Part shown: positions 1-37,026 of the stretch, in pieces
Position numbering within the stretch: position 1 is the stretch's first letter
Layout of the letters: each line of letters opens with the position of its first letter
Assembly: GCA_022566315.1 (NCBI GenBank)
Contig: JADFJC010000023.1
Span: 1 to 37,026, forward strand
Direction: 5' to 3'
Length of the DNA: 37,026 nt
Source: Planctomycetota bacterium
GTDB taxonomy: Bacteria > Planctomycetota > Phycisphaerae > Sedimentisphaerales > Anaerobacaceae
The notes under the pieces: model-generated
The model's input: only the letters and a program-made list of their open reading frames with translations
Told to the model about the DNA's origin: nothing
Databases searched by the model: none
Program-made: the position numbers and the translations under genes

Positions 1-1
1 T

Positions 2-349
2 ATCGGAAGCTTAGGCGGGCCTGGCGGTGTCGGCGCCCACGTTTGGGGCTGGGAAGAGACCATCTTCTCTGACGAGGTAGCTTTGGACTGGCACCATTAT
101 GCCATGACGTATGATGGGACGACCATAGAGTACTACGGCGACGGTATCCTGATGGACACTGACACCGGCAAATCCAACGTACAGGACCTCTCTACGTCGG
201 CTGACCGCGTTCATGTTGGCAGCCGTATCACGCAGACCAGTTCCTTCCCCGGCAAAGTGGATGATGCCCAGATCTTCAACCACGTTTTGTCGGATGCTGA
301 GATCGCCTGGCTTGCTGGTGTGACTTTGCCGTTTGACAAGCCGTTTTGA
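2..349 (+). CDS. LamG-domain secreted protein, 3' end only (frameshifted tail)
   Basis: The reading frame is open from the left edge to TGA at 347-349, so the 5' end lies outside the window. The visible part is the C-terminal half of a LamG/concanavalin-like jellyroll: DWHHYAMTYDG, then the strand VHVGSR, then the typical closing stretch GKVDDAQIFNHVLSDAEIAWLAG. Such domains bind sugars or proteins outside the cell in planctomycete surface proteins. The frame stops just after FDKPF in a run of four T (344-347). If one T is dropped, the frame continues to TAA at 423-425 and encodes DMDEYGVV...LDEQLWPQP, which resembles the end of a dockerin-like tail. The gene is therefore probably truncated by a frameshift, or the assembly has one T too many. 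Domain call is firm; full-length function cannot be judged. Confidence 0.8.
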   Translation: MGSLGGPGGVGAHVWGWEETIFSDEVALDWHHYAMTYDGTTIEYYGDGILMDTDTGKSNVQDLSTSADRVHVGSRITQTSSFPGKVDDAQIFNHVLSDAEIAWLAGVTLPFDKPF

Positions 350-425
350 CATGGATGAATACGGTGTGGTCTATGCCGAAGTAACGGATTCACAGCTTGA
401 TGAGCAGCTCTGGCCGCAGCCGTAA
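348..425 (+). pseudogene. Out-of-frame dockerin-like tail of the LamG gene
   Basis: In the frame one base off from the LamG gene, codons 348-425 read DMDEYGVV, then about eight residues, then LDEQLWPQP and a stop. The ending LDEQLWP, and the DxDxxGVV start, match the EF-hand-like tails that end many planctomycete secreted proteins (from memory of the family). The same ending, as LSEQLWP, lies behind the next gene. Interpretation is inference from motif similarity. Confidence 0.6.
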
Positions 426-452
426 CAACGTTGATACGAGGCTAATTGGATT

Positions 453-480
453 CCCGCCCCGCACCACAATGCGGGGCGGG
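453..480. repeat. Perfect 11-bp palindrome of the ATTCCC...GGGAAT family
   Basis: CCCGCCCCGCA (453-463) is followed by six bases and its exact complement (470-480), then AATGACA. The flanks GGATT...AATGAC are shared with copies near 4050, 5404, 9112, 16810 and 34512, so this is one member of a dispersed palindromic family rather than a dedicated terminator. There is no T-run after it. Confidence 0.75.
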
Positions 481-595
481 AATGACATAGCGATTTTGCA
501 GTGCCGAAGCTTTTCGGTGTTTGTTGAAAACGATGGGTGTTTTAGTGTGTGGCCAAAACCTGGTTATATTAACCTTTTTTGAAGGAGGACTTTTT

Positions 596-3500
596 ATGTC
601 TAAGAAACTGATTTATCTAATGTCTATTGTTTTAGTGCTGTGGTTCTCTGTAGGCGTGGCAAGTGCGCAGCCGCTCAACCAGAGTTCTGGTCCGGACGGG
701 ATTGTGTCGGTGGAAGCTGAGCACTATGACAACAAGGCTCCGGGCCAGAATGGCACTGGATGGGAGGAATTTGGGCCAAAAGGTGGCTTTACCGGCGTCG
801 CCGGTATGGAGGTCCTCAATGAGAGCACAAACACCACCACCTATGTCGAGGAAAGTGCACGGCTGGACTATGAGATCAACTTTGTCAAGACCGGGACCCA
901 TTATGTGTGGATCCTGGCCTATGGTCCAGATGGCAGCAGTGACTCCTGCCATGCCGGTCTGGACGGCGAGGCAATACCCACTCTTGTCGCTTTGACCGGC
1001 TGGAACGGCGATTACGAATGGAACAGCGACAGAATGGACACCAGTGACCCGCCGACTTTCGAGGTTACTTCAACCGGTGTCCATACGTTTAATATCTGGA
1101 TGCGTGAGGACAACCTTATTGTCGACAAGATAGTCCTGACCACCAACCCTGATTTTTCGCTTACAGGGTTAGAGCCCGGCCCCCCCGAAAGCTCTCGCGG
1201 TGCCCTTTTAACCGCGTCCGACCCAAATCCTGCCGACGGTGCGACAGATGTGCCGCGAGATGTGGTACTTAGCTGGACGCAGGGAGAATTTGCAGCGCCA
1301 ACAGACGGGCATAAAGTCTATTTTGGCGAGAGCTTCAACGACGTCAACGACGGCACCGGCGGTGTCGCTCAGAGTGCCACCAGCTATGCTCTGCCCCAAC
1401 GCCTTGATTTTAGCACGACTTACTACTGGCGGGTCGATGAGGTCAATGGGCCACCAGACTTCACGGTATTCGAAGGCGATGTCTGGAGTTTTACGACTGA
1501 GCCAATTGCTTATGCCATCGAGAACATAACGGCCACAGCTTCCAGCACGGGCCAGGAAGGTATGGGCCCTGAAAATACCATCAACGGCTCGGGACTGGAT
1601 GCTGACGACCTGCACTCGACGGAAGCGACGGATATGTGGCTTAGCAGCGATGACCCGAACGGGGCCTGGATCGAATATGAGTTCGACAAGGTTCACAAAC
1701 TGCACCAGATGTGGGTATGGAACTCTAATCAAACGATGGAGTCGATACTCGGTCTCGGGTACAAAGATGTTTCCATTGAGTATTCTGTCAATGGCACCGA
1801 TTATACGACATTGGGGACTACTCATGAATTTGCCCGGGCGCCTGGCGCAGACGGTTATGAACACAATACCACGGTTGATTTTGGCGGCGCGCCGGCAAAG
1901 TACGTCAGGCTAACAGCTAACAGCAACTGGGGAGGTATCATGCCCCGATATGGTCTGAGCGAGGTGCGATTCTTCAGCATACCCGTCCTTGCAAGAGAGC
2001 CCAACCCGGATTCGGGTACAACAGATGTCTCTATTGGTACAATAGATGAGCCGGTTGATGTGACCCTTGGCTTCAGAGCGGGAAGAGAGGCGGATAAGCA
2101 CGATGTGTACTTCAGCTCCGACTGGCAAGCTGTGGCTGACGGTAATGCCCCTGTTGCTACTGTGACCGAGACCAGCTATGGTCCCTTGTCCCTCGATTTA
2201 GGCACGACTTACTACTGGAAGATTAATGAGGTCAATGAGGCTGAGACCCCAACAACGTGGCAAAGCGACATCTGGAACTTTACGACACAGAAATATTTTG
2301 TCGTGGACGATTTCGAGGACTACAACGACTATCCGCCCGACGAGATATGGGCCACGTGGATAGACGGATACGGCGTCCCGACAAACGGCGCCACGGTAGG
2401 TTATCCTGATCCGGATTGGGGCGCTGATGAGCATTATGTTGAGACTACAATTGTTCACGGCGGCCAGCAGTCGATGCCGTATTTCTACGACAACTCCGGC
2501 CCGGCAAATTATTCAGAGGCGACCTTGACGTTGAGTTCACAGCAGGATTGGACTATAAAAGGTATTGAAGCATTGTCGCTGCGGTTCAGAGGCAATCCGG
2601 CAGGCTTCGTAGAGGGGCCGGCCGGCACCTACACGATGACCGCCGCCGGTGTCGATATCTGGAATGAGGCTGACGAGTTCCGCTACGCCTGGAAACAACT
2701 GTCCGGCGATGGCGAGATCACAGCAACGGTCGAGAGCGTCCTTTGGGTCACCGGCTCCGGCGACTGGACCAAGGTTGGCGTGATGATCCGTGATACGCTG
2801 GATGCTGACTCAAAGAATGCGTTCGTAGCTCTCACTACTGGCTCGGGCGATGGCGCAACTTTCCAGTGGCGTACTATGGCAGGTGGCAGCTCCAGTTCAT
2901 CGCGTACACTGGTGGGCATATCGCCGCCTTCTGCTATCAGGCTGGTGCGTCAAGGTAACACGTTCACCAGCTATGTCTTCCTGGACGGCCAGTGGCAGCA
3001 GGAAGGTGAGTCGGCTACGGTTGCGATGACGGACCCGGTGTATATAGGCCTGGCGCTGACGTCGCATAGCTCCGGCATAACGACCGTGGCCGTATTCTCC
3101 GACGTCCAGACCACCGTTAGCGGCCCGTTTACGCAGCAGGCCATCGGCGTTGATATGCTTACTAACGATCCAGCCCCGATGTACGTGGCTGTAGCCAGCA
3201 GTGGCGGCACACCTGCGGTCGTCTACCACGATGACCCCGGTGCAACGCAAGTAAACACCTGGACGGAGTGGTCTATCAACCTGACGGAGTTCAGTAATCA
3301 GGGCGTGGTCCTGACCAATGTCGACTCGATTTCTATTGGCTTCGGCGACAAGGCTAATCCACAGCCTGGCGGTACAGGTTTAGTTTACTTTGACGATATC
3401 AGGCTGTATCCGTATCGAGAGGAAATATGGTTTGAAGCAGAATCCGCCGACGTCATGGGAGCGAGCTGGCGGATTTATGATGATCCGGCCTCATCGGGCG

Positions 3501-3943
3501 GACGGCACATCGGCTCAGAGGACGGCGACGGCAACGACAATAACACTGCGCCCGGAGCTGAATGGTTAGCCGTTTACAATTTTGATGCTGCCGGTGGAGT
3601 TTACAAAATCCTGCTTCGCGCCCAGGAGTTCGGCAGCGATTCATTCTGGGTCAGGATCCCGGGTGCCACGAGTCAGACCCATGAAGACCCTGATCAGCCC
3701 GGCACCGGCTGGGTAAGGTTTAACGGGATAGATGCACCGGACGGATGGGCCTGGGACGAGGTTCACAGCAATGATCACAGCAATGCAGTTGTAAATTGGA
3801 CGCTGCCGGCTGGAGCGCACACGATAGAAATCGCTAAGCGTGAAGATGGTGTGTTGCTTGACGGTTTCTTAATTACCAGTAACCTCGGCATTGACCAAAC
3901 GACGTTGCCGGACGTTATTCCTCAGGCGGCTGATGGGCCGTAA
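596..3943 (+). CDS. Secreted multi-domain carbohydrate-binding-type protein
   Basis: ATG 596 is chosen because AGGAGG (583-588) lies seven bases upstream and the next residues form a clean signal peptide (MSKKLIYL...VGVASAQ). The 1115-residue product has, in order: a beta-sandwich starting VSVEAEHYD (about 30-200), an Fn3-like module with DPNPADGATDVP and TTYYWRVDEVN (about 205-310), a discoidin/F5-8C-like module (about 312-460), a second Fn3-like module (about 465-570), a further beta-sandwich split by an inserted concanavalin-like stretch (about 575-945), and a C-terminal EAESADVMG sandwich like the first. No catalytic motif was recognised, so a binding or scaffold role outside the cell is the best guess. 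Downstream codons show a decayed dockerin-like tail. It probably shares ancestry with the preceding LamG gene in architecture and tail. Confidence 0.85.
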   Translation: MSKKLIYLMSIVLVLWFSVGVASAQPLNQSSGPDGIVSVEAEHYDNKAPGQNGTGWEEFGPKGGFTGVAGMEVLNESTNTTTYVEESARLDYEINFVKTGTHYVWILAYGPDGSSDSCHAGLDGEAIPTLVALTGWNGDYEWNSDRMDTSDPPTFEVTSTGVHTFNIWMREDNLIVDKIVLTTNPDFSLTGLEPGPPESSRGALLTASDPNPADGATDVPRDVVLSWTQGEFAAPTDGHKVYFGESFNDVNDGTGGVAQSATSYALPQRLDFSTTYYWRVDEVNGPPDFTVFEGDVWSFTTEPIAYAIENITATASSTGQEGMGPENTINGSGLDADDLHSTEATDMWLSSDDPNGAWIEYEFDKVHKLHQMWVWNSNQTMESILGLGYKDVSIEYSVNGTDYTTLGTTHEFARAPGADGYEHNTTVDFGGAPAKYVRLTANSNWGGIMPRYGLSEVRFFSIPVLAREPNPDSGTTDVSIGTIDEPVDVTLGFRAGREADKHDVYFSSDWQAVADGNAPVATVTETSYGPLSLDLGTTYYWKINEVNEAETPTTWQSDIWNFTTQKYFVVDDFEDYNDYPPDEIWATWIDGYGVPTNGATVGYPDPDWGADEHYVETTIVHGGQQSMPYFYDNSGPANYSEATLTLSSQQDWTIKGIEALSLRFRGNPAGFVEGPAGTYTMTAAGVDIWNEADEFRYAWKQLSGDGEITATVESVLWVTGSGDWTKVGVMIRDTLDADSKNAFVALTTGSGDGATFQWRTMAGGSSSSSRTLVGISPPSAIRLVRQGNTFTSYVFLDGQWQQEGESATVAMTDPVYIGLALTSHSSGITTVAVFSDVQTTVSGPFTQQAIGVDMLTNDPAPMYVAVASSGGTPAVVYHDDPGATQVNTWTEWSINLTEFSNQGVVLTNVDSISIGFGDKANPQPGGTGLVYFDDIRLYPYREEIWFEAESADVMGASWRIYDDPASSGGRHIGSEDGDGNDNNTAPGAEWLAVYNFDAAGGVYKILLRAQEFGSDSFWVRIPGATSQTHEDPDQPGTGWVRFNGIDAPDGWAWDEVHSNDHSNAVVNWTLPAGAHTIEIAKREDGVLLDGFLITSNLGIDQTTLPDVIPQAADGP

Positions 3944-3951
3944 GAAGGTTT

Positions 3952-4011
3952 GATTTTAAGGACTATACTGTTTTGGCGGATCAGTAGCTTAGTGAGCAAC
4001 TGTGGCCTTAA
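3952..4011 (+). pseudogene. Decayed dockerin-like tail of the secreted protein gene
   Basis: Nine bases after the TAA of the large secreted-protein gene, a different frame reads DFKDYTVLADQ, a TAG where Trp (TGG) would be expected, LSEQLWP and TAA. DFxDYxxLAxxWL...LWP is the usual end of dockerin-like tails in planctomycete secreted proteins. One frameshift near 3940-3950 and one nonsense change separate it from the gene. The CDS end ADGP fits the beginning (DADGxV) of the same tail. Confidence 0.65.
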
Positions 4012-4019
4012 TGATAATC

Positions 4020-4036
4020 AGCCTTGATACAAGGCT
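4020..4036. repeat. Small perfect hairpin
   Basis: AGCCTTG-ATA-CAAGGCT is a 7-bp stem with a three-base loop. The same stretch (ttgatac-aggctaattg) follows the first LamG gene at about 431-449, so it belongs to a shared 3' flank of the two secreted-protein genes. It is followed at 4042-4063 by a degenerate ATTCTCGCTTTCGCGGGAAC copy of the dispersed palindrome. Confidence 0.55.
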
Positions 4037-4085
4037 AATTGTATTCTCGCTTTCGCGGGAACGACATCAGGATTCACATTAGTTC

Positions 4086-4125
4086 GGGGCCTATACCGAA
4101 TCAATCGGTATAGGCCCCCTTTTTT
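4086..4125 (+). terminator. Intrinsic terminator, 14-bp perfect stem
   Basis: GGGGCCTATACCGA (4086-4099), loop ATCAA, exact complement (4105-4118), then CTTTTTT. A perfect GC-rich stem plus T-run is a textbook Rho-independent terminator. It sits about 140 bases after the secreted-protein gene and ends that transcription unit. Confidence 0.93.
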
Positions 4126-4126
4126 G

Positions 4127-4592
4127 TTGGTAATTGGTGAATGGTAAATGGTAAATAGTGAGATGGGGAGAGAGAAGACTTTTCAATTGATTCCGGCATG
4201 AGCGGAGCTGCGATACTGAGTCGAGATTGCCACAGTTGCCTACGGCCCCTTCGTCCCGATGAATCTGGATTGGTCCATCTTCTTTTGCATACTTCCTGAG
4301 AATCAGGTGAGGTGCTCGCAATGACGAGTATGGAACGTCGCCCCTTCGGCTATGCTCAGGGCTACGGCTAATTCAGGGCAAGCTTATCGGCGACGGCTAA
4401 AGAGGTAAACCCGCCGCGGCGGGTAAACCCTAAAATGTTTTTATGGTGTTCGCTGTCCACCTTACGCGGATTCCAGCTTTTTTCTTTTCTGTGTCTGTTT
4501 TCTGTGTTAGACTATCTGTACTTTTGTTAAGGAAACCTACATCTGCAGGCATCTATTGCCCCGCAGATGCGGGGTGCCACAGAAAGGATGCT
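4127..4592. other. Repeat-rich gap before murC
   Basis: No convincing gene. The stretch holds heptamer-like repeats (gaatggtaaatggtaaatag, 4140-4159), a REP-like segment ending cgcaatgacga, a palindrome CCCGCCGCGGCGGG (about 4411-4424), and a 7-bp hairpin CCCCGCA-GA-TGCGGGG (4559-4574) directly ahead of the murC ribosome site. The open frame from 4443 to 4592 is in frame with murC but looks like translated repeat and is not counted. Confidence 0.6.
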
Positions 4593-6128
4593 ATGAACCA
4601 GCCGAACGCACAAGCTTATAACCTGGATTCCAGCCCTGCACCTGCGGGTATCCATAGTGAATCAGCGGCCGTCCACAACAAACCCTGGCCGCCGGCGGGC
4701 GAGCTAAATCCGCCGCGGCGGATAAACGTGGCGGGGATGAGATTTCATTTCATCGGGGCAGGTGGTATCGGGATGAGCGGTCTGGCGCAGCTTCTGATTA
4801 AAAATAAGGCGATTGTGGCCGGGTCTGACCAAACCCCAAGCGATGTTATCGACGGACTTCGCCAAATGGGGGCTGATATAAAAATCGGTCACCGGGCCAG
4901 GAACCTCGGTCTGGGAACGAATGCGGTCATTATCTCGGCGGCGATAAAAGAAGATAATCCGGAACTGAAACTGGCACGGGAGCGAGGATACAAAATCTAT
5001 AAATATGCTCAAATGTTAGGGGAGTTAATGGACTGCTATGAGGGAATCGCGGTAAGCGGGACCCACGGCAAAAGCACAACAAGCGGATGGCTTATCTATG
5101 TGCTCAAACAAGCCGGCCTCGAACCAAACTTTATCATCGGGGCCAGAATTAGTCAACTGGGCAGCTCTTCAGGCGTGGCAGACAGTAAATATTTCGTGGC
5201 GGAGGCCTGCGAATACGATAGAAGTTTTCTGAACTTGAAGCCGAAAATCGCCTGCATATTGAATATCGAGCAGGACCATCTGGATTACTATAAGAATGAG
5301 AATGAAATAGTCGAGGCGTTCGGTGAATTCGCTCTTGGTGTGAAACCGGATGGCGGGGTGATTGCCAACGGGAAAGATGCAAATGTGGCGAAGATAATCA
5401 TGGATTCCCGCTTTCGCGGGAATGACAAAGTGGTGCGGTGTGAGACTTTTGGGCTTGATGAAAATTGTAATTTTTACGCTAAGAATATCTCGCTAAATGA
5501 CGGACTTTATGCCTTTGACGTTTATCATAACTGCAAATTGTTAGGAGCGACTCGGATTTCGCTCCCAGGGACGCACAATATTCTAAACGCACTGGCGGTT
5601 GTGGCTATGGCGGTTAGTGCGGGGCTGGAGCACGAGCAGATACTTGAATTGCTGCCGGGCTTTACCGGCATCGAGCGTCGGCTGATGTTAAAGGGGCAGT
5701 TCGGCGAGATTACAGTTATTGACGACTACGCTCACCACCCGACGGAAATAAGGGCATCGCTTGCGGCGATACGGCAAAGGTATCGGCCGAGACGAATCTG
5801 GTGCGTTTTTCAGCCGCACCAGTACAGCAGAACAAGATTTTTGCTTGATGATTTCGCCGAAAGCTTTAAGCTTGCCGATATAACTATTGTGCCGGAGATT
5901 TATTTCGTCCGGGATTCTCAGTCGGCCCAAAAAGAGGTCAACGCCCAGATACTTGTCGGAAGAATGCGAACCAATGGGACTGAGGCGTTATTTATCGATA
6001 ATTTCGGGGCCATTTGCGATTACTTAGAAAGCAATGTAACAGCCGGTGATGTAGTAGTTACTATGGGTGCAGGCGATATTTGGAAGGTAGCAGATGAATA
6101 TATTCAGCAGCTTAGAAGAAATAGTTAA
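4593..6128 (+). CDS. murC: UDP-N-acetylmuramate--L-alanine ligase
   Basis: Adds L-alanine to UDP-MurNAc in the cytoplasm, the first peptide step of peptidoglycan synthesis. The Rossmann-like start FIGAGGIGMSG (about 54-64), the ATP loop GTHGKST (about 156-162), EACEYDRSFL, ILNIEQDHLDYY and the C-terminal domain motif DDYAHHPTE are all intact. ATG 4593 was chosen because AAAGGA lies just upstream; it gives 511 residues. A start at 4737 (MRFHFIGAGG) would remove a 48-residue leader that is itself rich in repeat-like DNA (CCGCCGCGGCGG at 4711-4722), and is a real alternative. Residues 270-279 (MDSRFRGNDK) are translated from a dispersed palindromic repeat and have no counterpart in usual MurC proteins. 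murB begins 35 bases before its stop. Confidence 0.95.
   Translation: MNQPNAQAYNLDSSPAPAGIHSESAAVHNKPWPPAGELNPPRRINVAGMRFHFIGAGGIGMSGLAQLLIKNKAIVAGSDQTPSDVIDGLRQMGADIKIGHRARNLGLGTNAVIISAAIKEDNPELKLARERGYKIYKYAQMLGELMDCYEGIAVSGTHGKSTTSGWLIYVLKQAGLEPNFIIGARISQLGSSSGVADSKYFVAEACEYDRSFLNLKPKIACILNIEQDHLDYYKNENEIVEAFGEFALGVKPDGGVIANGKDANVAKIIMDSRFRGNDKVVRCETFGLDENCNFYAKNISLNDGLYAFDVYHNCKLLGATRISLPGTHNILNALAVVAMAVSAGLEHEQILELLPGFTGIERRLMLKGQFGEITVIDDYAHHPTEIRASLAAIRQRYRPRRIWCVFQPHQYSRTRFLLDDFAESFKLADITIVPEIYFVRDSQSAQKEVNAQILVGRMRTNGTEALFIDNFGAICDYLESNVTAGDVVVTMGAGDIWKVADEYIQQLRRNS
5403..5426. repeat. Palindromic ATTCCC-N8-GGGAAT repeat inside murC
   Basis: ATTCCCGCTTTCGCGGGAAT followed by GAC sits in frame within murC and is read as DSRFRGND. 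It fits the spacing ATTCCC-N8-GGGAAT known for the dRS3 repeats of Neisseria (from memory), and matches copies between genes in this window. The neighbouring protein sequence (VAKII / VVRCETFG) reads naturally if the segment is removed. Confidence 0.85.
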
Positions 6129-6972
6129 GACCGATTATCCGCTGGGCAAGCGGACGTGGTACGGGCTTGGGGGGCCGGCTGATTATTTTATCAGGCCGAA
6201 AACCGTCAAACAGCTCAAAGAAGTTGTCCGGCAGTGCAACGAAAACAATGTCAGGATTTACGTGATGGGGTTCGGCTCCAACCTGTTAATCAGTGACGAG
6301 GGTTTGCGGGCGGCAGTGATAAAGTTTGAGTCAGAGCAATTCGCACAGATAGACTTCGAGGGTGAGGAGGTTACCGCCTGGGCGGGGGTGGAATTGAGCA
6401 AGCTGGTTTTAACGTGTGTGAAAAAGGGACTTTCAGGCATCGAGGCCCTGACAGGGATACCGGGTTCTATCGGCGGAGCTGTGAAAATGAATGCAGGGGG
6501 CAACTTTGGAGATTTTGGGGCAGTTGTAGAAACCGTTACGCTGATGGACAACGAGGGCAACGTTTTTGAAAAGAGTAAACCGGAACTGGTATTCGACTAC
6601 CGCCGAACAAATATCACGGCAAAGTTCATTCTAAACGCCCGGTTGAAACTTAACAAGGCTGACTCAGAGCAAATCATACGGACGGTACAAGAAAACTGGA
6701 TTTATAAAAAGAATAATCAGCCGCTGAATACGAAGAATTCCGGCTGTATATTCAAGAATCCAAGAGGTGTTTCGGCTGGCGCTTTGATTGACAGGGCCGG
6801 TCTAAAAGGGCTGCAAATCGGCGGAGCTGTGGTCAGTGAGAAACATGCAAATTTCGTAATCGCCGAAAAAGGGTGCACAAGCCGTGACGTTATGAGACTA
6901 ATAGAGGCCGTAAAACAGAGGGTTAAAGAACAGTTCGATGTCGAACTGGAACTTGAAATTGAGGTCTGGTAA
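6094..6972 (+). CDS. murB: UDP-N-acetylenolpyruvoylglucosamine reductase
   Basis: FAD-dependent reductase that makes UDP-MurNAc, the substrate of MurC. The 292 residues contain the FAD-site signature TWYGLGGPADYFIRP, GFGSNLLISD, the glycine-rich GIPGSIGGAVKMNAG, the substrate motif DYRRTNI and the closing IDRAGLKGLQIGGA...HANFV. The stretch SGCIFKNP has Cys where Escherichia coli MurB has its proton-donating Ser229 (GSFFKNP); Cys at this place is familiar from type II MurB proteins, so loss of function is not implied. Length fits the short type II form. It overlaps the murC end by 35 bases, which suggests translational coupling. Downstream, 6973-7021 is a short tandem repeat (aagtggt units). 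Confidence 0.96.
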   Translation: MNIFSSLEEIVKTDYPLGKRTWYGLGGPADYFIRPKTVKQLKEVVRQCNENNVRIYVMGFGSNLLISDEGLRAAVIKFESEQFAQIDFEGEEVTAWAGVELSKLVLTCVKKGLSGIEALTGIPGSIGGAVKMNAGGNFGDFGAVVETVTLMDNEGNVFEKSKPELVFDYRRTNITAKFILNARLKLNKADSEQIIRTVQENWIYKKNNQPLNTKNSGCIFKNPRGVSAGALIDRAGLKGLQIGGAVVSEKHANFVIAEKGCTSRDVMRLIEAVKQRVKEQFDVELELEIEVW

Positions 6973-7021
6973 ATGGTTATTGTTAAGTGGTAAGTGGTAA
7001 GTGACAAGTGGTTATTGGTGA
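6972..7021. repeat. Short tandem repeat aagtggt-type between murB and ddl
   Basis: The murB-ddl gap reads aatggttattgttaagtgg, then repeated taagtgg units, then ggttattggtgattggaaat. A related tract (ggtgaatggtaaatggtaaa) lies at about 4136-4156. The repeat runs right up to the proposed ddl start, which therefore lacks a clear Shine-Dalgarno sequence. Confidence 0.6.
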
Positions 7022-8026
7022 TTGGAAATAGTGAGCAGCAGATTAAAAGTGGCTGTCCTTATGGGGGGTATCGGGTCCGAGCGCCAGATAAGTATTCAAA
7101 GCGGGACGTGTGTTGCGGAGGCTTTAAGAGAGGGCGGCTTTGATGTGGTAACAGCCGACGTTCGACCGGACAATCTTGATATCTTAGAAGATAGCAGCGT
7201 TGACGTGTTCTTCCCCGTATTACACGGCAAATTCGGCGAAGACGGCCAGCTCCAACGAATACTCCAGGACAAGTCCCTTGTCTATGCGGGTAGCGGGCCA
7301 ACGGCAAGCAAATTGGCGTTTGATAAAATGGCGAGCAAAAAGCTCTTTGCCAAAGCAGATGTGGCTACACCGGCGGCGATTGAGTTTAACGCCGAGACTG
7401 ATATCAAGCAACTTGAGAAACGATTGCAGTACCTTGCAGATGAATATGTTGTAAAGCCCATAAGGGAGGGGAGCAGCGTTGGAGTCAGTATTATCGCCGA
7501 CCGAGACGAAGCTATCGCCGCCGCTCAGGAAACCTTAGATGAGTTCGGCGATTGTATGATTGAGAAATTCATCCAGGGTAAAGAAATAACAGTCAGTATC
7601 CTGGAAGATGGGGCGCTTCCAATTATTGAGATTAGAAGTCAAACCGGCTTTTACGATTACCAGGCAAAATATATCGACGAGCAAACGGAGTATCTGTTCG
7701 ATACGATTAGGGACCCTGCTTTGACGGCTCAAATCGAACAGGCGGCGATGGATTGTTTCTATGTGCTTGGCTGCCGGCACTTTGCAAGAGTTGATTTTAT
7801 GCTGAGCGATGAGGAAATTGCTTATGCTCTGGAGCTTAATACAATTCCGGGCTTTACAACGCATTCACTTTTGCCCAAGGCAGCGGCAAAGGCGGGATTT
7901 ACGATGAGCGATTTATGCTCGAAAATCGTCGAGGCGGCATATTCGCCGCTACCAAAGTGTAAAGTGCCTAAAGTGACACTTACGTGTCATCCTGAGGCGA
8001 AGCCGAAGGATCTGGCCTGCGAATGA
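7022..8026 (+). CDS. ddl: D-alanine--D-alanine ligase
   Basis: ATP-grasp enzyme that joins two D-alanines for the peptidoglycan peptide. Visible signatures are VAVLMGGIGSERQISIQSG at the N-terminus, FPVLHGKFGEDG, DEYVVKPIREGSSVGV, EKFIQGKEITVSIL and the C-terminal ELNTIPGFTTHSLLPKAAAKAG with catalytic and Mg-binding residues. The start is uncertain: TTG 7022 or GTG 7031, both preceded only by repeat DNA. The natural protein seems to end near residue 311; the last 23 residues (through CHPEAKPKDLACE) are read from AAAGTGCCTAAAGTGACA and the REP-like tcctgaggcgaagccgaaggat, and supply the stop codon. It follows murB by 49 bases. Confidence 0.95.
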   Translation: MEIVSSRLKVAVLMGGIGSERQISIQSGTCVAEALREGGFDVVTADVRPDNLDILEDSSVDVFFPVLHGKFGEDGQLQRILQDKSLVYAGSGPTASKLAFDKMASKKLFAKADVATPAAIEFNAETDIKQLEKRLQYLADEYVVKPIREGSSVGVSIIADRDEAIAAAQETLDEFGDCMIEKFIQGKEITVSILEDGALPIIEIRSQTGFYDYQAKYIDEQTEYLFDTIRDPALTAQIEQAAMDCFYVLGCRHFARVDFMLSDEEIAYALELNTIPGFTTHSLLPKAAAKAGFTMSDLCSKIVEAAYSPLPKCKVPKVTLTCHPEAKPKDLACE

Positions 8027-8100
8027 TGAGATTCTTCGCTTCGCTCAGAATGACAGCTTTGCTGTAACTTTAGCTCACTTTAGTTCACTTTAGGCACTTT
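7963..8100. repeat. Composite repeat with inverted ends at the ddl 3' end
   Basis: AAGTGTAAAGTGCCTAAAGTGAC (about 7957-7979) faces the complementary CACTTTAGTTCACTTTAGGCACTTT (about 8076-8100). Between them lies a REP-like palindromic unit: TCCTGAGGCGAAGCCGAAGG ... TTCTTCGCTTCGCTCAGAAT. The element spans the ddl stop codon and reaches to 21 bases before the ftsQ-like start. The same decamer unit AGTGNNCTAA flanks two other gene junctions. Confidence 0.7.
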
Positions 8101-8121
8101 CTAATTTCGTGAAACGAGATT

Positions 8122-9078
8122 ATGGCAGCGAGAAGGAAAAGAAAAAAAAGCAAGACGAAAAGAATATCATTTAAGCGTAGCTCGCTACGTAGCACGAGAA
8201 GAAAGAAGAAAAGACAATCCAGCCGACTCGGTCCGAGTTTGATAAGAATTTTAAAAATATTGGCAGTGGCCTGTATTTTTGTGTCCGTAGTAGCCTGCAT
8301 CTTGGTGGGGATAGTGGTCGGCTTTTCCTTCTTAGAAAGATACGTAAAAAAAACTTCTGTCGTTTCGGAGCAGACAATACGTCTGGAATTGGTGGATGTC
8401 CCTGCCTGGGTGAATAGCCAGCTCAAAGAAAAAGTTTATGTTGCCGCCAGAGGTGATGGTAACGATTTAAGTCTTGTGCAGCAGAACATCGAGAGGGAGG
8501 TTGTATGGCTGGATGAGGTAACAGTGCAGACCACGCACGATGTGCTGCGCATCGAAGGACGGTGGCGAAAACCTGTGGGGCTGATCAAGTCGGGGATGAG
8601 CAGATTTTACGTGGACGCAGAGCAGGTAGTGCTCGATTTTGTAGAGATGCCGCGTCTGCCGATAGTAGAGATAACAGGACTATCGCCGAGGAGAAAAACG
8701 CCGCCGTTGGGCAAAGTCCGGGAAGGTGATGACCTGGCGGCGGCTATAACGATATTGGACAGGCTCGACCGAATGGACAAGTCTGACACACCTGATAAGC
8801 CGCTGCTTTATGAAATCGACAGAATAGATATAAGCAATTTCAACGGCAGAAAAAACAGTAAGCGACCACACATTGTTTTATACGCGAAGGACGATACCGA
8901 GATTATATGGGGAGCTGAGGTGGGCTTTTGGCAACAGCATCTGGAATCCACCGATGAACAGAAACTGGCGAAGCTTTACAGTTATTACAAGGAGAACGGC
9001 ACACTGTCAGGCGATGCAAAATACATCAATCTGTGCGACCCGCAGGACGATATCCCACTGCCGATTGACAAATATTAG
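8122..9078 (+). CDS. FtsQ-like membrane division protein (divergent)
   Basis: A 318-residue protein with a very basic cytoplasmic start (MAARRKRKKSKTKRISFKR...), one membrane segment (ILKILAVACIFVSVVACILVGIVVGF, about residues 48-75) and an extracytoplasmic part of about 240 residues. This layout and the place right after ddl are those of FtsQ/DivIB, which recruits septal wall synthesis proteins. The stretch VVWLDEVTVQTTHDVLRIEGRWRKPVG resembles the POTRA-to-beta link of FtsQ (W...V.V....P..L.I....R.P). Sequence similarity is weak, so the call rests on topology and neighbourhood. No ftsA or ftsZ follows; the next genes are on the other strand. Confidence 0.65.
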   Translation: MAARRKRKKSKTKRISFKRSSLRSTRRKKKRQSSRLGPSLIRILKILAVACIFVSVVACILVGIVVGFSFLERYVKKTSVVSEQTIRLELVDVPAWVNSQLKEKVYVAARGDGNDLSLVQQNIEREVVWLDEVTVQTTHDVLRIEGRWRKPVGLIKSGMSRFYVDAEQVVLDFVEMPRLPIVEITGLSPRRKTPPLGKVREGDDLAAAITILDRLDRMDKSDTPDKPLLYEIDRIDISNFNGRKNSKRPHIVLYAKDDTEIIWGAEVGFWQQHLESTDEQKLAKLYSYYKENGTLSGDAKYINLCDPQDDIPLPIDKY

Positions 9079-9110
9079 CGCTCTGTGCCGGCAAAGAGAC
9101 CTTGGTATTC

Positions 9111-9135
9111 TGGATTCCAGCTTTCACGGGAATGA
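9111..9135. repeat. Degenerate ATTCC-type palindrome
   Basis: GGATTCCAGCTTTCACGGGAATGACAAT in the gap between the ftsQ-like gene and the convergent ykgJ gene is a degenerate copy of the dispersed palindrome read in murC. The stem is imperfect and no T-run follows. Confidence 0.6.
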
Positions 9136-9161
9136 CAATCCATCGACTCAGTATCGCCAGA

Positions 9162-9656
9162 TCATTGGGCGTCAGCAAGACTGTTTAATGCCTCGGCCAG
9201 GTCGGTATAACGATAGGGGATTTGGAATTCTGTGCAGAGGGATTTAAGTTTCTCCAGGACTGACTCGCTCAATCCGCTTTGAAAATCCGCATCGCCATTG
9301 CAATAAAAGATTCTACAACCCGCGAAACGATATTCATAGACCGTGCACTTGCCGTCAATGTTGTAAGGGCATCGATTTGTCGGCATTGACTTGATGTTTT
9401 CGGCGCCGAGATTCGCAGCTTGCTGCCCAGTAGTCAGATACATCAATTCCGGCGAGGTAACAAATAAACGGTGATCGAACCCCTGCTCAAAGGCAGGGGC
9501 AGGCCCCTGGTCGGAGCTATCAAAATCACAACATTTACCACAAGCATTGCACTGGCCGGTCAGCTTATTGTTATCGCGAATCTGGGTGTCCAGCCAGGTG
9601 TAGATTTCAGCTACTTTTTCGAGGAGCCGGTTGTTCGTTCCGCATCCTGCCACCAT
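9162..9656 (-). CDS. YkgJ-family cysteine cluster protein (second of two)
   Basis: Small soluble protein of 164 residues with the signature CNACGKCC near residue 38 and later Cys residues in RCPYNIDGKCTVYEYRFAGCRIFYC. Proteins of this family (UPF0153/YkgJ) are predicted zinc- or iron-chelating; no reaction is established. The start ATG 9656 is preferred over the longer frame (to 9725) because AGAAGGA precedes it by about nine bases. It then overlaps the 3' end of the upstream family member by 46 bases, so the two are probably co-translated. The two proteins are only distantly similar outside the Cys motifs. Confidence 0.82.
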   Translation of the reverse strand: MVAGCGTNNRLLEKVAEIYTWLDTQIRDNNKLTGQCNACGKCCDFDSSDQGPAPAFEQGFDHRLFVTSPELMYLTTGQQAANLGAENIKSMPTNRCPYNIDGKCTVYEYRFAGCRIFYCNGDADFQSGLSESVLEKLKSLCTEFQIPYRYTDLAEALNSLADAQ

Positions 9657-10090
9657 TTTTTGTTCCTTCTGATTTTTTCTATTTCGTCGTGGGTATAGAG
9701 TCTGCCGTGGCTGATGCCGGGGCATTTTTGAGCGGCTTTGTTCCAGGCATTGGGGTCGGCTAAATTGTCAGGCCAAAAAGGCCAGGTCCTGCACTGGCTC
9801 GGGCGAACAGGATAAATCATACATCTTTTTTGGCCTGTGCTGTCTTGCAAGAGTATGCAATCTTTGGTGCCGGGGTGTTCGATAATCGTTGTCCGCAGAC
9901 CCACGCGTTTTAAGAAATTACGCCGTAATTGCCCCACAGATATTTTCAGAAAATCTGCGATTATTTGAGCTTCCGGCTTTGTAACCCAGATATAACCTTC
10001 GCCCGGCCCGGAGCAGCACCGCCCACACTGCATACATTCAAAATGCAAACCAGCAACGTACCACAGAGTTTTCTTAACCACAGATTTCAC
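9611..10090 (-). CDS. YkgJ-family cysteine cluster protein (first of two)
   Basis: 159 residues with the classic family start FECMQCGRCCSGPGEGYIW, then KDCILL, RCMIYPVRPSQCRTWPFW and AQKCPGI, giving the usual eight-Cys pattern expected to bind zinc or an iron-sulphur centre. Function unknown. The start is unsure: the frame begins with GTG 10090, and the first dozen codons (MKSVVKKTLWYV) are read from the dispersed repeat accacagatttcacagattgac, which also occurs near 16660 and 22500 in related form. No Shine-Dalgarno sequence is visible. It lies downstream of an ilvD 3'-end duplicate. Confidence 0.8.
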   Translation of the reverse strand: MKSVVKKTLWYVAGLHFECMQCGRCCSGPGEGYIWVTKPEAQIIADFLKISVGQLRRNFLKRVGLRTTIIEHPGTKDCILLQDSTGQKRCMIYPVRPSQCRTWPFWPDNLADPNAWNKAAQKCPGISHGRLYTHDEIEKIRRNKKWWQDAERTTGSSKK

Positions 10091-10125
10091 AGATTGACAC
10101 TGAAAGACCAGAAATCACATTTATA

Positions 10126-10202
10126 TCACCACTTCAGGACGGCGCCGGTGTCGGCGCTGGTGGCCATTGAGGCGTATTTTGCCAGGCAGCCCTTCGTTAT
10201 CC
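10126..10202 (-). pseudogene. Duplicate of the ilvD 3' end
   Basis: This 77-bp stretch matches 10954-11030 (the end of ilvD) with four mismatches. It begins exactly at the ilvD stop codon and ends at the codon for Ile in ITKGCLAKY. Read on the minus strand it encodes the same last 24 residues of IlvD, and all four differences are silent. With the true ilvD end it forms direct repeats around the DUF433/DUF5615 pair, offset 828 bases. Confidence 0.92.
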
Positions 10203-10223
10203 ATGGTTTTTCTTAGCCTACTT

Positions 10224-10577
10224 CTATTTACCTCGGCGCCAGGTACTCATAGCCTTATCACGCATTACAACCAACAAGCCCTGCCACTGCTCAGGAGAAA
10301 ACAGTTTCATGGCCTCAATAACACGTTCGTCGATTTTGAGGCGATTGGGTCTGCGCAAAGACACAATCAGGAGGCCATGATGCTTCATGTTACGGTAATG
10401 TGCGAAACCCCTGTCCGTTGTAATCAGCAATCGCTTTTCCTGGCAGGCCTTATTCCAAAGAAGCTCATCTGATATACCTTCGTCAGCCGTACCACGGATA
10501 TCAAGCACATTGTGGCCCATCTGCTGTAGCTGCTTAACGCTCATCAGGGGGATATTTTCATCTACAAGTATGTCCAT
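10224..10577 (-). CDS. DUF5615 PIN-like toxin
   Basis: 117 residues beginning MDILVDENIPLMSVKQLQQMGH, with ADEGISDELLW, LLITTDRGFAHY and a C-terminal VIEAMKLFSPEQWQGLLVV. This is the compact PIN-like fold of DUF5615 (Mut7-C/VapC45-like). The acidic residues Asp6, Glu7 and the Asp of TTDRGF are in the places expected to bind the metal of an RNase. It follows a DUF433 gene by 10 bases, the usual toxin-antitoxin arrangement. RNase activity and target are inferred from the family. Confidence 0.85.
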   Translation of the reverse strand: MDILVDENIPLMSVKQLQQMGHNVLDIRGTADEGISDELLWNKACQEKRLLITTDRGFAHYRNMKHHGLLIVSLRRPNRLKIDERVIEAMKLFSPEQWQGLLVVMRDKAMSTWRRGK

Positions 10578-10587
10578 CTGTCGTTCT

Positions 10588-10809
10588 TTATCCGCTTATA
10601 GGTGTAACCTGCTCCTCGGCCAGAGAGGCGGCGTAATCCAGACAGGCTAAAATGTCATCACGTGTAAGAGAGGGATATTCTTTCAGAAGCTCTTCGGTTG
10701 TGTCCCCATTAGCCAGCATGTGGATAATCTGATGAACAGGTATGCGCGTACCTTTAATGCAGGCTTGTCCATGACAGATATTCGGGTCTATCGAAATTCG
10801 TTCGTGCAT
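10588..10809 (-). CDS. DUF433 antitoxin
   Basis: ATG 10807-10809 is preferred because GGAG lies eight bases upstream, giving 73 residues starting MHERISIDPNICHGQACIKG. The family features GxPxIKGTRIPVHQII, MLANGDTTEELLKEYP and LTRDDILACLDYAA (a helix-turn-helix-like DUF433 domain) are complete. DUF433 proteins are the usual partners of DUF5615 PIN-like toxins and likely both neutralise the toxin and repress the pair. A longer frame back to 10935 runs through a hairpin repeat and is not accepted. Confidence 0.87.
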   Translation of the reverse strand: MHERISIDPNICHGQACIKGTRIPVHQIIHMLANGDTTEELLKEYPSLTRDDILACLDYAASLAEEQVTPISG

Positions 10810-10832
10810 TCTCTTTACTCCAGACTTATATC

Positions 10833-10849
10833 CGAATGTAATATATTCG
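10833..10849. promoter_or_regulatory. Imperfect palindrome upstream of the antitoxin, possible operator
   Basis: CGAAT-GTAATAT-ATTCG lies 24 bases upstream of the DUF433 start, inside an AT-rich stretch with TATAAT-like hexamers. Its position suits an autoregulatory operator of the toxin-antitoxin pair. This is inference from position and symmetry only. Confidence 0.35.
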
Positions 10850-10918
10850 TTCCAAGATACCAACCTTCCAGTATTATATGCAAACACGACAAAAAATTCC
10901 AGAGGTAGATAAATTAGT

Positions 10919-10936
10919 GGTGGGGCCAGCCCCACC
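10919..10936. repeat. 8-bp hairpin GGTGGGGC-CA-GCCCCACC
   Basis: A perfect 8-bp inverted repeat with a two-base spacer between ilvD and the toxin-antitoxin genes, followed on the plus strand by CTACCTC. It may help end ilvD transcription, though no T-run follows on the minus strand. It may equally be one more dispersed repeat. Confidence 0.5.
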
Positions 10937-10953
10937 CTACCTCTTTGTTAATC

Positions 10954-12621
10954 TCACCATTTCAGGACGGCGCCGGTGTCGGCGCTGGTGGCCATTGAGG
11001 CGTATTTTGCCAGGCAACCTTTGGTTATCCGCGGGGCAGGCGGGATCCAGGTCTTTTTGCGTTCGGCAAGCTCATCATCGGACAGCTTTACGCCTATTTT
11101 GTTTTTGGGGATGTCGATTTCTATTATGTCACCATCTTTTAATAATCCGATGGGGCCGCCTACGGCTGCTTCGGGGCTGATGTGGCCGATACAGGCGCCT
11201 CTTGTTCCGCCGCTGAACCTGCCATCGGTAATCAGGGCAACGGACTCGCCTAATCCGGCGCCCATAATATAACTTGTGGGGCTTAACATTTCCTGCATAC
11301 CAGGTCCGCCCTTAGGGCCTTCGCAACGGATTACCACGACATCACCTTCTTTGACCTTGCCGGCCAGGATGCCATCGCAGGCGTCTTCCTGACTCTCGAA
11401 AATAACGGCAGGGCCGGTGTGAGTTAGCATTGCAGGGGTAACGCCGGCGACCTTGACTACGCTGCCGTTGGGTGCGAGATTGCCTGTTAGAATAACCAGG
11501 CCGCCGGTCTTCGAGTACGCATTATCAAGTGAATGGATAACTCCGGTATTTTTGATTCCGGCATCTGCTATATTTTCACCAAGGGTATTAGTAGTGACCG
11601 TAAGACAATCTGTGTTTAGCAAATTCGGAACTTTGCTTATTTCTTTTAGTATAGCGCTTATACCGCCGGCGGCGTCAACATCCTCCATGTGATATTTGCT
11701 CGACGGGGCGACTTTGCAGATGTTGGGACATTTGGCTGAGATTTCGTTTATGCGTTCGAGGTCGTATTTGATGCCGGCTTCATTGGCCACCGCTAATGTG
11801 TGCAGTATGGTATTTGTCGAGCCGCCCATCGCCATATCCAGAACAAGTGCGTTGTCCAGCGATTTGGTATTGATTATATCCAACGGTTTGATGTCCTTTT
11901 CAATAAGCGTGATAATCTGTTTGCCCGCCGCTTTGTAAAGCTGCTGGCGTTTTGGGTCAACGGCCAGGATTGTTCCATTGCCGGGCAGTGCCATTCCTAT
12001 CGCCTCGCAAAGACAGTTCATTGAGTTGGCAGTGAACATTCCGGAGCAGCTTCCCTCGGCCGGGCAGGCGGTGCGTTCAAGCTCCTTTAGCTGAGCTTCG
12101 TCAATTTTGCCGGCGTTGAATTCTGCAACGCCTTCAAATATGCTGATAATGTCAATGGCTTTTCCATCCTTTGTTTTTCCGGCGGCCATAGGCCCACCGG
12201 AGACGAAAATCGTCGGGATGTTAAGTCTGACAGCGGCCATTAACATTCCGGGTATGATTTTGTCGCAGTTGGGGATACAGACAAGGCCGTCAAAACAGTG
12301 CGCCCGAGCCATAGTCTCAACGGAATCGGCGATGATTTCACGTGAGGGCAGGGAATATTTCATACCCGTATGGCCCATAGCAATGCCGTCACAGACCGCT
12401 ATTGTATTAAATTCAAAAGCAGCACCGCCGGCGTTACGAACAGAGTCCTTAACCACCTGTGCCACCTTGTTGAGATGAATGTGGCCGGGGACTATCTCGC
12501 AGAAACTGTTGGCGATGCCGATGAACGGCTTGTCGATGTCGGCGTCTTTAAGGCCGCAGGCGTGAAGCAAGGCACGGTGAGGGGCTCGCTGGAAACCCTT
12601 TTTGACTGTATCACTTTTCAT
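10954..12621 (-). CDS. ilvD: Dihydroxy-acid dehydratase
   Basis: Dehydrates 2,3-dihydroxy-3-methyl acids to 2-oxo acids in valine, isoleucine and leucine synthesis, using an iron-sulphur cluster. ATG 12621 gives 555 residues (typical) starting [19 protein letters not shown], with GGAG ten bases upstream; the frame extends ten codons further but without support. Family motifs include [58 protein letters not shown] and [11 protein letters not shown]. Cys ligands are present in NCDK and GSCSG. The residues VPGHIHL are of the Escherichia coli-like type, lacking the Cys of the PCN-type [2Fe-2S] enzymes, so an oxygen-sensitive 4Fe-4S type is likely. A copy of its last 77 bp lies beyond the toxin-antitoxin genes. 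Confidence 0.97.
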
Positions 12622-12717
12622 AATCCGGTTTCTCCAAAAAACGGTTGACAAAGTAATCCGAAAAAAACCAAAAGCTGGATTCTAACCGATGGTTGAAAGC
12701 AAATAAAGAAAAAACGG

Positions 12718-12745
12718 TTGTCTTTGAAAAGAGCAAATGTATAAT
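12718..12745 (+). promoter_or_regulatory. Sigma-70-type promoter for the lipoprotein genes
   Basis: TTGTCT (12718-12723), 16 bases, TATAAT (12740-12745), about 50 bases ahead of the first lipoprotein start. It lies in the 173-bp divergent gap between ilvD and the lipoproteins. Confidence 0.6.
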
Positions 12746-12794
12746 CAGGATTTGAATTTGCCACAAAATTAAAGACTTACAAGGAAAATAAGGG

Positions 12795-13814
12795 ATGAGC
12801 CAGGCTAAAATTTGTGGTTTCGCAGCGAGCGCTGTAATTTGTGCACTGCTTCTGACGGTCGGCTGTGCCGAACTTGCCGAGGAAACTACCAAACCCAAGG
12901 TTGAACCGGAAGAACAAAAGCCAACGGTAAAGCTGGCATTGAAATTCACGCCAGAGGATTTAACAACTTATAAGGTAACAACAGAACGGGAAAGGGGCGT
13001 TATATGGGAGGGTCCCTTGATAAACAAACCCAAGAGCTTTGTTGGCGGTCATACCGGCAACAGAATCGAAATGACCTTCACCCAGCAAATACAAAGCGTT
13101 GACGATGAAGGCAACGCCGTTGCAAAGATTACAATCAAAGGACTGAAATATTTAGCTAAGGTTAAAGACAATATCATTCTGGATTTCGACAGCTCGCGAG
13201 AAAAAGACCTAAATAACCCTTTGGGTAAGTTAATCGGGCAAAGTTATACGATAGAAATCACCGCTTCCGGACAGGTTTCAAAGGTTATCGACGTAAGCGG
13301 TGCCCGTACCGCCGTCGGGGGCGTCTCTTCCAATCAAAGGGCTGCACGATTACTTTCCACTGAAGTAATCAAGGAGCAGCACAGCATTCCTGCACTGTCG
13401 GCTGTCGAGAAGAACCAATTACGCCCGGGCGAGAGCTGGAGCGATATAAAGACCTTTTCTTTTGGCCCGATGGGCTCAAAATCATACGAAAGAATTTATG
13501 AACTAAAAGAAATCAACAACATTAATGGTCGTCGAATTGCCATCATCAAGATGAGTGTTGTTCCCTCCTCGGAAAAGGCGAAGGAGCTGCACAAAGAACA
13601 AGTAACAGGTTTCTTTTCGAAACTGTTCGATACTACCGAAACATATACCGGTGAGCTAAGGCTGGATCTGACGGCAGGCAAAGTCGAAAAATACTTTGAA
13701 GAGTTCAGGTCCGATTGGATTGCCGTTGACCCGATGGCCCCAGAAAAAGAGAAAGAACCTGATATGCTGCGAATGAGTGCGACTCGTCTTTACCGTATCG
13801 AAAGAATTGATTAG
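12795..13814 (+). CDS. Lipoprotein, DUF6263-like, first of a pair
   Basis: 339 residues with a lipoprotein signal peptide (MSQAKICGFAASAVICALLLTVGC), so it is expected to be anchored in a membrane after Cys24. AAGGA (12781-12785) supports ATG 12795. The mature part has a charged linker rich in Pro/Glu, then a beta-rich domain with LKFTPEDLTTYKVTTERE, MTFTQQIQSVDDEGNAVAKI and PLGKLIGQSYTIEITASGQV. This style (Y-T-hydrophobic strands, 'G..V...G') is that of DUF6263-type planctomycete proteins, whose function is unknown. The next gene encodes a divergent relative in the same order, so the two were probably duplicated and may work together. Confidence 0.75.
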   Translation: MSQAKICGFAASAVICALLLTVGCAELAEETTKPKVEPEEQKPTVKLALKFTPEDLTTYKVTTERERGVIWEGPLINKPKSFVGGHTGNRIEMTFTQQIQSVDDEGNAVAKITIKGLKYLAKVKDNIILDFDSSREKDLNNPLGKLIGQSYTIEITASGQVSKVIDVSGARTAVGGVSSNQRAARLLSTEVIKEQHSIPALSAVEKNQLRPGESWSDIKTFSFGPMGSKSYERIYELKEINNINGRRIAIIKMSVVPSSEKAKELHKEQVTGFFSKLFDTTETYTGELRLDLTAGKVEKYFEEFRSDWIAVDPMAPEKEKEPDMLRMSATRLYRIERID

Positions 13815-13880
13815 AGCTATTAGAGTTATGCAAAATTGAGGTTAGGCATACTCTATAGAACTATTGAAAAAGGATTTAAA

Positions 13881-14864
13881 TTGAAAACCACACTGACAAT
13901 TCTAACGATTGTCATTATGAGTATCTCCGGAGGATGCGAGCCTGGCGCCTGGGTAAAAGAGCCGTTAAATAAAAACAAAGAACTCTTGACCGTAGATTGG
14001 CAGGATGGCCGGAGGCTGGAATACAAGTTTGTATCCAGAAGAGAGATAACTATTGACTGGGACCCGACAGGGAAGAGAACCAAATCGAATAAGAGCACTC
14101 CCGATAAATCCACCGAGTCAATGGAAATGGTTGTAGCATATACACCAATCAAAATAGACCCGTATGGGCTTACAACTATTGAGGCGACGTGCAAATCAGT
14201 TAAGGTGGCACGAAGCAAAGGGCCATGGAAAGACGCAGTGGAGCATCTGGCCGGCAAGACTTTTACGTTCACCGTTGGGCCTACCGGTAAAATAGAAGAC
14301 TATTCGCAATTGGATGAGCTGCTCAAAGAAATCGGCAACAAAGCGTTTTTTACAGACGCCAACGGAAACAGAATTAAAGAGCCTGATATGATATGCGATG
14401 TTATTGCCACCCAGTGGTTTCTGTGGGATTCGGTTTCCAGTCTAACAAACCCGTCCAAAGGGGTGGCTGTGGGACAAAGCTGGAAATCAAAACTGTCCGT
14501 GCCTTCCCCAATGGTTATGAGAAAGGCAAGAGAGGTTACCTATAAGCTTGATGAAATCCGGCAGAGCGAAAAGGGACGATTAGCTGTGATAAGCAGCTCT
14601 TATCAGATAGCTGAGACAGTTCCCCGGAGTTGGCCAATACCTTATTCCGGCAGTTTCCAAATGAAGGGGACATTCGGCTTTCTCAGCGGCTATAAGCTTC
14701 TGAGTTTAGAAGGCCAAGGTGAAGAACTGTTTAACATCGAGGCCGGGCGAATAGAACAATATAATCAGCAGTACCAGATGCAGTTACAGGCCTTTATACC
14801 AATGGGCATCGACGTAAAACCGAGGATAACAATCAAACAAAACCTGACGATGGAACTAAAGTGA
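13881..14864 (+). CDS. Lipoprotein, DUF6263-like, second of a pair
   Basis: TTG 13881 is preferred over the longer frame (from 13836) because AAAAAGGA lies six bases upstream and the product then starts with a compact lipoprotein signal, MKTTLTILTIVIMSISGGC, with Cys19 lipidated. The 327-residue product repeats the layout of the preceding protein: LEYKFVSRREITIDWD, an IEATCKSVKV strand, LAGKTFTFTVGPTGKI (compare LIGQSYTIEITASGQV), then GVAVGQSWKSKLSVP and a tail of strands ending with basic residues. No function known. It lies 66 bases after its relative, same strand, likely in one transcript. Confidence 0.75.
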   Translation: MKTTLTILTIVIMSISGGCEPGAWVKEPLNKNKELLTVDWQDGRRLEYKFVSRREITIDWDPTGKRTKSNKSTPDKSTESMEMVVAYTPIKIDPYGLTTIEATCKSVKVARSKGPWKDAVEHLAGKTFTFTVGPTGKIEDYSQLDELLKEIGNKAFFTDANGNRIKEPDMICDVIATQWFLWDSVSSLTNPSKGVAVGQSWKSKLSVPSPMVMRKAREVTYKLDEIRQSEKGRLAVISSSYQIAETVPRSWPIPYSGSFQMKGTFGFLSGYKLLSLEGQGEELFNIEAGRIEQYNQQYQMQLQAFIPMGIDVKPRITIKQNLTMELK

Positions 14865-14865
14865 G

Positions 14866-14986
14866 CTAAAGTGCCTAAAGTGAGCTAAAGTGAACTAAAG
14901 CGAACTAAAGTGCATAAAGTGAGGAGTCTGGAGTTTTGTGAAACTTTAGGCACTTTAGTCACTCCAAACTTTAGGCACTTTTTTTT
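14866..14986 (+). terminator. AGTGNNCTAA tandem repeat ending in a terminator-like hairpin
   Basis: At least five decamer units of the form AGTGNNCTAA run from the lipoprotein stop codon to about 14912. A long imperfect hairpin follows: 14907-14927 pairs with 14961-14981 at 18 of 21 positions across a 33-base loop, then a run of eight T (14979-14986). It could terminate the lipoprotein transcript just before the HIT gene. The same repeat type is present near 8076-8100 and 27037-27085. Confidence 0.6.
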
Positions 14987-15005
14987 CTATGGAGGTAGCT
15001 GTAAA

Positions 15006-15515
15006 TTGGAACGTAAAAATTTATGGGCGCCGTGGCGCATTAAATACGTACAGGGCCTGAGTGAGAGCAGCGATTGCTTTATCTGCCATAATCTAGAAAA
15101 TCCGCAGGATGACGACGAGAATCTTGTGCTGTGGCGAACAGAGAAAAGCATTGTAATACTGAATCGTTTTCCCTACAACAACGGCCATTTACTGATAGCA
15201 CCGGCCCGGCACATCGGAGAGCTTGCCAAGGCAAGTGAGGGGGAACTGCTGGAGATGTTCAAGCTGGTCAGAGAATCACAAAAAGCACTGTCACTGACGA
15301 TAAAACCTCACGGCTTTAATGTCGGTATGAATTTCGGTCGATGCAGCGGGGCGGGACTGCCTGAGCATTTGCACATCCACGTCGTCCCGCGATGGGACGG
15401 AGATACGAATTTTATGAACGTGTGCAGTGACACTGATATTATCAGTCAAAGTCTAATTGAGCTTCTTGAGCTATTAAAACAGATAAGCAAAGAACATAAT
15501 CTGCCTAATATATGA
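15006..15515 (+). CDS. HIT-family nucleotide hydrolase/transferase
   Basis: GGAGGT (14991-14996) nine bases before TTG 15006 fixes the start; the product has 169 residues and begins MERKNLWAPWRIKYVQG. It has the zinc-binding CFICHN at the start, NRFPYNNGHLLIAPARHIGEL, and the histidine triad HLHIHVVPRW with the catalytic histidine. Proteins with this LWAPWR...CxxC start are Ap4A phosphorylase-like or Fhit-like HIT proteins acting on dinucleoside polyphosphates or nucleoside phosphoramidates. Exact substrate cannot be told. It is placed alone behind a terminator-like hairpin, converging on the HAD gene. Confidence 0.92.
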   Translation: MERKNLWAPWRIKYVQGLSESSDCFICHNLENPQDDDENLVLWRTEKSIVILNRFPYNNGHLLIAPARHIGELAKASEGELLEMFKLVRESQKALSLTIKPHGFNVGMNFGRCSGAGLPEHLHIHVVPRWDGDTNFMNVCSDTDIISQSLIELLELLKQISKEHNLPNI

Positions 15516-15518
15516 ATT

Positions 15519-16544
15519 CTACTTTTTCTTTTTGTTATCTTCCTTGTTAGTTATAGACTTTCCGGTTTTTGCGTTTCTACCAGCTTTAGAACCGGCACTT
15601 CTTTTTTTATCCCTCATATATAAACTTGCATGAAGCTGTGTAGGAGTTCGGTATAAGCTATACTTCTTTGATTGCCTAAAGGATTCTCTCCCATATCGAA
15701 TCCCTTCAACAATAATCCCTAACAATAATTTTATCAAACGGTCAAGCTCAGTTCCACTTTTATAATCCGCCTGAGCAATAAAATCCACTCTTTCGGCTTC
15801 CAATAACTGCTTGCATATCTGCTTACCCCGAGAGCTGTAAGGCTTATAAACGGCAATAGCAGACCCACCATTTTTTCTAATTACCGTCATACATGGAACA
15901 TCTGTCAGCCCATCGCCAATATACAGGATGTTCTGAAAAGGTATGGGCCGCAGATGCATAGGCATATGAAGATTAATGTTTTCATTCAAGTTCTCTTTCC
16001 CTTTATTAATTCTGAAAATGAACTGGGTTTTTAGTGTGTCATTCACTACTACATTTGGGAAAGTTGCTGCTCCATACTCGTTGTAATAATATTCTGAAGC
16101 AAATACTTTATAAAAATACTTAGCTATACTCGTTCCTGAGATTATCTCTTTTAAGCCCGCTGAAATTACGTAATGCCTGACTTCTATACCGCTACCAAAT
16201 TGCTTTTTAATATAGTCATTTATTCGTTTAAAATAAGTTTGAACACCCGGGAAATAATTGATATTTTTCGCCAATTTTCTCAGCATCTCAGCAGTAACTG
16301 GAAAATGTCTGGATTTGGATTTTTCAAGCATCAAACGCATATAGGCTACAATTCCTTCCCCATTCGTTTGCGCAGACTCCTGATTTACCTGCTTCCAAAA
16401 CTTCTTTCCGTCCTTGATACCGATTTCCGGCAAGACGGTGTATTCCTGCATTGGCTGGGGAGTCAGCGTTCCATCAAAATCATAAACTATTGCGATAATG
16501 TTATGCTTAAATTCTTCGCTCACACTTACTACCCATAGCGTCAT
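15519..16544 (-). CDS. HAD-like phosphatase
   Basis: Contains the HAD nucleophile motif YDFDGTLTP near residue 20, a Ser motif VISAGLKEII, a Lys further on and the acidic motif YIGDGLTDVPCM, so it should hydrolyse a phosphate ester in the cytoplasm. Substrate unknown. The frame is open to GTG 16583, but a promoter at 16573-16602 would start transcripts near 16566, so ATG 16544 (341 residues) or GTG 16523 is more likely. The C-terminus is a Lys/Ser-rich tail (KKRSAGSKAG...KEDNKKKK) with no fold. The coding sequence looks richer in A/T than its neighbours, which may hint at recent acquisition. It converges on the HIT gene with a three-base gap. Confidence 0.82.
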   Translation of the reverse strand: MTLWVVSVSEEFKHNIIAIVYDFDGTLTPQPMQEYTVLPEIGIKDGKKFWKQVNQESAQTNGEGIVAYMRLMLEKSKSRHFPVTAEMLRKLAKNINYFPGVQTYFKRINDYIKKQFGSGIEVRHYVISAGLKEIISGTSIAKYFYKVFASEYYYNEYGAATFPNVVVNDTLKTQFIFRINKGKENLNENINLHMPMHLRPIPFQNILYIGDGLTDVPCMTVIRKNGGSAIAVYKPYSSRGKQICKQLLEAERVDFIAQADYKSGTELDRLIKLLLGIIVEGIRYGRESFRQSKKYSLYRTPTQLHASLYMRDKKRSAGSKAGRNAKTGKSITNKEDNKKKK

Positions 16545-16572
16545 CGGGGAATGTAATAGTTCTGAAAAACGA

Positions 16573-16602
16573 ATAGTATCCACTTTGGGGCTGGTTTGTC
16601 AA
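16573..16602 (-). promoter_or_regulatory. Sigma-70-type promoter for the HAD gene
   Basis: Minus strand: TTGACA (16602-16597), 18 bases, TACTAT (16578-16573). It places the RNA start near 16566, just upstream of the ATG at 16544. Confidence 0.55.
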
Positions 16603-16769
16603 ATGCCATTTTTCAAAAAAGCAGCAGCTTTTCGACGAAATCCAGCCGGAACCATTGGACACAGATTGACAGTGTCTTTTTTGACACGGATTAACACTGA
16701 TTGACACTGTATTGAAATAGCCGCGAAAAGGCACAAAAGACACGAAAAAGAATTAACCACGGATTGCTA

Positions 16770-16880
16770 TCGTATCTCGTGAAGCGTGAAGCGTATCTCG
16801 CCTGTGGATTCCTGCTGGAGTTTACCCCGCACAGAGTTTACCCCGCACCGTGATGCGGGGATGCGGGGCAGGAATGACAA
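16770..16880 (+). repeat. Composite dispersed repeat, copy 1
   Basis: tcgtatctcgtgaagcgtga ... cctgtggattcctgctggag ... gcaggaatgacaa. An inverted copy is at 34512-34606. This copy has an extra internal duplication of the 16-base unit agtttaccccgcacag. The core is again an ATTCC...GGAAT palindrome. Confidence 0.85.
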
Positions 16881-16940
16881 GCATCCAGCAACCCTGTCCC
16901 GGCGCGCCGGGACCCGGGGTCAAGAATCGCAAAATTCCTC

Positions 16941-16969
16941 TTGCAGATTTGGGCTTTGGTCAATATAGT
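16941..16969 (+). promoter_or_regulatory. Probable carB promoter
   Basis: TTGCAG (16941-16946), 17 bases, TATAGT (16964-16969), 110 bases upstream of the carB ATG, in the only non-repeat part of the gap. Confidence 0.45.
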
Positions 16970-17078
16970 GTTCAGGATTCCTTTATGCACCAAGTCGCTA
17001 AATGGGAAATCAGTGTGGGTATATTTGGACGTATTGGTACCGCAGGCAGCGTGAGTCTGCGAAAATTAGTAAAACGTA

Positions 17079-20000
17079 ATGCCAAAAGATAAATCAATAA
17101 AGAAAATACTGCTTATCGGTTCCGGCCCGATTGTTATAGGCCAGGCCTGTGAATTTGATTATTCCGGTGCCCAGGCGTGCAAAGTTCTCAGAAAAGTCGG
17201 CTACAAGGTAATTCTTGTAAACAGCAATCCCGCTACGATAATGACCGACCCCGAAATGGCGGACAGAACGTACATTGAGCCCATCACGCCCGAGATTGTC
17301 ACCAAGATAATTGCCAGAGAAAGGCCCGACAGCCTCCTGCCCACATTAGGGGGACAGACCGGCCTGAACATCGCTGTAGCATTGGCCGAGAACGGCGTAT
17401 TGAAAAAGTATAATGTCCGGATGTTAGGCGCGAATCTGAAGGCCATCAAAAAGGCCGAGGAAAGAGACCGCTTCAAGAAGGTAATGGCCGAGTGCGGGCT
17501 TGAAGTCCCTAAAAGCGGATGCGCTCATTCCTGGGAAGAAGCAAAAAAAATTGTCGAATACATCGGGTACCCGGCTATTATCCGTCCTTCATATACATTA
17601 GGCGGTACGGGCGGAAACGTCGCATATAACGCCGAGGAGTATGACGAATATATACACTGGGGCCTGAACCTAAGTCCCAAAAGTCAGGTCCTTATCGAAG
17701 AATCTGTTATCGGGTGGAAGGAATATGAGCTTGAGGTGATGAGGGACAAAAAGGACAACGTTGTTATTGTCTGCTCCATCGAAAACCTCGACCCTATGGG
17801 TATTCACACAGGCGACAGCATCACGGTTGCCCCTGCCCAGACGCTTACCGATAAAGAATATCAGATAATGCGCGACGCGGCTCTTAAAATCATAAGAGCT
17901 ATCGGCGTGGAAACCGGCGGCTCGAACATACAATTCGCCGTCAATCCCGCCAACGGCAGGCTTTATGTAATTGAGATGAACCCGAGGGTTTCGCGAAGTT
18001 CGGCTCTTGCTTCCAAGGCGACCGGATTTCCCATCGCAAAGATTGCTTCACTGCTGGCGGTAGGTTTCACCCTCGATGAGATTCCCAACGACATTACCAA
18101 AAAGACTCCCGCTTGTTTTGAGCCGACCATCGATTATTGCGTTGTGAAGTGGCCTCGCTTCACGTTTGAAAAATTCCCGAATACCGACCCCCTGCTGACC
18201 ATACAGATGAAATCGGTCGGCGAAGCAATGGCCATCGGAAGAACGTTCAAGGAGGCGCTGCAAAAGGCCATCAGGTCTCTCGAAATTGACCGTCATTCGC
18301 TCGATAACCGGCATATCAGCGGTTCTTTTTCTACATTTGAGCTGAAGAAAAAGCTCAGAACAAACTGCTGGGACAAAATCTGGTATGTCGCTGAGGCCAT
18401 ACGCAGGAAACTATCAGTTGAGGAAATCTTCAACCTTACAAAGATAGACCCCTGGTTCCTCAATAACATAAAGGATATCGTAAAACTCGAAGCAAAAATA
18501 AAACGGAAGGCAGTCCACAGGATGCCTTGCGGCAAATACAGAAAATCGAAGGCAGAAGGCAGAAGTCAGTGTCAGTCAGTGTTACAGTCAGTGTCAGTCA
18601 GTGTTTTGAGAAAGGCCAAGCAGTATGGTTTCAGTGACAAGTACCTGGCATCTATATTAGGCGTAGAAGAGCAGAAGCTGCGCAAACACCGCCAGGCCCT
18701 CGGCATAAATGTTGTTTACAAGACTGTTGATACCTGTGGCGCCGAATTCGAAGCGACTACTCCATATCTTTATTCGACTTTTGAGGCTGAATGCGAAGCG
18801 AATCCTACTAACAAAAGGAAGGTCATCATCCTTGGCGGCGGCCCCAACCGTATAGGCCAGGGTATTGAGTTTGATTACTGCTGCGTCCACGCTGCGTTTG
18901 CACTGAGAGAAATCGGCATCGAATCGATAATGGTAAACTGCAATCCCGAGACGGTCAGTACCGATTACGATACTTCGGACCGGCTTTACTTTGAACCGCT
19001 TACGTTTGAAGATGTTATCTCTATCGTCGAAAAGGAAAATCCCGACGGCGTAATCGTGCAGTTCGGCGGTCAGACGCCGTTAAAATTAGCGGTGCCGCTC
19101 GAAAAAGCCGGAGTAAAGATAATAGGCACTTCGCCCGACAGCATTGACCGTGCCGAAGACCGAAAGCGCTTCAACAAGCTCGTCGAAAAACTCAAACTTC
19201 GCCAGCCTTACAGCGGCACGGCAACAACCTATGCTCAGGCGGTCAAAATAGCAAACAAGTTAGGTTTTCCACTGCTGATTCGCCCTTCATTTGTTCTTGG
19301 GGGTAGGGCAATGCAGATTGTTTATGACCAGCAGGAATTAAAGGCCTGTGTTGAAGAAGCGATTGAGGTCTCAGGCAAGCATCCGATTTTGATTGATAAG
19401 TTCCTTAACGATGCTACGGAATTAGACGTCGATGCCATCAGTGACGGCAAAAGAGTTGTAATCGGCGGAATTATGGAGCATATCGAAGAAGCCGGTGTCC
19501 ACTCCGGTGATAGTGCCTGCTCACTGCCGCCGATATCGATAAGCAAAAAGATCCTGGCCGAGATTAAAAGACAGGCAAAACTCCTTGCCCTGGAATTAAA
19601 AGTCAAGGGCCTTATAAACATCCAGTTCGCTGTCAAGGACAATAAGATCTATATTCTGGAGGTCAATCCACGTGCATCCCGAACCATTCCGTTTGTGAGC
19701 AAAACTATCGGCGTACCTCTGGCTAAACTTGCGGCTAAGATAATGACTGGAATGACATTGGATGAGCTGAATTTCACGAAGCAAGTTCAGCCCAGCCACT
19801 TTGCCGTGAAAGAAGCGGTATTTCCATTCTTGAAATTCCCCGGCATAGACACACTGCTCGGCCCGGAGATGCTTTCGACCGGCGAAGTGATGGGCATCTC
19901 CGACGACTTCGGCATGGCGTTCGCAAAATCACAAATAGCGGCGGGAAATACTCTGCCGACTTCAGGCAATGTACTTTTCAGCGTCAAAGACAGCGACAAG

Positions 20001-20414
20001 CCGAGAGCGGTAGAAGTTGCTCGCAAGCTCCATTCGATGGGCTTTAAGATTATCGCTACGAAGGGCACGTGCATTGCGTTTATCAACCACAACATTCCTT
20101 CGCAGTTCGTATTGAAAATCACCGAAGGTCGGCCCAACATAGTAGATTCTATAATAAATGGTGAAATAGATTTAATTATAAATACCACGCTCGGCAAGCA
20201 GTCGATAAGGAATTCCTTTTCGATAAGAAGAAGTGCCCTCGACAGACAGGTCCCATACGTAACAACAATAAGGGGCGCTGTCGCAGTCGCAAAGGCCATC
20301 GAGGCGCTCAAACAAAGAAAAGTCGGCGTCAAGCCCATTCAGTTATACTATCGAGGACAGAAGACAGAGGTCAGAAGACAGAAGACAGACGTCAGAAGAC
20401 GGAGGACAGAGTGA
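17079..20414 (+). CDS. carB: Carbamoyl-phosphate synthase large subunit
   Basis: Makes carbamoyl phosphate for pyrimidine and arginine synthesis from bicarbonate, ammonia and two ATP, in the cytoplasm with CarA. Both ATP-grasp halves are complete: [22 protein letters not shown] and [12 protein letters not shown] in the first, [20 protein letters not shown] and [16 protein letters not shown] in the second, then the allosteric MGS-like C-terminal domain. At 1111 residues it is longer than the usual 1060-1080. About 20 residues (491-509, around [16 protein letters not shown]) in the linker between halves come from a CAGTGTCAGT-type tandem repeat. The last 20 residues ([18 protein letters not shown]...) come from an ACAGAAGACAGAGG-type repeat. 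The stop overlaps the carA start by four bases. Confidence 0.97.
18551..18604. repeat. In-frame tandem repeat inside carB
   Basis: ggcagaaggcagaagtcagt followed by gtcagtcagtgttacagtca and gtgtcagtcagtg: short overlapping units of cagtgt/cagtcagtgt. It is translated in frame in the CarB linker. Related tracts (cagtgttggtcagtgttaatc) form the recO start region at about 22490-22540. Confidence 0.85.
20352..20410. repeat. ACAGAAGACAGAGG-type repeat at the carB-carA junction
   Basis: Four to five units of about 14 bases (acagaagacagaggtcagaa...) code for the CarB tail [15 protein letters not shown]. The last unit contains GGAGG five bases before the carA GTG, so it also acts as that gene's ribosome site. 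The complement of the same repeat lies at about 22568-22650, at the end of the corC-like gene. Confidence 0.85.
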
Positions 20415-21526
20415 AAGCTATTCTGTTACTGGAAGACGGAACCGTTTTTGAAGGCACTTCTTTTGGCGCCAAAGGCCAAAAGTGCGGAGAAGTTGTTTTC
20501 AATACAAGTATGACCGGCTATCAGGAGATACTGACCGACCCATCTTACCACGAGCAGATTATCACAATGACGTATCCCCTCATAGGTAACTACGGAACGA
20601 ATAAAGCCGATTGGGAATCGAGAAAAATCTTCGCAGGCGGTCTTATTGTTAAGGAAAACTGCAATTATCCGAGTAACTGGCGAAATACACAATCGCTCGG
20701 CGATTATCTCAAAGCCAATAACATTGTCGGCCTTGAAGGCATTGATACCAGGGCACTTGTAAAGCACATCCGAATCGCAGGAGCGATGAAAGGAATCATT
20801 TCCTCCACCGAATTCGGCGTCACGAATCTGAAGAAAAAACTGCAAAAGTATCCCGGCCTTGTGGGAAGGGACATAGTCAAAAACGTAACCGTCAAAAAAC
20901 CTTACCGTTGGAATAAAGGCGTAATTGACGTATTAAGCAGCCGGGAAATCAAACCTCCAAAAAAATACAAGGTTGTGGCTTTTGATTATGGTATGAAGCA
21001 GAATATTCTTCGACTGCTTTGTTCGCACGGCTGTGATGTTTACGTTGTGCCGGCGGCGACGTCAGCCAAAGAGGTTCTGGCGCAAAAGCCCGATGGGGTA
21101 TTTTTAAGCAACGGCCCGGGCGACCCGGCGCCTGTAAGCTATGCAATCCAAACCATCAGGGAACTTCTTGGCAAAGTGCCTATCTTCGGGATTTGTCTTG
21201 GCCATCAGATTCTTGCCCTTGCTCTCGGAGCAAAAACATACAAGCTCAAATTCGGGCATAGAGGGGCAAATCATCCTGTTAAGAATCTCAAGACGGGAAA
21301 GATTGAGATAACCTGCCAGAATCATGGTTTCTGTGTTGATATGGATTCGTTAAATAATAAAGAGGTTGAGCTGACACATTTGAACCTAAACGATAATACA
21401 AATGAAGGAATTCGCTGCGAAGCCAAGTCCGCTTTTTCCGTCCAGTATCATCCGGAAGCTTCACCCGGCCCTCATGATTCGAATTATCTATTCGAAGATT
21501 TTATAAAGTTAATGGACAAATTCTAA
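20411..21526 (+). CDS. carA: Carbamoyl-phosphate synthase small subunit
   Basis: Glutaminase subunit that feeds ammonia to CarB. 371 residues: the N-terminal domain starts [18 protein letters not shown] with [17 protein letters not shown] and [15 protein letters not shown]; the C-terminal class I amidotransferase domain has the nucleophile in [15 protein letters not shown] and the catalytic His/Glu in [13 protein letters not shown]. Start GTG 20411 overlaps the carB stop (GTGA) and is preceded by GGAGG, so the genes are translationally coupled. The order carB-carA is the reverse of the common carAB. Downstream lies a repeat-bearing gap before convergent recO. Confidence 0.97.
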
Positions 21527-21550
21527 TATCTGTAAAATTCCACGTTACCA

Positions 21551-21652
21551 AAACAGAGCCGGAAGCGTAAGCGCCTGGTCGAAAACCGTCAATTTTTTCT
21601 TGGAAAATCGGCTTTTGCAGTGTAAGGTTTGCAGGAGATTAGAGAGCAATTA
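21551..21652 (+). repeat. Dispersed repeat segments shared with 34.3-34.7 kb
   Basis: acagagccggaagcgtaagc (about 21553) and ttttcttggaaaatcggctt...gcagtgtaaggtttgca (about 21592-21633) both recur, in the same order and orientation but further apart, at about 34309 and 34614-34655. They fill the carA-recO gap together with gaattgagaattgagaa (about 21694-21710). Confidence 0.7.
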
Positions 21653-21736
21653 AGCTAGGGACAGTCACCTATTAATGGCTGGGGCAAGTTTAGAATTGAG
21701 AATTGAGAAGGGCAGAATTAAGCCCTTCGACTCCGT

Positions 21737-22501
21737 TCAGGGTGAAGAGGTCAGGACATATTTTGCCATTTTTGGTTTGTGGCCGAGAAGCTCGGTGAAG
21801 TGGTGAACTAAAACCGTCTCAATTTCATTCAGCGTTTTTTCCTGTGATTCGGCTAACAGTTTCAGATTGCTCAGACAATTGGCCGCCGTTTGGGTCAACC
21901 TGACCTTGTCCGGGAAACTCGCTTCGCAATCTCTGCAAATCAAGCCGTTGGCGGAGCTGCTGAAGTAAACTCGATGCTCGATGTTCGATACTCGATGCTC
22001 GTATCTCGTTTTGCAATTCACACAGTAACTTAGAATCGGCTGTAGGCCGACCTCTTTCAGCAGCCCTAACTGGAATAATATCAATAATGCCAACATCTGG
22101 TGTTTGTTTTTGTTCTCCTGGGCGTTTTGTAAGAACTGCAAAAAGTCATCGAAAAGTTGTGGGTGTGGGTCGTAGTCGTGGGTAAATTTATTCAACAATT
22201 CGGTACTGAAAAGACAGCAGTTCAAGGTAAAAAGGTTATTGCTAAGGCCGGTAAAACCCGCACCCCCGCAGGCTGATTCGAATTCAGTCAAAGTGGCGAG
22301 TTTTTCTTTGTTTGAATCGAAAAAAACAATTTTACCATACGAGAATATTTCGATAGGGCCGTCGAATGCCGATTTAGGCCGTTTCGAGCCTTTGGCGATG
22401 GCGCTGATTTTGCCGGCTGCCCTGGCAAAAAATGTTACTATCTGAGACGTCTCGGAATAATCTACAGCGCGTATGCAAATAGCTGTATCTTTGATTAACA
22501 C
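21737..22501 (-). CDS. recO: DNA repair protein RecO
   Basis: Recombination mediator that loads RecA in the RecFOR route. 254 residues: OB-fold start KDTAICIRAVDYSETSQIVTFF...GKISAIAKGSKRPKSAF, a helical middle, and a zinc ribbon with CVNC and CRDC. The loop between the two Cys pairs carries RYEHRVSNIEHR (about 165-177), read from the tandem repeat at 21971-22008. The start GTG and first codons lie in another repeat (gtcagtgttaatc), and the last codons TSSP plus stop come from the REP-like cttcgactccgttcagggtgaa. It is last in a long minus-strand gene row, in the neighbourhood (ybeY, corC, phoH) where recO is often found. Confidence 0.93.
   Translation of the reverse strand: MLIKDTAICIRAVDYSETSQIVTFFARAAGKISAIAKGSKRPKSAFDGPIEIFSYGKIVFFDSNKEKLATLTEFESACGGAGFTGLSNNLFTLNCCLFSTELLNKFTHDYDPHPQLFDDFLQFLQNAQENKNKHQMLALLILFQLGLLKEVGLQPILSYCVNCKTRYEHRVSNIEHRVYFSSSANGLICRDCEASFPDKVRLTQTAANCLSNLKLLAESQEKTLNEIETVLVHHFTELLGHKPKMAKYVLTSSP
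21971..22008. repeat. tcgatgctcgatgttcgata-type tandem repeat inside recO
   Basis: Units of about 10-13 bases (ctcgatgctcgatgttcgat, actcgatgctcgtatctcg) are in frame within the RecO zinc ribbon. Related non-coding tracts are at about 33469-33488 and 34483-34510. Confidence 0.85.
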
Positions 22502-22652
22502 TGACCAACACTGACTTTAACACGGATTAACACTGACCCCCACCGCAGGAGTGGGGGCTAAACACTGCGCCCTCTGTCCTCTGTTATCTGTCTTCTGTTA
22601 TCTGTCTTCTGTCCTCTGTCTTCTGTCCTCTGTTATCTGTCTTCTGTCTTCT
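22502..22652. repeat. Double repeat tract forming the corC-recO junction
   Basis: 22490-22540 is cacggattaacactgac-type repeat holding the recO start. 22568-22652 is a run of about six ctgtcttctgtcctctgtta-type units. The minus-strand corC-like gene ends inside it, giving the tail KIQKTEDR. Essentially the whole intergenic space is repeat. Confidence 0.85.
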
Positions 22653-23949
22653 GGATTTTGATGCACTTTATCCTTCTGGCCTCAGCCGAGGTGATAGTGA
22701 ACTTAAGATTTTCGTAATCGAAGTTTTCTCCTGTCTTTGGAATATAACCAAGACGCGAAAAGACAAAGCCGCCTATGGTCTCGTAATCTTCATCTTCGGG
22801 CAGATTCAATTCGAACTGGTCATTGATATCGTCGATGTATGTTCTTGCGTCGGCTTCAATGGTGTTTTGGTCTATTTTCTTTATCGGTTCGGGCGGTGTC
22901 TCTTCATATTCGTCGGTTATTTCGCCGACAAGCTCTTCGAGAATATCCTCTAAGGTAACGACCCCGGCCGTTCCGCCATATTCATCTAACACTACAGCTA
23001 TATGCAGTTTTTGATTTTGAAATTCGTGCAGCAGCGATCGCAGCGGCTTACTTTCAGGGACAAAATAAGCCTTTCTTATTTTATCACGTAACTTGAACTC
23101 TGTGCACGTTTTGCCAATCTCGGCCAGCAGGTCTTTTGCATAGACAAGGCCGATTATGTTATCGATATTCTCTTCATAGACCGGAACGCGCGTATGTCCG
23201 GCCATAGTGATAGTATCCAGAACCTTTTGCAAATCAGAGTTGACTTCGACTGCTACAATATCGGTACGAGGCGTCATAATCTCATCGGCGGTGCTGTTGC
23301 TCAACTCTAAGACATTTTCAATCATCTCCTGCTCTTCTTCATCGAGCACGCCTTCGGTTCTGCGCCGCTCCAGGCCGGTGATAAATTCCTCCTGCTTTTC
23401 TTCCTGTTGTTCTTCAGGGGTTGTTTCAGCTACGCCGGCCAGGCGCCGGACAAAGCCATCGTATAATCTAAAGATATAAAGAACAGGTGCCGCTGCAATC
23501 GCAAATCCCGTCAACAGTTTGTACGTTCGGCTCAGAATTTTTTCACCTGCGTATTTAGCCCAGGCCTGAGGAACTGCCAGACTGAATATCGAAAATATTA
23601 CCATCGCAGCAATAAATATAAGAAGATAGCTGATTACAGTATCGACCGGGTCTTCCGCTGCTCCGGGACCGATGAAAACAGCTACCAACAGCAGTAATAT
23701 ACATATATTCAGGATGAGCCGATATAAATAGCACGTCAAAATCAGCTCTTCAGCCTTTTCTGCCAACTGTTCGGTGAGCTCTTCCGGAGTTGTCTTTTTG
23801 TTTTTTTTCTTGAACGCTTCCTGTAATTTGACGTGCGAGAATGTTCGCAGGGCAATGGCATTGACGGAAAAGAACAATGTACCGCCGGCAAGAAAACAAA
23901 TCAACAACACCGCCAAACCAACAATGCCCACTTCCTGACAACCTTTCAA
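22633..23949 (-). CDS. CorC/HlyC-type CNNM membrane protein with CBS pair
   Basis: 438 residues with the CNNM/DUF21 layout: four membrane segments in the first 170 residues (GIVGLAVLLICFLAGGTLFF, LILNICILLLLVAVFIG, ISYLLIFIAAMVIFSIFSL, LLTGFAIAAAPVLYIF), a CBS pair starting VLDEEEQEMIENVLELSNSTADEIMTPRTDI with TRVPVYEENIDNIIGLVYAKDLL and HIAVVLDEYGGTAGVVTLEDILEELVGEI, and a CorC_HlyC domain near DYETIGGFVFSRLGYIPKTGE. Such proteins are linked to Mg or Co efflux; the substrate here is not known. The start codon is TTG 23949, with no strong ribosome site; a GTG six codons on is possible. The C-terminal KTEDR comes from the ACAGAAGACAGAGG repeat. Confidence 0.9.
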   Translation of the reverse strand: MKGCQEVGIVGLAVLLICFLAGGTLFFSVNAIALRTFSHVKLQEAFKKKNKKTTPEELTEQLAEKAEELILTCYLYRLILNICILLLLVAVFIGPGAAEDPVDTVISYLLIFIAAMVIFSIFSLAVPQAWAKYAGEKILSRTYKLLTGFAIAAAPVLYIFRLYDGFVRRLAGVAETTPEEQQEEKQEEFITGLERRRTEGVLDEEEQEMIENVLELSNSTADEIMTPRTDIVAVEVNSDLQKVLDTITMAGHTRVPVYEENIDNIIGLVYAKDLLAEIGKTCTEFKLRDKIRKAYFVPESKPLRSLLHEFQNQKLHIAVVLDEYGGTAGVVTLEDILEELVGEITDEYEETPPEPIKKIDQNTIEADARTYIDDINDQFELNLPEDEDYETIGGFVFSRLGYIPKTGENFDYENLKFTITSAEARRIKCIKIQKTEDR

Positions 23950-23976
23950 TTACAATCGAGACAGGCTTCGACTTTC

Positions 23977-24468
23977 TTATCGACTATTCGTATTATATAC
24001 CAAACCGTAACCGAGTTGTTGTAAAATTTTATCCTCCGTATCGTGCATTTTCCGGGCCTGGCTCTCTGTGGAGTCGTCGAATCCGAAGTTGTGCAGCAGC
24101 CCATGTGTTATGTAGAGTGCCAACTCTGCCTCGCTTGAATGCCCTCGCATATTTGCCTGTCTGACAGCCATTTCACCATTGACAATCAACTCGAATAATT
24201 TGGGCGACTTCGGCCCCTTGCTATCGGACAAGTCGAAACTTAAACAATCGGTGGTTGATTTGCGATTCAGGAATCGACTGTTTAATTTCCGGATTCGGGC
24301 GTCGTCAACTATTGCAATGCTGACAACCGTTCCCCTGCTTCCGCAGGGGTTAAAACGATTGCAGACAGTCTCGACTAATTTTTTAACCCTGGACAAGCAA
24401 GCATCTATACTGCTGAAATTTTTCGTGATTTGTACGACTATCTCCTGGTCTTGTTTAGCAGGGGCCAT
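23977..24468 (-). CDS. ybeY: Endoribonuclease YbeY
   Basis: Single-strand RNase for 16S rRNA 3'-end maturation and ribosome quality control. 163 residues with VSIAIVDDARIRKLNSRFLNRKSTTDCLSF and the metal site HGLLHNFGFDD (about 122-132). The usual motif is HGxLHLxGyDH; here the third ligand is Asp132 instead of His (codon GAC at 24073-24075). Asp can bind zinc, so activity may be kept. It starts five bases after the pgpH-like stop, and precedes the corC-like gene by 27 bases, the classic phoH-pgpH-ybeY-corC order. Confidence 0.92.
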   Translation of the reverse strand: MAPAKQDQEIVVQITKNFSSIDACLSRVKKLVETVCNRFNPCGSRGTVVSIAIVDDARIRKLNSRFLNRKSTTDCLSFDLSDSKGPKSPKLFELIVNGEMAVRQANMRGHSSEAELALYITHGLLHNFGFDDSTESQARKMHDTEDKILQQLGYGLVYNTNSR

Positions 24469-24473
24469 GGTTG

Positions 24474-26051
24474 TTAATTGCTTTTTTGCTTGGATTGCTC
24501 AGCTTGAGACTGGGTCTCTTCCGGCATATCAGGTGGTTTGGGATATGCGATTCGGCCGTGATAGTGTGCCGCAAGAGTTTTTGATATACTTGCCTCTATC
24601 CGGCTTAATTCCCGCAGAGACAGGTCGCATTCATCGAATTGACCGTCCTGCAGACGTCTCATAGCCATAGTGTGCACGACTGCCTCAACTTTTGTCGGTG
24701 TCACTTCAGACAGGCTCCTGACGGCACCTTCTATAGTATCGGCTAACATTACAATCGCCGCTTCTTTTGTTCGCGGTTTCGGACCGGGATACCTGAATTC
24801 ACTCTCGGAAGGCTCATCAATAATTTTTCCTTTGGAGTTTTTCGTCTTTAATTTTTTGGCCTCGTGGTAAAAATGTTCGATTAATGTCGTGCCGTGGTGT
24901 GTCTCGATAAATTGCCGAAGCACGTTGGGCAGGCTGTATTCCTTGGCCATTTCTATTCCATCTTTAACGTGGCCCACGATAATCAATTGACTCATTGTAG
25001 GTGAGAGTTCTTTATGCCTGCTCGCCAGGCCGATTTCATTTTCAATAAAATAGCTTGCCTTGCTGATTTTGCCGATGTCATGGTAGTAAGCACCGACCCT
25101 GCACAAAAGACCGTTGCGATTGATTGCCTCGGCGGCAGCCTCGGCAATGGAACCTATCAACAGACTGTGACTGAACGTGCCGGGAGCTTCCATAGCAAGT
25201 TTTTTCAACAAAGGCTGGTTCGCATCGCTATAGTCCAGAAGTGTCATACTTGTTGCTATGTGAAAGATTTTTTCGATTAGCGGAAGCAAACTATGGATGA
25301 GCAGTCCGAACAGAAAAGTGATACCCGCGTGATAGCCCGCGTTCTTAAAGACGTAAGCAGGATGCGATTTGTCCGCTAAAAGTCCCAACGCAAGGGCCGT
25401 TACAAAAACCACTGTTGCCGCTAAAGCGCTGACTGTCAGCAGTTTCATTCTTGTACGGATTTCCCTCAACGAAAAACAGCACGTAATAGCACCGGCGAAC
25501 ATCGTCAAAAACAGGTTGATATCTGTCAGTTGATACAAGTTGATATCTGTCGGCTGATATTTGTTAAATGTTCCTGTGGCAAAACAGCCAAGCAGACAAT
25601 AAAACGTAATCATACCTATCGCAAAACGCTGATTATAAGCGATTGTCAAAATGATGGCTGCTGTCACAGCACTACCGGTGGCCCCAGAGGTATGTTTGAA
25701 CAATAACGTGATAAGTTTGGTTGTTGCCAACAATAAAATAAATAAGCCGACCAGTGCCAGCGCCCTGGCGTGGTTCATTATTATTTTCTTTTGGTAGTGA
25801 TGAATATAGAAAGCCACAGCGAGACAGATTTGCACCACTATTACAGTTGTTAGTATCAGGTCAAAATAATGAACCTGCTGAATCAGCTCGAAAGTTATAA
25901 TAGGAATACAGAGGACTACGAAAAGACACCACAGCAGAATCGAGATTAAAGAATCGGTGTCGAGCAGCCGTGTTATTCGCGAAAAACGACCAGCAGATAT
26001 ATTCTTGCGCACCTGACTTCGACGCGGACTTATTTTCTTCAAAAACGGCAT
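24474..26051 (-). CDS. PgpH-like 7TM-HD phosphodiesterase lacking the sensor domain
   Basis: Full PgpH proteins (c-di-AMP hydrolases) are about 700 residues: an extracellular 7TMR-HDED domain, seven membrane helices and a cytosolic HD domain. This 525-residue protein begins with a basic tail and one hydrophobic segment (LISILLWCLFVVLCIPIITFEL), runs directly into the membrane block and then the HD domain: APGTFSHSLLIGSIAEAAAEAI, GAYYHDIGKISKASYFIENE, FIETHHGTTLIEHFYHEA and MLADTIEGAVRSL. Metal-binding His/Asp residues are intact. The sensor domain is missing. Residues 165-180 (two copies of an 8-residue unit ending TDINL) come from a 24-bp tandem duplication at 25512-25559. It follows phoH by nine bases. 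The c-di-AMP substrate is inferred from the family. Confidence 0.9.
   Translation of the reverse strand: MPFLKKISPRRSQVRKNISAGRFSRITRLLDTDSLISILLWCLFVVLCIPIITFELIQQVHYFDLILTTVIVVQICLAVAFYIHHYQKKIIMNHARALALVGLFILLLATTKLITLLFKHTSGATGSAVTAAIILTIAYNQRFAIGMITFYCLLGCFATGTFNKYQPTDINLYQLTDINLFLTMFAGAITCCFSLREIRTRMKLLTVSALAATVVFVTALALGLLADKSHPAYVFKNAGYHAGITFLFGLLIHSLLPLIEKIFHIATSMTLLDYSDANQPLLKKLAMEAPGTFSHSLLIGSIAEAAAEAINRNGLLCRVGAYYHDIGKISKASYFIENEIGLASRHKELSPTMSQLIIVGHVKDGIEMAKEYSLPNVLRQFIETHHGTTLIEHFYHEAKKLKTKNSKGKIIDEPSESEFRYPGPKPRTKEAAIVMLADTIEGAVRSLSEVTPTKVEAVVHTMAMRRLQDGQFDECDLSLRELSRIEASISKTLAAHYHGRIAYPKPPDMPEETQSQAEQSKQKSN
25512..25559. repeat. 24-bp in-frame tandem duplication
   Basis: Two copies of aggttgatatctgtcagttg-atac, 20 of 24 bases identical, lie in the membrane block of the pgpH-like gene and are read as repeated YQxTDINL. 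The differences between copies suggest an old duplication. Confidence 0.8.
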
Positions 26052-26060
26052 CTGTTTATC

Positions 26061-27002
26061 CTAATCAGCTTTTGCTTTTCTCTTGTAAGCCTGCACAATA
26101 TTTTGAACCAACCGATGTCGCACTATATCCCTTTGGCTTAATTCTACGCAACCTATACCTTTGATTCGTCGCAATATTTCCATCGCTCCGATCATTCCAC
26201 TTTTTTGGCCCCGTTCCAGGTCAATTTGTGTTATATCACCTGTTATTATCATTTTGGAGCCATGACCCAATCTTGTCAAGACCATTAACATCTGCAGGGC
26301 CGAGGTATTTTGGGCTTCGTCGCAGATGATAACAGCTTCGTTTAGCGTTCGGCCGCGCATAAAGGCGAGCGGAATTATCTCGATAATATCCAGCTCCACA
26401 AATTTCTTCATCTGCGCAAAGTCCATCATATCTTCGATCGCATCAAACAAAGGACGAAGATACGGATTGACCTTTGCCTGGATATCGCCCGGCAAAAAGC
26501 CGAGCTTCTCACCTGCCTCAACAGCAGGACGCGCAAGGACTATCCTCCTGATTTGCTTTTTCTTTAGCATTGATACCGCAATTGCGACCGCCAGATATGT
26601 CTTGCCCGTTCCGGCAGGCCCTATACAAAAAGTAAGGTCGTTGGCCAACATTGTTTTGATGTACTTTAGCTGTCCCTTTGTGGACGGTTTAATGACCTTT
26701 TTATGAGCATAGACGGCAATAGCCTCGTTGGTCTGGAGAGTTCCGCGAGAATCGCCCTGGCTTATAAAAGCAGTTACATTTGCGGCAGTCAGCGGGTGGC
26801 GTTTGAGAAGCTGCTTTTGCATCTTGTCGATGACCTCAACGGCCTTATTTACATCCTTTTCTTTGCCCCTGATTATTAAATTGCTCTGCCGGGCAGTAAT
26901 TTGCAACCCAAGCGCTCCCCGCAAAAGACGAAGGTAACTGTCGGCAGGACCGAACAATTCAAGCTGCCTGTCGGTTGAATCTAATTGTATCGTAACTTCC
27001 AT
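26061..27002 (-). CDS. phoH: PhoH-like P-loop ATPase
   Basis: 313 residues: an N-terminal KH-like part (QLELFGPADSYLRLLRGALGLQITARQ), then the PhoH ATPase with Walker A GPAGTGKTYLAVA (about residue 133), LARPAVEAGEKLGFLPGD, Walker B VIICDEAQNT and GDITQIDLERGQKSG. PhoH/YbeZ proteins work with YbeY in RNA handling, and the two genes lie in the same row here. The start ATG 27002 has no strong ribosome site. The upstream gap (27003-27081) is an inverted AGTGNNCTAA repeat. Confidence 0.95.
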   Translation of the reverse strand: MEVTIQLDSTDRQLELFGPADSYLRLLRGALGLQITARQSNLIIRGKEKDVNKAVEVIDKMQKQLLKRHPLTAANVTAFISQGDSRGTLQTNEAIAVYAHKKVIKPSTKGQLKYIKTMLANDLTFCIGPAGTGKTYLAVAIAVSMLKKKQIRRIVLARPAVEAGEKLGFLPGDIQAKVNPYLRPLFDAIEDMMDFAQMKKFVELDIIEIIPLAFMRGRTLNEAVIICDEAQNTSALQMLMVLTRLGHGSKMIITGDITQIDLERGQKSGMIGAMEILRRIKGIGCVELSQRDIVRHRLVQNIVQAYKRKAKAD

Positions 27003-27036
27003 CGCATGATCGCAAAATATTTTTTCATTCTTAAAA

Positions 27037-27085
27037 AGTGCCTAAAGTGAGCTAAAGATAAAAAACACTCTAAACTTTAGCTCAC
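27037..27085. repeat. Inverted AGTGNNCTAA repeat between cdsA and phoH
   Basis: AAAGTGCCTAAAGTGAGCTAAAG on the left and CTTTAGCTCACTTT on the right can form a 14-bp hairpin with a 17-base loop. The right arm contains the cdsA stop codon (TGA). It is the third copy of this repeat type at a gene junction in the window. Confidence 0.75.
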
Positions 27086-27954
27086 TTTGTAAACATAAAG
27101 AACAAATACCCAAACGGTGCCGCTACCAGAGTCGAATCGATAATGTCTAATATTCCGCCGAACCCAGGCACATTATTTGCCGAATCTTTCTGCTCAGCGT
27201 CTCGCTTCATCATAGACTCGACCAAATCTCCAATCTGCCCGATAAACGCAAAACACACGCCAAAGATTACTGCCGACCACCAAACCATTATATCACAACT
27301 TAGCGCAAAACCAACAGCAACTATCATTGCGGCTGCAACAGCGCCGCCCATGCCTTCCCAGCTTTTTGAAGGGCTGATTTTAGGCGAAAATTTATGCTTG
27401 CCAAACAAACTCCCAATCGCATAAGCCCCTATATCAGCCGATTTTACCACAAAAACAAACATAAGCAAAGGCCAGAGTCCAAATTCGAGCCGCATCGACA
27501 CACAGAAGCTGCTTAAAAGCCCAAGATACAAAATCGAAAAATAACTCGCTCCGCAATTAGCTAACACCCCTGAAATCCCGTTGCTTATATATTGGTATAA
27601 AAGCAGCGCCAACAGCACGAAGGCCGACAGGAAAATCAGATAAGTGTCCGGCCGAATTTCTATAATCCGCTGCCAATATTCCTGCTGCCAATACCGGCTG
27701 GTCGCGAATAAAATCGAAGCGATGATTGAAACAGGAATAAAAATCTTCAGATTTTTAGCCGCTGCGAGTTTCGACAATTCCAGTTGGGCCGGGATTGCTA
27801 ATAGCACGATAAGGATACAAAAAACTGTTCCCTGTACCGCTCTATCGTCGGCCACCGAAGCTGTCAGAGAGCCGTCCAGCCAGCCGTCGAAAATGACAAC
27901 AGCCGTAAAGAACACCGTCATCAGTATTCCAAAAAACAACCGGTATCTCAGCAT
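27082..27954 (-). CDS. cdsA: Phosphatidate cytidylyltransferase
   Basis: Makes CDP-diacylglycerol, the precursor of phosphatidylglycerol and other phospholipids, in the inner membrane. 290 residues with about eight membrane helices and the family signature: KSADIGAYAIGSLFGKHKFSPKISPSKSWEG, then GQIGDLVESMMKRDAEQKDS and PGFGGILDIIDS, with the catalytic Asp and Lys residues. The stop codon is inside a repeat arm. It follows uppS after a 177-base repeat gap; the pair uppS-cdsA is common in bacteria. The PgpA half encoded at 31.6-33.0 kb acts two steps later on its product line. Confidence 0.95.
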   Translation of the reverse strand: MLRYRLFFGILMTVFFTAVVIFDGWLDGSLTASVADDRAVQGTVFCILIVLLAIPAQLELSKLAAAKNLKIFIPVSIIASILFATSRYWQQEYWQRIIEIRPDTYLIFLSAFVLLALLLYQYISNGISGVLANCGASYFSILYLGLLSSFCVSMRLEFGLWPLLMFVFVVKSADIGAYAIGSLFGKHKFSPKISPSKSWEGMGGAVAAAMIVAVGFALSCDIMVWWSAVIFGVCFAFIGQIGDLVESMMKRDAEQKDSANNVPGFGGILDIIDSTLVAAPFGYLFFMFTK

Positions 27955-27984
27955 AATTTCTTATATTCTGCCAGGGCGTTTATG

Positions 27985-28130
27985 TGTAAATGAGAATACC
28001 GGGATATCAGGACATCAGGAGCAGTTGCGATTAACCTGATATCCTGATAATCTGGTAGCCTGATACCCTTAATAGCGATTCACTCATTTACTCATCTACT
28101 CATCTACTCATCTACTCATCTACTCATCAG
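27985..28130. repeat. Two repeat tracts between uppS and cdsA
   Basis: 27998-28075 has gatatcaggacatcagg and, inverted, cctgatatcctgat and cctgatacc, able to fold back. 28083-28128 has about five tandem copies of the 8-mer TACTCATC. The gap contains no gene; copy number of the 8-mer would be expected to vary between strains. Confidence 0.8.
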
Positions 28131-28131
28131 C

Positions 28132-28890
28132 TTATTTGATAGTTCCGAAACGTCGGGCTCGTTTTGCGTAAGTCAGTATTGCTTTTTCCAGAGCTGCTTT
28201 TTTGAAATCCGGCCAAAAGGTTTTTGTAACGTAGAATTCACTGTATGAGATTTGCCAGAGCAGAAAGTTACTGATTCTCATTTCATTTGCCGTCCGTATC
28301 AGGAGGTCCGGCTCGGCAAGCCCCGCTGTATATAGATGTCGGCTTATACACTGTTCGTCGATGTCCCCTAACTGTAATTTACCGCTTTTATATTCTTGTG
28401 CGATCTTTTGGGTCGCATCAACGATTTCCGTTCTACCCCCGTAGTTTAGCGCCAGGGCAAGTATCATACCGGTATTAACGCCGGTTATTTCCATCGTTTT
28501 TCCAAGTTCATTTTGTACCGCATCGGGAAGACCGGACAATCGCCCGAGGTGAATCAGCTTCACATTGTTCTTCATCAGCATAGGACGAATCTCAATAAGG
28601 TATTGAATGTAAAGATGCATAAGTGCATTGACTTCGGTTTTCGGTCTTTTCCAGTTCTCTATGCTGAACGAATATAATGTGAGAGATTCGATACCAAAAT
28701 CAACACAGCGAAGAGCTATTGTCTCGACTGTTTTTCCGCCCTGGCGATGTCCCTCTACTCGCGGCAGACCTTTTTTCCGTGCCCATCGGCCGTTGCCGTC
28801 CATAATGATGGCAATATTCCGGGGTATCTGGTCGGGCGTCAGACCAAGACGTTTGGCGGTTTTCTTGAGTTTCTCTTCGTGATTCTTCAT
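28132..28890 (-). CDS. uppS: Undecaprenyl diphosphate synthase
   Basis: Cis-prenyltransferase making the C55 lipid carrier for wall synthesis. 252 residues: NIAIIMDGNGRWARKKGLPRVEGHRQG (catalytic Asp and first signature), SLTLYSFSIENWKRP, and the C-terminal DLLIRTANEMRISNFLLWQISYSEFYVT with WPDF. All family motifs are present. Its ATG shares one base with the purA stop (TAATG), so the genes are tightly coupled. Confidence 0.96.
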   Translation of the reverse strand: MKNHEEKLKKTAKRLGLTPDQIPRNIAIIMDGNGRWARKKGLPRVEGHRQGGKTVETIALRCVDFGIESLTLYSFSIENWKRPKTEVNALMHLYIQYLIEIRPMLMKNNVKLIHLGRLSGLPDAVQNELGKTMEITGVNTGMILALALNYGGRTEIVDATQKIAQEYKSGKLQLGDIDEQCISRHLYTAGLAEPDLLIRTANEMRISNFLLWQISYSEFYVTKTFWPDFKKAALEKAILTYAKRARRFGTIK

Positions 28891-30164
28891 TACCTGAATA
28901 TTGTCTGACTTCGTTTCGGTCCTACGCCAATGACTGTAATTGGTTTGCCAATTTCCTCTTCGATTCGGCAGATATAGCTTTGGGCGTTCATAGGCAAATC
29001 GTGAAAATCGTTTACTTCGGTTATCTCCTCATCCCAGCCGGGAACGGTTTCGTAAACGGCACTTGCCTGTAAGAGCTTGTCCGTATTTGCAGGGAAGAAC
29101 GTTTTCTCTTGGCCGTTGATTTTGTATGCCCTGCAAATCTTCAATTCTTTCAGGCCGGCTAACGTATCCAGGTGCATCATTGCTACCGAATCGATAGCGC
29201 TGATAGTTACAGCGTACGATACAGCTACGGCATCGAACCACCCGCATCGCCGCGGACGCCCCGTCGTCGTGCCGTATTCGTTTCCTTTGTCACGAATGTA
29301 TTGGCCTGTCTCGTTGTCCTGCTCAGTGGGGAAGGGGCCGGCACCAACTCTTGTCGTGTACGCCTTGACAACACCAATAAATTTATCAACCAGTTTGGCC
29401 GGCACACCACAGCCGGCTGGCATACCGAGTGAGCTTGAGTTCGAGCTGGTTACAAATGGAAAAGTACCGTGGTCCAAATCCAGCAAGGTGCCTTGAGCGC
29501 CCTCAAAAAGAATGGATTTGCCGTTCGCAATTGCTCTGTGAAGAAATTCCGTGGTATCTGTTAGAAAGGGCAGGAACTTCTCGGCATAAGTTTTACACTT
29601 TTCGAAGATTTCATCGGCACTCATCGGCTCAGCGTCATAAACAGCAGCAAAGATTTTGTTTTTATATTCCACAATCGTTTGAAGCTTGGCTTTGAGCGCC
29701 TCCAGGTCCCTAAAATCGGCCATACGGACAGTATAGCTTCTGCCGACCTTATCGGCGTAACACGGGCCGATGCCTCGAATTGTTGTGCCGAGTTTGTTTT
29801 TCCCAAGAGATTCTTCGCGTAACTGGTCTTCTTTTTTGTGATAATCCAGCACAACATGAGCATTTTCACTAATAAAAAGCCGACCATCTAACGAAATATC
29901 TTTTTCGCCAAGTCTCTCAATCCCTTTTGTCAGGACCTCCGGGTCAACGACTACGCCATTTGCGATTACACAAATGGTATCCGGCCTGATTGAACCGCTG
30001 GGCAAAAGGTGCAGAGCAAACCTGTTCTCACCTACGACAACCGTGTGCCCGGCGTTGGCTCCACCGCTGTATCGAACAACGATATCGCTCTGCTCGGCAA
30101 GGATATCGACAACCTTGCCTTTGCCTTCGTCACCCCACTGTAATCCCACAACGCAAAGATTCAT
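28890..30164 (-). CDS. purA: Adenylosuccinate synthetase
   Basis: GTP-dependent ligation of aspartate to IMP, the first committed step to AMP. ATG 30164 gives 424 residues starting MNLCVVGLQWGDEGKGKVVD, with AAGGA ten bases upstream; the frame extends nine codons further without support. Motifs: GGANAGHTVV, LDLDHGTFPFVTSSN, GVVKAYTTRVGAGPFPTE and GRPRRCGWFD. The length is usual. It is the first recognised enzyme of the purA-uppS-cdsA row. Confidence 0.97.
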   Translation of the reverse strand: MNLCVVGLQWGDEGKGKVVDILAEQSDIVVRYSGGANAGHTVVVGENRFALHLLPSGSIRPDTICVIANGVVVDPEVLTKGIERLGEKDISLDGRLFISENAHVVLDYHKKEDQLREESLGKNKLGTTIRGIGPCYADKVGRSYTVRMADFRDLEALKAKLQTIVEYKNKIFAAVYDAEPMSADEIFEKCKTYAEKFLPFLTDTTEFLHRAIANGKSILFEGAQGTLLDLDHGTFPFVTSSNSSSLGMPAGCGVPAKLVDKFIGVVKAYTTRVGAGPFPTEQDNETGQYIRDKGNEYGTTTGRPRRCGWFDAVAVSYAVTISAIDSVAMMHLDTLAGLKELKICRAYKINGQEKTFFPANTDKLLQASAVYETVPGWDEEITEVNDFHDLPMNAQSYICRIEEEIGKPITVIGVGPKRSQTIFR

Positions 30165-30219
30165 TTGTGCTGATTCCTTAAAGCAGTTCATAAGTCAAAA
30201 GTGCACAAGTTTTTTGCTC

Positions 30220-30702
30220 CTATGCACTTATTTTTGCCACCAGGTACTCCAAAATGGCCGCTAAATTATCGTATGTTCTTTCATTTAGTTTGTGTCTGAC
30301 TTCTTTGCCGTCTTTGTCTTTATATGTTATCACAAAAAAGCCTTTCTTCTCGAAGTATGTTTTATCTATTTGTTCTATGGAATCATAAGAAATTCTTTTT
30401 TTGTCGCTGATTATAAGTTCATTTTCGTCAGCGATGACTTTCTTGTTCTTGCGTGCCCGGAACCAGGCTGTTAGAACGGCAGCAAAAGCGACAAATACCA
30501 AAGGTGACTTCTGATTGAACACCATATCAAAATCTGGTTTGCCGTCTTTGACATGTTCTTCATAGAAGCTGCGGCGAAGTGACCACTCGTATTTACTCAA
30601 ATAGCCGTCATAAGCAAAAATAATTGCCACTGCAACGCAAAGAACAATACCGATTTTAAAGCTGGTTTTGTTGTATTTACTATATAGTGCTTCGATAGCC
30701 AT
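30220..30702 (-). CDS. Unknown two-helix membrane protein
   Basis: 160 residues; no family recognised. Two membrane segments are visible: FKIGIVLCVAVAIIFAYDGYL (about 15-35) and LVFVAFAAVLTAWF (about 68-83), then a cytosolic part with alternating strands (LIISDKKRISYDSIEQIDKTYFEKKGFFVITYKD) that resembles a PH-like or bacterial PH-type fold. It sits 55 bases upstream of purA on the same strand and could be in the same transcript. Role unknown. Confidence 0.7.
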   Translation of the reverse strand: MAIEALYSKYNKTSFKIGIVLCVAVAIIFAYDGYLSKYEWSLRRSFYEEHVKDGKPDFDMVFNQKSPLVFVAFAAVLTAWFRARKNKKVIADENELIISDKKRISYDSIEQIDKTYFEKKGFFVITYKDKDGKEVRHKLNERTYDNLAAILEYLVAKISA

Positions 30703-30721
30703 CGAAGGTCCTTCGTAGGAT

Positions 30722-31486
30722 CTATGTTAAACGTTTTTGCGCGATTATCTCGGTTAAAGGCTGAACAAAGTTCGGGACTATTTTTTCAGCCATTAGCTCT
30801 TCAGCCAATCGGCATTGGTGTTCAAAAGATTTTAACGCCTCGAATTTCTCATCCGTTGCCGGGTACTGGCGGACTGTAAAAGACAAGCTTATCGCATCAT
30901 CTGTAAACCGTCCTTTTTTCTTGGGCTCAAAGACGCTCGTTTTTGACTCTATGCTGATTCGCCCCTGAGTACGATCATCGTCAGACAATGCCATTACCAG
31001 CGCAGGTGAAAAACCGATGGGCCTTGCACTCGGCAAATCCAAAAGGCAGTTAAAAGCGCTCTGCGCCAACAACGCCTCGGCGATAACCTCATCGTGACTG
31101 CCGGCATAATCAAAATCCATAGCGAAAGTAACATCCAGCGAATCGATATCGAGATGATTTACACCAAGCATATAGGGAACAAGCTCAAGCACCAATCTGT
31201 CCAGACAATAAGCCATCTCAAAATCAGAGGGATTGACAACTCCTGAGCCGACACGGTCTATTTCAAGACTGACCCAGCGATATTGTCCGGGGTTGCGGTC
31301 TTCCTCAAGGTAGTACTCATTATTTTCACGCCGATAGAAACGGCCCATAGATGGAAATTGTCTTTGTATCCGCTCGAAAAAAGACAGAATGGTATCACGC
31401 TCGGTCGGCAGGTCCAGCTCGGTATTGATGTACATATCGAGGTAAAAATCATCGCAAAGCGAACTATAACTATTTGACGTCATCAT
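30722..31486 (-). CDS. Unknown soluble protein
   Basis: 254 residues without signal peptide or membrane segment. The sequence is mixed alpha/beta with acidic patches (DDFYLDMYINTELDLPTERD..., DSLDVTFAMDFDYAGSHDEV, GFSPALVMALSDDDRTQGRISIESKT). No family recognised; the composition and good coding character suggest a conserved protein of this lineage. It lies 19 bases upstream of the two-helix membrane protein, so the two probably share a transcript. A TATAAT-like hexamer is found at 31579-31584 on the minus strand. Confidence 0.65.
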   Translation of the reverse strand: MMTSNSYSSLCDDFYLDMYINTELDLPTERDTILSFFERIQRQFPSMGRFYRRENNEYYLEEDRNPGQYRWVSLEIDRVGSGVVNPSDFEMAYCLDRLVLELVPYMLGVNHLDIDSLDVTFAMDFDYAGSHDEVIAEALLAQSAFNCLLDLPSARPIGFSPALVMALSDDDRTQGRISIESKTSVFEPKKKGRFTDDAISLSFTVRQYPATDEKFEALKSFEHQCRLAEELMAEKIVPNFVQPLTEIIAQKRLT

Positions 31487-31614
31487 AGAAAAACCATCCA
31501 GAGCAGGCTCCGGGAACGTACCCCTAAGGCCCTACTAAAAAGGTTCAAACCCCAAATTATATAATCAATCGAGCAACTATTATACGTTCAAATACTCATT
31601 TTTCCAGTTTTTCT

Positions 31615-32982
31615 TTATCTCAGAGGATAAACTAACACAAAACAGGCCAGAATATAGCAATAGAATGCAAAATATTTTAGATTTGCAGTTCTGGAGGTTT
31701 TTATCAGCAGCTTCAGCGCCAAAATGCCTGTAAGAGCAGCCGTAACTGAGCCGATTACAACCGAACCGATTGGCAGGCTGCCGGAGCTGATTTGAGCAAA
31801 ATTCCTGATTAATTGCACCACTGCTGCCCCCAGAATAGCGGGTATTGCTATCAGAAAGCTGAACTCCACCGCCCATCGACGGCGCAGGCCGAGCAGGATG
31901 GCTGCACAGATAGTTGCACCGCTGCGTGATATTCCCGGCATAATCGCAGCAGCTTGAGCCAGGCCGACCACTATCGCTGCCCAGATGCCGAACTGGCGCA
32001 GACCCAGCCGGCTTTTTCCCCGCAAATCTGTAATCAGCAGCAATGTCCCGGTAACAATCCACATCAATGCGACTATCAATAAACTGCCGCGGGCAGCAAC
32101 GAAATGTTTTTCGCCCAATAAGCCAAAAACAGCGGTTACAGCAGTAGCAAGAATTGCCAGCACCAGCACGTGAACACTTGGGCTTTTTCTATAGATCTCA
32201 ACAGGGCTTTTCCCGTATTTGCCACAGACAAGCAGGTTCCTTACAAAAGCAGCGATGGATTTGCGAAAGACAACAAAAATAGCAGCGACCGTACCAACAT
32301 GAACGGTCAAATCAAACAGCAGCATCTCCGGCGTTTCGGGGTCAAAATTAAAGAGATTTTCAAACAAAATCAGATGCCCGGATGATGAGACCGGCAGAAA
32401 TTCCGTTACACCCTGAACGACGCCCAAAATAACGGCGTGCAGAACACCGAGAGATGAGCCTTCAGAATGAACAAGCAATCCGCTGATTTGCTTAATCAAG
32501 CCGGTTTTATAGCATAAAAGTAATACGATGCCGGCATACACGCCTGCGAGCAAATCGTCCGCGAGCACTCCCCAGCCTTCGGGCAGCTTCTCAAGTCTGC
32601 GTATCGGCCAGGGCTTGGCAATATCGAACAATCTGAACAGCAAAAAACCGGCCACTGTAGTAACCCAGATTTGTCCGGTTGAGAATGTCTCTAAGGTTAA
32701 AAACAGGATGAATAAAAACGTAACCGCCTGGCCGGCTAATTCGTCGGCAACAACTTCGCCAGGATCCCTTTTACCGGTTGCTCTAATTACAACAGGTGCA
32801 AATCTCACGCAAACAATAGAACCGGCTAAAGCCAAAGCCGCCATTACGATTGATATCAAAATGCCGGATGCATGAAACTGCCACATCAGCCCAAAGATAA
32901 TCGCCGTCGGCAGCGAACCCCACGTCCCCGGAGCAACCGGCAGACGACCAAGACCAAAACACGATGCAAGTAATCTCTTCAT
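31615..32982 (-). CDS. PgpA-UppP fusion (two lipid phosphatases)
   Basis: 455 residues joining two normally separate membrane phosphatases. Residues 1-165 are PgpA (phosphatidylglycerophosphatase A): GLGRLPVAPGTWGSLP, DPGEVVADELAGQ, FRLFDIAKPWPIRRLEKLPEGWGVLADDLLAG. Residues about 180-455 are UppP/BacA (undecaprenyl diphosphatase): AVILGVVQGVTEFLPVSSSGHLIL, the Arg/Glu-containing helices, and AAIMPGISRSGATICAAILLG. Both active sites look complete, so it should both make phosphatidylglycerol and recycle the C55 carrier. The frame is continuous with a linker of about 15 residues and no internal stop. It is the most upstream gene of the minus-strand block. Confidence 0.93.
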   Translation of the reverse strand: MKRLLASCFGLGRLPVAPGTWGSLPTAIIFGLMWQFHASGILISIVMAALALAGSIVCVRFAPVVIRATGKRDPGEVVADELAGQAVTFLFILFLTLETFSTGQIWVTTVAGFLLFRLFDIAKPWPIRRLEKLPEGWGVLADDLLAGVYAGIVLLLCYKTGLIKQISGLLVHSEGSSLGVLHAVILGVVQGVTEFLPVSSSGHLILFENLFNFDPETPEMLLFDLTVHVGTVAAIFVVFRKSIAAFVRNLLVCGKYGKSPVEIYRKSPSVHVLVLAILATAVTAVFGLLGEKHFVAARGSLLIVALMWIVTGTLLLITDLRGKSRLGLRQFGIWAAIVVGLAQAAAIMPGISRSGATICAAILLGLRRRWAVEFSFLIAIPAILGAAVVQLIRNFAQISSGSLPIGSVVIGSVTAALTGILALKLLIKTSRTANLKYFAFYCYILACFVLVYPLR

Positions 32983-33149
32983 AATTACGGAAGGGTAACT
33001 AAAAGACGAAAATTAGTCAAAGGTTTGTCGATATTTATTGAACTTCGCATTATTAAATCGCTACTGGGTGTTGAGAATATATCCTTTGTATTTTGTGTCG
33101 CGATATAAAAAAAAGTGGTAAAATTGGCTAAAATTAGTATAATTATTCT

Positions 33150-33380
33150 ATGAGTCCAACTGTTTCTCATATCGATATTCATGGATTTTGGCTTTGCGTG
33201 GAAGATAGAGAATATTTTTTACCCTACAGTGACTATCCATGGTTTAAGGAGGCAAAGGTAAAAGAGATTCTAAATGTCGGATTGCTGCATGGATCTCACC
33301 TCTATTGGCCGGAGCTTGATGTTGATTTGGAAATCGATTCCTTAGACAATCCACAAACCTACCCGTTAAAATATAAATAG
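33150..33380 (+). CDS. DUF2442 protein
   Basis: 76 residues: HIDIHGFWLCVEDREYFLPYSDYPWFKEAKVKEILNV...HLYWPELDVDLEIDSL. This is the small DUF2442 fold, often encoded next to a DUF4160 protein in toxin-antitoxin-like pairs; no such partner is seen here. TATAAT at 33138-33143 ends only six bases before the ATG and no ribosome site is present, so a leaderless mRNA is possible. It is divergent from the pgpA-uppP fusion. Confidence 0.8.
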   Translation: MSPTVSHIDIHGFWLCVEDREYFLPYSDYPWFKEAKVKEILNVGLLHGSHLYWPELDVDLEIDSLDNPQTYPLKYK

Positions 33381-33487
33381 GGAAATCAATCTAATATCTC
33401 ATGTCTCCTAAATACGGCCCTCCGTACTTGGCGTGAACTTGTGCGTTTGATGCGAAAATTTCTCGATGCTCAATGCTTGATTCTCGA

Positions 33488-33501
33488 CCCCGGCGTGCCG
33501 G
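33488..33501. repeat. Palindrome CCCGGCGTGCCGGG
   Basis: Six-base arms around GT, preceded by a tcgatgctcaatgcttgatt-type repeat. A similar palindrome lies at about 16897-16912. It is 22 bases beyond the stop of the HNH-AP2 gene on the minus strand. Confidence 0.5.
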
Positions 33502-33522
33502 GACATGGTTGCTCTCTGTTCA

Positions 33523-34014
33523 CTAATGACGGCCCCTCCCGGATTTCGGGAAATTCAGGCTGGCGAACTCGCCGTGATATTTTATTGCAGCGCGGTCGTA
33601 GGCCTTCGCCGCCTCTATTTCGTCGCAGAAGGTGCCGAGATATATTTTCTTTCTCTCGAATGTTATCTTAACCTCCCATTTGCGAGTCTTCTTTCTCCGG
33701 TAAACTCCTTTATATTTTGAGCTGCTCGATTTGGGGAATTTCTTCCTGTTGCGTATGTTCTGGGCCCGCGTGGCGCCTCTGAGGTTTGCCCTTCTATTAT
33801 CCATGCTGTCTTGATTTACATGGTCGATCAGCAATCCATCGGCAACGTCTATGAGTTCATGGTGCATGTATATCGTAGCCAGCTTGTTTCCTTTTGTTCC
33901 TCTCGCTCGTCTTACCGCGTAGAAGCAGCTTTTTCCTTTTTGTGTAAACCATTCGTATTCTCGCAGGCCCTTGTAATCGCCCGGGGCCACCTTTGCGTAC
34001 CGAGGCTGCGTCAT
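33523..34014 (-). CDS. HNH-AP2 endonuclease
   Basis: ATG 34014 gives about 163 residues starting MTQPRYAKVAPGDYKGL; the frame is open to 34074 without a better signal. A HNH_3-type nuclease core follows: YAVRRARG, YMHHELIDVADGLLIDHVNQDSMDNRRANLRGATRAQNIRNR. Then an AP2 DNA-binding domain: SKYKGVYRRKKTRKWEVKITFERKKIYLGTFCDEIEAAKAYDRAAIKYHGEFASLNFP. This order is that of free-standing homing endonucleases carried by phages and mobile DNA. A fragment of its 3' end recurs at 36823-36914. Mobile activity is inferred. Confidence 0.88.
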   Translation of the reverse strand: MTQPRYAKVAPGDYKGLREYEWFTQKGKSCFYAVRRARGTKGNKLATIYMHHELIDVADGLLIDHVNQDSMDNRRANLRGATRAQNIRNRKKFPKSSSSKYKGVYRRKKTRKWEVKITFERKKIYLGTFCDEIEAAKAYDRAAIKYHGEFASLNFPKSGRGRH

Positions 34015-34137
34015 GCGAATACGCCGAAACGCATACCCGTAGCGCGCCCGCCGATACCAAAGGAGCGGCAGCACGGCGAGTTTCCTGAGCCAACACGGAA
34101 TATGAACAGTTGTTTTGATTTGTCCCCTCCGCTGTGA

Positions 34138-34707
34138 ATTAGCGAATTAGTGAAATAGAGAATTAGTTAATTGGTTCCGCCAAAAGACGGCGGATCTGCG
34201 ATATTGGTTATTAGCTCTGCCGGCTTTTAGCCGAGGGCGAAAACATCGGCCCTCTATAATTGGAGCTACCTGCGTGATTGATGCGAAATTTGGTTGATTA
34301 TTTAACAGAGCCGGAAGCGTAAGCGCCCGGCCGTAAAGGACTTAAAAAAAATTTGAAAAATTTGATTTTTGCTTTTAGGTATCAGCGGTTTTGGTTGAAA
34401 AATTGCGGATATTTTACCTATTTTAACACGTCTTTGACTTCATAATTCGACATTCGCTATTCGATATTGGATATTCTATGCGGTCGATTCTTGATACTTG
34501 ATACTCGATGATTGTCATTCCTGCCCCACATCCCCGCATCACGGTGCGGGGTAAACTCCAGCAGGAATCCACAGGCGATATACGCTTCACGCTTCACGAG
34601 ATACGAATTACTTTTTTTCTTGAAAAATCGGCTTTTGCAGTGTAAGATTTGCAATAGATTAGAGATCAAGCGAGACATCTTGGATTTATGCTTCAGGATT
34701 AGGCCGC
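34138..34707. other. Repeat-filled gap before the unknown membrane protein
   Basis: No gene seen. Contents: gaattagcgaattagtgaaa (about 34136-34155), inverted ccgccaaaagacggcgg (about 34178-34194), acagagccggaagcgtaagc (about 34309), an A/T-rich stretch, attcgctattcgatattgga-type units (about 34452-34512), the inverted composite repeat, and a second copy of the ggcttttgcagtgtaag segment (about 34628). Confidence 0.6.
34512..34606 (-). repeat. Composite dispersed repeat, copy 2 (inverted)
   Basis: The complement matches 16770-16880 closely, lacking one 16-base internal unit (agtttaccccgcacag). The two copies are 17.7 kb apart in opposite directions. Confidence 0.85.
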
Positions 34708-34749
34708 TTGTATGAAAAAGTGGGTGTGTTATACGGGAGGGATTCTGCG

Positions 34750-35736
34750 TTGCGGAAGCTTAAAAAACACATTTGGCTAGGTTTAGTATTATGCTTAGGG
34801 AGTTCGGTTATGGGAGTGGGCTGGCTTTTGTCGATTTGGAATGGGAAAAAGGATGTGGGTGCACCCCAAATGCAGGTGTATAGTGAGACGTACCTTAAGA
34901 AGTATAAAAGTTTGGTGGAGAGGGCCGCACTGCCGAAATACCGAAAGGAATTTGCGGATTATGCGGATGTTCCGTTTATGATGAACGCTGTGATTTCAAG
35001 AACTCACGGGGCATCACTGGAGCTTATTCCTTCTGAAGAATCGAAATTTCAATGCCGTACGGTAGAAGACAGAATTGACCGAGTGGTCTTCCCTGAGAAA
35101 GATCCGAATACTTCCAGAGTAGAGGGTGATATGGTTGATCACACGGATCGTGGATATCCGAGAATAGGTCGTCCCAAAGTTAGCGCGAAAAGCATCACTC
35201 TTTACGGGCTTAGTGTAGACGGCATTCTTATCTTGGAGACAGGTTCCCTAATGACAAAGGAAATGGTTGTTCACGGCATTTATTATCCAAATACAATAAT
35301 TATTAATGGAAACAATCAAAGAAAGTATTGGAGTCCCAAAGTGGCTGAAGAGGATGCATTCCGTTCCTTTCGTTTGGATCTCATAATTGCCTATTTTTCT
35401 TCGGAAGAGTTCAGAGAATTTGTTGCAACACCAGTGCTTACACAGATTGCCAAGGATATAATCGCAAAAAAAGACAAGGGTTTATACAGGGGAAAACACG
35501 GATACATACTATTTCGAGAGGATCTCCGTAAGATTGTCGCTAAGGCTGGCGCTCACGGTATAAGCCACGAGTTCGCTGAGAGTATCTATAAATTCTTGGA
35601 GAAGGAAAAGACTTGGTTCGAGAGGCATCCGGTATTGTTTCCGGTATTGTTAGCTATTATTGGTACCGCGATATTTGCCGTTTTAGCCTGGGTCATCAAG
35701 TGGAGTTATGGGAAGTTCGTCACATGGCATAATTAG
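34750..35736 (+). CDS. Unknown membrane protein with two end helices
   Basis: TTG 34750 is preferred because GGGAGG (34735-34740) lies nine bases upstream; the frame is open from 34708. The 328-residue product begins MRKLKKHIWLGLVLCLGSSVMGVGWLL (membrane anchor), has a 260-residue middle part with charged and beta-like segments (SAKSITLYGLSVDGILILETGSLM; RGKHGYILFREDLRKIVAKAGAHGISHEFAESIYKFL) and ends with FPVLLAIIGTAIFAVLAWVIKW. No family recognised. The C-terminal helical part before the last membrane segment could be a small winged-helix-like fold. It stands in the accessory region with mobile-type genes. Confidence 0.65.
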   Translation: MRKLKKHIWLGLVLCLGSSVMGVGWLLSIWNGKKDVGAPQMQVYSETYLKKYKSLVERAALPKYRKEFADYADVPFMMNAVISRTHGASLELIPSEESKFQCRTVEDRIDRVVFPEKDPNTSRVEGDMVDHTDRGYPRIGRPKVSAKSITLYGLSVDGILILETGSLMTKEMVVHGIYYPNTIIINGNNQRKYWSPKVAEEDAFRSFRLDLIIAYFSSEEFREFVATPVLTQIAKDIIAKKDKGLYRGKHGYILFREDLRKIVAKAGAHGISHEFAESIYKFLEKEKTWFERHPVLFPVLLAIIGTAIFAVLAWVIKWSYGKFVTWHN

Positions 35737-35763
35737 GGACGTTTACTATTTTAGGCTTTGTAC

Positions 35764-36120
35764 ATGACCAGTAGGCCGTGCGAAGAAGAAAAAAGAGGCC
35801 GCCAACACCCGACAAAGCAACCGCGCTACGCTTGTTTAAGGACTAGGCTTCTCAGGCATTTGAAAAATGCTGGAGATTGGGGGAGGTTCCGTCCTCCGTA
35901 TGTATATGTTGGAGCCAGCATAGAGCAGTCGACCAAGAATGCTAAAAAGAGGCCAAATATCGGTATCCGAAAACACATTCGAGAAAATAAATGCTATTCC
36001 ATGTTCGTTGGAATTAACAAGTTGGATAAGAGGGACAGAATTGAGCGTGAGCAGATAGCCAAGTATAAACCAGAGTGCAACAGGAACCGTGGAATTGTCA
36101 AAAGAAAGTACGGGGAATGA
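35764..36120 (+). CDS. Possible GIY-YIG-like nuclease, short
   Basis: About 118 residues. PPYVYVGAS, then an Arg/His stretch (KKRPNIGIRKHIRENK) and a late IEREQIAKYKPECNRNRG follow the pattern of the GIY-YIG fold: the YIG strand, the Arg/His helix, and the catalytic Glu followed by P-x-x-N. The first GIY strand is not clear, so the domain may be truncated or divergent. ATG 35764 has no ribosome site. The surrounding nuclease and transposase genes make a mobile origin plausible. Family call is tentative. Confidence 0.4.
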   Translation: MTSRPCEEEKRGRQHPTKQPRYACLRTRLLRHLKNAGDWGRFRPPYVYVGASIEQSTKNAKKRPNIGIRKHIRENKCYSMFVGINKLDKRDRIEREQIAKYKPECNRNRGIVKRKYGE

Positions 36121-36221
36121 AAAGTGTCCGGAACTTTTTTGTGATTATTTCTCTGCGCTCTCTGTGGCGGATTGCCCCCATTAGAGATATATGGGGACAG
36201 GCGGCGGATATCATTAAAATA

Positions 36222-36240
36222 AACCCCCTGCGGTGCAAGG
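36222..36240. repeat. Degenerate third REP hairpin
   Basis: AACCCCCTGCGGTGCAAGG is a damaged copy of the two hairpins flanking the RAYT gene, 20 bases outside the left one and in the same direction as it. Confidence 0.6.
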
Positions 36241-36256
36241 TAATAAGGAAATAAAT

Positions 36257-36283
36257 GAACCCCCTGCAGTGCAGGGGGCTAAC
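36257..36283 (+). repeat. Left REP hairpin of the RAYT unit
   Basis: GAA-CCCCCTGCA-G-TGCAGGGGG-CTAAC: 9-bp perfect stem, directly at the 3' end of the transposase gene. It is the near-exact inverted counterpart of the hairpin at 36756-36784. Confidence 0.85.
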
Positions 36284-36287
36284 ATTT

Positions 36288-36737
36288 TTATTCTTCGTGT
36301 AGCTGGACGTATTTGATTTTCATTTCTAATTCGTGCTGATGATAACAATATCTTTTATCAAAACCTTTTGTCCATAGTTTGTTTGCGAATCCATACTTTC
36401 GTAATGCTTTTGTCGCTGCCTTTTTGAATCGTCCCACTGAATACCCGCACCTCTTGCCTATGCTTTCAACAACAATATGTACATGATTACTATATACTGC
36501 TATCGCATAAACTTTTTGCCCAATTTCTTCTGCTTCTTTGAGAATTGCGTTTTTAACTGTGTTGCGAAGATTTTTAGGAATCTTTACTTTATCGTGCTTG
36601 AGTAATTCTTTGTTGGATTTTTCCAGTTCAGGATTTGCTTCTAAGGTAGTTGTATTTTTAACGTAACCTTTTCTATCCCCTTGTAACCATGTCCCGTAAG
36701 TGGTCCAGGTCGCCATGAAACCAATCATGCTTGCCAT
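36288..36737 (-). CDS. REP-associated tyrosine transposase (RAYT, IS200-like)
   Basis: 149 residues of the Y1/IS200-like transposase fold: start FMATWTTYGTWLQGDRKGYVK, the HUH motif NHVHIVVES (about residue 85), a helix with FKKAATKALRKYGF, LWTKGFDKRYCYHQHE and the catalytic tyrosine in IKYVQLHEE at the C-terminus. Such single-domain tyrosine transposases nick and move single-stranded REP hairpins, and are usually single-copy domesticated genes. Here the gene lies between two REP hairpins in inverted orientation, as expected. Several ATGs follow each other (36737, 36728, 36713); the first is used. All key residues look intact. Confidence 0.88.
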   Translation of the reverse strand: MASMIGFMATWTTYGTWLQGDRKGYVKNTTTLEANPELEKSNKELLKHDKVKIPKNLRNTVKNAILKEAEEIGQKVYAIAVYSNHVHIVVESIGKRCGYSVGRFKKAATKALRKYGFANKLWTKGFDKRYCYHQHELEMKIKYVQLHEE

Positions 36738-36755
36738 ATAATTTTAAGTTTAATT

Positions 36756-36784
36756 GTTAGCCCCTTGCACTGCAAGGGGTTTTT
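36756..36784 (-). repeat. Right REP hairpin of the RAYT unit
   Basis: GTTAG-CCCCTTGCA-C-TGCAAGGGG-TTTTTA: 9-bp perfect stem, 19 bases upstream of the transposase start. Its complement matches the left hairpin except for two compensating base-pair changes in the stem, which keep the fold. Confidence 0.85.
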
Positions 36785-36822
36785 ATGCCACCTATTCGCC
36801 GAAGAACCCAACCCTGACGGAT

Positions 36823-36914
36823 TTACACTCGGCCGCTCCCGGATTGCGGGAAATTCAGGCTGGCGAACTCGCCGTGATATCTTATTGCAGCGCGGTCGTA
36901 GGCCTTCGCCGCGT
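36823..36914 (-). pseudogene. Decayed 3' end of a second HNH-AP2 gene
   Basis: 36831-36912 matches 33531-33612 with three mismatches (offset exactly 3300). On the minus strand it reads DAAKAYDRAAIRYHGEFASL, then NFPQSGSGRV and TAA, the end of the AP2 domain. Upstream sequence (36915 onward) is unrelated to the full gene, so only the last 30 codons remain. One base change makes Arg for Lys. Confidence 0.88.
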
Positions 36915-37026
36915 CGGACCAAGTTTCTTGTAAAAAATGGGACCTGTTTCTGAACTATTGCCAATGTGCCAAAAATTTCACTTTTTCGAATTTTGCATAC
37001 AGGTACCTTCATATTTGGTAAAAAAT
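36915..37026. other. Right edge without recognised gene
   Basis: The last 112 bases are A/T-rich. The long frame crossing this part on the minus strand runs through the AP2 remnant in a wrong frame and through the REP hairpin, so it is not accepted as a gene. Confidence 0.5.

Follow-up and report, generated by a model that had tools for sequence, protein, structure and literature searches.

Class 3 TnpA-Y1 transposases, which occur in Planctomycetes, Acidobacteria and Proteobacteria, are characterized by a Y----Q motif and a CnGA foot, and the class 2 or canonical RAYTs are defined by the motif Y---NP (PMC6006769). In IS608 and E. coli TnpA-REP, the HUH histidines share the bound metal with Q131 and N119, respectively (PMC6006769). 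The REPs of Stenotrophomonas maltophilia have an 8-bp stem and a 3-nt loop; both foot and loop are needed, and the foot serves as a guide (PMC8266576). We analysed a stretch of 37,026 nt of planctomycete DNA (order Sedimentisphaerales; contig JADFJC010000023.1; hereafter the window), in which a RAYT-like gene lies between two REP hairpins. This locus is very probably a REPtron-type unit, i.e., a single-copy HUH-Y1 transposase flanked by two inverted cognate REPs, which it is proposed to nick and spread, because its cognate hairpins are inverted, such hairpins are spread through the genome, and genes and hairpins match one another. With its YxxxH motif and TTAG foot, the unit apparently represents an undescribed planctomycete branch of the RAYTs. 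The word TTAG is absent from the main texts of two surveys of RAYT and REP diversity, and a full-text search of the main texts of open-access papers found none on such a YxxxH/TTAG family.

The whole unit covers 524 bp on the minus strand (36258..36781), delimited by its DNA similarity to the units of two relatives, L051 and L080. The gene (36288..36737, minus strand) encodes a RAYT-like HUH-Y1 transposase of 149 aa, identified by PF01797, fold match and residue conservation. The 3′-side REP (36258..36282, minus strand; stem-loop 36260-36278; 38.0 bits with the covariance model) reads TTAG CCCCCTGC ACT GCAGGGGG TT, and the 5′-side REP (36757..36781, plus strand; stem-loop 36761-36779; 36.6 bits) reads TTAG CCCCTTGC ACT GCAAGGGG TT. 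Both hairpins have TTAG at the inner, gene-ward edge and TT at the outer edge, and are thus inverted with their feet inward. About 20 nt outside the 3′-side REP lies a footless, truncated REP copy (AACCCCCTGCGGTGCAAGG; about 36222..36240, minus strand). The gene and three hairpin-like copies named in the original prediction, including the inverted flanking pair, are all present where it placed them. A solo TTAG REP that belongs to a different type (TTAGCCCCCACTCCTGCGGTGGGGG; 22537..22561, minus strand; pattern match G000:C69:22537-22561) is intergenic, between the minus-strand ORFs 21737-22501 and 22633-23949. The right flank of the unit (36797-36925, minus strand) looks like the 3′ end of a gene of AP2-domain/HNH type (DAAKAYDRAAIRYHGEFASLNFPQSG); it resembles an intact AP2/HNH gene at 33523-34074 (minus strand), but just this fragment remains ahead of the contig end.

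The window protein has the features of the HUH-Y1 superfamily, an HUH motif (H85-V86-H87) and a single catalytic tyrosine (Tyr143) in a Y1 fold, together with His147 at Tyr+4 and the C-terminal motif YVQLHEE. PF01797 (Y1_Tnp) matches it at 25.4 bits (cut-off 23, E 1.6e-5). The AlphaFold2 model, based on an alignment of 43 homologues, reaches a mean pLDDT of 92.6. Its 30 PDB matches at E ≤ 1e-3 comprise only IS200/IS605-type transposases and the E. coli TnpA-REP/REP complex 4er8, the nearest solved structures being IS200, IS608, ISDra2 and TnpA-REP. The closest relatives come from a Sedimentisphaerales bacterium (74% identity) and Phycisphaerales UBA9295 (73%). Compared with L051 and L080 (73–74% identical), the window gene has dN/dS values of 0.12–0.13 (NG86) or 0.17–0.23 (LWL85/YN00). 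The claim that the enzyme looks intact is borne out by a whole reading frame and by purifying selection. An unlikely alternative is that the gene is an inactive or domesticated relic whose hairpins are kept for mRNA stability or supercoiling and are exchanged by ordinary recombination. The intact window gene, with dN/dS of about 0.12–0.2, speaks against a relic, as do the HUH and Tyr residues, which hardly vary, if at all, among the 55 TTAG-type genes (one has H87Y).

The gene is RAYT-like, with cognate inverted REP hairpins, and to this extent the RAYT identity originally proposed stands; it is not a canonical RAYT. A class 2 assignment was rejected on the Y motif (YVQLHEE instead of Y---NP) and on the score against NF047646, the NCBI REP-associated transposase family (25 bits, cut-off 80). 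The same genome does encode a canonical class 2 RAYT, L125 (G000:C237:2487-2936), with YIHYNP and 183 bits to NF047646, and this C237 gene was used to root the tree. The 55 TTAG-type genes group together (local support 0.56), and their sister is a set of 15 genes, some of them acidobacterial, that show the class 3 motif as published (support 0.87). Both groups conserve HUH and Tyr. His occupies Tyr+4 in 50/55 genes of the TTAG group and Gln in 4; this position corresponds to Q131 of IS608 and N119 of E. coli TnpA-REP. At Tyr+5, all 15 class 3 type genes have Gln, where the TTAG clade has Asn most often and the window protein E148. Since the group has neither the Y----Q motif nor the CnGA foot (its foot is TTAG, or ATAG in one sub-branch), neither diagnostic feature of class 3 is present. 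The RAYT/REPtron features found here are inverted flanking REP hairpins with a 5′ tetranucleotide foot, TTAG rather than GT[AG]G, and dispersed solo extragenic hairpin copies, only three of which are of the window's exact type. Genes L160–L164, from other planctomycete families and 36–42% identical, also have His at Tyr+4 and TTAG-type hairpins near the gene. Two genes of class 3 type from another planctomycete family, L166 and L167 (YVLHRQ), have GTAGCCCCCTGC..GCAGGGGGC hairpins on either side, and the foot is thus variable inside class 3 too. A separate HUH class of Planctomycetes, with an all-histidine metal site (H-x-H plus the Tyr+4 His), a TTAG/ATAG guide, a lineage-specific loop code, a relocating gene-plus-hairpins unit and hairpin exchange at the foot edge, is a possibility that we entertain with considerable doubt.

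The flanking hairpins consist of the TTAG foot, an 8-bp stem, a 3-nt ACT loop and a terminal TT, and their DNA folds at −9.9 and −9.1 kcal/mol (z about −3.5). The 9-bp stem originally proposed is not borne out, as it would force a 1-nt loop. Stem differences that keep pairing had also been claimed; this holds for one pair, C-G vs T-A, which is the single, compensated stem-pair difference between the two hairpins, and fails for several positions. The main evidence for compensation is the genome-wide hairpin set and not the window pair. Among 17 distinct loop-3 hairpins of the genome, the inner four pairs, which the search pattern leaves free and to which the variation is confined, show two-sided variation in 26 cells vs 7.5 in shuffled sets; 99.4% of cells are paired vs 84.7% in shuffles, and the covariation score (0.424 vs 0.108) is reached by 0/500 shuffles. 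Only hairpins of equal length entered the covariance model, as MAFFT misplaced the 3′ arm in a set of mixed loop lengths. Within a single unit, the loop and the loop-closing bases are kept and mid-stem pairs change with compensation, suggesting that the protein reads the foot and loop and not the mid-stem.

TTAG hairpins are abundant and mostly extragenic in the host genome, as judged from pattern and covariance-model searches. The pattern TAGCCCCN{7,30}GGGGTT, which fixes only TAGCCCC and GGGGTT, matches 54 places against 1 for the reversed control, and the hairpins are thus not due to chance. The covariance model, which scored 150 of 1381 candidates, gave at least 87 matches at E ≤ 1. The hairpin pattern of the original prediction, with ≤3 mismatches, finds 15 places (control 2), including three solo copies of the window type and several other hairpin types. 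The expectation of further hairpin copies is met by only three solo copies of the exact type (C64:220, C174:1061 and C141:23770; TTAG-CYCCCTGC-ACC-GCAGGGGG-TT) and by many more in the TTAG superfamily. Contig boundaries often fall about 1 kb or less from REP arrays (the starts at C25:97, C64:218, C96:149, C155:1035 and C174:1059, and the end of C188), so that the draft genome probably contains more REP copies and arrays than were counted.

Only 3 of 32 tested hairpins lie inside ORFs of ≥120 aa, compared with an ORF coverage of 65% (binomial 9e-11). Such placement would also suit ordinary intrinsic (bidirectional) terminators that by chance flank a small transposase remnant; terminator-like matches overlap both window hairpins, a resemblance seen on one strand, and the right hairpin is followed by TTTTT. 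Terminators, however, need no TTAG foot. A search for CCCCN{7,20}GGGGCTAA, which carries the CTAA foot, gave 158 overlapping match windows (control 2), with about 60 distinct hairpins counted by eye among the first 99 of them, whereas the CTAB-foot search gave 25 windows and about 10 hairpins, 7 of them a single ATAG-foot type cognate to one paralogue. Terminators would also not be expected to have a loop sequence that follows the transposase clade, or feet pointing inward on both sides of the gene, and we regard this explanation as highly improbable.

Each paralogue in the host genome has its own hairpin type. The genome contains five genes of TTAG type, and the other four are 43–53% identical to the window or C96 gene. 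The hairpin core is GC-ACY-GC for the window gene, GC-ACT-GT for the C96 gene, GC-TYY-GC for the C205 gene, GT-TTY-AC for the C142 gene, which has an internal stop, and GT-CCYGT-GC with an ATAG foot for the C190 gene. The C142 gene (L018, G000:C142:53314-53757) is interrupted by an in-frame TGA, and its hairpin type, GTTTYAC, is the commonest in the genome with roughly 24 copies, a point in favor of the relic reading. REPs of this type may be relics themselves or be served by another gene.

The matching of genes and hairpins extends across the order, in which 61 genomes were searched and 33 had a match. We compared the flanks of the 55 strong-group genes; for 48 of them a footed hairpin lies no more than 150 bp away. 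The foot of the nearest hairpin points gene-ward in 42/44 cases upstream and 30/42 downstream, and 23 of 28 two-sided units show the inverted, feet-in arrangement. The two hairpins of one unit are alike (mean distance 0.19 vs 0.36 for permuted pairs, with 0.30 as the minimum in 1000 permutations), and hairpin distance tracks protein distance (Mantel rho 0.29, 0/2000 permutations). The genes L020, L104 and L100, which are closely related, have an ATAG foot on either side. In 11 units (L018, L051, L054, L060, L071, L080, L089, L092, L102, L108 and L109), the downstream TTAG foot supplies the TAG stop of the gene.

The median number of TTAG hairpins is 35 in genomes that have a strong gene and 3 in those that do not (controls 2 and 3; p 4e-6). 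Nevertheless, nine genomes, G014, G041 and G051 among them, have ≥15 hairpins yet no strong clade gene, suggesting that REP spread may be old or may occur in trans; such genomes would also fit a relic. In G051, which has 269 TTAG hairpins, the only genes found were a basal class 3 gene with an interrupting stop and a second gene that is class 3-like.

The unit itself may have moved. The DNA similarity of the window unit to L051 and L080 spans TT to TT (36258-36781) and the neighboring genes differ, which fits relocation of the whole unit as far as sequence comparison goes; no counterpart of the SGNH hydrolase gene next to the unit of the relatives was found in the host genome. Alternatively, these limits could reflect diverged non-coding flanks, with the alignment stopping at the conserved hairpins, or flank loss. 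A different location from that in relatives would also suit a simple IS200/IS605-type (class 1) insertion sequence rather than a RAYT or REPtron, and this reading shares the fold, with NF033573 matching 25/43 members at E ≤ 1e-3. In contrast to such elements, the ends are inverted rather than a left and a right end on the same strand, the genome holds single-copy divergent paralogues (43–53% identical) with no near-identical duplicates, solo hairpins are many, and NF047646 is a better family match than NF033573. A class 1 insertion sequence is thus very unlikely.

Hairpins may also be exchanged at their borders. A 70-nt left flank recurs next to two REP types, meeting each at its TTAG edge (L029 vs L156), and a right flank likewise adjoins two REP types, here at the TT edge (L028 vs L004). 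Such junctions are the expected trace of cutting and joining at REP borders, and recombination between REPs can leave the same trace; the swapped hairpins on shared flanks could therefore also come from homologous recombination, as the relic reading supposes. The mosaic arrays (L029 and L156–L158; L004, L005 and L028) have near-identical flanks with REP types swapped at the foot or TT edge. They also contain other palindromes, e.g., ATTCCTGC repeats.

The footless third copy is not freshly decayed but inherited or recurrent, because the same copy is present in L051 and L080 and such copies recur on the outer side of other hairpins. The window copy (36222-36240) lacks both the foot and the outer part of the stem and fails to fold (−1.1 kcal/mol), and in L051 and L080 the same footless copy, AACCCCCTGCGGTGCARG, lies 20–30 nt outside the full hairpin. 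The copy had originally been described as decayed; the foot and part of the stem are indeed lost, but the same footless form is kept in two relatives. Footless copies occur on the outer side of 9/197 hairpins and on the inner side of 2, with counts of 1–2 in the controls. A role as a regular second end was rejected, the outer-side occurrence being recurrent and not universal. In L051 and L080 the copy is on the 5′ side of the gene and in the window on the 3′ side, which suggests that the gene was inverted between its hairpins; an ancestral footless copy on both sides would give the same arrangement and is inseparable from inversion.

The anatomy of the unit, its intact frame and fold, the gene-hairpin matching, the covariation, and the genomic spread and extragenic placement of the hairpins are directly supported, and by analogy with described REPtrons the window protein would be the enzyme that mobilizes the hairpins. 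Most likely, it binds the REP as a single-stranded hairpin, as in other REPtrons (PMC8266576), and would read the loop, the loop-proximal bases and the 5′ TTAG foot together. The foot may act as a guide for nicking nearby single-stranded DNA through Tyr143, as proposed by analogy with the same system (PMC8266576), with a metal presumably held by His85, His87 and probably His147. As the foot retains A3 and G4, the simplest prediction is that CT dinucleotides are cleaved. By nicking and strand transfer of this kind, REPs would spread to extragenic sites and form mosaic arrays, and the gene unit itself, judging from the comparison with its relatives, may move as well.

These units touch on how RAYTs choose and spread REPs, and on whether the gene itself moves. 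The 55 natural pairs of gene and hairpin, with independent variation of foot, stem base and loop, make the recognition code directly testable, and the guide rule likewise, by asking whether TTAG vs ATAG shifts the cleavage site. The Tyr+4 His adds a possible third metal ligand to those of Y1 enzymes.

Among known systems, class 3 TnpA-Y1 resembles the unit in its sister position in the tree, in the NHVH, W[TA] and YV motifs, and in gene-flanking hairpins that are copied in the genome, but it has Y----Q and a CnGA foot where His at Tyr+4 and TTAG/ATAG are found here. The Group 3 / subclass 2.5 REPtron of Stenotrophomonas maltophilia shares the perfect 8-bp stem, the 3-nt loop and the 5′ tetranucleotide foot, and its loop is decisive for recognition (PMC8266576), whereas its GTAG foot and Y---NP motif, compared with TTAG and YxxxH here, mark another protein class. 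E. coli TnpA-REP (4er8) is similar in its fold, its REP-flanked gene and a foot abutting the stem, and differs in a bulged REP stem, GTAG and Asn119 as the third metal ligand (PMC6006769). IS200/IS605 elements (IS608, ISDra2) share the HUH-Y1 catalytic core and hairpin recognition; unlike the present unit, their ends are not inverted REPs, the third metal ligand is Gln131 (IS608), and they occur as near-identical copies.
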